Shown in pieces: positions 1 through 64,000 of a stretch of DNA of 64,000 nt. Position 1 is the first letter of the stretch. Each line of letters begins with the position of its first letter. The notes beneath the pieces were generated by a model that searched no databases, was not told where the DNA came from, and saw only the letters and a list, made by a program, of their open reading frames with translations. Origin of the DNA: Bacillus bingmayongensis (lineage in GTDB: Bacteria > Bacillota > Bacilli > Bacillales > Bacillaceae_G); contig NZ_JH921518.1 in the NCBI RefSeq assembly GCF_000299035.1, positions 904,439-968,438 of the forward strand. Direction: 5' to 3'. A program made the translations under genes and the position numbers.

Positions 1-371
1 CCCGTCAGTTGCCGGCCTTCCGCTTGCCTCTTATATGTTTCTAAATAGGGCTCATCAATAAATTGACCGTTTATATACAATTTGTCATGTTTATATTCGA
101 TCTGGTCACCCGGTAAACCGATAATTCGCTTTACATAGTCTTCTTTTTTATTCGCATGAAAGACGACAACATCAAACCGGTTCAACTCTCCAACTTGATA
201 GCTAACCTTATTCACAACAAGCATATTCCCATCTTGAAGTGTCGGCATCATTGACTTCCCCTCTACAACATACGTTGAGAAGAAAAACGTTCGAAAAAAA
301 ACAGCTAATAGCACACCTATAAGGATTGTTCTCATCCACTCTAGGCCTTCTTTTTTCAAAGCTCGCTTCAT
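1..371 (-). CDS. lepB: Signal peptidase I (partial, 3' end outside window)
   Basis: Membrane-anchored serine/lysine-dyad protease that removes signal peptides from exported proteins at the outer face of the cytoplasmic membrane. The 123 visible codons start at ATG 371 and show one N-terminal membrane segment (about residues 14-36), the box B motif GKSMMPTL with the likely catalytic Ser40, and the later motif YVKRIIGLPGD with the likely general base Lys81. The C-terminal part lies beyond base 1. It is followed upstream by a TVP38-type gene, the same neighbourhood as sipV-yhjE of B. subtilis, so a SipV-like role is likely. Identification as a type I signal peptidase is secure; the paralogue assignment is inferred from context. 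Confidence 0.93.
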   Translation of the reverse strand, partial: MKRALKKEGLEWMRTILIGVLLAVFFRTFFFSTYVVEGKSMMPTLQDGNMLVVNKVSYQVGELNRFDVVVFHANKKEDYVKRIIGLPGDQIEYKHDKLYINGQFIDEPYLETYKRQAEGRQLT

Positions 372-428
372 CTGCCTCTCCCCTCACCCTTTTCTATAAT
401 GGAGCCTTAATTACAGCGAAGACTAGTC

Positions 429-1022
429 TTAATGTAGTTCTAGCTTTACCTCAATCTTCTTACCGACATACCATAAAATAAAGATGACACCTATAACAAT
501 AATTGTTTTCACAGGATTATGGATAAAAGAAGCTAAATCATGCCCAATATAACTTAAAATCAAAATCATGACTAACTTTCCAAGCGCTAACGCTAACACA
601 AATTGTCGTCTGCTAATACGTGATAAGCCCGCCACAACATTAATAAGTGCAGACGGCGTAAAAGGAAAACAAAATAATACAAAAATAGGTGCGAATCCTT
701 TTCGTTCAATCCATCCCATCGCTTTGCGCACTTTCGGATGTTTATTCACAAACGAGAAGAATCGACTTCGCCCAAAACGACGAATAACTGAAAATACAAT
801 TAATGCACCAAGAACCGATCCAAGCCATGAATACAAAAAGCCAAACCAAAACCCGAAAGCAACTGCATTCGCCATCACAAACAAAATAAGTGGCAGTGCC
901 GGGATAAGCGCCTCTATCATCGGCAAACCAATGCCAAGAAGTGGCCCAAATGCTCTATAAGCCTCGACAACCCGATCCATATTTTCTTCTGAAAAATATT
1001 CTTTGATTGTTTGAAAATCCAT
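429..1022 (-). CDS. yhjE: TVP38/TMEM64 (DedA-like, SNARE-associated) membrane protein
   Basis: 197-residue integral membrane protein of the TVP38/TMEM64 (VTT domain) family. About five hydrophobic segments are visible, and the central motif FPFTPSALINVVAGLSRIS is the family hallmark (G-x-x-x-V/I-P-x-x-x-N with the following AG..I). Relatives have been linked to lipid or polyprenyl-phosphate handling, but the substrate of this member cannot be read from the sequence. It lies directly upstream of the signal peptidase gene on the same strand with about 57 bp between them, matching the yhjE-sipV arrangement of B. subtilis, and may be co-transcribed with it. Confidence 0.85.
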   Translation of the reverse strand: MDFQTIKEYFSEENMDRVVEAYRAFGPLLGIGLPMIEALIPALPLILFVMANAVAFGFWFGFLYSWLGSVLGALIVFSVIRRFGRSRFFSFVNKHPKVRKAMGWIERKGFAPIFVLFCFPFTPSALINVVAGLSRISRRQFVLALALGKLVMILILSYIGHDLASFIHNPVKTIIVIGVIFILWYVGKKIEVKLELH

Positions 1023-1210
1023 TCTACGATTTACCCCTTTGCTATATTCCTATCCCTACTTTATCACTGCTTGTTGGAAAGAGGAAATGGTAGATACGAC
1101 ATATGGAGATGTATTTATTAATGTTCCATATTTTTATGTAAAAATCCTTCATTATTATTGTATGATAATCTATTATAATTTGACAGAATATTACATATTC
1201 AAAAAATAAA

Positions 1211-1235
1211 AAAAGGATGGTTGTCCCATCCTTTC
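1211..1235 (-). terminator. Rho-independent terminator of comK
   Basis: A 9-bp stem (AAAGGATGG at 1212-1220, CCATCCTTT at 1226-1234) with a 5-base loop is followed on the minus strand by a long T-rich run (complement of 1197-1211). It lies 14 bp beyond the comK stop codon. Confidence 0.9.
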
Positions 1236-1248
1236 CACTTATCAATCA

Positions 1249-1836
1249 TCATTCCTTTATGTCCTCTTCTTTCACAAGATACGCTTTTTCATATGCAGGC
1301 TTTAATGCAGATTCATCTTCTTTATCGATGGGCTTAAATTGGAGCCTCCCTTGTTTATCTTTACGATCCTCATACTCTGTCCGAAGTTTTGCGGTTCTGT
1401 TTTGCTGATTCTCGAAACTGCTCTTTGACATTTCTAATTTCACTGCAAAACCGTTGATGAATCGAATGATTAGGTTACCATCTGCTAGTTCTTTATTATT
1501 GGCAATGTGAAAGTGAGACAACCAAGCACATTCCTTTCTAGAATAAGAATAGGTAGGAAAAAAGTAGAGCTGATCTGTCGGGCTAATTGCAATGGGTGCT
1601 TTATGCGTAATACGTGTCAACTCTTTTGTACCGTCTTTTCTGCCTAAAAAACTAGATCCGTGCTTGCGACAACTTCGTTCTACAATATCAAGAGGTTTTT
1701 GAAACATGAAAAAAGAATCTTCTACTTCAACCACTCTCGTTACAATACGTTTTTCCCCTAAAATAACTGGAAGTAAGGCCATAGTTTTCTTGTTTACGAC
1801 ATAATTTTCGACATAGCGTTCTGCTTGTTCCCCCAT
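1249..1836 (-). CDS. comK: Competence transcription factor ComK
   Basis: 195-residue ComK-family DNA-binding activator. In B. subtilis ComK switches on the DNA-uptake and recombination genes and its own promoter by binding AT boxes. The sequence carries the family core: the VNKKTMALLPV segment near residue 14, the SFLGRKDGTK block, the ISPTDQLYFFPTYS block and the WLSHFHI segment, ending in an acidic tail. Start ATG 1836 is preceded by GAAGGAG about 10 bases upstream. A 510-bp leader/intergenic region separates it from csp, as expected for a heavily regulated promoter, though I could not find a fully consensus AAAA-N5-TTTT pair there. B. cereus group genomes often have two comK genes; which one this is cannot be told here. 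Confidence 0.92.
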   Translation of the reverse strand: MGEQAERYVENYVVNKKTMALLPVILGEKRIVTRVVEVEDSFFMFQKPLDIVERSCRKHGSSFLGRKDGTKELTRITHKAPIAISPTDQLYFFPTYSYSRKECAWLSHFHIANNKELADGNLIIRFINGFAVKLEMSKSSFENQQNRTAKLRTEYEDRKDKQGRLQFKPIDKEDESALKPAYEKAYLVKEEDIKE

Positions 1837-2301
1837 CCTACATTCGCTCCTTCATTATTTTTTCTTACAATTCATAACAGCAGCTGCATGGATAATTGTA
1901 TCATTTTAAAAACAAAATTGTTCATATTTTCAAATATTTTACATTTTCTTATAAAACTTTAAAAATTCATCATATTTCTTCATATAAATATCCACATAAA
2001 ATCCACTTATTCTCTTAGATTAAAAAGATGTAGTGCTATAGAAAAATACAATCTTTTCTTTTTGAAATATTTGTAACATAGCAAAATCTCGTTTAAGGTA
2101 CATTGTTCAGTAATCTTGTACAAATCACTCATTTCCTAAGTATTTACACACCAATTTACGCATCTCTCTTACAGGGAAAATGAAACTTCTATCTTCCATC
2201 CAAAATAGAATTTGGTTTTAATTTATTATGTATTGTTAATAAAAAATATTAATTTCTACTACATATTTTCGATAGGAAAATGATTACAAATTTCTCAACA
2301 A
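1837..2301. promoter_or_regulatory. Long AT-rich region upstream of comK
   Basis: About 465 bp without a credible gene between comK and the csp terminator. It is very AT-rich with scattered A- and T-tracts (for example AAAATAGAATTTGGTTTT near 2202, close to the AAAA-N5-TTTT ComK box form). It presumably holds the comK promoter and regulator sites, but I could not assign individual sites with confidence. Confidence 0.4.
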
Positions 2302-2329
2302 AAAAAGGATGGCATAAGCCATCCTTTTT
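2302..2329 (-). terminator. Terminator of the cold-shock gene
   Basis: Perfect 12-bp stem (2302-2313 with 2318-2329) around an ATAA loop, T-rich on the minus strand, 18 bp after the csp stop. Its stem core AAAGGATGG...CCATCCTTT is the same as that of the comK terminator. Confidence 0.92.
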
Positions 2330-2346
2330 CATCACATACTATAAAA

Positions 2347-2550
2347 TTATAGTTTTACAACGTTTTTAGCTTGAGGTCCGCGGTTGCCATCTTCGATTTC
2401 GAAGCTAACTTTTTCGCCTTCTTCTAAAGATTTGAAACCTTCAGTTGTGATTGCAGAGAAGTGAACGAATACATCGTTTCCGCCTGGAACTTCGATGAAA
2501 CCGAAACCTTTTTCGTTGTTAAACCATTTTACTTGTCCTGTTACTGTCAT
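2347..2550 (-). CDS. Cold-shock protein (CspA/CspB family)
   Basis: 67-residue single cold-shock domain, the normal length for bacterial Csp proteins. RNP1 (KGFGFIEV, residues about 14-21) and RNP2 (VFVHFSAI, about 27-34) are intact, so it should bind single-stranded RNA or DNA and act as an RNA chaperone in the cytoplasm. The start has a strong SD (TAGGAGGAAAT on the minus strand). A good sigma-A promoter at 2719-2748 implies an approximately 160-nt 5' leader, typical of cold-shock genes whose leader controls translation by temperature. B. cereus has several Csp paralogues; the exact letter is not assigned. Confidence 0.95.
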
Positions 2551-2718
2551 AATTATTTCCTCCTAAGAAAATATAAGTTTTTTTAGTCTTCATACATAAA
2601 AAAAGAATCCACACATTATCAAATACGAAACATAAAACAGTTCTCACATACTTTTTCTCGTTCGTTTTCAGCACTTGATAATATATGGATTGCTTGATTT
2701 AGTTATTCAACTGAGATA

Positions 2719-2748
2719 ATTATAGCATACTTAAAATAGAATGTACAA
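2719..2748 (-). promoter_or_regulatory. Promoter of the cold-shock gene
   Basis: On the minus strand: -35 TTGTAC (2743-2748), 18-bp spacer, extended -10 TGCTATAAT (-10 hexamer at 2719-2724). Predicted transcription start near 2712 gives a leader of about 160 nt before the ATG at 2550. Confidence 0.75.
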
Positions 2749-2807
2749 TATTTTTTAAAAATTTAATTTTCTAATTTTTGGTATCCCTTATAAAGTACGA
2801 CTTCCAC

Positions 2808-2912
2808 CAGCGAAAATTTTCTTCCTTCCTCGTTGACGGAAATCTTTCACCAATCGGGCTTTTTACGAGTAAGTATCCTTCACCTACCCTCAAACAGCGG
2901 GATAAATACAAA
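2808..2912 (+). repeat. bcr-type intergenic repeat, diverged copy
   Basis: Shares the blocks CCAATCGGGCTTTTTACG and AGCGGGATAAATAC with the longer elements at 19935-20150 (inverted), 52476-52556 and 63424-63567. These look like Bacillus cereus repeat (bcr) elements; the internal part of this copy is diverged. Confidence 0.55.
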
Positions 2913-2914
2913 AT

Positions 2915-2945
2915 AAAAGCAGGTGTCATAAATCGACACCCACTT
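2915..2945 (-). terminator. Putative terminator of aceBA
   Basis: GGTGTC (2922-2927) pairs with GACACC (2935-2940), followed on the minus strand by a TGCTTTTATTTTG tail, just after the aceA stop. The stem is short and the T-run interrupted, so moderate confidence. Confidence 0.6.
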
Positions 2946-2951
2946 CCTCAC

Positions 2952-4229
2952 TTATTTCGTAAACTGCGCCTCTTCCGTAGAACCTTTCAGAGCTGTTGTG
3001 GAAGATGTGCCACCCGTAATCACTTGTGCTACTTCATCAAAGTAGCCTGTTCCAACCTCGCGCTGATGACGCGTTGCAGAGTAGCCGTGCTCTTCTGCTG
3101 CAAATTCTGCTTGTTGTAATTCAGAATATGCTGCCATTCCTCGTTCTTTGTAGCCACGTGCTAATTCAAACATACCGTAGTTTAGCGCATGGAATCCTGC
3201 AAGTGTTACGAATTGGAATTTGTATCCGTATGAAGCAATTTCTTTTTGGAAGTTTGCGATTGTTTTTTCATCTAATTTTTGTTTCCAGTTAAAGGATGGT
3301 GAACAGTTATAAGCTAGTAATTTCCCTGGATATTTCTCATGAATTGCTTCCGCAAAACGCTTCGCATCTTCTAAATTCGGTTCAGATGTTTCACACCAAA
3401 CAAGATCTGCATACGGTGCATATGCTAAGCCGCGTGCAATCGCTTGATCAAGCCCTGCGTTTGTACGGTAGAATCCTTCTGGCGTTCTCTCTCCTGTAAT
3501 AAATTCTTGATCAACTGGGTCAATATCGCTCGTAATTAAATCTGCAGCATCTGCATCCGTTCTTGCGACAATAATTGTTGGCACGCCCATTACATCCGCA
3601 GCGAGTCTTGCAGATATTAAATTACGCACCGCTGTTTGCGTTGGCAGTAATACTTTTCCGCCTAAATGTCCGCATTTCTTTTCTGAAGATAATTGATCTT
3701 CAAAGTGCACACCTGATGCTCCTGCCTCAATCATACCTTTCATTAATTCAAATACGTTTAATTGCCCGCCAAATCCAGCTTCAGCATCCGCAACAATCGG
3801 CACGAAATAATCTGTATCACCGCTGCCTTCCATATGCTGAACTTGATCCGCACGTTGCAGCGTTTGATTAATACGTTTTACAACAGCTGGTACACTGTTC
3901 GCTGGATATAAACTTTGGTCTGGATACATGTGCCCGGATAGATTGGCATCCGCCGCCACTTGCCAACCACTCAAATAAATTGCTTTTAATCCTGCTTTTA
4001 CCTGCTGCATCGCTTGGTTTCCTGTTAACGCGCCAAGCGCATTAATATAATCTTCTGTATGAAGCGATTGCCAAAGTTTCTCTGCTCCCTTGCGTGCTAA
4101 TGTATGTTCAATATCAATCGATCCACGAAGACGAATTACATCTTCAGCAGAATAAGGACGCGTTATCCCTTTCCAACGTTCATCTAACTCCCAGCTTTCT
4201 TGTAACTTTTGTACTCTTTCGTTTTTCAT
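2952..4229 (-). CDS. aceA: Isocitrate lyase
   Basis: Cleaves isocitrate to succinate and glyoxylate, the first step of the glyoxylate shunt that lets cells grow on acetate or fatty acids. The catalytic signature KKCGHLGGK (Cys near residue 190) is intact, as are the Mg-binding region around DAEAGFGG and the C-terminal NCSPSFNW motif. An ATG nine bases upstream (4238) is in frame, but the second ATG at 4229 sits 9 bases after AAAAGGGG and gives the usual 425-residue protein, so I chose it. It is the second gene of an operon with aceB (13-bp gap at the longer start, 22 bp at mine). Confidence 0.96.
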
Positions 4230-4251
4230 CTCTTCCATCCCCTTTTCCTTT

Positions 4252-5841
4252 TTATAAAATCTCGTAACCCGGTAATGTTAAAAATGTTTCAAATTCATCA
4301 TTTTGCACTAAATTAGTAAAGAGCTTTGTTGCTTCTATAAATCTACCTTTCTCAAACGCTTCTTTACCAATCTCCTGTTCTATTTTTGCCAGCTCTTCTG
4401 CCTTAAATTCTTCTACTAAAGCAAATGTTATCTTGCGACCGTCATCCAGCTTCCCGCCTTCATGACGAATCCATTGCCACACTTGCGCTCGTGAAATTTC
4501 TGCAGTTGCTGCATCTTCCATCAAATTGTAAATCGGTGCTGCCCCGCGGCCACTTAACCACGATGCAATATATTGAATGCCAACGCTAATATTCACACGA
4601 AGTCCTTCTTCTGTAATCGTTCCCACCGGTACTTCTAACAAGTCCTTTTCTGTTACATGAATCTCTTCACGTTTTCTAAAAATTTGATTCGGTGTTTTCA
4701 TAATGTGATCAAATACTTCCATCGCAACCGGTACAAGTCCCGGATGGGCAACCCATGTCCCATCATGTCCATCTAAAGCTTCACGCTCTTTATCCATACG
4801 AACTTTTTCAAAAGCAGCTTCATTTGCTTCCGGATTATTTTTAATCGGAATTTGAGCTGCCATTCCGCCAATTGCTGGTGCATTCCGGCGATGGCACGTT
4901 TGAATGACTTTTAAAGAATACGCGCGCATAAACGGAGCCGTCATCGTAACTTGCGCCCGATCTGGAAGCAAAAATTCATTATGATTACGAAAACTTTTTA
5001 AGAAACTAAAAATATAATCCCAGCGCCCACAATTCAGTCCTGCTGAGTGGTCACGAAGCTCATATAAAATTTCATCCATTTCAAAAGAAGCGTGGATTGT
5101 CTCTAATAAAGCGGTTGCTTTAATCGTCCCATTCGGAATCCCAATATATTTCTGCGAAAACACAAAAACATCATTCCACAATCTCGCTTCTAGATAGCTC
5201 TCCATTTTCGGCAAATAAAAATAGGGTCCGCTTCCTTTTTCTAATAATGTTTTCGCATTATGAAAAAAGTACAAACCAAAGTCAACAAGACTACCTGACA
5301 TCTTTTCTCCATCGACTAACATATGTTTTTCTTCCAAATGCCAACCACGTGGTCGAACGATAAGTACAGCTGTTTTATCACCTAAACGATATTCCTTGCC
5401 GCCCGGGTTCTTATATGAAATCGTTCCCTTAACCGCATCTCTTAAATTAATCTGGCCATCTATCGCATTGTGCCAAGTCGGCGAATTAGAATCTTCAAAG
5501 TCTGCCATAAAAAGATGTGCACCTGAGTTTAAAGCATTAATAACCATCTTACGATCTACTGGTCCTGTAATCTCCACCCGGCGATCTTCCAAATCTTTCG
5601 GAAGTGGTGCAATCGTCCAATCTCCAGCACGTATATGTGCTGTTTCTGGTAAAAAGCTCGGAAACTCCCCTGCATCAATTCTTTTTTGCTTTTCCACACG
5701 TTTTTGCAGTAAGCTTTTACGGCGTGTATTAAAATTCTCATGCAGCTCTTTTAAAAAAGTGAGCGCTTCCGGTGTCAAAATTTCTCCATACGCCGGTAAT
5801 ACTTCTCCAGCGAGTGTAACCCGTGAAGTTTGCGTCGACAT
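4252..5841 (-). CDS. aceB: Malate synthase A
   Basis: Condenses glyoxylate with acetyl-CoA to malate, completing the glyoxylate shunt. 529 residues, normal for malate synthase A. Family blocks are visible: [12 protein letters not shown] near residue 114, the [13 protein letters not shown] region, [13 protein letters not shown] around 269 and the [13 protein letters not shown] region around 360. Start ATG 5841 is preceded by AAGAAGGAGATGCTAAT. It lies upstream of aceA on the same strand, so the pair is co-transcribed. Expression is probably carbon-source controlled, and an inverted repeat at 5955-5970 is a candidate site. Confidence 0.96.
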
Positions 5842-5954
5842 ATTAGCATCTCCTTCTTAAACTGTTTTATAACAGATTTGATTTTATGTTTTATATTATA
5901 TAACAAATTTTCAGAAAAGGAAGGAGTTTTTTGAAAATTTAACTTATTTTTTTA

Positions 5955-5970
5955 TGAAACATCGGTTTCA
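5955..5970. promoter_or_regulatory. Candidate operator upstream of aceBA
   Basis: TGAAACATCGGTTTCA is a perfect inverted repeat (TGAAAC/GTTTCA around ATCG; arms extend by one base each side). It lies about 55 bp upstream of a TATAAT on the minus strand (complement of 5895-5900). It resembles but does not match a CcpA cre site. Confidence 0.4.
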
Positions 5971-6005
5971 TCTACTGATTCAGTCACCTTTTCATGCAAT
6001 AAAAA

Positions 6006-6029
6006 GGCAGGTGTTATATAACACCTGCC
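6006..6029 (-). terminator. Terminator of first SLH gene
   Basis: A perfect 24-bp palindrome (12-bp arms) followed on the minus strand by TTTTTATTG; 24 bp after the SLH gene stop. Confidence 0.93.
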
Positions 6030-6052
6030 CTATTTTATACATTCACTTTTTC

Positions 6053-6712
6053 TTATTCTGCAGAAGGATCATTTATGATTGCATTGTATAAAAACTGCGC
6101 ATATTGTTCACGCGTTACTTTCATACTTGGGGCAAAATTCCTTTCTCCAACCCCTTGTGCAATGTAATTTGATTGTACTGCGCTAATTGCATCATTCGCC
6201 CAATGGCCCGCTGGAACATCAGTAAAGTTATGAGGAGCTTTCACTTCTAATTCAAAAGCATTCGTAATAACTTGTGCCATTTCTGCACGTGTTAATGTTG
6301 CTTTCGGTCTAAAGTTCCCATTTTCATCACCTGCAAAAATTCCGAGCTCTGTTAAAGCTAATATTTCTTCTGGGAACATCGTTGAATTTTCATCGATATC
6401 TCCATATGGATTCTCATATTCATCTTGTTCTTCTATACCAAAAGTAAGGTATATTAATCTAGCTACTTGTTCACGTGTTACATTGTCTCCCATACCAAAT
6501 ATCCCATTACCATACCCTGCGATAATTCCTTCATTTGCTAAATCATGAATCGCATCATATGCCCAGTGGCCTTGTGGAACATCATGAAATATGATTTGAT
6601 CTGATTTTTGTACTACCTTTTGTTCAGCCTTTACAGCAGCACTATCTGTACTTAACAAAACGCCACCCATAATTGTTAATGATGTTACCACTTTTAAAAT
6701 TTTTTTGTTCAC
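6053..6712 (-). CDS. Secreted SLH-domain protein (three SLH repeats)
   Basis: 219 residues: an N-terminal signal peptide (KKILK basic start, hydrophobic stretch to about residue 25, likely cut after KAEQ or nearby) followed by three S-layer homology domains at about 42-95, 105-155 and 160-212. Each domain shows the FxDVPxGHWAxDAI opening and the later xxxTREQxAxLIY or LTRAEMAQVI helix. SLH triplets bind pyruvylated secondary cell-wall polysaccharide, so this protein should sit on the cell wall. There is no further domain, so its function beyond wall binding is unknown. It is about 300 bp from a clear paralogue (7022-7684), suggesting local duplication. Confidence 0.9.
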   Translation of the reverse strand: MNKKILKVVTSLTIMGGVLLSTDSAAVKAEQKVVQKSDQIIFHDVPQGHWAYDAIHDLANEGIIAGYGNGIFGMGDNVTREQVARLIYLTFGIEEQDEYENPYGDIDENSTMFPEEILALTELGIFAGDENGNFRPKATLTRAEMAQVITNAFELEVKAPHNFTDVPAGHWANDAISAVQSNYIAQGVGERNFAPSMKVTREQYAQFLYNAIINDPSAE

Positions 6713-6960
6713 AAAATAGACCCCTTTATATATGTATTTTTATTTTAATATAAATAATTAACAAAACAGGCACAATATAGTTTTTTATGCTATAAGTGAC
6801 AAAATTGTGAATCATATTACACCTTATGTTTTGTTTAGTAGATTGATAATAAATCTAATGTAAATCAATTATTTTAGGTAGAAAACCGCCAAAACAAGCG
6901 GATTTCCAATAAAATATCCGTTTAAAATATGAAATACGACCTTATTCTTTCTAAAAACAC
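6713..6960. other. Intergenic region upstream of the first SLH gene
   Basis: AT-rich stretch holding the presumed promoter of the gene ending at 6053. No RNA gene or operator could be identified with confidence. Confidence 0.4.
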
Positions 6961-6961
6961 A

Positions 6962-6992
6962 AAAAGCGCAACTATTTTATAATTGCGCTTTT
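6962..6992 (-). terminator. Terminator of second SLH gene
   Basis: Stem AAAAGCGCAA (6962-6971) with TTGCGCTTTT (6983-6992), 11-base loop; ends in a T-run on the minus strand, 30 bp after the SLH gene stop. Confidence 0.9.
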
Positions 6993-7021
6993 CCTATTAA
7001 TTAAAAGAGCTTTCTTAAACT

Positions 7022-7684
7022 CTACTTACCTTTTAATTCTTCCTTCAAATGGTAATTTATGATGGCATTATATAAAAACTGCGCATATTGTTCACGCGTT
7101 ACGATCGTTCTTGGTTCAAACTTCCCGCTTCCAGTTCCTACTACCACATTGTTTGATTGCAATGCACTAATCGCATCCTTTGCCCAGAAATTTTCAGGTA
7201 TATCACGAAACGTATGCTTTTGCTTTATCTCAAATTCAAATGCTTTCGTAAGAACTTGCGCCATTTCCGCACGAGTTAACGGCGCTTTTGGCCTGAAGTT
7301 TCCATGTTCATCACCTTTAAAAATCCCGCGCTTTGTTAATGCCAATATTTCTTCTAAAAACATCGTTGAATTTGCATTAAGGTCTCGATATGGATTATTC
7401 AAAGCCCCTTGCTTTTCTATTTTCAGCGTACGATAAATTACGACCGCTACTTGTTCACGTGTCACCGGATCCCCCATACCAAACTTCTTATTTCCATATC
7501 CTTCAATAATTTTGTGATAGGATAAATCATAAATTGCATCGAATGCCCAGTGGCCTTGCGGAACATCTTCAAATACCTTCATCTCTGGATACTCTTCTGC
7601 CTTTACAGAAATCGCATTTGTACTTACAAATATACTGCTCATCATCCCCGCTACAGCCATCGCACACAATATTTTTTTCTTCAT
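7022..7684 (-). CDS. Secreted SLH-domain protein (paralogue)
   Basis: 220 residues with a signal peptide (hydrophobic core about residues 6-26) and three SLH domains at roughly 38-92, 100-150 and 155-208. It aligns along its whole length with the neighbouring 219-residue protein, including the FEDVPQGHWAFDAIYDL opening, the GNFRPKAPLTRAEMAQVLTKAFEFE block and the VTREQYAQFLYNAIIN ending. It is expected to bind cell-wall polysaccharide non-covalently and has no additional catalytic domain. Strong SD (GAAGGAGAGAGAG) before ATG 7684. Each SLH gene has its own terminator, so they are separate transcription units. Confidence 0.9.
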   Translation of the reverse strand: MKKKILCAMAVAGMMSSIFVSTNAISVKAEEYPEMKVFEDVPQGHWAFDAIYDLSYHKIIEGYGNKKFGMGDPVTREQVAVVIYRTLKIEKQGALNNPYRDLNANSTMFLEEILALTKRGIFKGDEHGNFRPKAPLTRAEMAQVLTKAFEFEIKQKHTFRDIPENFWAKDAISALQSNNVVVGTGSGKFEPRTIVTREQYAQFLYNAIINYHLKEELKGK

Positions 7685-7885
7685 GGCTCTCTCTCCTTCA
7701 ATTCTATTTTTTAAAATAGAAACATAATAGACTGAATCTGATAATCTATATTACATATGATGCACTTCCAAACCATATGAATAAAACTAACTATCTCTAA
7801 GATCTATTATTGTGAACTTCACTATTAAAGGAGAGCCGATTCGCCCTCTATCCATGTTAGAAAATTCGAATTGTATGCAAGTCTC

Positions 7886-8815
7886 TTAAAAGAAAACTTC
7901 TTCCTTGGCTCCTTTTTTTCCTGCTTTCGGTTTCCGGAAAGTAAACGCCATCCCAACAAAAATAAGAATAATTCCTACTGTCTGCATTGCAGTCGGACGA
8001 AATCCAGTAAATACTGTATCCAATAGAATTGCTACACCTGGATCCAAAAACACTAATACAGAAATGAGCCTTGTTGGTAAATCTCTTAAACTATCAAAAA
8101 ACAAATAATAAACAAAACCAGTATGAATAAGTCCTGTCGCTGTAATTGCTATCCAATTGCTTTGTGTTAAACCTTGAAATGCTCCAAAGTCTACAAATGG
8201 TAGCAATAGAAATATGCCTAAAAAGGTTTGCAAAAATGTCATTGCATACGCACTCGTCTGTTTAATCCCTTTCCCTAATAAAGTCGTAAATGCATAAAAT
8301 AACGCTGCAAGTAGCGCCCAAACCATTCCAGAGGACATCAGTTTCTCTATAGATACACTTCCATCCATACCTGCGACTAACACAGTGCCTACAAAGCAAA
8401 TAAGAATCGAAATAACAGATAGTAAAGTTAATCTTTCCTTGAACACAACACTCCCAATCATTAATACAATAATTGGTGCAAGATGATACACAGAAATCGC
8501 AATTGTTACTGACATTACTTCGAAAGCTTTAAATAGAAACACCCAGTTAAAAACAAGAAAGACACCGCAAGCTAGTATTTGTATTACTTCTTTTTTGTTC
8601 CACTTCTCTTCTTTAAACTGACCTGTTGCAATCCAGCATAACGTTAAGAAGATCGTGGCACAAATACAACGGACGAATACCAACTCAAATGAAGGTAAAT
8701 TTGTTTTCACTGAGAAAAATCCGATTGAACCGAAAATAGACATCGATATTATCATTTTTATAGCTGGTAATGATTTTGTTTGAAATAGTACATTTGTGGA
8801 ACTTTTTTGAAACAA
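7886..8815 (-). CDS. EamA/DMT-family transporter
   Basis: About 309 residues with ten predicted membrane helices in two EamA halves (about residues 20-150 and 165-295), the layout of drug/metabolite exporters. Markers include the PAIKMIISMSIFGSIGFFSVK first helix region, the HLAPIIVLMIGSVVFKERLT end of the first half and the FLDPGVAILLDTVF segment in the second half. The substrate cannot be inferred. No ATG fits the N-terminus: I chose TTG 8815, 9 bases after GGGGG. An in-frame TTG at 8824 is the alternative, but it directly abuts the SD. It is not obviously in an operon. Confidence 0.85.
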   Translation of the reverse strand: MFQKSSTNVLFQTKSLPAIKMIISMSIFGSIGFFSVKTNLPSFELVFVRCICATIFLTLCWIATGQFKEEKWNKKEVIQILACGVFLVFNWVFLFKAFEVMSVTIAISVYHLAPIIVLMIGSVVFKERLTLLSVISILICFVGTVLVAGMDGSVSIEKLMSSGMVWALLAALFYAFTTLLGKGIKQTSAYAMTFLQTFLGIFLLLPFVDFGAFQGLTQSNWIAITATGLIHTGFVYYLFFDSLRDLPTRLISVLVFLDPGVAILLDTVFTGFRPTAMQTVGIILIFVGMAFTFRKPKAGKKGAKEEVFF

Positions 8816-8896
8816 TAAAAACAACCCCCATTAATCTGAAATACACATTTTCACATGAAATTTCTTAATCTTCCAAATTTTAAACCTGCACATAAC

Positions 8897-9394
8897 TTAT
8901 GAGGTAGCACTGGCAATACGCATTCCTCTTACAATATAAAATACCATTGTGCCAAACAAAACAAAAATGAAGATGAGTAAAAGCAACATAGAAATACTCG
9001 TTTTCCCTGTTATAGCTGCTTGGGCATTTTCCCATGTGTTATATATACAGAACATAATAATTTGCAAGTTCATCCAGCTTAACAGTTTACGAGAATTCAC
9101 AAAGATTAGCGGTTTATTTTCTTCAGTCGTATTAACAGGATAATTAAAGAGATTCGGAAAACGACTTAATATATTAAAGAAAATATATAAACCAAGACCA
9201 ACGATTAGATGGATAAATATCCTCCATTTTCCACCAAAACCATCAGCTTCCCCGCTTGCGTTAAAATGTGTCGGAATTGTATGAGGTAAAGTTGTCCAAT
9301 TCATAAATATATATACAATCATCATAACAATACTAAGAATTGAAAAAACATCTAACTATCTCTCCAATTTTGTTTTCCTCATATACGTCTTCAT
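8897..9394 (-). pseudogene. DUF1648-domain membrane protein gene with in-frame amber codon
   Basis: The downstream part (ATG 9325 to 8897, 142 residues) holds a DUF1648-type motif LPHTIPTHFNASGEADGFGGK and four membrane segments. That ATG has no SD. In the same frame 23 codons earlier, ATG 9394 has a strong SD (AAAGGGGAGGGCG), and its reading MKTYMRKTKLER is stopped by TAG at 9358-9356 before continuing into the conserved protein. The simplest reading is a single-base nonsense mutation (for example a Leu TTG codon to TAG) in a gene of about 165 codons. Function is unknown; relatives are small membrane proteins often near SdpI-like immunity proteins. Translation might still restart internally, so loss of function is inferred. 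Confidence 0.75.
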
Positions 9395-9483
9395 TTTTTC
9401 GCCCTCCCCTTTATATTTTACCATATTTTACATAAAAATATTTTTTCCTAAACAATCTATTTTGATTTTTTAACATATACATC

Positions 9484-9585
9484 ACGGCTATGTAAACCAA
9501 AAGTGACATCCTCTGGTTTGTTTTCACATGGCATGGGGTGAAAATATGCAATGCCCCTTATAAGCATGGATGGATCCTGTTGTAG
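9484..9585 (+). repeat. Diverged copy of the ~125-bp dispersed repeat
   Basis: Shares GGCTATG-AAAC at the left, TTTTCACATGGCATGGGG-GAAAA in the centre and GCATGG at the right with the clear copies at 55856, 56022, 56887 and 63109. Intervening bases differ, so this is a weak family member. Confidence 0.4.
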
Positions 9586-9629
9586 CTTTAGAATATAGCT
9601 TGATCAAAAACTCGTTGTTTATTTTAGAA

Positions 9630-9658
9630 TTGACATGAAATTATATTAAGGTTATACT
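9630..9658 (+). promoter_or_regulatory. Promoter of the padR-permease operon
   Basis: Near-consensus sigma-A promoter: TTGACA (9630-9635), 17-bp spacer, TATACT (9653-9658). Transcription would begin near 9665, just before two palindromes. Confidence 0.85.
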
Positions 9659-9671
9659 GCCAGTAACATAT

Positions 9672-9708
9672 TACTGTTAATAACAGTACATTGTTGTTAT
9701 TATAACAA
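9672..9708. promoter_or_regulatory. Tandem palindromes, likely PadR operator
   Basis: Two adjacent perfect palindromes, TACTGTTAATAACAGTA (9672-9688) and TTGTTATTATAACAA (9694-9708), lie just downstream of the predicted start point. Both contain a TGTTA/TAACA core. Their position fits autorepression by the PadR protein encoded next. Confidence 0.65.
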
Positions 9709-9747
9709 AGCCATTTTTTACATTTCATTAAGGAGGTTAGATGTTTT

Positions 9748-10089
9748 ATGAAACATACAGGGAGACATACAGGTGCATTTCTTTTGCTGTTTTTAACAGA
9801 GGGAGATAGTTATGGCGGGAAACTTCTACAGAAATGTGAGGAGGAGCTTCCCATCAATCCAATTGATAGTGCCATCATATATCGTACACTCAAAAAATTA
9901 GAGACAGAAGGTGCTATTGAGTCTTATTTGGATACATCTGATCAAGATAAGCCGATAAAAATGTACAAAATTACTACAGTTGGAAAAAGAAAATTAGAAG
10001 ATTTTCAAATAGATATTGAAGAAAAAATTAAAAACTTATCATTTTTCTTAGACAAATATAAAGACTGGAAAGAGTCTAATCATGATTAA
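9748..10089 (+). CDS. PadR-family transcriptional regulator
   Basis: 113-residue winged-helix protein of the PadR family: the GAFLLLFLTEGDSYGGKLLQ opening helix, the DSAIIYRTLKKLETEGAIES recognition helix/wing and a C-terminal dimerisation helix. SD AAGGAGG lies upstream of ATG 9748. It overlaps the next gene by 8 bp and is followed by a second overlapping gene, so it is the first gene of a three-gene operon. It probably represses its own operon through the palindromes at 9672-9708. The inducer is unknown. Confidence 0.9.
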   Translation: MKHTGRHTGAFLLLFLTEGDSYGGKLLQKCEEELPINPIDSAIIYRTLKKLETEGAIESYLDTSDQDKPIKMYKITTVGKRKLEDFQIDIEEKIKNLSFFLDKYKDWKESNHD

Positions 10090-10564
10090 TGGCGCTCTCC
10101 TTTACTCTTTAGCCATTATTCTTATCAGTATTTCTTTTATAAAGGATCGAAACAAAACAAAAGAGGCTTTATTAAAGTCATGGAAAATATTTCGTAATCT
10201 TATACCTTCCATGCTATCAATTATGCTTTTCGTTGGACTATCACTATCAATATTAACACCTTCGTTCATTTCTTCCATCATTGGGGAAAAATCTGGATTC
10301 ATCGGTATTGTTTATTCAGCAATAATTGGCTCTGTCGCACTCATTCCAAGCTTTGTTGTGTTTCCTCTTGGAAATACATTAGTCCAAAATGGTGCGGGTC
10401 TCCCTCAAGTTGCGGCATTAATGTCTACATTAATGTCAGTAGGAATCACAACTTTACCGATGGAACAAAAGATATTTGGGCGAAGTTTTGCTTATTCTCG
10501 TAATGCATCTGCATTGTTAATGTCTCTCATATTCTCGTATATTATTTGGGTGGTGATGGTATGA
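10082..10564 (+). CDS. Half-permease, YraQ/ArsP-like (first half)
   Basis: 160-residue membrane protein with about five helices. It contains the motif GEKSGFIGIVYSAIIGSVALIPSFVVFPLG, which recurs in the next protein as GEKSGIYGILFSLLLGGIAAGPLYIAFPIA. Such GEKSG...G..A..P...FP halves are characteristic of DUF318/YraQ-type permeases, which in other bacteria are one chain with two similar halves (ArsP exports methylarsenicals). Here the halves are separate genes. The ATG overlaps the padR stop region by 8 bp, and the stop overlaps the next start (ATGA). Substrate unknown. Confidence 0.75.
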   Translation: MINGALLYSLAIILISISFIKDRNKTKEALLKSWKIFRNLIPSMLSIMLFVGLSLSILTPSFISSIIGEKSGFIGIVYSAIIGSVALIPSFVVFPLGNTLVQNGAGLPQVAALMSTLMSVGITTLPMEQKIFGRSFAYSRNASALLMSLIFSYIIWVVMV

Positions 10565-11088
10565 ATGAATTAAAAAGATATCGTTTCTTTTTCATTTTAC
10601 TATTTGGGCTCATTATATTGACTTTTATAAACCAATCGTTAGGATGGAACGCATTTCAATTAACAGGAAAAAGTATTTTAGATATGCTGTTTCTACTTCC
10701 TCCTGTCTTAATATTCGTAGGGTTACTTGACCAGTGGGTGAAGAAAGAAACATTAATTAAATATATGGGAGAAAAATCCGGTATCTATGGAATCTTATTC
10801 TCTCTATTATTAGGAGGAATTGCAGCCGGTCCCCTCTATATTGCTTTTCCAATCGCGGCACTTTTATTAAAAAAAGGAGCGAGCATACGATACATTGTAT
10901 TTTTTCTAGGAGTTTGGACAACTGCAAAATTACCGGTTATTATATATGAATTTACTTCATTTGGAGCTAAATTTACACTCATTCATATTTGTTTTGGTCT
11001 ATTATTTTTCTATTTAATGGGTATTATTTATGAGAAGTTCTATGATAAACGACAATTGTTGCAATATGATATAACTAAAGAAATATAG
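10561..11088 (+). CDS. Half-permease, YraQ/ArsP-like (second half)
   Basis: About 175 residues from ATG 10561, which forms an ATGA overlap with the preceding stop and has GGTGGTGATGG in front. Five to six membrane helices, with the family motif GEKSGIYGILFSLLLGGIAAGPLYIAFPIA at about residues 76-105. It most likely assembles with the preceding half-permease into one transporter. The translational overlap of all three genes suggests tight stoichiometric production under the PadR regulator. The transported compound is unknown. Confidence 0.75.
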   Translation: MNELKRYRFFFILLFGLIILTFINQSLGWNAFQLTGKSILDMLFLLPPVLIFVGLLDQWVKKETLIKYMGEKSGIYGILFSLLLGGIAAGPLYIAFPIAALLLKKGASIRYIVFFLGVWTTAKLPVIIYEFTSFGAKFTLIHICFGLLFFYLMGIIYEKFYDKRQLLQYDITKEI

Positions 11089-11170
11089 ATCTTGAGGAAT
11101 GATTTTTTAAGCCTCTCAATCCTAACCCCTTTTGTGGTTGATTAAAAAGACTCCATAAACTGGAATTGTA

Positions 11171-11197
11171 AAATAAAGAAGCAGCGTCACCGCTGCT
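11171..11197 (-). terminator. Terminator of the M48 protease gene
   Basis: AGCAGCG (11180-11186) pairs with CGCTGCT (11191-11197) around TCAC; on the minus strand the tail is TTCTTTATTTT. It lies 3 bp from the stop codon of the gene starting at 12462. Confidence 0.8.
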
Positions 11198-11199
11198 CC

Positions 11200-12462
11200 T
11201 CATTTCTTTTGTTTATCATATTCTTCAAATGCATGAATTCTCTCAAAAATTGGCGGATGTGTATATAAGAAAAACTTCACTAACGCCGGCGGATTCACTT
11301 GACTTAATCCTGTTTTTGATAAATATTGAAATGTTTTTACACCAGACTTTCCATCCTTCGTCATATCTAATGCATATTGATCAGCCGCCCGTTCTTCTAT
11401 ACGAGATACATAGTTTGATACTGGACTCACCGCAAAAGACAATACGGAAGAGATAAGAAAAAACAATGGTATAATTGAGAAACATGCCAGTTTCGAAATT
11501 TGTAATGTGTCTCCCCATTTCCGTACACACATATTTATAATACGACTAATCAAATACATCCCTACAAACGTTAACACTATATAACTCGCCACACCCCAAT
11601 ATATATGTTTCATCACGTAATGTCCCATTTCATGAGCCATGATAAATAAAATCTCTTTATCTTTTAACTGCTGGAGCGTTGTATCCCATAATACAATTCG
11701 GGAATTCGATCCAATCCCTGTCACATATGCATTTAGAGCCGTCGTTTTCTCAGACATGTTCACTTCATATACATGCTCAGTTGGGATATGTGCCCTGTCA
11801 GCAATTGCTAAAATTTTCTCCTCTAAGTCTTTATTTTGCAACGTAGAAAAATCATGATACAGCGGATCAATTAAAACAGGCTGTACAAATGTTAAAAAAA
11901 TTGTAAACGGTACAGACAAAGCCCAACCGGCTAACCACCACCGCTTCGGAAATTTATAAATGAGCCATAAAAGCACAGAAACAATGAGAAGCATCATAAT
12001 ATAATTGACCCAAAAATCAATCACATGATCTTTTATCCAGCTCGCTGTTGATTGTGTTGAAATACCGTAATCAATTGATATTTGATGTCCCATCCATTGC
12101 AGTGGCAATGAGAGAACAGTTGTAAGCAATGATAAATAAAAAAGATAAATAGCGACTTGAATAACCCGTACTTTTGTCGTTTCCTTTGACCATTTTTCAA
12201 AACGTCTTGATACTCCTAAAACAAGGACAAACAATAAAATAATCCATTCAAGAGGTGTAGCTAAAAAAAAGAGTAAGTTTTTCACGCGCGAGTAATCTTG
12301 ACTTAATGTAAGTTCCTTTGCATTCATAAACGTCTGTGGATCAGCACTCGTTCCTTTATACATATCTGGAATAATCTCATGATTCCATCCAAATAAATAC
12401 CAATATATAAATAGCGCAAAACCAACGTACAAAAAAAGCGACCACTTAATAACCTTTTTCAC
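11200..12462 (-). CDS. M48-family membrane zinc protease (Ste24/CAAX-protease-like)
   Basis: About 420 residues. Zinc-binding motif HEMGH with His277, Glu278 and His281, and a downstream Glu in the SRIEERAADQYALDM block (third ligand). Several membrane helices precede the catalytic domain and two lie between the motifs, as in Ste24 proteases. The GTG at 12462 is preferred because GGAGGTAGTAAT sits 6 bases upstream; an in-frame ATG further upstream lacks an SD. Relatives degrade membrane or prenylated proteins, but no isoprenyl substrate is known in Bacillus, so the role here is likely membrane protein quality control (inferred). Confidence 0.9.
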   Translation of the reverse strand: MKKVIKWSLFLYVGFALFIYWYLFGWNHEIIPDMYKGTSADPQTFMNAKELTLSQDYSRVKNLLFFLATPLEWIILLFVLVLGVSRRFEKWSKETTKVRVIQVAIYLFYLSLLTTVLSLPLQWMGHQISIDYGISTQSTASWIKDHVIDFWVNYIMMLLIVSVLLWLIYKFPKRWWLAGWALSVPFTIFLTFVQPVLIDPLYHDFSTLQNKDLEEKILAIADRAHIPTEHVYEVNMSEKTTALNAYVTGIGSNSRIVLWDTTLQQLKDKEILFIMAHEMGHYVMKHIYWGVASYIVLTFVGMYLISRIINMCVRKWGDTLQISKLACFSIIPLFFLISSVLSFAVSPVSNYVSRIEERAADQYALDMTKDGKSGVKTFQYLSKTGLSQVNPPALVKFFLYTHPPIFERIHAFEEYDKQKK

Positions 12463-12619
12463 ATTACTACCTCCTCTATGCTGCCTGTCTCTTATTATTG
12501 TAAGTTCGTTCTTTCTAAAATAGAACAAGCTAATAATCGGAATTGTCATGCAATTTTCAATCCCTCTTTAAAAATCCTTGGATTTTTCTTTTAAAATAAA
12601 ACTGGGAGGGGATTGGAAA

Positions 12620-13204
12620 ATGAAAAAAATTTATATTACTTTTACATTAGGTTTAGTCATTGTAATCGGAATTGGAATTTACTATTTTACAGATTATCGC
12701 AAAGCTTCTGCTGAAATACCGCGTGGAATCGTCATGGAAGATGTAAATGGTACAACGTTATCTTTTGATCAACTACCGAAGAAACTAAAAATCGTAGAAT
12801 TTATATATACAAAATGTCCTGATATTTGCCCAGTTACTACATACAAAATGAAACATTTACGAGACGAATTAGAGAAGGATAAATTGTTTGGTAAAAAGAT
12901 TGAATTTATTACAATTACCATTGATCCTAAGTTCGATACAAAAGAAATATTAACTACATATTCCAACACGTTTGAAATGAAAAAAACAAAGGGCTGGCAT
13001 TTACTACGTGGCGATGAAGATGAAACGAAAAAACTAGCAGATACATTTAACTTCCAGTACCGCGACCCTGGAAGCGGGCTCTATATTCACACTTCTAACT
13101 CCTATTTGCTCGATGAACATGATCGTTTAATTGAAGTCTTCGGCATGGGAGAACGCGGGTTTAACAGCAAAAAAGTGCTTGAGAAAATTAAAGATGCATT
13201 ATAA
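12620..13204 (+). CDS. SCO1/SenC-type thioredoxin-fold protein
   Basis: 194 residues from ATG 12620, which follows GGGAGGGGATTGG; the in-frame ATG at 12578 has no SD. An N-terminal membrane anchor (about residues 5-24) precedes a thioredoxin-like SCO domain carrying the copper-binding CPDIC motif (CxxxC) and the conserved histidine in YIHTSN. SCO proteins deliver copper to the CuA site of cytochrome c oxidase or act as thiol reductases outside the membrane. No oxidase gene is nearby, and it lacks the usual lipobox, so its partner is uncertain. Confidence 0.9.
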   Translation: MKKIYITFTLGLVIVIGIGIYYFTDYRKASAEIPRGIVMEDVNGTTLSFDQLPKKLKIVEFIYTKCPDICPVTTYKMKHLRDELEKDKLFGKKIEFITITIDPKFDTKEILTTYSNTFEMKKTKGWHLLRGDEDETKKLADTFNFQYRDPGSGLYIHTSNSYLLDEHDRLIEVFGMGERGFNSKKVLEKIKDAL

Positions 13205-13235
13205 AAAACCTCTTCATAATTCGAAGAGGCTTTTT
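13205..13235 (+). terminator. Terminator of the SCO1-like gene
   Basis: CCTCTTC (13209-13215) with GAAGAGG (13223-13229), then CTTTTT; immediately follows the stop codon. Confidence 0.9.
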
Positions 13236-13297
13236 AATTCTATATAAATTATGCTACGAAAATTAAGTCCTATCCATTCTACACTTTCTATTTATTT

Positions 13298-13480
13298 CTA
13301 TATATATTTCTTCGGCTCATATGTTGGAATAAGAAACGCACTCGCAATCCAGCAAATAAGACCGAACCCACTTATATATTTCCCGTATTCATAATGGTTT
13401 AGATACACTTTCCCTACAATAATTAAGATAAACCAAAGTAAAACAACTACATATCCAACTTGTTTTTTCGAAAATATCAA
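13298..13480 (-). CDS. Small membrane protein of unknown function
   Basis: 60 residues starting with TTG 13480 (SD AAAGGGTG about 6 bases upstream). Two hydrophobic segments (about 9-27 and 36-52) with a charged C-terminal tail. I do not recognise a family. It lies 10 bp downstream of another small membrane protein gene, so the two probably form an operon. Confidence 0.55.
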   Translation of the reverse strand: MIFSKKQVGYVVVLLWFILIIVGKVYLNHYEYGKYISGFGLICWIASAFLIPTYEPKKYI

Positions 13481-13490
13481 TCAGCACCCT

Positions 13491-13802
13491 TTATTGAAAA
13501 ATGTTGACGAAGAAATTGAAATCCTGAAAAGAAATAGAACTATATTTCATAATTCCTTGTACTGTTAAAAGTAGTATAAGACCAAGCACACATATATAGT
13601 TAATCCCATCTTCACTTCTTTTCTCAACTACAATTCCGCCCCCAATACACAGCAGCCCTAGAAGATGAAGTGCTAAATAAACAAAAAAGTATGGTTCATC
13701 CCAGCGAAAACCTACATTCACTGTTGTAATTACAATTAAACTCACCATAATCAAATAAAATAGTTTATTTGATTGTATTGTCCCATTCATAGAATCATAC
13801 AC
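13491..13802 (-). CDS. Membrane protein of unknown function
   Basis: Up to 103 residues with three hydrophobic segments (about 14-31, 37-58 and 69-87). The GTG at 13802 sits only two bases after AAAGGA; the ATG four codons later (13790) is the likelier start, though its SD is then 14 bases away. No family recognised. It precedes the 60-residue membrane protein at 13480, and the two seem co-transcribed. Confidence 0.55.
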   Translation of the reverse strand: MYDSMNGTIQSNKLFYLIMVSLIVITTVNVGFRWDEPYFFVYLALHLLGLLCIGGGIVVEKRSEDGINYICVLGLILLLTVQGIMKYSSISFQDFNFFVNIFQ

Positions 13803-13871
13803 ATTCCTTTCTATATTGTTTCTTTATTCATTACATATATTTCACTTTAAATGAAAGAGTTCAAGCCCAAG

Positions 13872-14705
13872 CTATAACTCTCTCATTTTATTTGTATATA
13901 CTACTAGCACCTCTTTGTTCATATAACGACGATTAATAAACAAAAAGACGAGTACTAAATTTAATCCAATGATAAAGATAATAAGTCCTGTAAAAAATGA
14001 AGTTTGATTGGAAAAATCCGCAAGGCTTATCATTTCTTCCTCACTCAAAATAAGAGATGTAATGAGTACGATCGCATTATTTAATATATGGATACTAATT
14101 GGCATCAGTAAACTTTTCGTACGAACGTATACTATTGATAGGACGATACTAAATATGGCAGCACCGAGAAAATCAATATGCAAACATCCAAAAAGAAACG
14201 CTACCATAACCATCGCTTTTCCGGTTCCCCATTTCGCCGCAAAGCGCTGAAATAGAAATCCCCTAAATACGAATTCACCTATAATTGGAGCTACCAGTAC
14301 TATTATTATAAATTGATATACGTATCCACCCGTACTACCTATAATAGGTTCATGTAATATATTCATAATAAAATCCGGTGTAATCCATGCAAAGCTATAC
14401 ATATACAATACAAGGTATCCATAACTAAAAAGGCATAACATTCCTGTAATCATTAAAACATGTACAAGATTAAATGATTCTCTTTTATTCATAAATATAG
14501 TAAACGGTACACGATGACGCTTACATTGATACAATAACCAAACGGATGGAAATACATATAGTACAAGTATGCTTGTAAAAGAAGAAAGTGATATATGAAA
14601 TGTATTTTCTAGCACTTGTTTACTAGTATGTTCAATTAAAATAAGTAGTGTATATACAATCAAAAAATATCGTGCTCGCATCGAATAAAACGGATTCAAA
14701 CTCAT
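13872..14705 (-). CDS. CPBP-family intramembrane protease-like protein
   Basis: 277 residues, seven to eight membrane helices, C-terminal CPBP (Abi/Rce1-like) domain at about residues 135-220. The motifs are: IGEFVFRGFLF in place of the usual EExxxR (first Glu replaced by Gly, second Glu and Arg kept), FGCLHIDF (FxxxH) and ISIHILNNAIV (HxxxN). With one motif-1 glutamate missing, catalysis is in question. Family members process CAAX proteins or bacteriocins, or give bacteriocin immunity. The gene is divergent from a two-component system, a common setting for regulated CPBP proteins. SD GGGGAGG; ATG 14705 is close to it, with TTG 14699 an alternative. Confidence 0.82.
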   Translation of the reverse strand: MSLNPFYSMRARYFLIVYTLLILIEHTSKQVLENTFHISLSSFTSILVLYVFPSVWLLYQCKRHRVPFTIFMNKRESFNLVHVLMITGMLCLFSYGYLVLYMYSFAWITPDFIMNILHEPIIGSTGGYVYQFIIIVLVAPIIGEFVFRGFLFQRFAAKWGTGKAMVMVAFLFGCLHIDFLGAAIFSIVLSIVYVRTKSLLMPISIHILNNAIVLITSLILSEEEMISLADFSNQTSFFTGLIIFIIGLNLVLVFLFINRRYMNKEVLVVYTNKMREL

Positions 14706-14763
14706 CTCCTCCCCTATGTTACATTTATCATATCACTCCAATCTTATTTTTAAGCTAAGAAAA

Positions 14764-14812
14764 CCTTAAATTTTCCTTAAAAATCCCATAACTTACAAGA
14801 AAATGTTATGAT
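14764..14812 (+). promoter_or_regulatory. Two-component operon promoter with CCTTAAA direct repeats
   Basis: CCTTAAA occurs at 14764-14770 and 14775-14781, an 11-bp period typical of OmpR-family regulator sites. A TATGAT -10 lies at 14807-14812 without a recognisable -35. This suggests activation, perhaps autoregulation, by the response regulator that follows. Confidence 0.5.
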
Positions 14813-14840
14813 ATTCGATGAAAATAGGAGGCGATTCAGA

Positions 14841-15545
14841 TTGTATAATGCAAATATTTTACTTGTCGATGATGAAACAGCAATTTTACAACTATTAACT
14901 ACGATTCTACAAAAAGAAGGATTTTCTCATATTACAACTGCCACATCCGCAGAAGAAGCTTTACAATTTGTGGAACATAATCGTTATGATTTAATGATTT
15001 TAGACGTGATGCTTCCAGGACAATCCGGTTTTGATATTTGTCCAATCATCCGTCAAAAAACAGATTGTCCAATTTTCTTTCTAACAGCTAAATCATCTGA
15101 TTTAGATAAAGTCTCTGGTTTCTTATATGGCGCAGACGACTATATTACAAAACCATTCAATCCGCTGGAAGTTGTCGCCCGTATAAAAGCTCAGCTTCGA
15201 AGACATATGAAACAAATCTCGCAACCTGCGAAAGAAACATACTTTATTTCATTTGGAAGATTTCAAGTCGATAAACATGCAGCTGAATTAAATGTAGATG
15301 GAAAAGTTGTGGAATGTTCAGCTCAGCTCTTTCAACTACTACTCTTTTTCTGTGAACATCCTAATTACGTGTTTTCAAAAGAAGAAATATACGAAAAAGT
15401 ATGGGGTGCTCCTGCCTATAATGGTGATGACAATACCGTTATGGTTCATATTCGAAAACTACGTGAAAAAATTGAACTTGATCCAAGTAACCCAAAGTAT
15501 ATAAAAACGGTTCGCGGACTTGGCTATAAGTTCATCGCAAAGTAG
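14841..15545 (+). CDS. OmpR/PhoB-family response regulator
   Basis: 234 residues: receiver domain (about 1-118) with acidic pocket DD near residue 9, phospho-acceptor Asp55 in MILDVMLPG, Thr in FLTAKSS and Lys in YITKPFNP; then a winged-helix DNA-binding domain (about 130-230) ending HIRKLREKIE...TVRGLGYKF. I start it at TTG 14841 because AGGAGG lies 9 bases upstream. An in-frame ATG at 14808 would overlap the -10 box of the predicted promoter. It is followed 9 bp later by its sensor kinase. The regulated genes are unknown; the divergent CPBP gene is a candidate. Confidence 0.93.
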   Translation: MYNANILLVDDETAILQLLTTILQKEGFSHITTATSAEEALQFVEHNRYDLMILDVMLPGQSGFDICPIIRQKTDCPIFFLTAKSSDLDKVSGFLYGADDYITKPFNPLEVVARIKAQLRRHMKQISQPAKETYFISFGRFQVDKHAAELNVDGKVVECSAQLFQLLLFFCEHPNYVFSKEEIYEKVWGAPAYNGDDNTVMVHIRKLREKIELDPSNPKYIKTVRGLGYKFIAK

Positions 15546-15554
15546 GTAACGACT

Positions 15555-17315
15555 ATGAATTTAAGTAGAAGACTTATTATCCAATTTATTATACAGCATA
15601 TTTTCGTCTTATTTACTTTACTAATTGCAGTAATAATCGCATTTGGATATTTAGCTTATCTTGTCAGTACAACTCTTTACGAACCAAATGTACCTGAATT
15701 TGATAATTTCACTCTTTCTCATTACGTTTCTTCAGAAAATGGACGCATTACATTAGGATCTGAGGTAAAAGAAATCATTAAGAACCAAAATGATTGGCTT
15801 CAAATTGTAGATGAAAAAGGAAAAGTTCTCTATCACTTCAATACTCCTGAAGATGTTCCCACTTCTTATACAAAAACATCATTAGTTGCTTATCTACAGA
15901 ATCATATAGAAAGCTCTTATAAATTTACTTATTGGGACATTGAATTAGAGGAAAAGAAAGCAATTGTCATTTATGGTGATACAATAAAAAGTAATGTAAT
16001 ACTTCAAAGATTAAAACAAGAACACGGTTCTCCATTAACAGCTGAATTTTCTTTAACTGAAAAAGAAAAAAAGGACCTTACCGCAGAAGGTGCTACACTA
16101 CAATTGTTTAATGCAAAAGGAGAAGAAATTTTTTCATACCCAGAAAAAAAGGGAAAAGCATTTTCAGCGATCCAAGCCGCACTCTCTGATAAAGAGCCTT
16201 GGAATCATAAAGAAAATATATCGAGTTTTTATAATCCAGAGGATCAAACACTATTTACCATAACCGTGAAAAATGATTATTACTACCCATCTGATATGAA
16301 TGAAGATGCATTAACCACAAAGGTATTCACTGGATTTGGATCTATTTTTCTTGTCGTGTTTGTCTACTTAGTTATTCTCTCTATTTGGTACGGAAGAAAG
16401 TTTGGCAAACCATTATTACATGCAATGCGCTGGCTCAAAAATATAGCTAGTGGAACATACGAAGAACCAGTAAGTAAAAAAGGAAAAGCCATTCGATTTC
16501 GGCAATCTGGTAAAGAAAAATGGTCATTCAGGCTGTTTAAAGACGTAACAAACGCTTTAGAACACCTTTCTATTACACTCAAAAAAAATGAGTCCATCCG
16601 AAAAGTGATTGAACAAACACGTGAAGAATGGATTACTGGTCTCACACATGATTTAAAAACACCGCTCAGTTCCATTTACGGGTACTCTCTCTTACTAGAA
16701 TCGAAACAATATAACTGGAATGAACACGACATTCAAGAGTTTGGTCGTGTTATACAAGAAAAATCTCAATATATGACAACATTAATTGATGACTTAAGCT
16801 TAACGTATCAATTAAAAAACAATGCGATTCCCTCTCAACACGTTAAAGTTGAGATTAATCAATTCGTCCAAAAAGTCTTGTTACAATTTATTAACAACCC
16901 GACACTACAAAATCAAAACATTGAATTTGTTCCTAGTTCCAATGCCATTCATTATTCCATTGAAGAAAAATGGTTCAGGCGTATCATTGAGAACTTATTA
17001 GCAAATGCAGTAAAACATAATAATGAAACCACAAATGTCATTGTAAGCCTTGGACAGGATAAACATTCTTTTACACTTTCTATTTCTGACAATGGAAAAG
17101 GAATGGATGAACAAACGAAAGAACTTTTATTTGAACGATATTACCGCGGTACAAATACTGAAGAAAATAATGCTGGAACAGGCCTCGGCTTAGCAATCAC
17201 AAAACAACTCGTTCTTGCGCATAACGGTACAATTTCGATTGAAAGTGAGCTTGAGAAAGGAACAACCATTACGATGGTATTTCCATTCTCATCTAATGAT
17301 AAAAGAGCTTCCTAG
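15555..17315 (+). CDS. Sensor histidine kinase
   Basis: 586 residues: N-terminal membrane helix (about 12-36), a large extracellular sensor region (about 40-255), second membrane helix (about 258-280), HAMP-like linker, HisKA domain with phospho-acceptor His365 in THDLKTPLSS, and HATPase_c domain with N box ENLLANAVKH, G1 DNGKGMD and G2 GTGLGLAI. The sensor region has no family I recognise. Partner of the preceding response regulator (9-bp gap). The stop codon lies inside the left arm of a bidirectional terminator. Confidence 0.93.
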   Translation: MNLSRRLIIQFIIQHIFVLFTLLIAVIIAFGYLAYLVSTTLYEPNVPEFDNFTLSHYVSSENGRITLGSEVKEIIKNQNDWLQIVDEKGKVLYHFNTPEDVPTSYTKTSLVAYLQNHIESSYKFTYWDIELEEKKAIVIYGDTIKSNVILQRLKQEHGSPLTAEFSLTEKEKKDLTAEGATLQLFNAKGEEIFSYPEKKGKAFSAIQAALSDKEPWNHKENISSFYNPEDQTLFTITVKNDYYYPSDMNEDALTTKVFTGFGSIFLVVFVYLVILSIWYGRKFGKPLLHAMRWLKNIASGTYEEPVSKKGKAIRFRQSGKEKWSFRLFKDVTNALEHLSITLKKNESIRKVIEQTREEWITGLTHDLKTPLSSIYGYSLLLESKQYNWNEHDIQEFGRVIQEKSQYMTTLIDDLSLTYQLKNNAIPSQHVKVEINQFVQKVLLQFINNPTLQNQNIEFVPSSNAIHYSIEEKWFRRIIENLLANAVKHNNETTNVIVSLGQDKHSFTLSISDNGKGMDEQTKELLFERYYRGTNTEENNAGTGLGLAITKQLVLAHNGTISIESELEKGTTITMVFPFSSNDKRAS

Positions 17316-17339
17316 TGTATAAATCTAGGAAGCTCTTTT
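17301..17339. terminator. Bidirectional terminator between kinase and AraC gene
   Basis: 15-bp perfect stem (17301-17315 with 17325-17339), flanked by A4 on the left and T4 on the right. It serves the kinase gene on the plus strand and the AraC-type gene on the minus strand. Confidence 0.92.
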
Positions 17340-17345
17340 ATCTTC

Positions 17346-18254
17346 TTACTGTTGTTTTTTCTGCACTGGCAACCAAATTTCAACTTGCGCAAATTCACTC
17401 TTATCTTCATGACAACGTTCATCATATAACTCAAACTCTGTAACTCCAGCATGCTCATAGCCTGAATGCGGGAACCATTCTGAGAAAATTGCATTCCATG
17501 TTTGGTGAATGGAAGACACCATATCTTTATGTGGTACTTTTGGTGTTGTAAATACAGCGTACGTTGCTTCTGGGAACGTGCGCTGTGCTAATTCATTTGA
17601 TATCCCATCAAAGTTTGTTACTTCCATTCCAATAATATAAGTAAAATCTCCTGTTTCTAAATTGAAATCCGTACACATTCCAAGCTCTACATATTGATTT
17701 GTATGTTTACGGTTCGGAATGCGATCTGCAAGATTGTTTTTTAAATATTGATCCCAGAATGTTGGAATATCTTTATGATTTTTTCCTTCTTTACTAGTTG
17801 TCTTCATTTCATATCCCGCTACATGAAACGCTGGCTTTTTTTCAATACGAAATTCCATTTTTATTCCCCCTAAATATGGATTGAACTTCCGCTGCCTCAC
17901 ATTTGCTTTATAATACATCGGCGTCTTAATTCCTTGCTTTCGGTAGCTACTTGGTGTCATCTGAAACAGCTTTTTAAAAGCCCGGGTGAACGTTTCATGA
18001 GATTGAAAGCCATGTTCTAATGCGATATCCAGAATTTTTTCTTCTGAATGAGAAAGCTGATAAGCTGCCCGGGCGAGCCTTCTCTTACGAACATACTCCA
18101 TTACAGAATCACCAACCATCGCTTGAAAAACACGGTGAAAATGATACTCCGAGAATCCTGCAATACGAGCCAAATTACTTAATGTTTGTTTCTCCATTAC
18201 ATCTTCTTCAATATAATCAATTGCTTTTTGAATTTGTGTTTCATAGCTTTCCAT
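17346..18254 (-). CDS. AraC-family regulator with GyrI-like effector domain
   Basis: 302 residues. Two AraC helix-turn-helix motifs occupy residues about 8-105 (LARIAGFSEYHFHRVFQ and ALEHGFQSHETFTRAFKKLF). A GyrI-like/AraC effector-binding domain of the SOUL/BmrR type follows (about 130-300), beginning MEFRIEKKPAFHVAGYEMKT. Such proteins sense small hydrophobic or cationic compounds and switch on efflux or detoxification genes. It has a paralogue in this window at 49718-50596. No obvious target gene is adjacent. Confidence 0.9.
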   Translation of the reverse strand: MESYETQIQKAIDYIEEDVMEKQTLSNLARIAGFSEYHFHRVFQAMVGDSVMEYVRKRRLARAAYQLSHSEEKILDIALEHGFQSHETFTRAFKKLFQMTPSSYRKQGIKTPMYYKANVRQRKFNPYLGGIKMEFRIEKKPAFHVAGYEMKTTSKEGKNHKDIPTFWDQYLKNNLADRIPNRKHTNQYVELGMCTDFNLETGDFTYIIGMEVTNFDGISNELAQRTFPEATYAVFTTPKVPHKDMVSSIHQTWNAIFSEWFPHSGYEHAGVTEFELYDERCHEDKSEFAQVEIWLPVQKKQQ

Positions 18255-18372
18255 CTCTGTTCACCCGCCTTATATGTATTATGATAAAAGAGAATACAAT
18301 TCTTTTCTTGACGTTTTTTGCTTTTATTTTAAAGAGACTATTAAAATATCCAATTGGGAACGAAAGCATATG

Positions 18373-18403
18373 AAAAGCAACTACCAACACGGTAGCTGCT
18401 TTC
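18373..18403 (-). terminator. Terminator of the metallophosphoesterase gene
   Basis: AAAGCA-ACTACC pairs with GGTAG-TGCTTT with one internal mismatch around AACAC; 6 bp past the stop codon at 18409. T-run (complement of AAAA 18373-18376) on the minus strand. Confidence 0.75.
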
Positions 18404-18408
18404 CTTAA

Positions 18409-19518
18409 TCACTCAAAAGTAACCTCTATCTGAATAATCTCTGACCGGCTCCCAATTCTTAATGGCGGCCCCCAAAATCCAAATCCAGAAGAAACAATTG
18501 CATGGAATGCTTCTTTCTGTACGTATCCCCAGTCCAATTCATACATTCTTCTCGTAATAAGATGATTCGGTGCCATTTGTCCTCTATGTGTATGACCCGA
18601 TAATAGTAAATCAACACCAGACGCCTCTGCCTGCTTTAATTCGAATGGCTGATGATCCATCGCTATAACAGGAAGCGATTTATCTACTGTGCTCATTAGC
18701 TCTTCGAAGCTTTGACGATCTCGCTCTGTTTTATCTCTTCTTCCAACAAGGTAAAAACTATCTTCAATTTTAATCACTTCATCTAACATGATATGGATAT
18801 CAATCTTGTTCATCTCTTGCAGAAACTCCGGAATTGCCCTTCCATAATATTCATGATTTCCGAGCACTCCATACACACCAAGAGGCGCCTGCATTTGTTT
18901 CATAACTTGTCCCATGTTCTTCTTAATAAACTCTCCTGGATGATCATCAATGATATCTCCTGGCAGCAAGATGATATCGGGATTCATTTCATTTACATGA
19001 TGCACTAACCTTTTTAAATGAGACATGCCTGATAATTTACCAAAATGCATATCAGAAGCCATTGCAATGCGAAGGGTTTTACGTCCTTTCACTTCTTTCG
19101 GTATATGAATCTCATACTTTCGAACAACCGGACTATAAGCATTAAATGTCCCATAACCAAAAATAAAAATAAACATACTAAGAGTAACAATTCCTGTCCA
19201 AATAATAGCTGTATCTATCGGTACTGATAACAGTTGTAAGATAAACACTGTTACATCAGCTAGTGGTAACAATATAAGTGCATATTGTATAACGGCAAAC
19301 CAATAGGAGCCGATTGTCCTTAAGAAAGGGATGAATTTAAAAACTTGGACGATCAAATATGCATATGAAAGCAATCCAACTAACAATGCATAATATCCCC
19401 AAGATTGCCAACCAAAAGTCGTTCGAAACCAAACCCAGCCATTCCATCCGATGTAAAACATCAGTAATGTGTATATGATAAAAATAGTAACTTTATTAAA
19501 ATATCGACGCTTTTTCAC
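18409..19518 (-). CDS. Membrane-anchored metallophosphoesterase (YkuE/YaeI-like)
   Basis: 369 residues: four N-terminal membrane helices (about residues 10-125), then a calcineurin-like phosphoesterase domain (about 148-360). All metal-binding blocks are present: SDMHFGK, PGDIIDD, LGNHEYYG, MDHQP and SGHTHRGQ. It probably hydrolyses a phosphoester or pyrophosphate at the membrane; related YaeI/YkuE proteins have been linked to lipid or wall metabolites. SD GGAGGCATACTGTG precedes ATG 19518. Single-gene unit with its own terminator. Confidence 0.9.
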   Translation of the reverse strand: MKKRRYFNKVTIFIIYTLLMFYIGWNGWVWFRTTFGWQSWGYYALLVGLLSYAYLIVQVFKFIPFLRTIGSYWFAVIQYALILLPLADVTVFILQLLSVPIDTAIIWTGIVTLSMFIFIFGYGTFNAYSPVVRKYEIHIPKEVKGRKTLRIAMASDMHFGKLSGMSHLKRLVHHVNEMNPDIILLPGDIIDDHPGEFIKKNMGQVMKQMQAPLGVYGVLGNHEYYGRAIPEFLQEMNKIDIHIMLDEVIKIEDSFYLVGRRDKTERDRQSFEELMSTVDKSLPVIAMDHQPFELKQAEASGVDLLLSGHTHRGQMAPNHLITRRMYELDWGYVQKEAFHAIVSSGFGFWGPPLRIGSRSEIIQIEVTFE

Positions 19519-19610
19519 AGTATGCCTCCTCTTGTATTTCTTTCATTATAACCTGCAACCTGTTCATACTGTGAATATTACGCATTACGAAATATTTGAT
19601 AATAGTAAAA

Positions 19611-19647
19611 GTAAAAACACTAAACAGATTTTACTTAGTGTTTTTAC
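19611..19647. terminator. Terminator of the 82-residue protein gene
   Basis: 13-bp perfect stem (19611-19623 with 19635-19647) with an 11-base loop, 11 bp after the stop codon at 19659; T-rich on the minus strand and possibly bidirectional. Confidence 0.88.
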
Positions 19648-19658
19648 TTTCCCCACAT

Positions 19659-19907
19659 CTAATAATGTAATTGTACTTTCTTCTTGTTTTTAAATAATAA
19701 ATCATACGCACTATTAACCTTTTTCTCTAAGTAATCTAGTGAATACGTCCCTGAAGGATCCGCTAAATCACCAATTGCTCCTGAGAGATGATCAATTACC
19801 TTTTGTAAAGTTTCTGGATCCCTCGCTTCATTTTTCACATGCATTTCATCCATAATGTCATAAACAAGATGTTGTACTTTGCGCAAGCGCATTTCTTTCC
19901 TCTTCAA
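19659..19907 (-). CDS. Small soluble protein of unknown function
   Basis: 82 residues, start TTG 19907 with SD AGGAGG 7 bases upstream. Highly charged, mostly helical-looking, no membrane segment or signal peptide. It shows DPETLQKVIDHLSGAIGDLADPSGTYSLDYLEKKVNSAYDLL, which I do not recognise as a known family. Perfect SD and a dedicated terminator support it as a real gene. Confidence 0.7.
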   Translation of the reverse strand: MKRKEMRLRKVQHLVYDIMDEMHVKNEARDPETLQKVIDHLSGAIGDLADPSGTYSLDYLEKKVNSAYDLLFKNKKKVQLHY

Positions 19908-19934
19908 AAAAAGCCTCCTCCTCGTTCATATACA

Positions 19935-20150
19935 ATTTATCCCGCTATTCGCGGGCAGTAAATACTCCCTCGGACGAGGCAAAAAGCGCCTCTCTGTCGG
20001 GTGCTCCAACGTCCTGCGATTTTGAGCGAGCCGCTTCCGCTTTTCTAAAGAAGTTAGGTGGGAGATAACCTGCCCGTAAAAGCCCGATTGGTGAGGGCTA
20101 ATAATCAGTGGGGGATGGAGAACCCCCCACTGATTAAAGTTTCACTTTAT
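19935..20150 (-). repeat. bcr-type repeat element (long copy)
   Basis: About 216 bp, rich in hairpins: CCCGC-TATTC-GCGGG near 19941, and a GC-rich stem at about 20104-20135 formed by TCAGTGGGGG and CCCCCCACTGA. The right part (AGCCCGATTGGTGAGGGCTAATAATC and the following hairpin) recurs inverted at 52476-52556, and the left TTTATCCCGC recurs inverted as GCGGGATAAATT at 63554. It fits the mobile Bacillus cereus repeat class. No gene lies here. Confidence 0.7.
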
Positions 20151-20269
20151 ACGGTTTAAATATATGGCTTTGCAGCTTAACCAATTCATGTTAAGTACAA
20201 AATATAACAAAGGTTACTAATTTTATTTTCTGTTAACAAAATGAAGTGAGCGCTGTCCATCATACAAAT

Positions 20270-20306
20270 AAAACCATACATTCCTAAATAATGAATGTAT
20301 GGTTTT
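20270..20306. terminator. Bidirectional terminator after the acyl-CoA ligase gene
   Basis: 14-bp perfect stem (20270-20283 with 20293-20306), A4/T4 flanks. It serves the minus-strand ligase gene ending at 20356. Between the repeat at 20150 and here I see nothing else. Confidence 0.88.
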
Positions 20307-20355
20307 ATAGAAACATATATTATCTTGTTAAAAACTCTATTTCCACAATCTATTA

Positions 20356-21888
20356 TTATACCTGCATTGCCTTCTCTCTTAATGCTCTTCTAAGCAGTTT
20401 TCCGGTTGTATTCTTCGGTAACTCCTCCAAAAACTCTATGCTCTTTGGTACCTTATACTTTGCAAGATGTAAAGAACAGTAATGCGTTAATTCCTCTTCT
20501 GTGACTGCCCCATTCTTCAGAACAACATAAGCGCGTACAGCTTCTCCTAAATTTTCATCTGGAACACCAATTACAACAACTTCTGCAACTGCCTCATGTT
20601 GATATAATACCTCTTCTACTTCACGAGGGTATACGTTATATCCACCTACAAGTACAATATCTTTTTTTCGGTCAACGATATAAAAGTAACCTTCACCATC
20701 CATTTTTGCTAAGTCCCCTGTATATAGCCATCCATTACGAAGCGTTGCCGCTGTATCTTCCGGTGCATTATAATATCCTTTCATAACATTTGGCCCGCGA
20801 ACAATTAATTCGCCTACTTCGCCTACGGAAACTTCTTCCCCAAGCTCATTCACAATTTTATTTTCTACATGCCAAATATTCGTTCCAATTGATCCTGGTT
20901 TACGCGGGCGATCTAGTGGGTTAAAACAAGTAACTGGTGAAGCCTCTGATAACCCATATCCTTCTGAAACAATAACACCAAAGCGATTTTCAAAGTTTTT
21001 CAGAAGCGCAACAGGCATAGAAGCACCGCCAGAAATACATAACCTGAGCGTCTGAACATCCTCTGCGCTTGCTTCCTCATATAAATATAAATAATTGTAC
21101 ATTGTTGGTACGCCAGCAAATATTGTCGGCTCATACGTACGACAAATACGAAATACTTCTTTCGGACTAAACTTTGGTAACATTAAAATCGTGGCACCGT
21201 TAATGATTGGAGCATTCACTGCAACTGTTAAACAAAATACATGGAACATCGGGAGTGCCGCAACAATGCGATCATCCGCAGTGTATTGTAAATACGCCGC
21301 TACGTCTCCAGCATTACTATATAAATTTTTATGTGTTAACATAGCCCCTTTTGGTTTTCCGGTTGTGCCTGAAGTGTATAAAATAACCGCTACATCCTCT
21401 TCATCTAGCTCTGGACCTTCATAAGATAGGTCACCGGTTCCGACTAGACCAGTAAACGTTTTCATTTTTTCGGTTTCTGTATGATTGAAATCTGATGAGG
21501 TTTCACATATGATGATATGTTCGAGAGAAGGAAGTCTTGTTGTAAGAGATTGTATAACAGGTAGAAGAACGTCGAGTGTGATGATTGTTTTTACATCTCC
21601 ATTTTGTAAAATGTAATGCATTTCGTCTGCCGTATAAATTGGATTAATTGGAATGACAGTTGCTCCCGCTTTCATCGTCCCATATAATCCAACTAAAAAA
21701 TGTGGTGAATTACCAACAATTAATGCGACATTGTCCCCTTTTCCAATGCCCATTTCTGCTAAATTACTAGAAAACCTCGTGACCATTTTGTTTAATTGGT
21801 CATACGAGACCGACTGATCCATAAATATATACGCCGGTTTCTCTCCTTTCTTTTTTGCTGTTTCAGCCAAAGATTGAACGAGATTCAC
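20356..21888 (-). CDS. lcfB: Long-chain fatty acid-CoA ligase
   Basis: 510-residue member of the ANL (AMP-forming) superfamily. It activates a fatty acid with ATP to acyl-AMP, then acyl-CoA, at the inner membrane face. The P-loop-like motif YTSGTTGKPKGAM (about 172), the VSEGYGLSEASPV block, the hinge GWLYTGDLAKMD (about 385) and the catalytic lysine region NTTGKLLRR near residue 496 are all intact. SD AAAGGTGGG before the ATG. The order ligase-lipoate ligase-hydrolase-YhfH matches yhfL-lplJ-yhfI-yhfH of B. subtilis, where yhfL is lcfB. Confidence 0.92.
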   Translation of the reverse strand: MNLVQSLAETAKKKGEKPAYIFMDQSVSYDQLNKMVTRFSSNLAEMGIGKGDNVALIVGNSPHFLVGLYGTMKAGATVIPINPIYTADEMHYILQNGDVKTIITLDVLLPVIQSLTTRLPSLEHIIICETSSDFNHTETEKMKTFTGLVGTGDLSYEGPELDEEDVAVILYTSGTTGKPKGAMLTHKNLYSNAGDVAAYLQYTADDRIVAALPMFHVFCLTVAVNAPIINGATILMLPKFSPKEVFRICRTYEPTIFAGVPTMYNYLYLYEEASAEDVQTLRLCISGGASMPVALLKNFENRFGVIVSEGYGLSEASPVTCFNPLDRPRKPGSIGTNIWHVENKIVNELGEEVSVGEVGELIVRGPNVMKGYYNAPEDTAATLRNGWLYTGDLAKMDGEGYFYIVDRKKDIVLVGGYNVYPREVEEVLYQHEAVAEVVVIGVPDENLGEAVRAYVVLKNGAVTEEELTHYCSLHLAKYKVPKSIEFLEELPKNTTGKLLRRALREKAMQV

Positions 21889-22098
21889 ACAAATCCCACC
21901 TTTATAAAATTTAGAAATTTTAAAAATTCTAAATACATTATATTAAAAGAAAATTCAAGTAGCAAGTAACATTCAAATAACCGCATATAAATGAGCATTC
22001 ATTCATTTTTCAATTAGAGACTCTATCCGTTGTTTTTATGCGCTTTTTTGCAACAAAATAAAAAACAGTCATACATACAATATGACTGTTTTTACCAT

Positions 22099-23088
22099 TT
22101 AAAAGAATAATGCTAAGAAATCTTCTTTTGTTATATTACCAAAGTAGCGTTTTACGTCCACATCTTCTAGAGCCGTGGCAAACGCTTCTTTATCAAACTG
22201 TACGCCTGTTAAACGCTCTTCAATATCATGAACATCTAGGGCGCCGAAGAAATCACCGTATACTTTGCATTCAGTCACTGTTCCCTTTGTTACCTCTAGG
22301 CGAACATCAACTTGTCCAACTGGGAAACGGTGTGAATGTTGTAAGTTGAATTTAGGAGATTTACCATAGTTCCAATCCCAATTACGGTAACGCTCTTCAG
22401 AGATTTTGTAGATTTCTTTCCAATCTTCTTCTGTTAATTCATATGTCGGAACTTCTGTTTCTCCTTCAAAAATCGTCGCAAGAAGAAGCTGTTTAAACTC
22501 TTCTGTTGTCATTTTTTCATTTAAAAATTCCGTAATGTTTGCCACGCGGCTACGGATTGACTTAATCCCTTTTGATTGAATCTTATCCATTTTAACTTTT
22601 AATGCTGATACAACGTGATCGATTTCAGAATCAAATAATAATGTACCGTGACTGAACATACGACCTTTCGTTGAAAACTGTGCATTACCTGAAATTTTTC
22701 TACCTTCTGCTAAAATATCATTACGCCCACTTAATTCTGCATTTACACCTAATTTTCCAAGTGCTTTCGTAACAGGTTCTGTGAACTTTTTAAAGTTATG
22801 AAAACTATCTCCATCATCTTTCGTAATAAAGCTAAAGTTTAAGTTTCCTAAATCATGATATACAGCGCCGCCACCAGACAAGCGTCTTACGACATGAATT
22901 CCTTTTTCATTTACATAATCAGCATTAATTTCTTCCACCGTGTTTTGGTTTTTCCCAATGATAATGGAAGGCTCATTAATATAGAACAATAAGTACGTTT
23001 CGTTAATATCTAAATTTTTCACACAATATTCTTCAATTGCTAAGTTAATTGTAGGATCTGTAATCCCTTTATTATCAATAAATAACAT
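22099..23088 (-). CDS. lplJ: Lipoate-protein ligase A
   Basis: 329 residues. Attaches lipoate to E2 subunits (and GcvH) using ATP, for scavenging lipoate. The family motif RRLSGGGAVYHDLGNLNFSF (about 71-90) and the KISGNAQ segment with the catalytic lysine (about 132) are present, along with the C-terminal accessory domain (about 250-329). It is in an operon with the preceding metallo-hydrolase gene (9-bp gap). Length and gene context match B. subtilis LplJ (YhfJ). Confidence 0.94.
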   Translation of the reverse strand: MLFIDNKGITDPTINLAIEEYCVKNLDINETYLLFYINEPSIIIGKNQNTVEEINADYVNEKGIHVVRRLSGGGAVYHDLGNLNFSFITKDDGDSFHNFKKFTEPVTKALGKLGVNAELSGRNDILAEGRKISGNAQFSTKGRMFSHGTLLFDSEIDHVVSALKVKMDKIQSKGIKSIRSRVANITEFLNEKMTTEEFKQLLLATIFEGETEVPTYELTEEDWKEIYKISEERYRNWDWNYGKSPKFNLQHSHRFPVGQVDVRLEVTKGTVTECKVYGDFFGALDVHDIEERLTGVQFDKEAFATALEDVDVKRYFGNITKEDFLALFF

Positions 23089-23097
23089 TCTATCACC

Positions 23098-23832
23098 TCA
23101 TGAATTCCAAACGTAACCGCTATGTGCAAGCGTAATGCGGCCACCGAAAATTTGTTTTGCTTCTTCTACTAAATCAGATGTGTTTCCTGCGTGCGGCAGA
23201 TGCGTTAACAGTAATTCCTTTACATTTGCATGTTTTGCAATGTCTGCTACTTCTGTACTATTCATATGCCCTGCTTTTGCAGCTTCCTGATGTGCATACA
23301 TATTACACTCACAAATAAATAAATCTGCATCTTTTGTAAATGGAATAAATTCAGGAATGTAGCTGGAATCAGCACTATATACGATTACTTCATCTCCCGC
23401 TGTAATACGCATCGCATAGCATATAACAGGATGTACTGTTTTTAAAAATGAAATCGAGAACGGCCCAATCTGAAGTAGTTCTTCCGGATTATACACAATC
23501 CCTTTCGTATGCGGTTCATGCGTTAAGGAAGCAAATCCTTGTACATCAAACCCATGTCCATAAATCGGTAGTTCTGGTAATTGTCCTTTTGTCGCACTCG
23601 TAATTAACCTTGCATATTGCAATACCCCAATATCAGCAACATGGTCGTGATGATAGTGTGACAGCAGAACTGCATCTATATCAGATGGTGTTATATATTT
23701 TTGAAGCTGTGCTAGTACACCGCTACCACAGTCAACAAGTAAACGAAAACCATCGTGTTCAAACAAATACCCCGACGTTGCTTCTCCCGCTTCTGGAAAG
23801 CCCCCCCAAAAGCCAACAACAGTCATTTTCAT
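23098..23832 (-). CDS. yhfI: MBL-fold metallo-hydrolase (YhfI-like)
   Basis: 244 residues, metallo-beta-lactamase fold. Metal motif LSHYHHDHV (HxHxDH) near residue 59, a later ADSSYI aspartate, and the C-terminal THLPH histidine are present. The overall pattern (long linker, CNMYAHQEAAKAGHMNSTEVA) resembles RNase Z-like or cyclic-phosphodiesterase-like hydrolases. The substrate is unknown. It is first in an operon with lplJ, as in B. subtilis yhfI-lplJ. Confidence 0.88.
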   Translation of the reverse strand: MKMTVVGFWGGFPEAGEATSGYLFEHDGFRLLVDCGSGVLAQLQKYITPSDIDAVLLSHYHHDHVADIGVLQYARLITSATKGQLPELPIYGHGFDVQGFASLTHEPHTKGIVYNPEELLQIGPFSISFLKTVHPVICYAMRITAGDEVIVYSADSSYIPEFIPFTKDADLFICECNMYAHQEAAKAGHMNSTEVADIAKHANVKELLLTHLPHAGNTSDLVEEAKQIFGGRITLAHSGYVWNS

Positions 23833-24032
23833 ATGTATCCATCCTTTCTAAACCGCTAGAAATGCAGTATTCCTCCTCTAATGAGAAAGATTTTTACTTA
23901 CACTCTACATTGTTAACTATAATTCATTTCCTAAACTTTTTCATTATTTTTCACTTTGTTATAAAACAGTTGTTGACATTATCGATTTGTACTAATACAA
24001 TGTTAGTAAGAAATGGAAATGGAGGGATCTAC

Positions 24033-24161
24033 ATGATCGATCAACCGATGGAATTTTTCAGAAATTTACCAACAAAAACTTGTGCACACTGCGGGAAGGA
24101 AATTGATGAGCAACACGAAGCATATCATAACAAATGTGACGATTGCGTTCACGAAGAATAG
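24033..24161 (+). CDS. yhfH: YhfH family small zinc-ribbon protein
   Basis: 42-residue protein from ATG 24033 with SD GGAGGGATCTAC directly upstream. Two CxxC pairs (CAHCGKE and CDDC) form a probable zinc ribbon. Matches the YhfH family that sits beside yhfI in Bacillus. Function unknown. Transcribed divergently from yhfI. Confidence 0.88.
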   Translation: MIDQPMEFFRNLPTKTCAHCGKEIDEQHEAYHNKCDDCVHEE

Positions 24162-24175
24162 TAGTTTCTAAACAT

Positions 24176-24206
24176 AAGAAAAACCTAGCAGACATCGTCT
24201 ACTAGG
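24176..24206 (-). terminator. Terminator of the LacI-type gene
   Basis: CCTAGCAGAC (24184-24193) pairs with GTCTACTAGG (24197-24206) with one mismatch; the stop codon of the LacI gene lies in the stem. T-run on the minus strand. Confidence 0.85.
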
Positions 24207-25215
24207 CTAGTAACATCGTATCTTTCATCGTTGAACCTTTCACCAAGAGCTCCAGTTCAAACTCATACAATTCTTTTTTGCGATAATTTTTCGTATGGAT
24301 TTTATCCATCATTAAATCGACAACTTTTCGGGCCATTTCATCAATTGGCTGTTCAATTGTCGTAATACCTGGCTCTGTAATCTGTGATAAAATTTGATTA
24401 TCAAAGCCTATTACAGCTAGATCATCTGGAATACTCCAGTCGTGGCGTTTTGCTTCTGCGATAATTCCAGCTGCTACTTCATCGCCTCCTGCCAAAATAG
24501 CGGTAGGGTTTTTTTTGTCTTTTAACACGTCATGGAATATTCTTTTTCCATCCTCCCAAGAGAAAGCGTTTTCAAGAAAGTCAATTGCTTCTACTTGTCT
24601 GCTCTTCTCAGTGATTGCACGTAAAAAGCCCATTTTTCGTTGTTGACTTACTACTTTCGTTTCATTTCCACGGCAAAAAATAAGGTGGCGATAACCTTGT
24701 TCTAATACATGTTTTGCAGCTATGTAAGCCCCTTGCGCATGATCAAATTTAACCGTTGGAATATTTGCTTCTTCAATATATTCATTGCATAACACGATTG
24801 GACCGTGTTGTAAGTATGGCTCCACGTTCTCCCATGGATTCTCAAGCGAACATAAAATAATACCATCAACTTGTTTTGTTGATAACAGTTGTAAGTATTC
24901 CATCTCTTTTTCCGGTAAGTATCTTGTTTGGCAAATAATCAGTTTATATTTATGTTCAGAAGCAGCAATCTCAATCGCTTCAATAAATCTACTGAAAAAA
25001 GGATTTGTAATCCTTGGAACAAGAACTGCAATTGTTTCTGTTTTCTGTTTACGAAGTCTCCTTGCTGCAGAATTAGGAACGAACCCTAAATGTTTCATCG
25101 CCAATTGAACCCTCTTTTTCTTCTCATCTGATACGTACGGATGGTTGTTAATCACCCGAGAAACCGTTGTTCTTGATAACCCCGCTAATTTCGCCACGTC
25201 CTCGATCGTTGACAC
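24202..25215 (-). CDS. LacI-family transcriptional regulator
   Basis: 337 residues: N-terminal LacI helix-turn-helix (TIEDVAKLAGLSRTTVSRVINNHPYVSDEKK, about 3-33, plus hinge helix SAARRLRKQKT) and a periplasmic-binding-protein-like effector domain (about 60-330). The hinge and recognition residues are CcpA-like, but there is no sign that it is CcpA. The operator at 25235-25248 in its own promoter suggests autorepression. No sugar operon is adjacent, so its inducer and other targets are unknown. Confidence 0.93.
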   Translation of the reverse strand: MSTIEDVAKLAGLSRTTVSRVINNHPYVSDEKKKRVQLAMKHLGFVPNSAARRLRKQKTETIAVLVPRITNPFFSRFIEAIEIAASEHKYKLIICQTRYLPEKEMEYLQLLSTKQVDGIILCSLENPWENVEPYLQHGPIVLCNEYIEEANIPTVKFDHAQGAYIAAKHVLEQGYRHLIFCRGNETKVVSQQRKMGFLRAITEKSRQVEAIDFLENAFSWEDGKRIFHDVLKDKKNPTAILAGGDEVAAGIIAEAKRHDWSIPDDLAVIGFDNQILSQITEPGITTIEQPIDEMARKVVDLMMDKIHTKNYRKKELYEFELELLVKGSTMKDTMLLA

Positions 25216-25234
25216 GAAATTCTCCCCCTTTGTA

Positions 25235-25248
25235 TGAAAACGTTTTCT
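25235..25248. promoter_or_regulatory. LacI-type operator in front of its own gene
   Basis: TGAAAACGTTTTCT contains the perfect palindrome GAAAACGTTTTC with the central CG typical of LacI/CcpA family sites; 20 bp upstream of the LacI gene start. Confidence 0.75.
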
Positions 25249-25413
25249 TAGTTAGATTATATAGTATATTATTGGAAACTGCAATATGAGTTCTTATGAT
25301 TTTACTATATTGATATTATTCATAGGAAAAAGTCTGTATTTGCAGGAGAAATAATTGTGGCTTTCGAACACTTCATGATTGAGTATTTATTACATGAATA
25401 AGGATGATAGATT

Positions 25414-26355
25414 ATGAATCGAACAGATCGCTTACTTTCTATTCTCATTGAATTACAGAGAAAACAGCTTGTTACGGCCAAAAGCTTAGCGGAAAAATTT
25501 GAAATATGCAAAAGAACAATATACAGAGATATGCAGGCACTTAGTGAATCAGGCGTTCCGATATTTTCAATGCCTGGACAAGGTTATTCTTTAATGGATG
25601 GGTATTTCTTGCCGCCTATTCAATTAAAACCAGAAGAAGCTGTATCTCTTTTATTAGGGAGCGATTATGTTGAGAAAAATTTCGATTCAGCTTTTTCTAT
25701 GCACGCAAAGTCTGCGAAAGAAAAATTAGAGGCCATTCTCCCTCAAGAACAGAAAAAGAAAGTTAAGGAACTAAAAGGAACTTTCCGCTTCCTCTCTGGT
25801 ACTTTCTCTCATCAAAAATTTAATCAAAAACAACTCGAAAAACAGCTGTTTCTTTTACAAAAAGCCATTCAAAAACAGCAATGTGTTTCTTTTTCTTATC
25901 GTAAACCGAATCAAACAGACAAAACAAAACGCACCGTGAATCCTTATGGTTTAGTCAATATTTCAGGAATTTGGTACATTGTTTCCCATTGTCTTCTTCG
26001 TCAACAAATACGGCATTTCCGTTTAGATCGTATGAGCGACTTACACCAAGAACAGAATTTCTTTCAAAAGCCAGAAGCATTTTATTTACCAGACTATCAA
26101 CCGACAAATAATCGGACCATTACCATCCATTTACTATTTCCATCTACGATTGCTCACAAAGTTATTGAATCTCGCTACTTTTATTTAGATTCATATGAAC
26201 AAAAAGATGATGGATTTCATGTACTTTTAAAATCAAGAAACATAGATGAAGTATTTCCATGGGTGCTAAGCTGGGGAAGTCAAGTAAAGGTACTAGAACC
26301 GAATATTCTTTCTGAAAAAATTCGAGAAGAGGCAAAGAAAATGCTACAAATTTAA
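25414..26355 (+). CDS. HTH-WYL transcriptional regulator (YobV/YafY-like)
   Basis: 313 residues: N-terminal DeoR-type winged helix (DRLLSILIELQRKQLVTAKSLAEKFEICKRTIYRDMQALSESGVPI, about 4-50) and a WYL domain (about 145-225) with GIWYIVSHC, plus the WCX C-terminal region. SD AAGGATGATAGATT before ATG. It is followed 94 bp later by a DinB-family gene in the same orientation, a common pairing in Bacillus, and may control it. Effector unknown. Confidence 0.9.
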   Translation: MNRTDRLLSILIELQRKQLVTAKSLAEKFEICKRTIYRDMQALSESGVPIFSMPGQGYSLMDGYFLPPIQLKPEEAVSLLLGSDYVEKNFDSAFSMHAKSAKEKLEAILPQEQKKKVKELKGTFRFLSGTFSHQKFNQKQLEKQLFLLQKAIQKQQCVSFSYRKPNQTDKTKRTVNPYGLVNISGIWYIVSHCLLRQQIRHFRLDRMSDLHQEQNFFQKPEAFYLPDYQPTNNRTITIHLLFPSTIAHKVIESRYFYLDSYEQKDDGFHVLLKSRNIDEVFPWVLSWGSQVKVLEPNILSEKIREEAKKMLQI

Positions 26356-26449
26356 TTTTTTCTTTTCCTACTGACATAATGGTGTCAACATTACCTGTTT
26401 ATAATCATCCTTAAGAACGAAATCTTATATAAGAAAAGGAGTTAACACG

Positions 26450-26992
26450 ATGAATACAAATGTCATTTTAGAGAAATTCGAAAGTTTAGCAATGGATTAC
26501 GTGAATGAATTAGAAAAATACTCACTTGAACAATTTACAAAGAAACCTTCCGAAGACGAATGGTCTCTCGGACAAATGTATAATCATTTACTTGCAGCTA
26601 CATCTAGGCAGTTAGATGCCATTGCAGAGTGTACAACTGGTTCTGCAACTATAGATGGTAAGAAAACAGAAATGGGTGAAAAAGTATATAAGGTGGGTGC
26701 TTTTCCTCCAATACAAATAAAACTACCTAATCGTCCAGGATCAAAACCTGAAAATCCCACAGATAAAGAAGAGATTAAACAAGCATTGTTACAGCTTATT
26801 GAGAAAATGAAAGAGGTTGAGCCAAAACTCTCTTCGATTCCAAATAATTATAAGGTGGAGCACCCAGGACTTGGGTATTTAAATGCTGTAGAGTGGTTTC
26901 AGTTGATTTATATGCATTTTGCACATCATCTTCGTCAAAAAGAAAGATTGGAACAGAGTATGGTTTTAAAATACTCATTATTCCGCGATTAA
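26450..26992 (+). CDS. DinB-family protein
   Basis: 180 residues with a DinB-like four-helix bundle. Putative metal-binding histidines are in WSLGQMYNHLLAAT (about 44), and in the C-terminal MHFAHHLRQKERL (about 160). Related proteins include DNA-damage-induced DinB and thiol transferases using mycothiol or bacillithiol; activity here is unproven. SD AAAAGGAG precedes the ATG. Preceded by a WYL regulator. Confidence 0.85.
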   Translation: MNTNVILEKFESLAMDYVNELEKYSLEQFTKKPSEDEWSLGQMYNHLLAATSRQLDAIAECTTGSATIDGKKTEMGEKVYKVGAFPPIQIKLPNRPGSKPENPTDKEEIKQALLQLIEKMKEVEPKLSSIPNNYKVEHPGLGYLNAVEWFQLIYMHFAHHLRQKERLEQSMVLKYSLFRD

Positions 26993-27010
26993 GGACTTTA
27001 GTGGGTGGAA

Positions 27011-27041
27011 CAAGGGAACTCAATAATAAGGGGTTCCCTTG
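27011..27041 (+). terminator. Hairpin after the DinB gene
   Basis: CAAGGGAAC (27011-27019) pairs with GTTCCCTTG (27033-27041). There is no clear T-run after it, so it may be a weak terminator or RNA-stabilising hairpin. Confidence 0.45.
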
Positions 27042-27051
27042 CTTGATTTCA

Positions 27052-27069
27052 AACAACAACAACAACAAC
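27052..27069 (+). repeat. (AAC)6 microsatellite
   Basis: Six perfect AAC units in the intergenic region after the DinB gene; potentially length-variable. Confidence 0.8.
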
Positions 27070-27119
27070 AAGGGTGTAATTGAACCTTGCGCTGCTCCGA
27101 AAATAAGTTATATATATTA

Positions 27120-27146
27120 GTACCCTATTAATTAGGGTACTTTTTT
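27120..27146 (+). terminator. Rho-independent terminator
   Basis: GTACCCTA (27120-27127) with TAGGGTAC (27133-27140), then T6. It ends transcription from the DinB side before the MFS gene region. Confidence 0.9.
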
Positions 27147-27283
27147 AATTGTATATGTTACACGTAATTCTGAAATAGAACCATTATGCAAAATTGAAGA
27201 ATCTGCTTCGTATGTTACAAGAGGTTTTTTGTATTTCATCCTGCATTTTCTGTAACTGATTTCATATATTTGACGCTCTGCCT

Positions 27284-27297
27284 TGTAATCGCTTACA
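27284..27297. promoter_or_regulatory. Candidate operator upstream of the MFS gene
   Basis: TGTAATCGCTTACA, an inverted repeat (TGTAA/TTACA, 4-base centre), lies about 18 bp upstream of a TACAAT -10-like hexamer at 27315-27320 and 54 bp before the small ORF at 27351. Confidence 0.4.
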
Positions 27298-27350
27298 TAA
27301 ACTGATACATCCTATACAATAAAGGTGTTAAATCGAAAGAGGTGGCGAAT

Positions 27351-27464
27351 ATGCGCACAAAAAAAGTATACAATTTTCAAAAGTGTTGTATTGTGGTGAA
27401 AAAATCCGTAAGTAGACGATTATCGAATAGCGTTGAAACAAAAAGAGAGGGAGGAATCCTATGA
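27351..27464 (+). CDS. Small 37-residue ORF coupled to the MFS gene
   Basis: ATG 27351 follows GAAAGAGGTGGCGAAT, a good SD. The 38-codon frame begins MRTKKVYNFQKCCIVVKKSV and ends with TGA at 27462-27464, overlapping the ATG of the transporter gene (ATGA). The peptide is strongly basic with a CC pair and no membrane helix. The overlap suggests translational coupling or a leader peptide. I recognise no family. The DNA is too short to judge by codon use. Confidence 0.55.
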   Translation: MRTKKVYNFQKCCIVVKKSVSRRLSNSVETKREGGIL

Positions 27465-28663
27465 AAAAAACATCTGTTAATCCATGGCTTATAGTATTAG
27501 GTACAGTTATAGTACAAATGGGACTTGGAACGATATATACATGGAGCTTATTTAATCAGCCTTTAGTGAGTAAATATGGTTGGAGTCTTAACGCTGTTGC
27601 TATAACCTTCTCAATCACTAGCCTTTCTTTAGCATTTTCAACTTTGTTTGCTAGTAAGTTACAAGAGAAATGGGGACTTCATAAACTCATTATGATAGCA
27701 GGATTAGCTTTAGGAATCGGCTTGATACTTAGTTCACAAGCTTCATCATTAATAATGCTTTATGTACTTGCAGGAGTTGTTGTGGGATATGCAGATGGAA
27801 CAGCATATATCACTTCACTATCTAATTTAATTAAGTGGTTCCCGGAGCGTAAAGGTTTAATTGCTGGTATATCTGTATCCGCATATGGGACAGGTAGTTT
27901 AATTTTTAAATACATTAACGCAATGTTGATTGATTCAGTTGGTGTATCGCAAGCATTTATATACTGGGGCTTAATTGTTACAGCTATGATAGTACTTGGC
28001 GCTTGTTTGATCCATCAAGCTGCTGAACAAGGTGCAGTGAACAAAACAAATAGCAAGAACTATACAACAAAAGAAATGCTACGCACAAAACACGTATACC
28101 TTTTATTTATTATGCTATTTACGTCATGTATGAGTGGCTTATACTTAATTGGCATGGTAAAAGACATCGGTGTTCAACTTGTAGGACTTAGCGCAACAAC
28201 AGCAGCTAACGCAGTCGCTATGGTTGCTATCTTTAATACAGTTGGTCGAATCATTTTGGGACCGTTATCAGATAAAATTGGTCGTTTAAAAATTGTTACT
28301 GGCACGTTTGTTGTTATGGCTATATCAATCTTTGTTCTAAGTTTTGTAGATTTGAATTATGGTATTTATTTCGTCTGTGTAGCGAGTGTAGCGTTTTGCT
28401 TCGGTGGAAATATCACTATTTTCCCAGCTATCGTTGGTGATTTCTTCGGTATGAAGCATCATAGTAAAAACTATGGAATCGTGTATCAAGGCTTCGGTTT
28501 TGGAGCACTTGCAGGTTCCTTTATCGGTGCGATTTTAGGCGGATTTAAACCAACTTTCATGGTGATCGGTATATTATGTGTCGTGTCACTTATTATCTCA
28601 ATTTTAATTAAAGCACCTAATCAGAATAAAGAAAAAGAAGAAGGTTATCGCAGTGTAGCGTGA
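27461..28663 (+). CDS. OFA-family MFS transporter
   Basis: 400 residues, 12 membrane helices, major facilitator superfamily of the oxalate/formate antiporter (OFA) type: WLIVLGTVIVQMGLGTIYTWSLFNQPL at the N-terminus, the GYADGTAYITSLSNLIKWFPERKGLIAGISVSAYGTGS block of helices 4-5, and GRIILGPLSDKIGRLK between helices 8 and 9. E. coli YhjX of this family takes up pyruvate, so a small carboxylate is the likely substrate, but this is inference. SD GAGAGGGAGGAATCCT. It is preceded by an overlapping small ORF and ends in a strong terminator. Confidence 0.9.
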   Translation: MKKTSVNPWLIVLGTVIVQMGLGTIYTWSLFNQPLVSKYGWSLNAVAITFSITSLSLAFSTLFASKLQEKWGLHKLIMIAGLALGIGLILSSQASSLIMLYVLAGVVVGYADGTAYITSLSNLIKWFPERKGLIAGISVSAYGTGSLIFKYINAMLIDSVGVSQAFIYWGLIVTAMIVLGACLIHQAAEQGAVNKTNSKNYTTKEMLRTKHVYLLFIMLFTSCMSGLYLIGMVKDIGVQLVGLSATTAANAVAMVAIFNTVGRIILGPLSDKIGRLKIVTGTFVVMAISIFVLSFVDLNYGIYFVCVASVAFCFGGNITIFPAIVGDFFGMKHHSKNYGIVYQGFGFGALAGSFIGAILGGFKPTFMVIGILCVVSLIISILIKAPNQNKEKEEGYRSVA

Positions 28664-28700
28664 TTACTTATTTGATTCGAAATCTAAATCTAAAAAACGT

Positions 28701-28750
28701 AAAGCAACTCCGAAATTAACAATATAAGTTGATTTTGGAGTTGCTTTTTT
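28701..28750 (+). terminator. Terminator of the MFS gene
   Basis: AAAGCAACTCC (28701-28711) pairs with GGAGTTGCTTT (28737-28747), extended by weaker internal pairing, followed by T6. Confidence 0.9.
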
Positions 28751-28802
28751 ATTTGCTTCGCTTTTGTAGGTACACCATTTGGTACACAAGTAAATGCGCA
28801 TT

Positions 28803-29141
28803 CTACAATTTTGCTAAAGGATACGCTGGATTTTTATCAACCGTAACGACACGTGGTGTTGTAGAATGACGAACAGCCAAGGCTTTTTTGAAAAAGCGCT
28901 TGGCTGCTTTTGTATCTCTGGATTTACTTAAATAAAAGTCAATCATATTTCCTCTCGAATCGACTGCACGATATAAGTACATCCATTGTTCTTTTACTTT
29001 TATATAGGTTTCATCGACTCTCCATGAGTCATTTGTTTGCTTGAGATGACGCCGTACTCTTTCATCTAATTCAGGTCCATATTGATGAACCCAACGCATA
29101 ATCGTTGTGTGAGCCACGGATAAGCCGCGTTTCTCCATCAT
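28803..29141 (-). pseudogene. IS6-family transposase fragment (IS240-like)
   Basis: 112 codons of an IS6-type DDE transposase. The helix-turn-helix end (SVAHTTIMRWVHQYGPEL), the first catalytic Asp in SWRVDETYIKVKEQW and the second in VVTVDKNPAY are visible. The C-terminus, with the catalytic Glu, is missing after NPAYP, and the N-terminal about 45 residues are missing because the frame joins the yhgE terminator at about 29145. Full-length IS6 transposases are about 225-235 residues. No flanking inverted repeats are visible. It is a decayed remnant with no activity expected. Confidence 0.9.
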
Positions 29142-29154
29142 TTTTTTACGTATT

Positions 29155-29182
29155 AAAAAACCTAGAGGATCATTCCTCTAGG
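29155..29182 (-). terminator. Terminator of yhgE
   Basis: CCTAGAGGA (29161-29169) with TCCTCTAGG (29174-29182), loop TCAT; T6 on the minus strand. It overlaps the yhgE stop codon. Confidence 0.92.
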
Positions 29183-31817
29183 CTTCTATAGATTTCTCTT
29201 CTACTAAATTTCGAAACTGCCGTTTATGCATCCAAGTTAACGAACCAATTGTTCCAAGTGACAATAGAACAATAAAGATCATTAATATACCTGCATTTTG
29301 CCACATAAAGCTGAAGTCTCCGCTTGATACAACTGCTTTAAATCCAGATACAGAATATGTCATTGGTAACCAAGCGTTAAAATATTGTAAGAACTTCGGA
29401 ATTAATTCAAGTGGGAATGTTCCTGCACTTGTTGTTAATTGCAGAATTAATGTTAAGATCGCAATAAATCGTCCTGCATCTCCAAATGCTGTTACTAAAC
29501 ATTGAATTAATGTAATAAATGATAGACTCGTAAGAACACTGAACAGGATGAAATACGGAACGCTCTGTACTTCAACGCCTAATCCTAATAGTAATACCAG
29601 GTCAGCCACTAAAGCTTGAATAATTCCTACTGATAATAAAACACCGAATTTACTAATAAACCAGCTAAATCCTGATTTCGGAACTCCAACTGTATCACGT
29701 AATGGATACACAATAGATAATAAAAGTGCCCCAACGAATAGACCAAGAGATAAGAAGTATGGTGTAAATCCTGTTCCATAGTTTGGAACTTCTGAAATCT
29801 TCTCAGTTTGCACTTTTACTGGATCTGCAAACATATCGTATGTTTTATCCGTTCCTTTTACCTCACCTGTTTTTTCAGCACCTTCACCAAGTTTTTCAGC
29901 TAGTTCACCAGTTCCGTCATTTACTTTGACTAAACCGTCTGTTACTTTTCCAGAGCCGTCTGCTAATTTGTTTACTCCGTCGATTAATTGACCGGAACCG
30001 TTTGACATTTTGTTTAAGCCACCATTTAGCGTACCTAAACCATTTGTCACTTGGTTTGAACCATCTGCTAATTTACTTATTCCCCCTATCATTTCATTTG
30101 ATTTCGTCGACAATTGTCCCAAACCATTTGTTACTTGATTTGAACCATCTGCTAACTTACTTATTCCGCCTATCATTTCATTTGATTTCGTTGACAATTG
30201 TTCCAAACCATTTGTTACTTGATTTGAACCGTCTGCTAATTTACTTATTCCCCCTATCATTTCATTTGATTTCGTCGACAATTGTCCTAGACCATCCGTC
30301 ACCTGATTAGAGCCACCTGCTAGCTTGTTTACGCCATCAATTAACTCAACAGATTTTGTTGACAATTCGTTTGCCCCTGATTTTGCTATATCTAGCTTTT
30401 CACCAAATTTATTAAAATTAGTTACAAATTGATTTTGCCCTTTCTCTAACTCATTGATCCCTGCTACTAAACCTTTTATTTGATTTGTATCTTGTAAACT
30501 ATTTACCGTCTTATTTAACTCTGCCATACCACCTGCAATTGCAGCTGATTGTTTTTGAGTTATGGTCATGCTATCGCTAGCATTCTTTATAAGAGGTTGT
30601 AATTTGTTTTGTTCCTCTTGCGGTAAAGTTTTAATTGCCTCCTGCAAAGCAGCTAAATGATCCATCGTTTCCTTGGTTGCTGTCACATTTTCTTGTGATA
30701 CTTGATTTAAGTTTTTCACTCCTTCCAACTTAGGACTTATTTTCTCTAACTCAGTTATAGAAGTTTGTACATTACTATTTAGATTATGAATACCTTCTTG
30801 AACTTTCTTTGCTCCTGCTTCTAATCCATTTTGTGCTTCTGCAAGGCTATTCATCCCAGTGGCTAATTCTGATGTTCCCTTTTTCAATTTATCTGATTCA
30901 CCAAGCATTTTATTTAAACCATGTGTTACTTGACCAGATCCATTTAGTAGTTGACCTACTCCATTTTTTAATTCTCCAGTCTTACTATTTAATAAGTTTA
31001 AGCCACCAGATACTTGACCAGACCCATCTAGTAATTGTCCTACTCCATTTTTTAATTCTCCAGTCTTACTATTTAGTAAGTTTAAGCCACCAGATACTTG
31101 ACCAGATCCATCTAATAATTTATTTGAACCATTTAACAATTCTGATACGCCATTTTTCATCTCTTCAGACTTCCCTTGCAACGTATGCAAACTATCTGTT
31201 ACTTTTCCAGAACCGTCTTGTAATTCCCCAGCTCCGTCATGTAACTTATTCGCACCGTCCGCTCCCTCAGCAAATCCTTGTGAAACATCTTTTAATGAAT
31301 CAAACATTTTCTCTGCATACGTTTTGGTTAACGTATTCGATACTTCACTTTTAATTTTTTCGATAGCTGTTCCACCAATTTGTGAAGATAAGAAGTTTAA
31401 GCTTTCATTTGGAATATATTCTAAGTTTAATGGTTTCGGATTATCCTTTAACAGCGTTGTTGCATTGTTTGAGAAGTTTTCTGGAATACGAACTAACATA
31501 TAATATTTTCGATTTTCCATTCCTTCTTTTGCTGTTTTTTCACTAACAAATTCCCATTTAAAACTTTCATTATCTTTTAGTTCATCAACTAACCCTTTGC
31601 CAACCTCAATTGGTTTCCCGTCAAAAACAGCACCTTTATCTAAATTGACTACCGCAACTGGCAAATCATCTAACTGTTTATATGGATCCCAAAATGCCCA
31701 TAAAAACATACCCGCATATAAAATCGGGACAAATAAAACTGCAATAATTGGAATTAAAATTTTTTTACTTTTTATAAGTGCTGTAAACTCTTTACCAAGC
31801 AACGTGAATCCTCTCAT
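29178..31817 (-). CDS. yhgE: YhgE/Pip-type membrane protein with 28-residue repeats
   Basis: 879 residues. One N-terminal membrane helix (about 18-40), a long extracellular region (about 45-690), then five or six C-terminal helices of the ABC-2 type. This is the Pip/YhgE/EsaA-like architecture, whose members include phage receptors and a type VII secretion component. The extracellular part is built of LxxGSxQVxxGLxxLxxKxxE repeats; units of exactly 28 residues (84 bp) occur three times and twice in near-identical form. No enzymatic motif. It is followed upstream by the TetR gene yhgD, as in B. subtilis. Several TetR-type operators lie between them. SD AAGGAGGAGAGATA. Confidence 0.9.
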   Translation of the reverse strand: MRGFTLLGKEFTALIKSKKILIPIIAVLFVPILYAGMFLWAFWDPYKQLDDLPVAVVNLDKGAVFDGKPIEVGKGLVDELKDNESFKWEFVSEKTAKEGMENRKYYMLVRIPENFSNNATTLLKDNPKPLNLEYIPNESLNFLSSQIGGTAIEKIKSEVSNTLTKTYAEKMFDSLKDVSQGFAEGADGANKLHDGAGELQDGSGKVTDSLHTLQGKSEEMKNGVSELLNGSNKLLDGSGQVSGGLNLLNSKTGELKNGVGQLLDGSGQVSGGLNLLNSKTGELKNGVGQLLNGSGQVTHGLNKMLGESDKLKKGTSELATGMNSLAEAQNGLEAGAKKVQEGIHNLNSNVQTSITELEKISPKLEGVKNLNQVSQENVTATKETMDHLAALQEAIKTLPQEEQNKLQPLIKNASDSMTITQKQSAAIAGGMAELNKTVNSLQDTNQIKGLVAGINELEKGQNQFVTNFNKFGEKLDIAKSGANELSTKSVELIDGVNKLAGGSNQVTDGLGQLSTKSNEMIGGISKLADGSNQVTNGLEQLSTKSNEMIGGISKLADGSNQVTNGLGQLSTKSNEMIGGISKLADGSNQVTNGLGTLNGGLNKMSNGSGQLIDGVNKLADGSGKVTDGLVKVNDGTGELAEKLGEGAEKTGEVKGTDKTYDMFADPVKVQTEKISEVPNYGTGFTPYFLSLGLFVGALLLSIVYPLRDTVGVPKSGFSWFISKFGVLLSVGIIQALVADLVLLLGLGVEVQSVPYFILFSVLTSLSFITLIQCLVTAFGDAGRFIAILTLILQLTTSAGTFPLELIPKFLQYFNAWLPMTYSVSGFKAVVSSGDFSFMWQNAGILMIFIVLLSLGTIGSLTWMHKRQFRNLVEEKSIEA
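30037..30288 (-). repeat. Three 84-bp tandem repeats inside yhgE
   Basis: Near-identical 84-bp units begin at 30037, 30121 and 30205, encoding 28-residue blocks with GGISKLADGSNQVTNGL cores. A weaker fourth unit begins at 30289. Confidence 0.92.
30931..31125 (-). repeat. 84-bp tandem repeats, second set, in yhgE
   Basis: Near-identical 84-bp units begin at 30931 and 31015, with the start of a third at 31099, encoding the GELKNGVGQLLDGSGQVSGGL type of 28-residue unit. Confidence 0.9.
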
Positions 31818-31839
31818 TATCTCTCCTCCTTTTTGATTC

Positions 31840-31862
31840 TGACCACTTTATTCATTTAGTCA
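31840..31862. promoter_or_regulatory. TetR-type operator 1 (yhgE promoter)
   Basis: TGACCA-N11-TAGTCA, 23 bp before the yhgE start. Same spacing as three more copies at 31957, 32064 and 32702; likely YhgD binding sites. Confidence 0.75.
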
Positions 31863-31956
31863 TTTTAAAGCAAATAAAAAGGCTATATGTTATACATATT
31901 ACCTAACCCTAACTTTTATAATCTTCTCTATATACTATGCACCCTTTTATTCTAAA

Positions 31957-31979
31957 TGACTATATAGTTTACTTGGTCA
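31957..31979. promoter_or_regulatory. TetR-type operator 2
   Basis: TGACTA-N11-TGGTCA, same architecture as operator 1; 140 bp upstream of yhgE. Confidence 0.7.
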
Positions 31980-32061
31980 ATGCGAACAGATTAAAAAGAT
32001 TATCTTTTGACAATCTCACATACGTAATTAGTTATTGTCCTATATCCTCCTCCTTTATAAA

Positions 32062-32088
32062 TATGACCACTTTATTCATTTGGTCATA
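32062..32088. promoter_or_regulatory. TetR-type operator 3 (best inverted repeat)
   Basis: TATGACCA (32062-32069) and TGGTCATA (32081-32088) are perfect 8-bp arms with an 11-bp spacer that is identical to the spacer of operator 1. An AAAGGAGGAGG sequence follows on the minus strand (32046-32056), but no ORF follows it. Confidence 0.75.
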
Positions 32089-32100
32089 TTTTATTATAAT

Positions 32101-32131
32101 AAAAGGATTATCTTAATTTGACAATCCTTTT
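32101..32131 (-). terminator. Terminator of yhgD
   Basis: AAAAGGATT (32101-32109) with AATCCTTTT (32123-32131); T-rich after it on the minus strand. The yhgD stop lies inside. Confidence 0.8.
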
Positions 32132-32685
32132 AATAAATAAAGTTCAAAAAGTTCTGCGATTCGTTCTTTATCTAGTGGTTCATGATTTTTTTCCCAATCA
32201 AAAATAAGTGATACGTATAGACGAAGCATGATAAAAGCTGTAATTTCTGGGTCACATTTACTAATCTCGCCCTTTTCAATAGCGATTTCTAAATAAGATT
32301 GAATAACAGATACAATTTCAGCCTCCACTTGCTGCATGCCATCTTGTACTTCTTTCGTGCCCATATCTCTTTCTTCTTGAATGAGTTTAATCATCAGTTG
32401 ATGTTCTTTTCTGAATTCTAAAATACTATATAATGCTTTATGTACATTTTCAAAAAATGAAACATCTGGACGGATTGCATCTTTTGCAACTTGTCTCATT
32501 TCAGTAATTAAGTTAGAAATAATTTCTCCAAACAATTCCTCTTTATTTTTGAAAAAAGTATATATCGTTCCTTTTCCAACATTCGCTAATTTTGCAACTT
32601 GGTCCATTGTTGTTGCTTTATAGCCAAACGCTGAGAAAGATTTTGTTGCAGCTTCAATAATAGAACGTTTTCGATCTACTGCCAC
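32113..32685 (-). CDS. yhgD: TetR-family regulator YhgD
   Basis: 190 residues: N-terminal TetR helix-turn-helix (IIEAATKSFSAFGYKATTMDQVAKLANVGKGTIYTFFKNKEELF, about 9-52) and an all-helical ligand domain. It sits upstream of yhgE as in B. subtilis. A TGACCA-N11-TAGTCA site lies 17 bp before its start and three more lie upstream of yhgE, so it very probably represses both genes. SD GGAGGTGGAGACGTG. Ligand unknown. Confidence 0.92.
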   Translation of the reverse strand: MAVDRKRSIIEAATKSFSAFGYKATTMDQVAKLANVGKGTIYTFFKNKEELFGEIISNLITEMRQVAKDAIRPDVSFFENVHKALYSILEFRKEHQLMIKLIQEERDMGTKEVQDGMQQVEAEIVSVIQSYLEIAIEKGEISKCDPEITAFIMLRLYVSLIFDWEKNHEPLDKERIAELFELYLLKGLSN

Positions 32686-32701
32686 GTCTCCACCTCCAAA
32701 A

Positions 32702-32724
32702 TGACCATTTGGATAATATAGTCA
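32702..32724. promoter_or_regulatory. TetR-type operator 4 (yhgD promoter)
   Basis: TGACCA-N11-TAGTCA directly in front of yhgD; spacer sequence differs from operators 1 and 3, so arms and spacing are what is conserved. Confidence 0.72.
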
Positions 32725-32992
32725 ATTAGTACATTTTTGATATTATCACGGTTTCCCGCCCATTACAAGTTCTCTTTTTATTTATTTCCAAGTATAAAAA
32801 GTTACAATCTATATATTGACCTTTATTTACGATTCTACTGTCATAGTGTATCAAAAAAAGGGAGGAAATGAAAAGGTCAAGAAACTTAGTAAAATACATT
32901 AGCAATATTAAGTAATTTTATTCACTTGAAATTGGAACAATACTTTTACTTCCTTTGCAATCGGGCTCTTCCTCTACTATCTATTCGTATCA
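32725..32992. other. Intergenic region between yhgD and the BlaR1-like gene
   Basis: About 270 bp with no gene or RNA that I can support. It marks the border between the conserved yhgDE locus and the accessory block 33-43 kb. Confidence 0.4.
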
Positions 32993-33032
32993 AAAAAGTG
33001 TTCTTGAGATATGTATCTCAAGAACACTTTTT
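32993..33032 (-). terminator. Terminator of the BlaR1-like gene
   Basis: A 19-bp perfect stem (32993-33011 with 33014-33032) with A/T tracts at the ends; directly precedes the minus-strand stop at 33034. Confidence 0.92.
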
Positions 33033-33033
33033 C

Positions 33034-35013
33034 CTATTTCAACATAGAAAGCAGTATTTTCTCCATTTCTTTCTTCGTTAAATCATCATCAATTCTTTCT
33101 TTGTATTTAGCTTCATCTCTAGTAAAAATATCATTAACAATCACAATTTGATACTCACTATTCTTTTCACTTGCAGGGACAAACACCTTCATACCTTTTA
33201 ATCTACTATTACTGTAAGAAGGTGGTGCAACAAATACAATTTGATTCCCCTCTAAATCATAGGTTTCCATATTTTCTTTCCAGGGAAGCATGTAATGAAG
33301 TGGGTCCTTATTATCTACATAAACCCTCGATTGATAAATCGTATACCCATATTGCCCTTTCGTATATTCTGATTTAACAACTAATTCTATATCTCTTCCA
33401 AAATATGAATCTGCCCATTCTTTCTTCAGTTCATAGCCAGCACTCTTATAAGACGGTTTCTTAATTGGAAACTTAACATGATTTTGTGCTTCCTCTACAG
33501 TGAACTTTAAAGATTCAGCTACTCTATCTTCAAATGGTTTGGATTTTTTCTCAATACTAGCTAATTTTTCATTATCAGCTTGACTCAAGCGCTCCTGTTT
33601 AAATTCTTTTGTATCTCCTTCATAATTCTCGCCTACATTTTTCTTGACCATTGCTTTTTTACGAATCTGGAGGGATTCCTTAAATAATTGAATATACTGC
33701 TTAAATTCCTCTTTTGTTAAACTTTTTTCGGCCAAATACAAGAAATCCGTATTCTTTTTATACGTCTTTATTGACATCCCCCACTCTCTACTTGCATTTT
33801 CTGGTGTACCTAGTACTATTTCTATAGCATCTTCAAAAGCTTCTTTCGATTGCTGTTTTTTTTCTACCGCTTGTCCTTTCTGTCTTTCATCCACTTCCGT
33901 TGCACGTGCATTTAGTAGAGAAATAGATGCAACAGCCACTATCACAATAACTCCAAGTGCAGACAGGCGATACGATTTCTTTTGGAATTTCTTAATCATA
34001 AGAATTCTCCTTTTTAGTGTACGCTTATTTCTACTTAAATTCGCTAGACTCGGTACTTGATAATAACTTGAATAATGTTCTAAAAGAGCAATAATTGTGT
34101 GGCCATATGCAATTTGTTCCTCTGAATCTATAAAGGTAAGAGCAAATGCATCACATGCTAGTTCTTGATCTTCTCGCATACAGGAATAGGCATACCAAAG
34201 AATTGGATTAAACCAATTTAAAATAAGTAAACCGTACATAAGCCAATTCATAGCGACATCTCTTCGTTTAATATGAGATAACTCATGATAGAAAATATAT
34301 TGTAGCTGCTTCTCATCCAATACTTTCATATGTCTCGTTGACAATAGTACTATTGGGCGAAAGAACCCAAAAACAGTTGGACTTGAAATTTTCCCCGCTA
34401 ACCGTAATGGAATTTGCTGTTTGATAGCTAGCGACTTCTTGCAGTTCTCAAAAATCCTAACAATTTTTTCATCCGTAATACTAGGTTGTTTTTTTATGTA
34501 TAAGAGTAACCGTCCATTCATAATGTAAGTTATAACCGCTAACATAATAGCTCCCAACAACCAAATATATAATGCAATTTTATAAAATGAGAATGTAGTA
34601 TCTGTTTCCGTTTTCTTACTGTATATTTCTTTATTTTCTTTCTCTGTATGTACTGCGTTAGATACCGAACTATCCTCTTTTGTATTGAATGTAGTAGCAT
34701 CTATATTTTTATTTTCCTGCACAAATTCTTGTGACGTTTCAGGAGAATCATTCTTTTGAAAAATCTCAGAAACACCAGAGCTATATGACATAAGCGAATA
34801 AATACTATAAGAACTATCCGGTGACCACGGCAAGAGAAGCCTTACAATCAGTATTATCCATAACATATATTGCCATCTAGGAGTTAACTTATTTCTAAGC
34901 ACAACTTTCACACATAAAATTATGCCAACTAATACACTTGCCATCAGCGATGTTTCTATCAGCCAATCAAAAAAGGGAGAGAGATAGGTATTTACAACTA
35001 TATCTATCATCAT
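33034..35013 (-). CDS. BlaR1/MecR1-like M56 membrane metalloprotease, atypical sensor
   Basis: 659 residues. N-terminal helices (about 15-60, 145-165), the cytosolic M56 zinc-protease domain with FYHELSHIKRRD (His243, Glu244, His247) and downstream Glu in EDQELACDAFAL, then a helix near 345-365 and an approximately 290-residue extracellular C-terminal domain. BlaR1 and MecR1 carry a penicillin-binding domain there with SxxK. Here the region is charged and helical (many KE), and I see no SxxK/SxN/KTG set, so the inducer is unlikely to be a beta-lactam. It should cleave the cognate BlaI-like repressor on induction. It overlaps the repressor gene by 4 bp (ATGA). Confidence 0.87.
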   Translation of the reverse strand: MMIDIVVNTYLSPFFDWLIETSLMASVLVGIILCVKVVLRNKLTPRWQYMLWIILIVRLLLPWSPDSSYSIYSLMSYSSGVSEIFQKNDSPETSQEFVQENKNIDATTFNTKEDSSVSNAVHTEKENKEIYSKKTETDTTFSFYKIALYIWLLGAIMLAVITYIMNGRLLLYIKKQPSITDEKIVRIFENCKKSLAIKQQIPLRLAGKISSPTVFGFFRPIVLLSTRHMKVLDEKQLQYIFYHELSHIKRRDVAMNWLMYGLLILNWFNPILWYAYSCMREDQELACDAFALTFIDSEEQIAYGHTIIALLEHYSSYYQVPSLANLSRNKRTLKRRILMIKKFQKKSYRLSALGVIVIVAVASISLLNARATEVDERQKGQAVEKKQQSKEAFEDAIEIVLGTPENASREWGMSIKTYKKNTDFLYLAEKSLTKEEFKQYIQLFKESLQIRKKAMVKKNVGENYEGDTKEFKQERLSQADNEKLASIEKKSKPFEDRVAESLKFTVEEAQNHVKFPIKKPSYKSAGYELKKEWADSYFGRDIELVVKSEYTKGQYGYTIYQSRVYVDNKDPLHYMLPWKENMETYDLEGNQIVFVAPPSYSNSRLKGMKVFVPASEKNSEYQIVIVNDIFTRDEAKYKERIDDDLTKKEMEKILLSMLK

Positions 35014-35414
35014 AATCTACCTTTTCTCTCATTCTCTTCTGTCTTTTCATCCAAAATCCGTTTCAGCTCATTAATATCTTCTGAAGATAATTTTTCTTCT
35101 TTTAAGAAATTTACAAGTAATGGTTTGAATGCTGCACCACAGAAACGTTTCAGTAAAGATTTTGTTTCCACTTGTAAGTAATTATCTTGTGATACTAATG
35201 GATAATATGCATACATACGTCCTTTATCTTGATGATAAGAAGCCGCTTCCTTTTGAACTAATCGATTAATAAGTGTTCGAATTGTCTTCGGTTTCCAATC
35301 CATTGTTGTCTCTAGTTCCTCAATTATTTCATTTGCTGTTTGGGGAGATTTTGACCAAAGGACTTTCATAATTTCTAATTCGGCTTCAGATATTTTGGGT
35401 AATTTGTTTGCCAT
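35010..35414 (-). CDS. BlaI/MecI/CopY-family repressor
   Basis: 134 residues from ATG 35414, which has AGAGGTG about 8 bases upstream; an in-frame GTG 4 codons earlier lacks an SD. Winged helix of the penicillinase-repressor family: ISEAELEIMKVLWSKSPQTANEIIEEL and TIRTLINRLVQKEAASYHQDKGRMYAYYPLVS. It is expected to bind the two TACA-TGTA half-palindromes at 35432-35474 in its own promoter and to be cleaved by the BlaR1-like protease encoded downstream. Target genes beyond its own operon are unknown; the divergent membrane protein gene is a candidate. Confidence 0.92.
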   Translation of the reverse strand: MANKLPKISEAELEIMKVLWSKSPQTANEIIEELETTMDWKPKTIRTLINRLVQKEAASYHQDKGRMYAYYPLVSQDNYLQVETKSLLKRFCGAAFKPLLVNFLKEEKLSSEDINELKRILDEKTEENERKGRL

Positions 35415-35431
35415 ATTCAGTTTCACCTCTT

Positions 35432-35474
35432 GTATTACATTTGTAATCTTAATAATAGATTACAAATGTAATAC
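35432..35474. promoter_or_regulatory. BlaI-type operator, double palindrome
   Basis: Perfect inverted repeat with 17-bp arms, GTATTACATTTGTAATC (35432-35448) and its complement (35458-35474), 9-bp spacer. Each arm is itself a near-palindrome with the TACA/TGTA core known for BlaI/MecI sites. Confidence 0.88.
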
Positions 35475-35555
35475 TTAATTGTCAACCATATTTTAGAAAT
35501 TTTTATATAGTGAATAAAACCAATTCCTTTCATGAATTTTCCCTCTTTTTTAAAT

Positions 35556-35593
35556 TATCAATTGAAAAACCAAGAAATTTTTTACAATTGATA
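35556..35593. promoter_or_regulatory. Inverted repeat upstream of the membrane protein gene
   Basis: TATCAATTG (35556-35564) and CAATTGATA (35585-35593), 20-bp spacer, about 50 bp before the gene at 35646. Possible operator. Confidence 0.35.
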
Positions 35594-35645
35594 GTAATAT
35601 AGAACATAGACATATTTATTAAAAATAGTGGAGGCTCTTTCAATC

Positions 35646-36503
35646 ATGATGCGCGCACTTAGCTTACATATAAAACAAGCCTTTTTAAGTAAGATTTCTC
35701 TCACGCTCTTGTTTAGTTGGCTGATTCTTGTTTCAATTTATCATTATTTCTATATTTTACAATATTTAGGCGGTGTACCCGACGAGCTTTTAGCAACGGC
35801 TTATAAATGGATCGGCTTTCGTGATAACGAAATGGATGTGTATTTACTTTTAATGCCTGTACTAGCATCACTCCCTTTTAGTACCAGCTATAACTCTGAT
35901 AAAGCTGATAAATTCAAATCATTTGTAAGTAAGGAGATTCCCTTTTTTTCCTATGTATGTACGAAATATATCGTTACCTTCCTAATTGGGGGGCTTCTTT
36001 ATATTCTCCCATTCGCATTTTCATTGTTACTTTGTAAGCTGACAATCCAAGATGGCACTCCTACACCCGCCTTAGGTATTATTAAGGACAATAGCATGTT
36101 TGCATCATTGTATTTCTCTTCTCCAATTACTTATATTTCTCTATATATTGGGATTAATTTTTTGTTTGCTGGTCTTATGGCGGTATTGGGTCTCTCTGCA
36201 TCCATATGGTCTAGAAAAGATTACATGGCAATTCTATTCCCTTTTGCTATAGCCTCTCTACCATATGTTATTTTAAATATCGTATTTCCTACGATTGGAG
36301 GAGCACCTATTCATTTATACGACCCAAAACAGCCGCTCCAAGGAATGTCGCCTTACATTTTAATCATGCAATGCACCTTATTTTTTGGAATTAGCTTATT
36401 TATGTATATGAAAGGCGTACAGAAAGATCGGAAGAAATATATGCGGAGACTTCAAAAAAGAATGCGATGTAAAAAATCGCTTCAAAAATCAGTTAGTATA
36501 TAA
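35646..36503 (+). CDS. Multi-pass membrane protein, ABC-2 permease-like
   Basis: About 285 residues (ATG 35646, 11 bases after GGAGG; a GTG at 35628 would start inside the SD). Six hydrophobic segments with a first helix at about 17-40 and paired helices at about 95-125, 160-190, 195-220 and 240-260; strongly basic C-terminal tail. The layout resembles ABC-2-type permease subunits, but no ATPase gene is adjacent and I recognise no specific family. It lies next to the BlaI/BlaR1-like pair, transcribed away from it. Confidence 0.7.
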   Translation: MMRALSLHIKQAFLSKISLTLLFSWLILVSIYHYFYILQYLGGVPDELLATAYKWIGFRDNEMDVYLLLMPVLASLPFSTSYNSDKADKFKSFVSKEIPFFSYVCTKYIVTFLIGGLLYILPFAFSLLLCKLTIQDGTPTPALGIIKDNSMFASLYFSSPITYISLYIGINFLFAGLMAVLGLSASIWSRKDYMAILFPFAIASLPYVILNIVFPTIGGAPIHLYDPKQPLQGMSPYILIMQCTLFFGISLFMYMKGVQKDRKKYMRRLQKRMRCKKSLQKSVSI

Positions 36504-36507
36504 TGTA

Positions 36508-36541
36508 AAATATCCCTCAGCAATTATGCTGAGGGATATTT
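36508..36541. terminator. Bidirectional terminator
   Basis: 15-bp perfect stem (36508-36522 with 36527-36541), shared by the plus-strand membrane protein gene and the minus-strand nuclease gene. Confidence 0.9.
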
Positions 36542-36545
36542 ATAC

Positions 36546-38912
36546 TTAGGAAGCTTTTTTCAAATCAATTTGTGCAAGAACTGGATCATGGTCACTTACA
36601 CGGCCATGTTCCTTCATAATGTTTGAATTTAAATGTACCGGATCTACAACTGTGTGCGGTGCAATATTATTTGTTACTAAAATATGATCTAATACTTGTG
36701 CATTTCCGTCATGAATATATGTGTAACGATTTTCTTTCGAAACCGTTTCTAACATATCTTGCATTGTATTTCCTTTTAATGCTTGCAATGGTTTAGAGAA
36801 TTCAAAGTCATTCATATCACCAACTACAACAACGGGTGCATTCGTATCTCGTTTTTGAATACCTTTTACAAAGCTATTTACTTCTTGCGCGAGTTGAACG
36901 CGTTTCTCTTCACTCTTTAATACAAGAGGTTGAATTTTCCCAAACGGCGTCGCATCACCGAGTTTTGAATTTAAATGACTTGAAATAACAACAATATTTT
37001 GCCCTTGGAATTTAAACTCCGCAGCTAGCGGTTTACGAGTATTATCAAATAACGGATTATCTTGTCCAATGCGCATCGGGTTTGTTTCTAACAGCTTTGG
37101 ATTCTTTTCTAATTTCACACGTGATGGATTATAGAAAAAACCAACGCGAATGTTCGCTCCCGGTGCCCCGCCGTCTTGATTGTTCCCAGGTGCAACTTCT
37201 ACATATTCATACTTAGGTCCACGAATTTCTTGTACAGCGTCAATAATGCGCTTTGCACTTAATGAAGCATCTGTTGTTCCATCATTCGTTGATCCATTAT
37301 TATCTTGCATTTCTTGTACACCAATTATATCTGGCATCTTTAAATTATATTTAATAGAATATGCAATTGCTTTTACCTTTTCATCAGACGTTTCTTTTGC
37401 ATTCGCTGAAAAGTTTTCGATATTATATGTTGCTACTGTTAATTTTCCAAGTCGCGGCTGAATGTTTGCCCCTACTTGTTTAAATCCGCCATCTGTTACA
37501 GATGGTAGTTCTGTTACCGGTGAAATACGATATGCACCATAATCATACCCTACTACGCCTATGATATCTCCATTAAACGTATCTCCTGCTTTCGCTACAT
37601 AATCACGAGGTACTTTTAAAGATAGACGCTCAGGATTGAATTGGTTCTCGTCTAATAACGGCGTTCCATATTTCGTAGTTACTTTATCTCCACCATTTGC
37701 AACTGTTACATATAAATCCCCATTTTTCTGCGGTCCAATAATTTGAGGAGTCGGCATTGTAACACGCATACCTTCTAGACTTTCATAAAAATCAATTGCA
37801 TCTTCATTTGGATCAAATACACCAAACGCATCATTATCAATGATTTGATCAGGAATCTTTACACCGTTTTCACCCAATACAGTTGCTTCTGGCAACTGTT
37901 GATTACTGGCTTTCACAGCGATATTGCTCGCTTTAATTTCTGTGATGGATAAATCTGTATCGAACCTATCAGCATATCCCGCTCCAATATATTCTTCAAC
38001 CTCTCCATCAATTTGAACAAGATCTCCGACATTTACATTCGCTTCTTTTTTATAAACATAAATCCCTTCTGAAGTTGCCGGGTCTTCATCAGGCTGCACG
38101 TCTTGCATATAAAAACCATTCTTATCTAATGCCGTTACAACACCTTCTACACTTCGTACTTTCTTCCCATCGTAAGGAGAAATATGTGATTTTCCTTGAA
38201 TATCATGGATACGAACTTGCTCACTTTTTACAACCGTAAAAGAAAAAGTAGAAACTGCTGAAGATTCAAGACCTTCTTTCACTGCGATTGCTTTTATAAC
38301 ACTATTTTCATTTAACACAATCGGTTCATTATAATGAATACTTTTATCTGTTGGGACTGATCCATCTAACGTATAGTAGATTGTTGCTCCTTCTGTACTG
38401 GTTGTTAATGTCACTGCTGTTCCTTTTTCAATTTCTCTACCGTTTGGTGATGCAGTCACATCGCTCACACGGTTTTCTGTTTCCCCTTGAAACTTATATG
38501 CTGTTACGGATTTTAGCCCAGGGCTACTAAAATATAACTCAAGTGTTCCTGTTAATTGAACTTTCTTCCCAACATTTTCAGGATGGTCTTTTACATTCAC
38601 TGCCGTTCTCACGTCACCTTTTGGTAATTGAATAGGCATGATTTTCTCAGGATTTGTCTCATTTGGAGAATCGGCAATGGCAACATTCGTATCTCCAAAC
38701 TTCGCTGGATCTTTCGTGTATGTAGAAGGACTTTGCGTATATCCAACAATATACCCCTCCACTACCCCTTTGCTGCTTCCTTGCTGCTGAAACATTTGAA
38801 TGGCAGCAAGCACTGATAACGGAGTATTTTCTTCCGCTTTTGTTACCGTACCAGTAAATGAAACCAGTAGTATCAATGATAGAAAGATACTCATTAATTT
38901 CTTCAAATTCAT
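36546..38912 (-). CDS. Secreted endonuclease/exonuclease/phosphatase-family nuclease (YhcR-like)
   Basis: 788 residues. Signal peptide (about 1-27), an N-terminal DUF6359/YhcR-type domain (about 32-145), a chitobiase/beta-hexosaminidase C-terminal-type domain (about 150-225, with ATIYYTLDGSVPT), an OB-fold-like nucleic-acid-binding region (about 232-470) and an EEP nuclease domain (about 485-785). The catalytic motifs are YNIENFS, IGVQEMQDN, ISSHLNSK, VVGDMNDFE and SDHDPVLA. Probably degrades extracellular DNA or RNA, or releases phosphate from it. There is no LPXTG anchor at the C-terminus, so it is likely freely secreted. Confidence 0.9.
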   Translation of the reverse strand: MNLKKLMSIFLSLILLVSFTGTVTKAEENTPLSVLAAIQMFQQQGSSKGVVEGYIVGYTQSPSTYTKDPAKFGDTNVAIADSPNETNPEKIMPIQLPKGDVRTAVNVKDHPENVGKKVQLTGTLELYFSSPGLKSVTAYKFQGETENRVSDVTASPNGREIEKGTAVTLTTSTEGATIYYTLDGSVPTDKSIHYNEPIVLNENSVIKAIAVKEGLESSAVSTFSFTVVKSEQVRIHDIQGKSHISPYDGKKVRSVEGVVTALDKNGFYMQDVQPDEDPATSEGIYVYKKEANVNVGDLVQIDGEVEEYIGAGYADRFDTDLSITEIKASNIAVKASNQQLPEATVLGENGVKIPDQIIDNDAFGVFDPNEDAIDFYESLEGMRVTMPTPQIIGPQKNGDLYVTVANGGDKVTTKYGTPLLDENQFNPERLSLKVPRDYVAKAGDTFNGDIIGVVGYDYGAYRISPVTELPSVTDGGFKQVGANIQPRLGKLTVATYNIENFSANAKETSDEKVKAIAYSIKYNLKMPDIIGVQEMQDNNGSTNDGTTDASLSAKRIIDAVQEIRGPKYEYVEVAPGNNQDGGAPGANIRVGFFYNPSRVKLEKNPKLLETNPMRIGQDNPLFDNTRKPLAAEFKFQGQNIVVISSHLNSKLGDATPFGKIQPLVLKSEEKRVQLAQEVNSFVKGIQKRDTNAPVVVVGDMNDFEFSKPLQALKGNTMQDMLETVSKENRYTYIHDGNAQVLDHILVTNNIAPHTVVDPVHLNSNIMKEHGRVSDHDPVLAQIDLKKAS

Positions 38913-39147
38913 CTTCCTCCCCTAATTTTATATTCTCTCAGCATGTACTATCATAACAAAAAATTCTTTATAAAGAACTTAAAATTCGACAAATTTTACA
39001 AAAATTTAACCTCATACTTCCGTATGAGATTTCTATTACGATTCCCCCACTATTTTCTTACAATACTTCCGCTCTTTTTATGGATTTTATTCACATTTAT
39101 TTTTCTTACACTATAAGTAAGAACCATACAGAAAGAAGTGAAGTGAA

Positions 39148-39312
39148 ATGTTAATTTATATATTATGTAGCGTTTTAATCTTATCTTTTCTCTACGACCT
39201 TATCTTTGATGCAAATTTATTACCAGCTCTTGCAGTGAATGATCAACCTACGAGGCAACCTCGTGAATATGAGCGAGATTATTACAATATAACAAGCACT
39301 CTTATGCGTTAA
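39148..39312 (+). CDS. Small 54-residue protein with N-terminal hydrophobic segment
   Basis: ATG 39148 follows GAAAGAAGTGAAGTGAA, a usable SD. Residues about 2-19 are hydrophobic (LIYILCSVLILSFLYDLIF), then a polar, charged tail with NDQPTRQPREYERDYY. The stop codon lies inside a terminator stem, supporting a real transcription unit. No family recognised; possibly a small membrane or secreted peptide. Confidence 0.6.
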   Translation: MLIYILCSVLILSFLYDLIFDANLLPALAVNDQPTRQPREYERDYYNITSTLMR

Positions 39313-39322
39313 GAGTGCTTTT
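39294..39322 (+). terminator. Terminator of the 54-residue protein gene
   Basis: AAGCACTCTTA (39294-39304) with TAAGAGTGCTT (39310-39320), then TT; overlaps the stop codon. Confidence 0.85.
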
Positions 39323-39426
39323 CATCATTGCGCCATTCATTCTATTTCATCTATTTTTTCTAAATAAGATAACACACTTCCCCCCCACCCCTTAATATAC
39401 CTCTTTCTATTAAGTTGCTGATACTA

Positions 39427-40167
39427 TTAAAGCGTCTGTCCATTATCAATTGTAAAAATTTGTCCCGTAATAGATTCCTGGGTTAATTGAAAAAGAATCG
39501 CCTCCGCAATATCATTCGGTGTTGAAATTCTTTGAAGTGGTAGATTTCCAGCAAGCTGGTACATCTTATCCTCATTACCTAACCACCATCTCGTATGAAC
39601 TGCACCAGGCGAAATACTATTTACTCTAATTTCAGGTGCCAATGCAATAGCGAGCGATTTTGTCATCGTATGAATTGCTGATTTTGTTGCTGCATACGGT
39701 ACAGATGATCCGAGTCCTGTTATCCCTGCAACACTTCCCATATTCACGATAGCACCCGATTTTTGCTTCTTCATATAAGGAACAACAGCTTTTATACAAT
39801 GAAACATTCCTTTCACATTTACGCTGAAAAGCGAATCCCACACTTGATCAGTTACAGATTCTAAGTCATCCATAGGTATTTGAGCTGTTATACTCGCATT
39901 ATTCACTAAACAATCGACTGTTCTAAAAAGGTTAACAGTTTGAGATACCATAGCCTCAACTTCTTCTTTTTTTGCTACATTTGCTTTAACGGCGATTGCC
40001 GTACCTCCTCGCTGTTTAATTTCATTAACAGTTTCTAATGCTTCTTTTTCTGAACGACTATAATTAATCACTACTTTGGCTCCTACACTAGCTAACTTCA
40101 AAGCAACAGCCTTTCCAATACCAGTGCCACCACCTGTTATAATGACTACTTTATCTTTTACATCCAT
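39427..40167 (-). CDS. SDR-family oxidoreductase (FabG-like)
   Basis: 246 residues, classical short-chain dehydrogenase: NAD(P)-binding TGGGTGIGKAVA (about 12-23), NNAS, catalytic Ser in NMGSVAG and YxxxK in YAATKSA (about 158-162). Substrate unknown; FabG itself is usually elsewhere in Bacillus. It is divergent from a LysR-type regulator gene (120-bp gap), which probably controls it. Confidence 0.92.
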   Translation of the reverse strand: MDVKDKVVIITGGGTGIGKAVALKLASVGAKVVINYSRSEKEALETVNEIKQRGGTAIAVKANVAKKEEVEAMVSQTVNLFRTVDCLVNNASITAQIPMDDLESVTDQVWDSLFSVNVKGMFHCIKAVVPYMKKQKSGAIVNMGSVAGITGLGSSVPYAATKSAIHTMTKSLAIALAPEIRVNSISPGAVHTRWWLGNEDKMYQLAGNLPLQRISTPNDIAEAILFQLTQESITGQIFTIDNGQTL

Positions 40168-40287
40168 TTTAAAATCTCCTCACTTTACCTGATCTGATTT
40201 CATTTTATCTTCGTTCATTTACGGAGTATAATACTGAATAATGAAGCCGATATCACTTTAAATGATACCTAGTGGAGGGATCTATTC

Positions 40288-41130
40288 TTGGAAAGACATG
40301 ACTTATGGATTTTTAAACATGTTGCAGAACTACAATCAATATCTAGAGCTGCTGAAAAATTAGGATATGTACAACCGAATATAAGCCAGCGAATAAAAAA
40401 TTTAGAAGATGAACTAGGCGTTAAAATATTAAAGCGTAATAACAGAGGAGTAACCTTAACTGAACAAGGAAAAGTGTTATTAGATTATACAAATGAAATT
40501 ATGTTTTTAATGAATGAGGCTAAATCAAAAATAAACCCTAAGAAATGGAGAGAATCTTTAATAATTGGAGCATCTCAAACAATTTCTGCTGTGAAAGTTC
40601 CTCAACTATTCTCTTCTTTTTTGGAATCCGATAAAAATATTGACTTAAAGTTAAAAACAAATAATAACGTAAAATTACAAGAAATGCTTTTATACGGGGA
40701 ACTTGATGGAATCTTTTTAAGCGGTACATATAATGAATCACATTTCGAGACTGTGTACAGTTATTTTGAAAATATCATACTCATTTCGCAAAAGCGCACT
40801 CAAATTGAAAAGCAACATCATCAAACTTTACTCGTGAACAGTGATCCAAATTGTATCTATAGAAAGAAACTATTAGATTATTGTAATAAAAGCGACTTTG
40901 ATCAGAAAACGATAATGGAATTTGATTCACTCGAGTCTATTATGCAAGCTGCTCATGATGGACTTGGTATTAGTATACTACCAGCTAATGTTGCGTATAG
41001 CCGAAATAAGCCAAAAACAATTCATTATGAAGAACTGCCCGAAACAGTCAAAATTGACTTCGTGATTAAACGCAGAAAACAGCAACCGCAAGGCTTAAAG
41101 AAATTTATTCGTTTTTTGCAAGAGTTATAA
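40288..41130 (+). CDS. LysR-family regulator
   Basis: 280 residues starting with TTG 40288 (SD GGAGGG 8 bases upstream; first residues MERHDLWIF). Winged helix at about 1-60 (FKHVAELQSISRAAEKLGYVQPNISQRIKNLEDELG) and a substrate-binding domain from about 88. Divergent from the SDR gene, a typical LysR target arrangement. Inducer unknown. Confidence 0.92.
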   Translation: MERHDLWIFKHVAELQSISRAAEKLGYVQPNISQRIKNLEDELGVKILKRNNRGVTLTEQGKVLLDYTNEIMFLMNEAKSKINPKKWRESLIIGASQTISAVKVPQLFSSFLESDKNIDLKLKTNNNVKLQEMLLYGELDGIFLSGTYNESHFETVYSYFENIILISQKRTQIEKQHHQTLLVNSDPNCIYRKKLLDYCNKSDFDQKTIMEFDSLESIMQAAHDGLGISILPANVAYSRNKPKTIHYEELPETVKIDFVIKRRKQQPQGLKKFIRFLQEL

Positions 41131-41139
41131 GTGCAAAAC

Positions 41140-41170
41140 AAAGCCCCTTCGAATTTCAAAAGGGGCTTTT
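41140..41170 (+). terminator. Terminator of the LysR gene
   Basis: AAAGCCCCTT (41140-41149) with AAGGGGCTTT (41160-41169), then T. Confidence 0.9.
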
Positions 41171-41270
41171 CAAGATTTCTAGATATAGTAATCGCTGATG
41201 AATAAAGTTATGTAAATCTCACTTGAACAGAAGATAAGTTTTTCCCTATTCATAAATAAACATTCTGTAT

Positions 41271-42152
41271 TTATAACAACACCGATTCAATTCGTTTCAT
41301 AAGTTGTTGTTTTATTTGACTCAAATAGTTTCTTTTTTTAGAAGAAATTAATAATCCTATAGGCACTTTAGGATCAAATTCTTTAATCTTAAATGATATA
41401 TTACTTTGTTTTAAGACCGTTCCCTTAGGGATAATACCTATGGCATTTTCAAAAACCATTTGTGGAATGAGATGTACCGCACTGCAATTGTAGACTCTTT
41501 GAAAGGATACATTGTTTTCTTCTAAGAAAGAGTTTACAGCTTTATAATAATTACAACTATTTTCTCCAATCAAGATTGGATACTGAATGATATCAGATAT
41601 TTCAACTGACTCTTTTTGTAATACTGGATGATTCGGGTTATTAACTATAAATTCGATTTGTTCTTTGCTAAGTGGAGTGAAATTTAGATTGGAAATATTT
41701 TCGTTGTTTGCACAAACAGCAAAATCAATCTTATTTTGCTCCATCATTTGTGATAAAAGCGCTGTATTTCCTACAACAAAATCACAATGTATGTACGGTT
41801 TCTCCTCGTTTAAATATTTTAATATGGGAGGCATTAATTTTTCTGCAACAGATTCTAATAACCCGATTCTTACTGTTCCGTTCTCTTCATTGCTTATACG
41901 CTGCGCTTGAGATATTGAATAATCCCAATGCATTAACAAGTTATCTACTTCCTCTTCAAATAAAATGCCTTCATCTGTTAACCTGGCATCCCAACCTCGC
42001 TCAAATAGAAGAAAACCAAGTTCTTTTTCAAGTTTTTTTATATGTGTTGTTACGGTTGATTGAGCATAGTTTAATTTTTTGGCTGCAAGTGAAAAAGTTC
42101 CTTCCTGGACAATCATTTTGAACGTTTTTAACTCTTTTATTTCCATTTTCAC
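41271..42152 (-). CDS. LysR-family regulator
   Basis: 293 residues with LysR winged helix (FKMIVQEGTFSLAAKKLNYAQSTVTTHIKKLEKELGFLLFER, about 10-52) and an effector domain (about 92-290). Transcribed divergently from the tautomerase/CMD pair (103-bp gap) and probably regulates it through the TATC-N9-GATA site at 42163-42179. Confidence 0.92.
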   Translation of the reverse strand: MKMEIKELKTFKMIVQEGTFSLAAKKLNYAQSTVTTHIKKLEKELGFLLFERGWDARLTDEGILFEEEVDNLLMHWDYSISQAQRISNEENGTVRIGLLESVAEKLMPPILKYLNEEKPYIHCDFVVGNTALLSQMMEQNKIDFAVCANNENISNLNFTPLSKEQIEFIVNNPNHPVLQKESVEISDIIQYPILIGENSCNYYKAVNSFLEENNVSFQRVYNCSAVHLIPQMVFENAIGIIPKGTVLKQSNISFKIKEFDPKVPIGLLISSKKRNYLSQIKQQLMKRIESVLL

Positions 42153-42162
42153 ACCTAATCTC

Positions 42163-42179
42163 TATCGGTTTTATTGATA
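42163..42179. promoter_or_regulatory. Candidate LysR box
   Basis: TATC-N9-GATA inverted repeat, containing the T-N11-A form of LysR sites, between the LysR gene and its divergent operon. Confidence 0.5.
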
Positions 42180-42255
42180 ATTATATGATATTTTTTCAAT
42201 TATACAAATCAAAATCACCGGAGTAAAATAAATCCATGCGAAAGGGAGTGAAGAT

Positions 42256-42675
42256 ATGCCATTTGTTACTGTTTATTACCCAGAAAGTCAATCGAATAGA
42301 GAAGAGTTAAAAAAGGTAAGTAATGGTATTCATCTTGCATTAATTGAACATTTTCAAATTCCAAAAGATGATTACTTTCACCTGTTTTTACCCTATCCAT
42401 CTCATCAATTTTTCTATAATTCGTATTATCTTTTAGAAGAAGAGAAAAAGAGGTCCGAGAAAATGATACATGTTTCTATTACATGTGGACCTGGGAGAAC
42501 AATAGATCAAAAAAGGAATTTGTATCAATCCATCTCAGAATCTTTTTATAACCATTTAAATATCTCTACAACCGATATTTTTATTACATTAAACGAAACG
42601 CCTGCTGAAAACTGGTCATTTGGTCAAGGAATAGCACAAATGGTTACTATAGAGAAGGAGAATATTCATGAATGA
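42256..42675 (+). CDS. Tautomerase-family protein (4-OT/cis-CaaD-like)
   Basis: 139 residues. After Met, the conserved Pro that acts as catalytic N-terminal base (MPFVTVYYPE) is present, and the length fits fused or long-chain tautomerases that act in aromatic or halogenated carboxylate breakdown. The second repeat-like half starts near MIHVSITCGPGRTIDQKR. SD AAGGGAGTGAAGAT. It overlaps the next gene by 8 bp; both are under a divergent LysR regulator. Substrate unknown. Confidence 0.8.
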   Translation: MPFVTVYYPESQSNREELKKVSNGIHLALIEHFQIPKDDYFHLFLPYPSHQFFYNSYYLLEEEKKRSEKMIHVSITCGPGRTIDQKRNLYQSISESFYNHLNISTTDIFITLNETPAENWSFGQGIAQMVTIEKENIHE

Positions 42676-42976
42676 CCGTATCGAATGCAATATACCAAAG
42701 AAAATGAGAGATATTGCTCCAGATTTTGTTGATTATAGCGAAAATGTGTTATTCGAAAAGGTATGGAGAGACCCTGCTTTAACACCAAAAGAAAGGAGTT
42801 TCATTACACTTTCTGCTTTAATTAGTATCGGTAATACGGAACAACTACCATTTCATCTACAACTAGCTGAAAAACATGGAATGAACCAACAAGAAATAAT
42901 TGCTTTAATAACCCATCTAGCCTTTTACATTGGATGGCCAAAAGCGGCTGCGACGCTAAACGTAATACTCAGTTAA
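42668..42976 (+). CDS. Carboxymuconolactone decarboxylase-family protein
   Basis: 102 residues of the CMD/AhpD-like fold: DYSENVLFEKVWRDPALTPKERSFITLSALISIG and the closing FYIGWPKAAATLNV. The redox CxxC of AhpD is absent and replaced by the usual CMD pattern, so a decarboxylase-like or unknown role fits better. It overlaps the tautomerase gene (8 bp), so the two are translationally coupled. Confidence 0.88.
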   Translation: MNDRIECNIPKKMRDIAPDFVDYSENVLFEKVWRDPALTPKERSFITLSALISIGNTEQLPFHLQLAEKHGMNQQEIIALITHLAFYIGWPKAAATLNVILS

Positions 42977-43048
42977 AAATGCGGCTGCTGTGGAATTGAG
43001 TAGAATGAAGTATTTAAGCAAGAACCTGTGTTATGAGAATATAAAAAT

Positions 43049-43078
43049 AACAGCTTGGTCAATCGCCAAGCTGTTTCT
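43049..43078. terminator. Terminator after the CMD gene
   Basis: AACAGCTTGG (43049-43058) with CCAAGCTGTT (43066-43075), then T and CT-rich; may serve hemY on the other strand as well. Confidence 0.82.
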
Positions 43079-43127
43079 CTTTTGAAAATAAATTATCTAT
43101 CATTTCCTCTATGCAGTATCACTTTCA

Positions 43128-44549
43128 TTATTGCGCAATTAATTCCGTTTCATCTCTTTTTTCTAAATAAGACAACACACGCTTTACAGCCGCCTCACCT
43201 TGATCAATACAATCAGGAAGACCAGATCCAGCATAAGAACTACCTGCTAAATAAACACCCGGTAATTCTTGCTCCATAAATGTTGTTAGTTTTTTCATTC
43301 GCTCTTTATGTCCCACTGTATATTGCGGCATCGCATCTTTCCAGCGGCTTACAACAGTAAAGTCTGGATTTGCCTTAATATCCATTGTTTTTTGCAAATC
43401 TTCTAATATAAATTGAACAATTTCTTCGTCTGTTTGTTCCACGATTGCTTCATCACCAGGACGCCCAACGTAACAACGAAGCAATACTTTTCCTTCCGGC
43501 GTTGTATGCGGCCACTTCTTATGTGTCCACGTACATGCTGTAATAGAAAAATCACTATTGCGAGATACAACGAAGCCTGTACCATCAATATCACGCTGAA
43601 TCGATTCTTTCGGAAAAGCGAGTGTAACATTCGCAACTGATGTTGATGGAATATTGCGGAAGAAGCGGAAGTCTTTATACTGCGCAAACATAGCTGGCAA
43701 TACTTTATGAGACGCAGCAACCACAATGGAGTCCGCCTCAATTTCTTTTCCATTGCTCAGTGTAATTGTATAACCGTCGCCTATTTTTGCGACTTTTTCA
43801 ATACGAGTCCCCTTCACAACTGTTCCCGCATCGAGTCGCTCTTCTATCGTGTCCACAATAGATTGCAAACCTGTTTTTAATGTTAAAAAGATTCCTTTTA
43901 CTGCTGCATCTTTTGCTTTTTTCGGAGCCAAATTACGCATACCGAGTGAAATACTACGATATTTTTGCTCTACTTGATAAAATTGCGGGAATGTCGCCAT
44001 TAGACTCATTTGATCAATATCCCCTGCATAAATTCCAGATAACAATGGTTCGATTAAATTTTCAACCACTTCATTTCCTAAACGACGACGGAAAAACTCA
44101 CCAAGTGATTGATCAGAAACAGGCTTTGAACGTGGTAAGACAAAATCAAAACTTGCTCTTAATTTACCAATCGGAGAGAACAATCCTGAAAATAGAAACG
44201 GGGCAATTTGCGTTGGAATTCCCATCATTGATCCGCTCGGCATCTTATGTAATCGATTGTTCACTAGAACAAATGATTGACCAGTTGCATTGTTTACAAG
44301 CTCATCTCCCAGTCCAAGTTCTCTTGCTAGTCTAGCTGCACTCTCTTTTCTTTCTAAGAAAGAATCTGGACCACGCTCAATTGTAAACCCATTTTTTCGA
44401 ACGGTTTGAATTTTCCCTCCAAGCTTGCCCGATGCTTCTATTAACAATGTATCAATCGGTAATCCTTTTTCGCGAATTTCTTTTTGTAAGTAATACGCTG
44501 TTGTTAAACCTGTAATTCCACCACCGATGATAACAACTTTCTTTTTCAA
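43128..44549 (-). CDS. hemY: Coproporphyrinogen III / protoporphyrinogen oxidase
   Basis: 473-residue FAD enzyme. N-terminal dinucleotide fold VVIIGGGITGLTTAYYL (about 4-20) and the C-terminal FAD motif GVYLAGSSYAGSGLPDCIDQGEAAVK are present. In Firmicutes HemY (CgoX) oxidises coproporphyrinogen III to coproporphyrin III, which the following HemH loads with iron. Last gene of hemE-hemH-hemY (24-bp gap from hemH). In B. subtilis yhgD-yhgE follow it directly; here they are separated by a 10-kb accessory block. Confidence 0.94.
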   Translation of the reverse strand: MKKKVVIIGGGITGLTTAYYLQKEIREKGLPIDTLLIEASGKLGGKIQTVRKNGFTIERGPDSFLERKESAARLARELGLGDELVNNATGQSFVLVNNRLHKMPSGSMMGIPTQIAPFLFSGLFSPIGKLRASFDFVLPRSKPVSDQSLGEFFRRRLGNEVVENLIEPLLSGIYAGDIDQMSLMATFPQFYQVEQKYRSISLGMRNLAPKKAKDAAVKGIFLTLKTGLQSIVDTIEERLDAGTVVKGTRIEKVAKIGDGYTITLSNGKEIEADSIVVAASHKVLPAMFAQYKDFRFFRNIPSTSVANVTLAFPKESIQRDIDGTGFVVSRNSDFSITACTWTHKKWPHTTPEGKVLLRCYVGRPGDEAIVEQTDEEIVQFILEDLQKTMDIKANPDFTVVSRWKDAMPQYTVGHKERMKKLTTFMEQELPGVYLAGSSYAGSGLPDCIDQGEAAVKRVLSYLEKRDETELIAQ

Positions 44550-44573
44550 AAAGGCTCCTCCTCTCCTATGGTC

Positions 44574-45509
44574 TTACGAAACTTCTGTTTGTTTCTTTAA
44601 CACGACATCTGCTAAACAAGAAATAAATGCATCTGATGCATTTGGCATCTCTGGACGATAATACTTCGCTCCAATTTCTTCTGTAACGATTTTACATTCA
44701 ATATCGTTGTCATATAACACTTCTAAATGTTCAGCTACAAATCCAACCGGTGCATATACAAATGAAGTGTAACCATATTTTTCGTTTAATTCTCTCGTTA
44801 AATCTTGTACGTCTGGCCCAATCCATGGATCCGGTGTATTGCCGGCACTTTGCCAACCAACCGCATAATTTCGAACTTCCGCACCTCTTGCGATATAATC
44901 AGCTGTTTCATTTAACTGTTCTGGATAAGGATCACCTAAAGCAATGATTTTTTCTGGTAAACTATGCGCAGATACAATTAAAACTGCTTTTTCGCGTTCT
45001 TCTTCTGACATAGTACTATATACTTTTTTCACTTCATCTACCCAGTACTGGATAAACTTCGGCTCTTTATACCAACTATCAATCCCATGAATAGTTAAGT
45101 TTCCAAGCTTACTTGCTTCTTCTTGTGCTCTGCCGACATATGATTTTACGCTGAACGTAGAATAATGCGGAGCAAGAACAAGGGCGATTGCCTCTTCAAT
45201 CCCATCGTTATGCATAGCTTGTACAGCATCCTCAATGAAAGGTTCAATATGTTTTAAACCAAGATACATGTGGAATTCCACATGATCTTGTATTTCGTTT
45301 AAACGTTGTTCTAACTTTTTCGCTTGTTCTAATGTAATTGTAGCTAAAGGAGAAATACCACCAATCGCACGGTAACGTTCCGCCAAGTCCTCTAACATTT
45401 CTGGACTTGGCTTTCGCCCTCTTCGAATATGCGTATAGTACCGTTCAATATCTTCTTCTTTATATGGTGTTCCGTATGCCATTACAAGCAAACCAATTTT
45501 CTTTTTCAT
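44574..45509 (-). CDS. hemH: Coproporphyrin III ferrochelatase
   Basis: 311 residues, class I chelatase: [11 protein letters not shown] start, catalytic His in [13 protein letters not shown] (about 184) and Glu in [15 protein letters not shown] (about 264). It inserts ferrous iron into coproporphyrin III to give coprohaem. Cytoplasmic, monomeric. Second gene of the hem operon (14 bp after hemE). SD AAGGAGAATAGGTGT. Confidence 0.95.
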
Positions 45510-45523
45510 ACACCTATTCTCCT

Positions 45524-46570
45524 TTACTTCGCTAACTGTCCTTTAGAATACTCATGAATAAATGCCGTCAAGCGCTTTAATGTGTCTGGATTTACTTCTG
45601 GGAATACACCGTGACCTAAGTTAAATACATAACCTGGCTGCTTCATTCCTTGGTCAAGAATTGCTTTTACATGTTCCTTGGTAACATCCCATGGCGCAAG
45701 TAAGAAAGAAGGATCCATATTGCCTTGTACTGCTTTATGAATACCGCGTCCGCGCGCTTCTTCAATTGACAGGCGCCAGTCAAGTCCTACTACATCAAGA
45801 GGCAATTCATTCCATTCATTTGCTAAATGTCCTGCTCCAACGCCGTGCATAATCATCGGTACGTTCATCGTGCGAACTTCCGTGAAAATACGCTCCATTG
45901 CAGGTTTAATAAATATACGGTAATCTGCTACATTCACCGTTCCAACCCAAGAATCAAAGACTTGTACTGCTTTTGCTCCTGCTTTGATCTGTGCCTTCAA
46001 ATATGTAATTACCATATCTGCAAGCTTATCCATTAACGCAAACCAAGCTTTCGGCTCTGCATACATAAATGCTTTTGTTTTATGATAGTTACGAGAAGGC
46101 CCTCCTTCAATCATGTAACTCGCTAATGTAAATGGTGCCCCCGAAAAACCAATTAGCGGAACATCTAACATCTCGTTTGTTAATAAGCGAATTGTATCTA
46201 ATATGTATGGAACATCCTCTTCCGGATGAATTTCACCAAGCTTCTCTACGTCTTGTAAAGAACGAATTGGGTTATCAATAACCGGTCCAATACCCGATTT
46301 AATTTCTACATCAACACCAATTGCTGGAAGCGGTGACATAATATCTTTATAAAGAATCGCCGCGTCTACATTATATTGATCAACTGGAAGCTTTGTAACA
46401 TACGCACATAGCTCCGGGTTATGTGTAATTTCAAATAGAGAATACTTCTCTTTTATCTTTCTATATTCAGGCTGTGAACGACCTGCTTGCCTCATATACC
46501 ATGCTGGTACATATTCTGTTTTTTCCCCTCTACATGCTTTTAAAAATGTCTCATTTATATTTCTTACCAA
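45524..46570 (-). CDS. hemE: Uroporphyrinogen decarboxylase
   Basis: 348 residues from TTG 46570 (SD AAGGGAG 8 bases upstream), which gives the usual MVRNINETF start. An in-frame ATG at 46594 would add eight unusual residues and lacks an SD. Signature [16 protein letters not shown] (about 23) and the [16 protein letters not shown] block (about 138) are present. It decarboxylates uroporphyrinogen III to coproporphyrinogen III. First gene of hemEHY. Confidence 0.95.
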
Positions 46571-46752
46571 GACCCTTGCTCCCTTCCTTACCAATGCTTC
46601 TAACGAATCCTATCCGATATTTATCTTTTTTTACTATACAGCTTGTAAAAACAAAATGCATACCATTATGTACGTTGTTCATGAAATTGACACAAACGTT
46701 CGTAAAATCGCTTGTTATTTTCGCAACATTCTTATTATATCATAAGCAAAAA

Positions 46753-48870
46753 CTACGGTTTAGCTACTTTTGTCTTTTCACCTTCTCGATTTGTTTGTGG
46801 ATTATACGGAACAACATAAAAGCTTGGTTTAGCGAATATATTAGTAAACTTTTCTTCATACTCACCAGTACCTTTTACTGTTCCAACATGAGTATGGATT
46901 CCGTTCTCAACCTTATAGATGCGATATATAACCCTTTTATCTTGAAGTGGTTTCCAGCTCAATTTCGTAGTAAATAAACCAAATGGATTAAAGGATAATT
47001 TCGCCTCTATATTTTCAATTTTACTTAGATGAATTGGTCTCCCAATTGTCTCGACACCTTTTGGCTGCTTAAACTTCGTTTTATCTTGTACATTCGCTTT
47101 CGTTAAAATCTTTTTAAACAATTCTGTTGCAGACGCACTTCCATCTTGTAATTGATGTTCTTTATCCGTACGATCATATCCGATCCATACCGCGCCTACT
47201 AAACTTGGAGTATATCCAACAAACCAAACATCCCTAGCACCTTCACTTTGATTAGGGAGTGACGTTGTACCTGTTTTCCCTGCTAGTGCGCCTTTATATT
47301 CTCCCGTTTTTGCTGTTCCTTCTTTTACAACCCCTTCTAACATTTTTGTCATATACCATGCTGTTTGTTTTGAAAAAACTTTCGTTTCGCTTTTAGGTGA
47401 TTCGCCAATCACCTTTCCGTGTCGATCGAGTACCTTTTCAATCACATGTGGCTCAATAATTTTTCCATTCGCTAAGAACGCACGGTACATCTTTACAAGT
47501 TCAAATGGAGAGACTCCGTCTTTCAGTCCACCAAGTGCCGTACTTAAACCAGCATCTGCAATATGAATATTTCCCTTCTCTAAATATTGCTTTCCCTCTT
47601 CTACTCCCATTTCATGCAATAAAGATACAGCTGGTACATTCGACGATTCTAAGAGCGCATCATACATCGTTACTTCTTTTGAATACCGATGATTATAATT
47701 TCGTGGTTCATACCCTTCAAAAGAGACTCGCTCATTTGTTAATAAAGAATACGGATTATATTTTTTCGTTTCTAGCGCTGGTGCATACACAATGAGCGGC
47801 TTTAAAACAGACCCTGGCTGCCTTTTCGCAAACACTCTATTAAATCCTCTTGGCACATACTCTCGTCCGCCAATTGCTGCTTTAATTCCTCCCGTCGCAT
47901 TATCCATTAATAAAAAGGCCCCTTGTGCCCCGTCCTCTTTACCTGGAAAATTCCGCGCATCTTGAAATTGATCATAGGCTACTTTTTGAATTTTTTCATC
48001 CAGCGAGACAACAAATGTATAACCTCCGCGCAGAACTTCCTGATGTGACAGTCCGTATAAACGTGCCGCCTCTTCTACTACCATATCTACATAGGGCATA
48101 TAAGCTAGTTCTCGCTCATCTAAATTTTTATAAAGCGCGATTGTTTTCCCTTGATAGCGAACGCTTTCCTCCGCTGATACATAGCCTTGTTTATGCATAA
48201 GCGACAATACTAAATCACGGCGTTCCTTGCTTTTTTCTGGATATAAAAAGGGCGAATATCCATTTGGTGCTTTCGGAAGCCCCGCAAGCATCGCGCCTTC
48301 TTCAACTGTCAACTGTTCTACATCTTTATTAAAATACAATTTTGCCGCCGCCTGAATTCCGTAGGCACCATGACCGAAATAAATATGATTCATATACATT
48401 TCAAGAAGCTGCTCTTTCGTGTATTTTTGTTCTAACTGGAGTGCTATCGCTACTTCTTTTAATTTACGTGTAAACGTTTTTTCATGAGTTAAAAAAACAT
48501 TCTTGACGAGTTGTTGCGTAATGGTACTACCGCCCTCAGCTTTTTCTCTCGCTAAAATATCTTTATACAATGCCCGAAATACAGAAGGGTAGTCAATTCC
48601 ATGATGGTCATAAAACCGCGCGTCCTCTACAGCGATAAATGCTTGCTGCACATGTTTCGGAATTTGTTCAATCGGTACAAGATCTCTATTTTCTACATAT
48701 AGTTTTGTAATCTCTTTCCCTCGCTGATCAACGATACGTGATGAAGAGTGGAAAACCAGTTTTTTTTCATCCATCATATAACTACCAGCTAACACAATGA
48801 GTTTATAGAGTACAATCGCAACTACAAACACTGCCACGCCGCTTATTAAGGTCCACTTTATTTTCTTCAT
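46753..48870 (-). CDS. pbpF: Class A penicillin-binding protein
   Basis: 705 residues: N-terminal membrane anchor (about 8-30), glycosyltransferase 51 domain (about 60-235, with VEDARFYDHHGID and GGSTITQQLVKN) and transpeptidase domain (about 300-600) with Ser354 in PGSVLKP, SSN and KTGTT. It polymerises and cross-links peptidoglycan outside the membrane. A C-terminal fibronectin-like tail (about 625-700) ends the protein. Position next to hemE and hmoB matches pbpF of B. subtilis, where it acts in vegetative and spore wall synthesis. Confidence 0.93.
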   Translation of the reverse strand: MKKIKWTLISGVAVFVVAIVLYKLIVLAGSYMMDEKKLVFHSSSRIVDQRGKEITKLYVENRDLVPIEQIPKHVQQAFIAVEDARFYDHHGIDYPSVFRALYKDILAREKAEGGSTITQQLVKNVFLTHEKTFTRKLKEVAIALQLEQKYTKEQLLEMYMNHIYFGHGAYGIQAAAKLYFNKDVEQLTVEEGAMLAGLPKAPNGYSPFLYPEKSKERRDLVLSLMHKQGYVSAEESVRYQGKTIALYKNLDERELAYMPYVDMVVEEAARLYGLSHQEVLRGGYTFVVSLDEKIQKVAYDQFQDARNFPGKEDGAQGAFLLMDNATGGIKAAIGGREYVPRGFNRVFAKRQPGSVLKPLIVYAPALETKKYNPYSLLTNERVSFEGYEPRNYNHRYSKEVTMYDALLESSNVPAVSLLHEMGVEEGKQYLEKGNIHIADAGLSTALGGLKDGVSPFELVKMYRAFLANGKIIEPHVIEKVLDRHGKVIGESPKSETKVFSKQTAWYMTKMLEGVVKEGTAKTGEYKGALAGKTGTTSLPNQSEGARDVWFVGYTPSLVGAVWIGYDRTDKEHQLQDGSASATELFKKILTKANVQDKTKFKQPKGVETIGRPIHLSKIENIEAKLSFNPFGLFTTKLSWKPLQDKRVIYRIYKVENGIHTHVGTVKGTGEYEEKFTNIFAKPSFYVVPYNPQTNREGEKTKVAKP

Positions 48871-48912
48871 ACATCGTCCTTCTTTCCAAATGATGGTACA
48901 TTTATTATTTGA

Positions 48913-49479
<567 letters not shown>

Positions 49480-49483
49480 AAAA

Positions 49484-49637
49484 GGAAACGCTAAATATGT
49501 CAGCAACTCTTGCACATCCTTTTTCTTCATAAGCGGATGCAAGAGGACATTCATATTATTGGTGTCTATGCTTTGAATGACTTCCACTTTATTTAAGGCT
49601 CTGTTAGTGATAAGTGTTGATTTTTCATCAAATTCAA
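49484..49637 (-). pseudogene. Remnant of a ydbT-like PH-domain gene (3' end)
   Basis: A frame on the minus strand reads FEFDEKSTLITNRALNKVEV, then IQSIDTNNMNVLLHPLMKKK and DVQELLTYLAF before a stop. It clearly resembles the segment VHVEVIQNHEKGEENVILHP and following DRVAELLAHLQLPY of the intact YdbT at 53653-55071. The rest of the gene is absent. With the ydbS remnant at 50690-50838 it marks a decayed second ydbS-ydbT locus. Confidence 0.75.
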
Positions 49638-49667
49638 AAAGACCAGTCAATATCTACTGACTGGTCT
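49636..49667 (-). terminator. Terminator of the AraC-type gene
   Basis: GACCAGTCA (49641-49649) with TGACTGGTC (49658-49666), preceded by AAAAA on the plus strand (T5 on the minus strand). Confidence 0.88.
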
Positions 49668-49717
49668 AATATGGTAAATGAAGATTTAACGGAATAACAC
49701 TTCTGTAAATATAATAA

Positions 49718-50596
49718 TCATCCAAGTTTATCGCTAACTTTTTTCTTTACTGGCATCCAAATTTCGCTATATACATTTTCCGATGTACCATTGTGCTTTG
49801 TAAAAGAAATTCCAGGTATATCTGCTACTTCATAATCTGAAGAAGGCAACCATTCAGAATAAATTTTTGCGGTAGTTTCTTGAAGCGTAGCAGGAAATGG
49901 TCCTTGATTAGGGAAAATTGCCCATAAACTTTCTTCAATAGAAATTTGCTCTAAATCATCGAATGGATTTTCTTTTGTAGTTGCAAAACCAATCATATGA
50001 GTTAAGTAGCCTTTTTCTTCCAAGAAACCATCATCAAAATCATAAGATACATTCAAGACTTGATGAGGATATAAATCAGCTAATTGATGCATTTCATTTC
50101 TTTGTTGTTCGGTAATTGACTGGGCTAGTTCTAAGATAGCATTATTTTCACCTTCGAATTGAATTGGCACTCTTTTCGATACACCTACTATATTAAACTT
50201 CTCTTTTTTTTCAATTTTGAATTCCATAGATATTCCTCCTCTTATATCTATAAAGAATGAAAATTTGGGAAATGATTTTTGGATTTTGTTTTTAGTTACT
50301 TCTGAAGGTAAAAAACCACTCCATTCACGAAAGGCTCTTGAAAATCCTTCTATAGATCGATAGCCATATTTATAGGCAATATCTGTAACTTTTGCTCCGT
50401 TTATTAATTCAACATTCGCAACTGATAATCTCCTATTTTTGATATACTCATTCAATGACATTCCAGCCATATACGAAAACATTCTTTTAAAATGATAATC
50501 AGATAGTCCTACAATTTTTGATATATCTTTTCCAGAGATTTCTTCCGTTAAATGTGTTTCGATGTAATCCATTAAATTATTGAATTCTTGTAACAT
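49718..50596 (-). CDS. AraC-family regulator with GyrI-like effector domain
   Basis: 292 residues. AraC helix-turn-helix pair (about 8-105: ISKIVGLSDYHFKRMFSYMAG and KYGYRSIEGFSRAFREWSG), then a GyrI-like effector-binding domain (about 123-290) opening MEFKIEKKEKFNIVGVSKR. Paralogous to the protein at 17346-18254. SD AAAGGAGGGAAATGA. It sits between remnants of a ydbS-ydbT pair, so it may have arrived by replacement. No efflux gene is adjacent; target unknown. Confidence 0.9.
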   Translation of the reverse strand: MLQEFNNLMDYIETHLTEEISGKDISKIVGLSDYHFKRMFSYMAGMSLNEYIKNRRLSVANVELINGAKVTDIAYKYGYRSIEGFSRAFREWSGFLPSEVTKNKIQKSFPKFSFFIDIRGGISMEFKIEKKEKFNIVGVSKRVPIQFEGENNAILELAQSITEQQRNEMHQLADLYPHQVLNVSYDFDDGFLEEKGYLTHMIGFATTKENPFDDLEQISIEESLWAIFPNQGPFPATLQETTAKIYSEWLPSSDYEVADIPGISFTKHNGTSENVYSEIWMPVKKKVSDKLG

Positions 50597-50689
50597 TCAT
50601 TTCCCTCCTTTACAAATACATATTATCGTTAAAATTTATTATTTACTCGATATTTTTTATACGGAATTTATCGAAACTTGTCTTCCATG

Positions 50690-50838
50690 ACGTAATTTCG
50701 GAAAGATAAAATAATCTAGCGGCGTATATATAATCGTCGCAACGACAATTACGCCGAAAAGCCACCCCCACCAATTAAAGCATGAATCTTCCACACTTTG
50801 ATCATATTCGGATGAATTTCATTTTCTAATGGCTGCAT
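50690..50838 (-). pseudogene. Remnant of a ydbS-like gene (5' end)
   Basis: From ATG 50838 (same SD context GGAGTGATGAAATGCAGCC as the intact ydbS) the minus strand reads MQPLENEIHPNMIKVW, as in ydbS MQPLEKEIHPDMVKVW. It then jumps frame after an internal deletion to NWWGWLFGVIVVATIIYTPL and DYFIFPKLR, matching NWWEWLFYVLIGLTVVYTPF. Clearly a degraded paralogue of the gene at 55055-55531. Confidence 0.85.
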
Positions 50839-50849
50839 TTCATCACTCC

Positions 50850-51100
50850 AAATTTAGAAATCTATGAAATATGTATACTATTTACCTTTCATTGCAATAT
50901 GCCATAATCATACAAAACGCAATAACACAAAACAAGGTGAAATAAACAGTTTTTGTAAAAATTCAGATTGTTATTTTCTTAATATGTAGAATACAACCAA
51001 AATATAATTCGAAAGAATGTTGTATTTTTTATGTGCTTCTTAACGAATTATTTTTTTACATTGATGTTGGAACAATAATGGTGTATGACGCATAGTATAA
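50850..51100. other. Intergenic region upstream of the PadR gene
   Basis: AT-rich, about 250 bp; nothing beyond the promoter area of the PadR gene could be identified. Confidence 0.35.
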
Positions 51101-51108
51101 AACATATA

Positions 51109-51123
51109 CTGTATAACATACAG
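51109..51123. promoter_or_regulatory. Likely PadR operator
   Basis: Perfect palindrome CTGTATAACATACAG just upstream of the PadR gene start; position fits autorepression. Confidence 0.6.
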
Positions 51124-51142
51124 CAAGGAAAGAGGTGGATGA

Positions 51143-51490
51143 ATGAGTACTTTATTGAATTCATTAACAACAGAGCTTAGGAGAGGAACTTTGACGTTAG
51201 CTGTTTTAAGTCAATTACGAAAGCCCCAGTACGGATATTCACTTGTTCAATTGTTGGAACAGTCAGGCATTAACATTGATCAAAGTACTTTATATCCATT
51301 GCTACGCCGCCTAGAAAAACAAGAGTTAGTAACAGGTAGTTGGGATACATCTGAGAGTAGACCGCGTAAGTACTATGTTCTAAGTGAATATGGTTTAGAG
51401 ATATTTTTACAGTTAAAAAGGGAATGGATGGACAATTCTAAAAAACTATTAGAGGTGTTAAAAGGGGAGGAAGATGATGAATCTGATTGA
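51143..51490 (+). CDS. PadR-family transcriptional regulator
   Basis: 115-residue winged-helix protein: LTLAVLSQLRKPQYGYSLVQLLEQSGINIDQSTLYPLLRRLEKQELV, a typical PadR DNA-binding domain, with a short C-terminal helix. SD AGAGGTGGATGA. It overlaps the next gene (HAAS-domain membrane protein) by about 14 bp. PadR-HAAS pairs are frequent in Firmicutes, with the HAAS protein acting as signalling or transport partner. Confidence 0.92.
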   Translation: MSTLLNSLTTELRRGTLTLAVLSQLRKPQYGYSLVQLLEQSGINIDQSTLYPLLRRLEKQELVTGSWDTSESRPRKYYVLSEYGLEIFLQLKREWMDNSKKLLEVLKGEEDDESD

Positions 51491-52475
51491 TATTTATATA
51501 CAAGAAGTGACTCGAAGACTGCCTGAAAAAAATCGTGAAGATATAGCTCTCGAATTAAGGTCAACCATTGAGGATATGTTACTTGATAATTACAGTGAAG
51601 AAAATATAAAAGTGGTCCTTGAAACATTAGGGAATCCCGCTATATTAGCTAGTAAATACCGCGATCGACCCATGCATCTTATTGGTCCTCACTATTTCGA
51701 GACATATGTTACGTTATTAAAAATGATTTTACCAATTGCTGCTACTATTTCTCTAATCTCGCTCATTGCCAAATATTTTATAGGGTATCATGGCGAAGAA
51801 GCAGTCATTAATGTGGTTTTTGATATTATTGGTTTTGGTATATGGAGCATCGTTGAAGTAGGTATGCAAGTCTTTTTCTGGCTGACACTTGTTTTCGCGC
51901 TTATAGAACGGGTCGATCATTCAAAAACAAGTTACCCATTCACAACAAGGTTTACCAAATGGACTGCGGACGATTTAAAAAATATATCTTATATTCCTAA
52001 GAAAAAAGCTATTACGAAGTGTGAAGTATTCGGAAGCTTATTATGGACTGCTATTTGGGCAACAGTGTATTTTTACGCAAATCATCTTGTGGGTATGTAT
52101 AGAGGTAGTACACATGGACTCGACTTTGTAACCTCAGCTTTTAATCAGGATGTATTGCTTCAATATTGGCCACTCGTTCTTGTTGTAATCGTTTTGGAAA
52201 TCGCATTGTCTATTTATAAATTAATGAAGAGGCAATGGACAAAAGGCATCGCAATATTTAATACAGCTCTCCAGCTTATTGGAACCATTGTATTCATTGT
52301 GATTGTAACGAATCCAAATGTAATGAACCAAGATTTTATTACGTATACAGCTGATCTATTCTCTATTACTACTAAACAATTTGAATCATGGATAGTTGGC
52401 GGTGGAATTTTCATCTTTCTATTATCTGCAGCAATCAATGTATTTGATGGTATCCGCAAGGCTAAAGTTCATTAA
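51477..52475 (+). CDS. HAAS (DUF1700-like) domain membrane protein
   Basis: 332 residues from the second of two adjacent ATGs (51477; the first, 51474, is only three bases from the GGGGAGG SD). N-terminal HAAS domain (about 1-75: EVTRRLPEKNREDIALELRSTIEDML ... ETLGNPAILASKYRDRP), then seven or so membrane helices. HAAS domains link PadR regulators with membrane partners. The start overlaps the PadR gene, so they are translationally coupled. Transported or sensed molecule unknown. Confidence 0.85.
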   Translation: MNLIDIYIQEVTRRLPEKNREDIALELRSTIEDMLLDNYSEENIKVVLETLGNPAILASKYRDRPMHLIGPHYFETYVTLLKMILPIAATISLISLIAKYFIGYHGEEAVINVVFDIIGFGIWSIVEVGMQVFFWLTLVFALIERVDHSKTSYPFTTRFTKWTADDLKNISYIPKKKAITKCEVFGSLLWTAIWATVYFYANHLVGMYRGSTHGLDFVTSAFNQDVLLQYWPLVLVVIVLEIALSIYKLMKRQWTKGIAIFNTALQLIGTIVFIVIVTNPNVMNQDFITYTADLFSITTKQFESWIVGGGIFIFLLSAAINVFDGIRKAKVH

Positions 52476-52556
52476 TAAAGTGAAACTTTAATCGGTGGGG
52501 TTTTTCTCCATCCCCACTGATTATTAGCCCTCACCAATCGGGCTTTTACGGGCAGT
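52476..52556 (+). repeat. bcr-type repeat, partial copy
   Basis: About 80 bp, inverted relative to and matching the right half of the element at 19935-20150: the GTGGGG...CCCCAC hairpin, ATTATTAGCCCTCACCAATCGGGCTTTTACGGGC. The left half is missing. Confidence 0.7.
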
Positions 52557-52570
52557 AATAAATGAAAAGA

Positions 52571-52612
52571 AAACCATTATGTATACATCACCAGTAAACA
52601 TAATGGTGTTTA
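52571..52612 (+). terminator. Hairpin after the HAAS gene
   Basis: AAACCATTATGT (52571-52582) pairs with ACATAATGGTGTT after a 16-base loop; possible terminator. Confidence 0.5.
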
Positions 52613-52633
52613 TCGAAAGACAACTATAACAAA

Positions 52634-52667
52634 AAGAACAGCTGTTTACTCCTAGACAGCTGTTCTT
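52634..52667 (-). terminator. Terminator of the XRE gene
   Basis: AAGAACAGCTGT (52634-52645) with ACAGCTGTTCTT (52656-52667), A-run on the plus strand before it; downstream of the minus-strand gene ending at 52701. Confidence 0.82.
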
Positions 52668-52700
52668 CTGGCTCCACCAAATAGCAAGAAGCATTGAGTA

Positions 52701-52922
52701 TTATTCTTGAGTGTCTTCGTCACATTTATACTCTAAAATATCTCCAGGCTGACATTCTAAAGCTTTACAAATCGCCTCTAATGTGGAGAATCGAATCGCT
52801 TTTGCCTTTCCGTTCTTCAATATAGAAAGATTCGCCATGGTAATTCCAACCTTCTCCGAAAGTTCTGTGACGCTCATTTTCCTTTTAGCCAACATTACAT
52901 CAAGATTGATTATTATTGCCAT
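52701..52922 (-). CDS. XRE-family small regulator (YozG-like)
   Basis: 73-residue Cro/CI helix-turn-helix protein: MLAKRKMSVTELSEKVGITMANLSILKNGKAKAIRFSTLEAICKALECQPGDIL. Just the domain plus an acidic tail. It follows a DUF2975 membrane protein gene by 9 bp. In B. subtilis YoaS (DUF2975) and YozG form the same pair, function unknown. Probably binds a site near 53467-53483. Confidence 0.92.
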   Translation of the reverse strand: MAIIINLDVMLAKRKMSVTELSEKVGITMANLSILKNGKAKAIRFSTLEAICKALECQPGDILEYKCDEDTQE

Positions 52923-52931
52923 ATTATCACC

Positions 52932-53411
52932 TCAGATCGTTAAATCATTTTCTGATTTAATATCAATAGCTTCTTGTAAAAGCTTTTGAAGAACAGCTGC
53001 AAAGGTTGCAATGACACTTGAAGCAAACGTACCTATTAACCCCAACATAATAATACCTGCTCTGTCACCCTCAATAAAGAAAATGACAAATAGAATCCCT
53101 AATACAATGAAGATACTGATTGTGATTGCACAGTATTTTATATACTTCAAAGCCCTTACAGATAATTCCGAGAAAGCTTTGCATTTATCTATATAGATTA
53201 ACAGTTTAAATGCTTGATATAACGCAATAAAAAGTGGAATAGACAATACATATGTACATACTAAAAATGGATATTGTAAGTACGAAGTCTCTGGATTCGC
53301 TGACGCATCTCTACTGGCTATCTCAGGTACAGCAAATATACACAAAGCAAGTACTGCGATGCCAATAATAAGAAGGACTACCTTTAAGAAAGTTGTCGAT
53401 CCTCGTTTCAT
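52932..53411 (-). CDS. DUF2975 membrane protein (YoaS-like)
   Basis: 159 residues with four membrane helices (about 10-28, 48-70, 93-115 and 120-140), DUF2975 pattern FLKVVLLIIGIAVLALCIF ... YLQYPFLVCTYVLSIPLFIALYQAFKLLIYID and IKSENDLTI end. The conserved pairing with a small XRE regulator suggests a membrane-associated partner of a regulator. Function unknown. SD AATGAGGTGTTATT. Confidence 0.88.
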   Translation of the reverse strand: MKRGSTTFLKVVLLIIGIAVLALCIFAVPEIASRDASANPETSYLQYPFLVCTYVLSIPLFIALYQAFKLLIYIDKCKAFSELSVRALKYIKYCAITISIFIVLGILFVIFFIEGDRAGIIMLGLIGTFASSVIATFAAVLQKLLQEAIDIKSENDLTI

Positions 53412-53466
53412 AATAACACCTCATTTGTTCGTTAATTAATTTATTGATTTCAATTTAACACATAAT

Positions 53467-53483
53467 TTATTGTTTTACAATAA
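53467..53483. promoter_or_regulatory. Candidate XRE operator
   Basis: TTATTGTTTTACAATAA, perfect palindrome (TTATTGT/ACAATAA) 56 bp upstream of the DUF2975 gene; related TTATTG half-sites follow nearby (53489, 53509). Confidence 0.55.
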
Positions 53484-53652
53484 AACATTATTGTTTTTCA
53501 TCTCTTTTTTATTGTTAATAATTAACTTTTTATTTTATGCAAAGATAAAAAGCATTCCTTCTTACAAAGAAATGCTCTATAACTTTAAACTGTAGATTTA
53601 AAATGAAGTCGAGAAGTTTTTAAAAAAGTTTGTCTTTTTTCAATTTTGGTTT

Positions 53653-55071
53653 CTACTTATTCTTATACCAATCTAACATTCGCTCTGCATCTTCTAAGCG
53701 CGTATGCTCTAATTTATAATTTGTGGATGCACTAGAGAAAGTATAGGAACATAAATGAGCTCCCCGCTGAAAATAAGACTGCATTTTCTCTATTGACTGT
53801 ACATGTCTTCTTCTTACTAGCCCTGTGTATTTAGCAATATTACGATAAACAAGCGTTAGCTGCTCTCCTTCTACCCTGTAGCCACCTGCACGGAACGTTG
53901 CATATCCGAGTGACAAAAGTAATCCAATCAAAGGTAACAGTGTCCAAATAATAAAGTATTTTTCAAAATATATACTTGCTCCTGTAATCGGAACTGCTAA
54001 TATACAAAAGAAAATAAAACTCTCTAACAAATAGCGGCGCAGTGCCGTTTTTGGTAGTGCTGTAACAGTCGGATTTAGTTCATATGGCAACTGTAAATGT
54101 GCAAGCAATTCTGCAACTCGGTCCTTCCGAATGACTGGATGCAAGATAACATTTTCCTCACCTTTTTCATGATTTTGAATCACTTCTACATGAACAGAGC
54201 AGTAGCCAAATGGTTGACGGAATATCCCTTCTTTTATCGTAATCCCTTGAATGCGGTGCAGCTTTAACACAAGTTCTTTTCTTTCAAGAAGTCCTTGTGA
54301 AATGCGAATTTCATCACTTTTACGATGAACGGTAAAGTTCGCATGCTTTAAGGCGTACCCAATCGTTGATACGATCCAAGAAACAATAAGCAAGATCGCA
54401 ACCATATAAATCCAGCCATACACATCATTATCCATCACATATGTTTCTATCCTTTTTTCAATCCATTTTGGGATATATTCATCTACTTGGGAATAAACAA
54501 AAAACAATAGAGAAAATAACAAGCCGAATTGACCGGATGTAACGGATGCTAATAAAATCTCTTTCCAAGTCAGCTTATATTCCGTTTTATTTTCCTCTTC
54601 CAAACTAATATTTGAAGAACCCTCTTGCATTTCCACAGGTTCCTCTGTAGATTCATTTAACATTGCAATTAATGCTTTTGCTTCATCAGCCGTAATACCA
54701 GCTAAGCTAACCTCGGGCTCACCACCACCGCCAGCTGTTTCAATTTTGAGCTTCGTTAAACCTAATATTTGATATAACATACTTGAACTTGTATTAATCG
54801 TCTGTACACGTTCTTTATTCAAGTAACTTTCTTTTTTCACAAATAGTCCTTGTTTAATGTGTAGTACATTATTTTCTATCCAATATACTTTATAGTACCA
54901 GCCAACGATAACAGAGACGACTGAAATCCCTAAAAAACCTAAAGGCACCAAATACCAAAACGGAAACTTTCCTTTTAGACTAAAAAGAAAAATAATGAAT
55001 GGTATAAAGTCTGTTATCTTTAATTCCAATAACATGGTGATGGGATGCTGCCTCTTATACATCCTCATCAC
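53653..55071 (-). CDS. ydbT: PH-domain membrane protein YdbT
   Basis: 472 residues with three bacterial PH (DUF304) segments separated by membrane helices. One PH region at about 65-140 (ENNVLHIKQGLFVKKESYLNKERVQTINTSSS), a second around 255-330 (ISQGLLERKELVLKLHRIQGITIKEGIFRQPFGYCSV) and a third at about 395-470 (EQLTLVYRNIAKYTGLVRRRHVQSIEKMQSYFQR). It overlaps the ydbS gene by 17 bp. YdbS-YdbT protect against some bacteriocins in B. subtilis (established for amylolysin); the same role here is inferred. Confidence 0.88.
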   Translation of the reverse strand: MMRMYKRQHPITMLLELKITDFIPFIIFLFSLKGKFPFWYLVPLGFLGISVVSVIVGWYYKVYWIENNVLHIKQGLFVKKESYLNKERVQTINTSSSMLYQILGLTKLKIETAGGGGEPEVSLAGITADEAKALIAMLNESTEEPVEMQEGSSNISLEEENKTEYKLTWKEILLASVTSGQFGLLFSLLFFVYSQVDEYIPKWIEKRIETYVMDNDVYGWIYMVAILLIVSWIVSTIGYALKHANFTVHRKSDEIRISQGLLERKELVLKLHRIQGITIKEGIFRQPFGYCSVHVEVIQNHEKGEENVILHPVIRKDRVAELLAHLQLPYELNPTVTALPKTALRRYLLESFIFFCILAVPITGASIYFEKYFIIWTLLPLIGLLLSLGYATFRAGGYRVEGEQLTLVYRNIAKYTGLVRRRHVQSIEKMQSYFQRGAHLCSYTFSSASTNYKLEHTRLEDAERMLDWYKNK

Positions 55072-55531
55072 TCACCTTCGCAAGTTCTCCAATTTGTCGC
55101 TTCAATTGTTCTGCTTCTCTCATCTTTAAACCTGGAATACTATGAGATGTAGCGGCAGTTGAAATTTGTAATTCTGCTAAATCGTATTTCCTCATAATTG
55201 GACCTTGCTCAATTGTAACGTGTTGCACACGAATCATCGGAACTAATACACGTTTAACCGTAAACATTCCGTGTTGAACCTCTAATTCTTCTTCATTTAA
55301 GCGATAGCTGTAATAACGCTGACGTAATTTCGGAAATATAAAGTAGTCAAACGGTGTATACACAACCGTCAACCCAATAAGTACATAAAAAAGCCACTCC
55401 CACCAATTAAACTTAATCATGAAAAAGAGATAAGCAAGGATGACTAACACACTTATGCCCAGTTCAATAAAAACTCGAGTTTGCCAAACTTTGACCATAT
55501 CGGGATGAATTTCTTTTTCCAATGGCTGCAT
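55055..55531 (-). CDS. ydbS: PH-domain membrane protein YdbS
   Basis: 158 residues: two membrane helices (about 20-40 and 45-65) and one PH domain (about 75-150, LNEEELEVQHGMFTVKRVLVPMIRVQHVTIEQGPIMRKYDL). Partner of ydbT, 17-bp overlap. Its 5' end is duplicated as a remnant at 50690-50838. Confidence 0.9.
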   Translation of the reverse strand: MQPLEKEIHPDMVKVWQTRVFIELGISVLVILAYLFFMIKFNWWEWLFYVLIGLTVVYTPFDYFIFPKLRQRYYSYRLNEEELEVQHGMFTVKRVLVPMIRVQHVTIEQGPIMRKYDLAELQISTAATSHSIPGLKMREAEQLKRQIGELAKVSDEDV

Positions 55532-55615
55532 TTTATCACTCCAAATCTAGAAATCTAATATATATAAATTCTCGTATTATCTATTTTATAAGGTTTTACA
55601 AAAAATAGAAATACT

Positions 55616-55798
55616 TTAATAATTCTTCTTTTCATCATCTTTCTTCTCCGGAATGAAATAACCGAACCAAATAAACCAAATGAGGCTAATCAATGCCGTC
55701 CAGTCCTTTTCACCTTGAAATGCATCGATTACGTTCGGAAATTTATAAACTCCAATTAGCCCAAGAAAGCCGAGCCACCAGTCTTTTCGAAATTTCAT
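55616..55798 (-). CDS. Small membrane protein (DUF3796-like)
   Basis: 60 residues: KFRKDWWLGFLGLIGVYKFPNVIDAFQGE, one helix at about 35-50 (ALISLIWFIWFGYFIPEK), acidic tail. SD GGGAGGAGAGGAAA. The opening KxxWLGFLGLIGxxG resembles DUF3796. Function unknown. Confidence 0.65.
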   Translation of the reverse strand: MKFRKDWWLGFLGLIGVYKFPNVIDAFQGEKDWTALISLIWFIWFGYFIPEKKDDEKKNY

Positions 55799-55855
55799 AT
55801 TTTCCTCTCCTCCCTACCAACTACTTCATTCGATACATCTGATTTTTCAACACAT

Positions 55856-55984
55856 CAGTCGCTGCTATGAAAACAAGAAGAGATCTCCACTCATTTTCTC
55901 TCTTTATTTTTCACTTGGCATGGGGCGAAAAAAGGCCCTGACCGCTTCTACGCATGGCCAGACGCTCCCTCCCACCTAAAAAAA
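55856..55984 (+). repeat. ~125-bp dispersed repeat, copy A
   Basis: Starts TCGCTGCTATGAAAACAA, contains TTTTTCACTTGGCATGGGGC and GACCGCTTCTACGCATGGCC and ends CCCACCTAAAAAAA. Closest to copy B, which lies 37 bp further in the same orientation. Confidence 0.85.
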
Positions 55985-56021
55985 TAGTTTTCACTTTATC
56001 TATTTTCAATTCCTAACATCT

Positions 56022-56152
56022 AAATCTCGGTTATGAAAACAAATGGAGACTTCCACTCATTTTCTCCTTCTGTTCTCACTCGGCATGGGGCGAAAAAAGG
56101 CCCTGACCGCTTCTACGCATGGCCAGACGCTCTCTCTCATCCAAAAAGAAAG
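56022..56152 (+). repeat. ~125-bp dispersed repeat, copy B
   Basis: GGTTATGAAAACAAATGGAG opening, same central CGGCATGGGGCGAAAAAAGG block and TGACCGCTTCTACGCATGGC as copy A, ending CATCCAAAAAG. It lies just past the TetR stop codon. Confidence 0.85.
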
Positions 56153-56167
56153 CTTTTCAATTTGTTC

Positions 56168-56749
56168 TTATCTGCTTACTCGCACACTCTTTACACTTTC
56201 AATCCATATGTCTTTATAGTTTAATTTGAATCCCATCAACATCGAATTACTCATATTATCAATAACTAACGCTAACATGTGGGCCTTCTCTTCCGTTTTT
56301 TCTTGTGAAACAACACCTAAGTCTGCGCCTTTCTTTAATAAATCTGCGAAACCATTTAAGAAATCTTCCTGCACTTCAAATAACCTCTTCTGATACTTTT
56401 CATTTCGTACTGCTGTCAAAATGAATTCATTTAATACGCGAAGTGCCCCCGGGTCTTCTTCATATTCTGATAACATACGCAGACCGTCTTCTATTAATCG
56501 CTCTTCAAAATTCTCCTTTGTGTACTGCTCTTTTACAAAGTACGCTGAAAAATAATAATCCGCAAAGATTTCTTCAAATAAAAAATCAATTAACGCTTCT
56601 TTAGATGAGAAGTGATAATAAATAGCTGGCTTTGATATTCCAACCTCTTTTGCAATCATAGAAAGACTCATCTTTTCAATGCCATGCTCTGCCATCAATT
56701 TGAAAGCCGCTTCTACTATATTTTTTGATGTTTGCATATTTTTTGTCAT
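56168..56749 (-). CDS. TetR-family transcriptional regulator
   Basis: 193 residues: TetR helix-turn-helix (IVEAAFKLMAEHGIEKMSLSMIAKEVGISKPAIYYHFSSKEALID, about 11-55) and a C-terminal ligand domain. A palindromic operator TACTTAACGG-TCGGTAAGTA sits 14 bp before the start. Two copies of the dispersed repeat lie past its 3' end. Which gene it controls apart from itself is unclear; the ecs operon upstream ends in its own terminator. Confidence 0.9.
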   Translation of the reverse strand: MTKNMQTSKNIVEAAFKLMAEHGIEKMSLSMIAKEVGISKPAIYYHFSSKEALIDFLFEEIFADYYFSAYFVKEQYTKENFEERLIEDGLRMLSEYEEDPGALRVLNEFILTAVRNEKYQKRLFEVQEDFLNGFADLLKKGADLGVVSQEKTEEKAHMLALVIDNMSNSMLMGFKLNYKDIWIESVKSVRVSR

Positions 56750-56762
56750 ATGTACTCCTTTT

Positions 56763-56782
56763 TACTTAACGGTCGGTAAGTA
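56763..56782. promoter_or_regulatory. TetR operator in front of its gene
   Basis: TACTTAACGG followed by TCGGTAAGTA: arms TACTTA/TAAGTA with a CGGTCGG centre, a common TetR operator style. Confidence 0.65.
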
Positions 56783-56815
56783 GATTATAAAATAAAAAAA
56801 GATAATTTGCAAAGA

Positions 56816-56850
56816 AAGAAAAGCTTCCACAAAATGTGAAAGCTTTTCTT
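56816..56850 (-). terminator. Terminator of the ecs operon
   Basis: 15-base arms (56816-56830 with 56835-56849, one mismatch) around AAAA-like loop; T-rich after it on the minus strand. Located 190 bp beyond ecsC, so the repeat copy C lies in the ecs 3' UTR. Confidence 0.7.
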
Positions 56851-56886
56851 CAAACAGATATATTCATTTCGATTTGTAGACATATA

Positions 56887-57013
56887 AGTCGCTGCTATGA
56901 AAACAAAACTAGATTTCCACTCATTTTCTCCTTTTGTTTTCACACGGCATGGAGCTAAAAAAGCACTGACCGCTTCTATCCACGATCGGACGCTCTCTCC
57001 CACCTACAAAAAA
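56887..57013 (+). repeat. ~125-bp dispersed repeat, copy C
   Basis: TCGCTGCTATGAAAACAAAA opening, TTTTCACACGGCATGGAGC centre, TGACCGCTTCTATCCACGATCGG right block and CCCACCTACAAAAAA end. It lies in the 3' UTR of the ecs operon, antisense to its transcript. Confidence 0.82.
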
Positions 57014-57040
57014 GGTTTTCTATCGTTTTTCAATTTGAAT

Positions 57041-57760
57041 TTATATAGATACTCCCTTTTGCTGAAACAACCGCAAGCGATAACAATTCATCGTCACCTC
57101 GCCGAGCCGTTGCATCAATTGATAATTCGCATACGCTCCAACTGGCGCTCCAATCACTGGTACAAGCTGGAGCATCTTTGCTAAATCGATATAATCACGA
57201 TATTCCTGCTGAAACTTCTCCCAGTCAATATGATTTTCTTTCTGCGTATCCCACGTTTCAAGTGCTTTCCATATTTCTTTTCGATGATCATCACTTGAGA
57301 AAGCAAGCTGAAATACATGAAGGATAAAGAAACGCTCTTCTTCTTTGCTTGTATCAAATCCATACATAGTCGCTGCATCAAATAAAAATTTAATTTTAAT
57401 GCTGAGTAAGAGCGGAAAATCTGCAAGTCCTAATAGAAAACCGCCCGCTCCTGTTCCAGCGCCTTCTGCTGCGGCAATCTTTTTATACTCATCCATTTTC
57501 TTTAATACTTCTTCATCTCTTCTTTGCAAGGACCAATCTGTTTCTTTTAACTTTGGTTTTATAAAATGAGATCCTGCACTAATACCTTGCACCATTTTTT
57601 TAATTGTTTCTGTTAATACATTTTGCACTTTTTCTGGAATTAGCTGCTGTACTTTCGTTTGTACCTTTTTGGAAAACCTGGTCATCATAGAAGAATCTTT
57701 CATGATCGTATATTTCCACTGCTGCAATTCTTTTATGACCTTTTCTTCATATTCAGTCAT
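57041..57760 (-). CDS. ecsC: EcsC family protein
   Basis: 239 residues with a central Gly/Ala-rich hydrophobic stretch AAAEGAGTGAGGFLLGLADFPLLLSIKIKFLFD (about 95-128), the EcsC family hallmark, and an N-terminal charged helical region. Third gene of ecsABC, 13-bp gap to ecsB. Ecs is needed for normal secretion and intramembrane protease activity in B. subtilis; the role of EcsC itself is unclear. Confidence 0.92.
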   Translation of the reverse strand: MTEYEEKVIKELQQWKYTIMKDSSMMTRFSKKVQTKVQQLIPEKVQNVLTETIKKMVQGISAGSHFIKPKLKETDWSLQRRDEEVLKKMDEYKKIAAAEGAGTGAGGFLLGLADFPLLLSIKIKFLFDAATMYGFDTSKEEERFFILHVFQLAFSSDDHRKEIWKALETWDTQKENHIDWEKFQQEYRDYIDLAKMLQLVPVIGAPVGAYANYQLMQRLGEVTMNCYRLRLFQQKGVSI

Positions 57761-57773
57761 AAGTTCATTCCTT

Positions 57774-58985
57774 TCAGCTTAAACGCTCGATGCGCTTTGC
57801 ACCGTATTGATAAACAAAACCAACACTAAAAGCTATGCTAGCGGCGAATAAAATACAAGTCATGATGATATCTTTTGTTGCCAAAACAAATATGATTGTA
57901 AATACAATACTGCCTATACATAGAATTGCATTTAACAGGCGAAGAAAATCCTTTTTCTTTTCTTCTACAGTCACTGGATATAAATCAAGCCATAGTTTTA
58001 AACGATGGTGTTTCCAAAGGCTTAATAGTTGATAACCAATTAAGTATAGAAATACGATACTTACAATAAAACGACCATATAAAAATGGTATAAAGTAAAG
58101 AATGACCCCGCCAATGGCAAGTAAACGAATATATAAACCAAAATAGTTACCCGATCTTAAAAATGTACGGGTATATAGATATAAATATGTACGTTTTTCA
58201 CCAATCATGGAAAGTACAAAATCAAGCCATTTCCGGCGTGACACCCGTTCCTTTAACGCCGGTACATCGACAAACATGTTCGCAATGCGGTATAAAAGCA
58301 TCATTTTCTTGCCTTCTTCTGCAATTAAGTATTCCCAGTTTAACGGTTTTCCTTTTACCTTTTGATACATGAATGCGAGGTATATAACCATTACAAATAG
58401 AATTACTCCTATGTAAATCACCGAAGTGCGCCCTACAAGGAAGTAGACAAATAATCCGTTACATATAAAGCGAATGAACCAATCCGCGCGCTGCATACTT
58501 TGATCTGTTAAAAATGATTTTTCCCATGCTACAAATAAATTCCATGCTTTTACTAAAATAAGCGCGGCCACAATCCATATGTAAGTCCCTCCCGTTTGCT
58601 TCATTTGCTGGAAATATAGCGGAGCAAGTGCGGCCGCTGCAATTGCTATCACATACAGCTGAATCATAAACGTAAAGAGAAACGCTTTTGTAAAATACGG
58701 CTTTAATTTCTCTTCAACTGGAAGCAAATACACAAGATCCGCTTCTTTTAATAACGTTTGGATGGATCCTGCTGTTAATACAAGTCCAAGTAAAACCGCC
58801 ATAACAAGCGCGGCCGGAAATGAAGGAGTCAATGTTTGTAACCATTGCTGGTAATAATACGCACCGGCTCCAATAATAAATACGAAAATGAATTTTAAAT
58901 GATCGTTAAAAACATATTTACTATATGCACGAACTTCTTTTAAAAAATGCCTAAATCGTTCTTTCCACAATGCTCTGCTATTCAT
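57774..58985 (-). CDS. ecsB: ABC transporter permease EcsB
   Basis: 403 residues with about eight to ten membrane helices and a charged cytoplasmic loop, matching EcsB. It is the membrane subunit of the Ecs ABC transporter, with EcsA as ATPase; in B. subtilis the system affects secretion, competence and the RasP protease. The start overlaps the ecsA stop by 8 bp. Substrate unknown. Confidence 0.93.
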   Translation of the reverse strand: MNSRALWKERFRHFLKEVRAYSKYVFNDHLKFIFVFIIGAGAYYYQQWLQTLTPSFPAALVMAVLLGLVLTAGSIQTLLKEADLVYLLPVEEKLKPYFTKAFLFTFMIQLYVIAIAAAALAPLYFQQMKQTGGTYIWIVAALILVKAWNLFVAWEKSFLTDQSMQRADWFIRFICNGLFVYFLVGRTSVIYIGVILFVMVIYLAFMYQKVKGKPLNWEYLIAEEGKKMMLLYRIANMFVDVPALKERVSRRKWLDFVLSMIGEKRTYLYLYTRTFLRSGNYFGLYIRLLAIGGVILYFIPFLYGRFIVSIVFLYLIGYQLLSLWKHHRLKLWLDLYPVTVEEKKKDFLRLLNAILCIGSIVFTIIFVLATKDIIMTCILFAASIAFSVGFVYQYGAKRIERLS

Positions 58986-59721
58986 AATCTTCTTCCTTTG
59001 TTAATGCAATATAGATATCATCTAGCGTCGCTCCAGGCATATTAAATTGCGACTGCAACTCAGATAGTGTTCCCTTCGCCCGAACTTCACCTTGATGTAA
59101 AATAATGAAGGAATCACAGTAACGCTCTGCTGTCGCTAAAATATGGGTACTCATTAAAATACCGGCGCCACTCTTTTTCATTTTGTTCATCATTTGCAGT
59201 AGTGATTGAATCGCTAGCGGATCGAGCCCAACGAAAGGTTCATCCACAATATAAAGTGATGGTTCAACAAGGAAGGCACTCATAATCATTACTTTCTGTT
59301 TCATTCCTTTTGAAAAATGAGCTGGGAACCATTTTAAACGATTTGTCATTCGAAATTCCTTTAACAGCTGCTGCACACGTTCTTCATATTGTTTCTCATC
59401 TACACCATACGCCATCGCTGTTAACTTTAAATGTTCTTCTAAAGTTAACTCATCATATAATACAGGTGTTTCCGGAATAAATGAAAAGCTAGAGCGATAC
59501 GCTGTCATATCTTCTCGAATTGTTTTTCCGTTAATTGTTACAGTACCTTTTTTTGGTTCCATTAAACCGATAATATGTTTAATCGTTGTACTTTTACCTG
59601 CTCCATTTAAACCGATTAAGCCAACAAGCTCACCCTTATTAACAGAAAATGAAACATCTTGCAGCACCGGCCGCTTCGTATATCCTCCTGTGACATTTTC
59701 CACACGTAATAACTGTCCCAT
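58978..59721 (-). CDS. ecsA: ABC transporter ATP-binding protein EcsA
   Basis: 247 residues: Walker A GLNGAGKST (about 37-45), signature FSKGMKQKV (about 136), Walker B LYIVDEPF and switch His in STHIL. First gene of ecsABC. SD is GTGGTGTC-like (AAAGTGGTGTCAT before ATG), and the same GGTGTC string recurs in the region upstream (59955-60168). It powers the EcsB permease. Confidence 0.95.
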   Translation of the reverse strand: MGQLLRVENVTGGYTKRPVLQDVSFSVNKGELVGLIGLNGAGKSTTIKHIIGLMEPKKGTVTINGKTIREDMTAYRSSFSFIPETPVLYDELTLEEHLKLTAMAYGVDEKQYEERVQQLLKEFRMTNRLKWFPAHFSKGMKQKVMIMSAFLVEPSLYIVDEPFVGLDPLAIQSLLQMMNKMKKSGAGILMSTHILATAERYCDSFIILHQGEVRAKGTLSELQSQFNMPGATLDDIYIALTKEEDYE

Positions 59722-59954
59722 ATGACACCACTTTCTTCGTTATATTCATCCGCTTGTATAAGCGTATCTTTTATTAAAATGTATATATTCATCTTACCAA
59801 AAAATAAAAGATACTACATAGTACCGAATTTCTTCAAAAAAAAATAATTTCTTTACATATCTTTTACACAACGGGACATCATAATTAGTGAAGAAGGAAT
59901 ACATTGAAAAAGCAACCACCAAATTGATGAATACAACTAAGTAAAATCATCATG

Positions 59955-60245
59955 AAATGGGGTGTCCATAATGGACAAAGAAAATTTACACGAAACCAGA
60001 TAGTTTGTTTTATTTTAGAAACGGGGTGTCTCGAGGAGAGTATATACTGTTTTATAAAATAAACAATTTCATTTCATAAAGGATTGCAATATCATTTTAT
60101 TGTAAATGAGGTGTCTACGGCAGAATACTAGCCGAATTACCACACATTCCTAAATAAATGAGGTGTCTGTGAACGGTAGATTAAATTAAATGCTTTTTCA
60201 ATCCCTCTTCAGAAAACAGGAAGCTGAGTCAGCTTCCTGTTTTTC
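59955..60245 (+). ncRNA. Candidate RNA gene with four AAAYGRGGTGTCY motifs
   Basis: The 579-bp ecsA-hit gap holds four copies of a 13-bp motif at 59955-59967, 60019-60031, 60104-60116 and 60156-60168 (consensus AAAYGRGGTGTCY), followed by a 15-bp terminator stem at 60213-60244 with T5. This arrangement looks like a plus-strand transcript of about 300 nt ending before the hit promoter. Each motif could also act as SD plus GTG start for a very short ORF (MSIMDKENLHETR, MSTAEY and so on). No promoter is obvious (a TTTACA lies at 59852). Function unknown. Confidence 0.45.
60213..60245 (+). terminator. Strong terminator upstream of hit
   Basis: 15-bp perfect stem (60213-60227 with 60229-60243) and T-run; ends a transcript coming from the ecsA-hit intergenic region, since no annotated gene lies before it on this strand. 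Confidence 0.9.
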
Positions 60246-60249
60246 GTGT

Positions 60250-60277
60250 TTGTTCTCCTATGTAATTATGGTAAAAT
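60250..60277 (+). promoter_or_regulatory. Promoter of hit
   Basis: TTGTTC (60250-60255), 16-bp spacer, extended -10 TGGTAAAAT (60269-60277). Confidence 0.6.
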
Positions 60278-60309
60278 ACGGCTAAGACCTACTTGAAAGG
60301 ATGAGAACC

Positions 60310-60744
60310 ATGAATCATACAGCGGATAATTGTATTTTTTGTAAAATCATTGAGGGACAAATTCCTTGCTCAAAAGTATATGAAGATGAACATGTACTTG
60401 CATTTCTAGATATTAGCCAAGTGACAAAAGGACATACACTTGTAATTCCAAAAGTGCACAAACAAGATATCTTTGCTTTAACGCCAGAAATTGCATCACA
60501 TATATTTTCTGTCGTTCCTAAAATCTCAAATGCGATTAAATCTGAATTTAATCCAGTCGGCTTTAACCTATTAAATAACAACGGTGAAAAAGCTGGACAA
60601 ACTGTATTCCACTTCCACCTTCATTTAATTCCACGCTACGGTGAAAACGATGGTTTTGGTGCCGTTTGGAAATCACATCAAAATGAATATACGACGGAAA
60701 ATTTACAAAACATCGCAAGTACCATTGCAAATGGTGTAAAATAA
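60310..60744 (+). CDS. hit: HIT-family protein Hit
   Basis: 144 residues from ATG 60310 (SD AAAGGATGAG upstream; an in-frame ATG at 60301 lies inside the SD). Histidine triad HFHLHLIPR (about 96-104) and the N-terminal zinc-type C-F-C-K motif ADNCIFCKIIEG. It hydrolyses nucleotide phosphoramidates or related nucleotidyl bonds. It is next to ecsA divergently, as in B. subtilis. Confidence 0.94.
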   Translation: MNHTADNCIFCKIIEGQIPCSKVYEDEHVLAFLDISQVTKGHTLVIPKVHKQDIFALTPEIASHIFSVVPKISNAIKSEFNPVGFNLLNNNGEKAGQTVFHFHLHLIPRYGENDGFGAVWKSHQNEYTTENLQNIASTIANGVK

Positions 60745-60786
60745 GAGTAAGAATACGATTTATCATATGCTGGAACGTAAAATGTA

Positions 60787-60978
60787 CTATAGCAGCATAT
60801 AAAGTAAGATTGTACATAACAAGCCTACTCCTCCAAAAGACATATACTGCATGGCTTGTTTTTTCACCCAAAATGCTGGAGGATATGATCTTTTTTGTTT
60901 TACAAATAACAGTAAATGCATAGCACGTACAAGAAAGAAAAGACTTACGATAAAACAAATGGTTGTCACAAGTTTCAC
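60787..60978 (-). CDS. Small two-helix membrane protein
   Basis: 63 residues, GTG start at 60978 with SD GGGGGGAG four bases upstream. Two hydrophobic segments (about 3-25 and 45-62) linked by a basic loop KQKRSYPPAFWVKKQAMQYM. Convergent with hit. No family recognised. In B. subtilis trpP lies in this gap, but this protein is not TrpP-like. Confidence 0.65.
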   Translation of the reverse strand: MKLVTTICFIVSLFFLVRAMHLLLFVKQKRSYPPAFWVKKQAMQYMSFGGVGLLCTILLYMLL

Positions 60979-61058
60979 TTTTCTCCCCCCTTGTCTTAAG
61001 CATATGCATGTTTTTATACATCATGAATAAGAGCAAAAAAATAAGGAGGTTTCCTTTT

Positions 61059-61421
61059 ATGTCAAAAGCTAAATCCTTTGTAACAGGTGTAATTTGCGGC
61101 AGTGCTGTCGCTGGACTAGCCGTTCTTTTTTCCACTCCTTCTTCCGGTAAAGATATGCGGAGTAAACTAAAAGAAAAAGGAAATGATATTAAAAAGACTT
61201 TAGCTGATATTACAGCTGATACAAAATTATTAAAACGTCAAATTGTTGAAACGGCTTCAGAAGGTAAAGAAGTTTTTCAAGAATTGAAAGATGATATGCA
61301 AGATACACTTTCCACATGGAAACAAGATATTTCTCAAAACAAACGTCATATTGAACAAGAAATTTTAGACATTCAAAAATCAATTGAAAAATTGCAACAA
61401 ACAGTTCCAGAAAAAGCGTAA
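61059..61421 (+). CDS. yhaH: YtxH-domain protein YhaH
   Basis: 120 residues from ATG 61059 (SD AAGGAGG; in-frame upstream ATGs lack one). N-terminal membrane-like stretch FVTGVICGSAVAGLAVLFSTPSSGKDMRSKLKEKG (about 6-40), the YtxH/GasT-like motif, then a long coiled coil rich in K/E/D. General-stress-type protein, function unknown. Located between hit and hpr as in B. subtilis. The SD lies in a small AAGGA/TCCTT hairpin. Confidence 0.85.
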   Translation: MSKAKSFVTGVICGSAVAGLAVLFSTPSSGKDMRSKLKEKGNDIKKTLADITADTKLLKRQIVETASEGKEVFQELKDDMQDTLSTWKQDISQNKRHIEQEILDIQKSIEKLQQTVPEKA

Positions 61422-61482
61422 ACGATGTTCCATTCTTAGTTTTTGCATATAACAAATATTTTTTATAAATATTTCTCTTATC

Positions 61483-61514
61483 GCGACATATCACATAGAT
61501 ATGTCGTGTTTTTA
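61483..61514 (+). terminator. Terminator of yhaH
   Basis: CGACATATC (61485-61493) with GATATGTCG (61499-61507), followed by TGTTTTT. Confidence 0.88.
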
Positions 61515-61530
61515 TGCATTTACAATATAT

Positions 61531-61558
61531 GTTATCCTCTACTACGTGGGGATAACAC
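61531..61558. promoter_or_regulatory. Inverted repeat upstream of hpr
   Basis: TGTTATCC (61531-61538) and GGATAACA (61551-61558), 12-bp spacer, with AT arms continuing; about 160 bp before hpr. Candidate operator. Confidence 0.4.
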
Positions 61559-61720
61559 ATATAGTTATGACATCTAAAACGCTTCCACAATTATGCATGA
61601 TCTGTTAAGATTATAATTTTTCCGAAAAATTTTCACAATTCTTACAAAAAGACTTTATTAATTTTTATTTTACTGGCATAATAGATACTAATGAATAAGA
61701 ATGTAAAAGTGGGTGAGTAC

Positions 61721-62278
61721 ATGAAAAGTGGAGAAAAAGATTATTCGGTCAAAGAAGCAATGATTTTCAGCCAACGCATTGCTCAATTATCGAAGGCATT
61801 ATGGAAATGTGTAGAAAAAGATTGGCAACAGTGGATCAAACCATATGATCTAAACATTAATGAGCACCATATTTTATCCATTGCTTATCATTTAAAAGGG
61901 GCTTCTATTTCTGAGATTGCAAAGTTTGGCGTGATGCACGTATCAACGGCATTTAACTTTTCGAAAAAACTTGAAGAGCGCGGCTATCTTGTATTCTCAA
62001 AAAAAGAAGATGATAAGCGAAATACGTATATTGAAATTACACCAAAAGGGGAAGAATTGCTGCTGCAATTAATGGAGGAGTATGACCCTGAAAATAATTC
62101 TGTCTTTAATGGCGCTCTTGCTCTTCGCAATTTTTATGGTAAGTTCCCAGAAAATATCGAATTAATCGCGATTTTAAGAAATATTTATGGACAAGATTTT
62201 ATCGATATTTTTGAGAAATCACTAGAAAATATTGAGGAAAATTTTACGGAACACGATCAAAAATTAGTTAAAAAATAA
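61721..62278 (+). CDS. hpr: MarR-family transition-state regulator Hpr (ScoC)
   Basis: 185 residues from ATG 61721 (SD-like GGGTGAG); an in-frame ATG at 61691 would add ten residues not seen in relatives. MarR winged helix: [80 protein letters not shown]. Hpr represses protease and peptide-uptake genes at the end of exponential growth in B. subtilis. Strongly conserved. Confidence 0.95.
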
Positions 62279-62284
62279 TACCGA

Positions 62285-62620
62285 TTATCTTTTCGCTGTT
62301 ATGCGTAAAAATTCTTGCATAATTGGCTGAAATAAACCTTGTTTATGTAGCGCTTCTGCAGTCTCGTTTACTTCGAGCTGATGTGGAAGCGCTTTTTCAA
62401 ATTGCTCCAAAAGAGCATCAAACAAAAGTAAGCCTTCTTGCTTTTCTACTATGTATTGTTTGTTCAACTGTTCACATAAAGCTAATATACGTTCTATATC
62501 TTTTTTTCGAGCTTTTTTCTTTATAATTAAAGAATAAAATGGACACTTATCTTCGTCGATCATTTGAAAAAGTAATTCTACATAATATTCCGCTTGCTCT
62601 AGTCGTTTTACAACGTCCAT
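62285..62620 (-). CDS. yhaI: DUF1878 protein YhaI
   Basis: 111 residues from ATG 62620 (SD GAGGGAG; the in-frame GTG at 62632 overlaps it). Helical, soluble: MDVVKRLEQAEYYVELLFQMIDEDKCPFYSLIIKKKARKKDIERILALCEQL is the YhaI/DUF1878 signature. Function unknown. Convergent with hpr, 6 bp apart. Confidence 0.88.
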   Translation of the reverse strand: MDVVKRLEQAEYYVELLFQMIDEDKCPFYSLIIKKKARKKDIERILALCEQLNKQYIVEKQEGLLLFDALLEQFEKALPHQLEVNETAEALHKQGLFQPIMQEFLRITAKR

Positions 62621-62739
62621 TTTCTCCCTCACTTTCTAACGCAATGTCTTCTATTTCTGAATTTTATAACACGAACAAAATATCGTATGATACAATATAT
62701 AAAAGTATATGTATTTTGGCCAAAAGGAGGTATCTCCTC

Positions 62740-62934
62740 GTGACTCTTATAGAAATTGTTTTTGTCACATTTGCACTTATTGTTCTATTCTACACGAATT
62801 TCTTGACTCATACACTGTGTGAGCGGAAACAACTATCCGAGAGACGCCAAACGAGCGCTTTTCGAGTCATTAATGTATGTATTACGATTCTATTAATTTC
62901 TAGTTATATAGAAATTATATTTCATGGAAAGTGA
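62740..62934 (+). CDS. Small membrane protein of unknown function
   Basis: 64 residues from GTG 62740 (SD AAAGGAGG, 9 bases upstream; longer in-frame readings run back across the YhaI coding region and are unlikely). Two hydrophobic segments (TLIEIVFVTFALIVLFYTNFL and VINVCITILLISSYIEIIF). The SD is within a small AGGAG/CTCCT hairpin. Stop codon lies within the terminator stem. Position between yhaI and prsA suggests a yha-locus protein, but I cannot name the family. Confidence 0.7.
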   Translation: MTLIEIVFVTFALIVLFYTNFLTHTLCERKQLSERRQTSAFRVINVCITILLISSYIEIIFHGK

Positions 62935-62963
62935 GGAAGGGAAGCCCCTTCCTCACTTTTTTC
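62928..62963 (+). terminator. Terminator of the 64-residue protein gene
   Basis: AAAGTGAGGAAGGG (62928-62941) pairs with CCCTTCCTCACTTT (62946-62959), then T4; contains the stop codon. Confidence 0.88.
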
Positions 62964-62965
62964 CT

Positions 62966-63040
62966 CTATAAACAAATTATACCTATTATAACTAATAAAA
63001 TAAACAGTACAAGCAATAAAATAATAAGTGATGAATTCAT
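62966..63040 (-). CDS. Candidate 24-residue hydrophobic peptide
   Basis: ATG 63040 starts a 25-codon frame MNSSLIILLLVLFILLVIIG followed by IICL, almost entirely membrane-spanning, like the helices of YjcZ-type sporulation microproteins. SD is weak (GATGGG three bases before; GGAGAAGGG further up). It converges on the terminator at 62928-62963. Confidence 0.4.
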   Translation of the reverse strand: MNSSLIILLLVLFILLVIIGIICL

Positions 63041-63108
63041 TCGCCCATCTCATCCCTTCTCCTCTTTTCTATCATAAATACAGATTGAAAGACCGATATA
63101 AAACTATT

Positions 63109-63234
63109 CCTTTTAGGTGGAAGAGAAAATCCGCTCATGGATAGAAGCGGTCAGTACCCTTTTTAGCCTCATGCCATGCGAAAACAGAAGGAAAAAATGA
63201 GAGGAAGTCTCCTTCTATTCTTCATAGCAGCAAT
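63109..63234 (-). repeat. ~125-bp dispersed repeat, copy D (inverted)
   Basis: On the minus strand: TTGCTGCTATGAAGAATAG, GACTTCCTCTCATTTTTTCC, TTTTCGCATGGCATGAGGC, TGACCGCTTCTATCCATGAG, then CCACCTAAAAGG. It is the only copy in this orientation. Confidence 0.82.
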
Positions 63235-63423
63235 TTAAATGTTGAAAAATCAAATTGGATATATATATATGCACATTCGCCTACTATGGTACTCTCTCTT
63301 TAATCTGACATTCTTTATAACCAAATGGACAATTTTTCTTTATCAATAGGAAAAGACGTCGAAATATGATATATTAAATTTTGTACATATTGCTTATACT
63401 AAAGAATAAAATTACCTTCAGCT
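63235..63423. other. Intergenic region between repeat copy D and the bcr-type element
   Basis: AT-rich sequence of about 190 bp; no gene, operator or RNA that I can support. Confidence 0.35.
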
Positions 63424-63567
63424 GAATTTTATCCTCAGCCTCGGTAAGCCCTGTTAAGCAGGCTTTTCACTTTATAAGAGAAGCGAAACCAGTGAGACTT
63501 AATCGGGCTTTTATGAGCAATCATAACCTCAAATGAGGCGATTGTTCATTTGTGCGGGATAAATTAA
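63424..63567 (+). repeat. bcr-type repeat element (bcr1-like)
   Basis: About 144 bp immediately upstream of prsA: shares AATCGGGCTTTTATGAG and the closing GTGCGGGATAAATTA with the elements at 2808 and 19935 (inverted). Contains CCTCA/TGAGG and AAGCC/GGCTT hairpin arms. Confidence 0.7.
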
Positions 63568-63596
63568 AAATACATAATAGTAGGAGTGTTTATTGA

Positions 63597-64000
63597 ATGA
63601 AGAAAGCTATGCTTGCCTTAGCAGCAACAAGTTTGATTGCCTTATCAGCATGTGGATCAGCTGATAAAATTGTTACATCTAAAGCTGGTGACATTACAAA
63701 AGAAGACCTTTATACACAAATGAAAGACAAAGCTGGTAAGCAAATTTTACGTGGCATGGTACTTGAGAAAGTACTTGTCAAGAATTATAAAGTCGAGGAT
63801 AAAGAAGTTGACAAAAAATTCGATGAATACAAAAAGCAACTTGGCGATCAATTTGATGCAGCTCTAAAACAACAAGGCTATACAGAGAAATCATTTAAAG
63901 AGGGCATTCGTGCTGAATTAGCAATGACAAAAGCTATTGAAAGCAGTATCACTGACAAAGAATTAAAAGAAAATTATAAACCTGAAATTAAAGCAAGCCA
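63597..64000 (+). CDS. prsA: Foldase lipoprotein PrsA (partial)
   Basis: The first 134 codons from ATG 63597 (SD TAGGAG) up to the window end. Lipoprotein signal with lipobox LSACG (Cys near residue 19), then the N-terminal PrsA domain ([50 protein letters not shown]). PrsA is an extracytoplasmic peptidyl-prolyl isomerase needed for folding of secreted proteins. The parvulin domain lies beyond base 64000. Confidence 0.95.

What the first reader, a model, noticed from the sequence alone, without database searches (positions are those of the whole stretch)
59955..60245. Four AAAYGRGGTGTCY motifs plus a terminator between ecsA and hit
Seen: four 13-bp copies at 59955, 60019, 60104 and 60156 (spacings 64, 85 and 52 bp), one orientation, followed by a 15-bp terminator stem at 60213-60244, before the hit promoter. 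No gene on this strand explains the terminator. Inference: either a small RNA whose repeated GRGGUGUC segments bind other RNAs (they contain an SD-like core), or a cluster of very short ORFs, since each motif could serve as SD plus GTG start (for example MSIMDKENLHETR, 13 residues). The ecsA SD region also contains GTGGTGTC. I know of no described RNA with this pattern.
Basis: partly seen in the sequence, partly recalled or inferred. Interest (0 to 1): 0.72.

Follow-up and report, generated by a model that had tools for sequence, protein, structure and literature searches.

The report
Repeat-built forespore small RNA, S357 family
The four repeats and the terminator belong to a structured small RNA gene whose counterpart in another Bacillus is made inside the developing spore and affects spore resistance; what is new here is that the RNA is built from a repeated, ribosome-site-like module kept across many Bacillaceae genera.

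Summary
In detail: four AAAYGRGGTGTCY copies on one strand plus a strong terminator lie between divergent ecsA and hit. They are parts of an RNA gene of about 360 nt (about 59890-60250), very probably the ortholog of a described sRNA: S357/ncr1670 of B. subtilis and Bvs196 of B. velezensis, a forespore RNA under sigma-F/sigma-G in the same hinT-ecsA interval (passages of PMC9147052, PMC3574147, PMC4410918). Support: same interval and strand in 29 of 80 hit loci, a sigma-G-like promoter, a covarying 5'-3' closing helix, and a copy away from ecsA/hit in another genome. So 'small RNA' is right; 'no described RNA' is wrong for the locus, although the paper searched for it does not mention the repeat. 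New: the repeat is a 21-nt module (AAAYGRGGUGUYURUNRMAGR), up to six copies, no Rfam match; many genera add a second module, AAGGGGAUGGU-N4-UUG. Both resemble Shine-Dalgarno sites, and the frame after each closes early, without peptide conservation. What the modules bind is unknown; protein docking and ribosome contact lead.

The parts
59854..59859 (+). -35 box TACATA of a sigma-G-like promoter
   Evidence: across the family 26 of 44 non-redundant loci have this kind of box 17 or 18 nt before the -10 box, shuffles mean 1.9, max 7
59877..59883 (+). -10 box CATCATA (most often CATNMTA in the family)
59890..60250 (+). predicted S357/Bvs196-type RNA gene, about 360 nt (ends predicted, not mapped)
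   Evidence: promoter, fold z-scores, covariation, terminator, synteny
59890..59897 (+). 5' strand of the closing helix (GAAGAAGG), pairs with 60203-60210
59903..59914 (+). 5' strand of the second part of the closing helix, pairs with 60191-60202
59955..59975 (+). repeat module, copy 1
60019..60039 (+). repeat module, copy 2
60104..60124 (+). repeat module, copy 3 (upstream TCATTT can pair with AAATGA)
60156..60176 (+). repeat module, copy 4
60191..60210 (+). 3' strands of the closing helix
60212..60244 (+). intrinsic terminator, 15-pair stem
   Evidence: 8 of the 10 terminator pairs counted in alignment A2 do not vary over its 6 sequences
60301..60744 (+). flanking gene hit/hinT (HIT domain)

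Best explanation
This is the local ortholog of the forespore small RNA S357 (ncr1670, Bvs196): an independent gene of about 360 nt, transcribed away from ecsA by a sigma-G-type promoter (59854-59883) and ended by its own terminator (60212-60244). Shown here: gene anatomy, conservation, covariation, repeats. Inferred by homology: it is made in the forespore late in sporulation and acts in trans on forespore mRNAs, affecting spore resistance, as reported for Bvs196. The RNA is closed by pairing of its 5' and 3' ends and carries tandem copies of one 21-nt module (AAAYGRGGUG followed by a small hairpin with a five-base loop). Inferred, and weaker: the near-invariant module is a repeated docking site, while the variable stretches between modules do the target pairing. 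For what docks I give: an RNA-binding protein about 0.4; the 30S ribosome through the anti-Shine-Dalgarno about 0.3; a partner RNA about 0.15; none of these about 0.15.
For: Published ortholog in the same interval: Bvs196, 294 nt, between hinT and ecsA, forespore-specific, sigma-F/sigma-G; B. subtilis ncr1670, hinT-ecsA, enriched 2.77-fold with Hfq. Subtilis-group loci L017, L018, L022 carry the same modules there. 29 of 80 hit loci have 2 or more modules upstream of hit, 27 of these with ecsA divergent upstream in the fetched stretch; none of the 80 has 2 or more on the other strand of that stretch or in the stretch examined downstream of hit. ecsA-hit interval 439-1049 nt in those 27; 46-278 nt in 25 of the 31 loci with ecsA and fewer than 2 modules. 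Promoter 26 of 44 against shuffled mean 1.9. Six helices with the closing helix: 10 cells with changes on both sides against 4.4 in shuffles, 0 of 500. Core GRGGTG intact in 77 of 82 distinct 21-mers when two core mismatches were allowed. Module-1 pattern in 25 of 250 genomes of the class, reversed control in 1. A shorter copy away from ecsA/hit (L168).
Against: No transcript data for this organism. Neither the B. velezensis nor the B. subtilis 168 sequence was fetched; the link rests on synteny and on three other subtilis-group species. Loci named as Planococcaceae that I recall as spore formers lack it at this place, so it is not a universal sporulation RNA. 14 of 19 genomes of one family gave no match to the window DNA. 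The covariation rests on 6 sequences, two of them 92% identical, on a structure predicted from the same alignment; two measures are weak (further pair types 321 of 500 shuffles as high; pairs changed on both sides 14 of 500) and the RNAalifold covariation term was +0.23. Some single hits may be chance. No Rfam match at E up to 1 or at gathering in 15 relatives. The published binding regions in Bvs196 (nt 74-131 and 109-124) were not mapped onto the modules.
Confidence: 0.8

Rival explanations
1. Ribosome-engaging RNA: the modules are Shine-Dalgarno-like sites that hold 30S subunits; module 2 (AAGGGGAUGGU-N4-UUG, not seen in this window) starts very short reading frames whose translation, not whose peptide, matters.
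For: 94 distinct module-1 18-mers pair with the 16S tail (recalled) at -11.9 kcal/mol on average, shuffled mean -6.1, lowest 5% -11.4. With one member per cluster, the TTG frame exceeds 20 codons in 1.8% against 33% in Markov controls and 35% in frame 2 (24 clusters); the GTG frame in 13% against 37% in controls and 24% in each other frame (65 clusters). With TTG not imposed, the codon at +13 of module 2 is TTG 106, ATG 4, AAA 1 of 111 distinct sites, so the only exchange seen besides one variant is to another start codon. CsfG, another forespore RNA, is also rich in SD-like purine stretches (alignment).
Against: A full SD (G at -1, -18.3 kcal/mol) is absent in 144 of 144 copies; in the relaxed scan only the GGGATG variant has G there. 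Most bases of the cores are paired in the window fold. TTG is far commoner than ATG and GTG is not seen, unusual for start codons. No conserved start codon sits after module 1 (consensus). At the loosest clustering the frame signal vanishes. Module 2 was not found in this window.
Confidence: 0.27
2. A cluster of genes for very short peptides.
For: In-frame stops come early in the GTG and TTG frames.
Against: Substitutions fall evenly on codon positions 1/2/3 (102/122/114 for TTG frames, 94 pairs; 84/86/75 for GTG frames, 97 pairs; pairs not independent) and synonymous changes are 29 of 163, near the neutral expectation of 21%. At copy 1 the five relatives of alignment A2 share with the window only the module-coded beginning.
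Confidence: 0.04
3. Sponge for another RNA that is complementary to the modules.
For: Variable positions -1, +1 and +7 are nearly all Y or R transitions (exception: A at -1 in 4 of 144), compatible with one fixed partner through G-U pairs (+1 was limited to A or G by the search pattern).
Against: Exact complements beyond the gene's own antisense: 52 in 10 genomes, reversed control 51 (my recount). No CACCYC inside the six CsfG matches. Position +7 is also explained by the small hairpin.
Confidence: 0.12
4. Leader or attenuator of hit.
For: Same strand, the terminator ends about 57 nt before hit; the scan found no consensus promoter in that gap.
Against: A copy with promoter-like block and terminator lies downstream of an EamA transporter gene, with no hit or ecsA seen in the 2 kb fetched; many hit genes lack it; a TANAAT box sits before hit here and in L006, L092 and L095 (read).
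Confidence: 0.04

Closest known systems
S357 / ncr1670 (B. subtilis) and Bvs196 (B. velezensis)
   Same: Interval between hinT (hit) and ecsA, independent RNA with its own terminator, sigma-G-type promoter, stable conserved fold; subtilis-group relatives carry the same modules
   Different: About 360 nt predicted against 294 nt; two of four copies have GGGG; probably too distant for the BLASTN criterion of the paper (my inference); expression not measured here
CsfG (found here as Rfam RF00516, ylbH leader; that the two are one is recalled)
   Same: Forespore RNA under sigma-F/sigma-G (stated in PMC9147052), rich in purine SD-like stretches
   Different: Other locus, other sequence, no GRGGTGT in the six loci
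CsrA-titrating RNAs (recalled)
   Same: Many copies of a short purine-rich motif in a structured RNA
   Different: Module 1 lacks the GGA core (consensus recalled); module 2 has GGGGAUG but was not found here

Membership tests
S357/Bvs196 sRNA | Lies between hinT/hit and ecsA | tested here: met
   paper passages
S357/Bvs196 sRNA | Own sigma-F/sigma-G promoter | tested here: met
   Sequence only: TACATA-N17-CATCATA; sigma-G consensus recalled
S357/Bvs196 sRNA | Own rho-independent terminator | tested here: met
S357/Bvs196 sRNA | Shares sequence with subtilis-group loci of the same interval | tested here: met
   Modules in L017, L018, L022 and the promoter block in L017 and L018; the named strains' own sequences were not fetched
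S357/Bvs196 sRNA | Conserved, stable secondary structure | tested here: met
   the structure was not compared with the published one
S357/Bvs196 sRNA | Forespore-specific transcript of about 300 nt | not testable with these tools
   No expression data held
S357/Bvs196 sRNA | Binds spo0A and sspN-tlp mRNAs | not tested
   Reported for Bvs196 in vitro
CsfG (RF00516) | Match to the covariance model | tested here: not met
   No match in 59000-61500 at E up to 1; six of six ylbH loci match
Any Rfam 15 family | Match to a model | tested here: not met
CsrA-binding RNA | GGA core in the repeated motif | tested here: not met
   GRGGUG core; CsrA consensus recalled
Short-peptide gene cluster | Synonymous bias in the reading frames | tested here: not met

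The most novel reading that the evidence does not exclude
The S357 family is a modular RNA that parks or times ribosomes in the forespore: repeated near-Shine-Dalgarno modules, some without any usable start codon and some followed by a UUG (sometimes AUG) and a short frame that is kept closed, engage 30S subunits without making a conserved peptide, so that a compartment entering dormancy tunes its translation by RNA.
Probability: 0.22. Interest if true: 0.8.

Novelty: new member of a known kind. Interest (0 to 1): 0.5.

Why it matters
The paper searches made brought up one functional study of this RNA, in one species. Showing that it is a module-built RNA spread over many Bacillaceae genera, with a near-invariant 21-nt unit, a second unit in many of them and a second genomic copy in at least two genomes, gives a sharp handle: the unit can be changed or removed in a laboratory Bacillus and its partner sought. 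To my knowledge few forespore RNAs have a known molecular mechanism.

Tried and rejected
Rfam at a permissive threshold and at gathering on 15 relatives: nothing. CsfG as sister or partner: no shared module, no complement inside the match. Exact complement of the module in 10 genomes: 52 after removing the gene's own antisense, control 51. Coding peptides: no codon-position bias. hit leader: not favoured. DNA-binding repeats: not favoured, because strand, RNA fold and covariation point to RNA; not tested otherwise. The apparent pairing of positions +1 and +7 is probably shared descent. Upstream hairpin TCATTT/AAATGA: helix of 5 or more in 0.34 of 156 copies against 0.05 shuffled, so not general; of the window copies only copy 3 has it. 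Paper search on ribosome sponges and on cereus-group sRNAs: nothing on this RNA in the listings. PMC4634765: no mention of ecsA or S357.

Limits of the counts: several scans select copies by a pattern that fixes GRGGTG, so invariance there is partly circular; relaxes this. The promoter rows were found by a pattern for the -10 box and the purine block, so only the -35 box is a free test. Alignment A1 has 22 rows out of the 59 loci plus a few others, two rows identical (L024, L150); L010 and L144 are one place fetched twice. Searches dropped duplicates and sites too near a contig end, and searches took only sites with TTG; one search counts without that demand. One search read only the + strand and was redone. 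Short-ORF tests were made after seeing the first list; one search adds 31 sites not used before, many of them closely related.

Full report
What is there. The window has divergent ecsA (58978-59721, minus; ABC ATPase, next to an EcsB match) and hit (60301-60744, plus; HIT domain).

It is a gene. A scan for hit relatives gave 80 loci, the best 80 of more. In 58 of 80 ecsA lies divergently upstream within the fetched stretch. In 29 of 80 there are two or more modules upstream of hit on the hit strand; in none are there two or more on the opposite strand of that stretch or in the stretch examined downstream. The Ectobacillus funiculus locus has six copies. In the 27 loci with both, the interval (measured from the tblastn match) is 439-1049 nt. 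Of the 31 loci with ecsA and fewer than two modules, 25 have 46-278 nt; the other six are L012 and L035 (one copy each by this pattern), L040 (454 nt), and L027, L048 and L063 (over 1 kb). The 25 carry names such as Planococcus, Sporosarcina, Jeotgalibacillus, Halalkalibacter, Staphylococcus and Streptococcus. In a family search around the Ectobacillus genome, 5 of 19 genomes matched the window DNA and 14 did not.

Promoter. Aligning the block upstream of the RNA in 44 non-redundant loci on its -10 box, 26 of 44 have a [GA][ACT]AT[AG] box 17 or 18 nt upstream; shuffled mean 1.9, maximum 7. The -10 box (mostly CATNMTA) and the purine block GAAGGGGAA that follows were used to find the rows. This is the sigma-G form (consensus recalled). 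In the window it is TACATA-N17-CATCATA.

Structure. The window RNA folds far better than shuffles (z -7.95; -6.80 without the terminator). On an alignment with five relatives (A2; L093 and L095 are 92% identical), a structure taken from the RNAalifold result, with the 5'-3' closing helix, an upstream hairpin, a short helix at copy 1, the copy-1 hairpin and the terminator, has 92.8% of cells paired (shuffled 90.5), 10 cells with changes on both sides against 4.4 (0 of 500), 7 such pairs against 3.8 (14 of 500), and no excess of further pair types (16 against 15.8); versions slid by 1-3 columns have 37-53% of cells paired. The RNAalifold covariation term there was +0.23. On 22 rows from other loci (21 distinct) RNAalifold also found a 5'-3' helix (GAAGGGG with CCCCTTC) and the terminator; 8 of 27 pairs show compensatory change, 6 of them in the terminator and 2 in the 5'-3' helix.

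Module 1. Over 144 distinct copies from 59 loci the consensus is AAAYGRGGUGUYURUNRMAGR (the pattern fixed GRGGTG). Positions 6-8 can pair with 14-16 around a five-base loop; pair 8-14 covaries (z 4.7 against shuffles). Position -1 is U 132, C 8, A 4, G 0. With two mismatches allowed in the core, 77 of 82 distinct 21-mers keep GRGGTG; one of the five variants (GGGATG, preceded by G) is shared by three loci. The pattern, with one mismatch, is in 25 of 250 genomes drawn from the class, the reversed control in 1; several of the 25 have a single imperfect hit and may be chance.

Module 2. Many genera also carry AAGGGGAUGGUYRNNUUGNACAA (not found in this window); it is in 135 of 193 genomes of one family, with no hit of the reversed pattern. 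With the start triplet left free, +13 is TTG in 106, ATG in 4 and AAA in 1 of 111 distinct sites.

Short frames. From TTG, frames are 5-18 codons in 33 sites, 4-26 in 80 (these take in the sites), 6-19 in 31 further sites. With one member per cluster (24 clusters), frames over 20 codons are 1.8% against 33% in Markov controls and 35% in frame 2. From GTG of module 1 (65 clusters) they are 13% against 37%, and 24% in each other frame. At the loosest clustering only one to three clusters remain and the difference is lost. There is no sign of peptide selection. I read this as a hint of contact with ribosomes, not as genes for peptides.

Published counterpart. PMC9147052 (abstract, results sections 3.1-3.4 and found passages) reports Bvs196: 294 nt, between hinT and ecsA, forespore-specific, mainly sigma-G; deletion lowers heat and UV resistance and raises formaldehyde resistance; it binds spo0A and sspN-tlp mRNA in vitro. 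It calls the B. subtilis homolog S357 in the introduction and S547 in the discussion. PMC3574147 (one table passage) lists ncr1670, hinT-ecsA, 256 nt, 2.77-fold with Hfq; PMC4410918 (one passage) equates ncr1670 with S357. In PMC9147052 the strings cereus, anthracis, motif and Shine-Dalgarno have no occurrence. Other searches: (listings only; passages were seen in PMC12456014, and PMC8216469).

Second copies. In G129 and G133 the module-2 pattern also hits a second place; G035, G092 and G171 also have hits on two contigs or three hits, not resolved. L168 shows there a shorter version: a CATTATA box, the purine block, two modules 1, one module 2, a matching 3' strand and a terminator-like end, downstream of an EamA transporter gene. 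L167 has two modules 1 and one module 2. So the unit can stand on its own.

Mechanism. Shown: gene anatomy and conservation. By homology: forespore expression and action in trans. Open: what the modules hold. Against a simple sponge, most bases of the cores are predicted paired in the window RNA; against a plain ribosome site, a full Shine-Dalgarno match is absent from all 144 copies.

Noticed in passing
L168 about 820-1135, and L167 about 850-1100: Second, shorter copy of the RNA at a place without ecsA or hit in the 2 kb fetched; in L168 it follows an EamA transporter gene.
   Followed up: partly
L023, L019, L010 and many others, between ecsA and hit: Second module AAGGGGATGGT-N4-TTG with early in-frame stops, not found in this window.
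   Followed up: yes
G308, G339 and G414: One-mismatch hits of module 1 in large genomes, the same string in two genomes in two cases; may be a distant relative or chance.
   Followed up: no
window 59724-59731: GTGGTGTC in the start region of ecsA, on the minus strand, resembles the module core.
   Followed up: no
window 61691-62278 and 61059-61421: Gene for the Hpr regulator (NF010349, E 1.2e-103) and a YtxH-like protein, downstream of hit.
   Followed up: no
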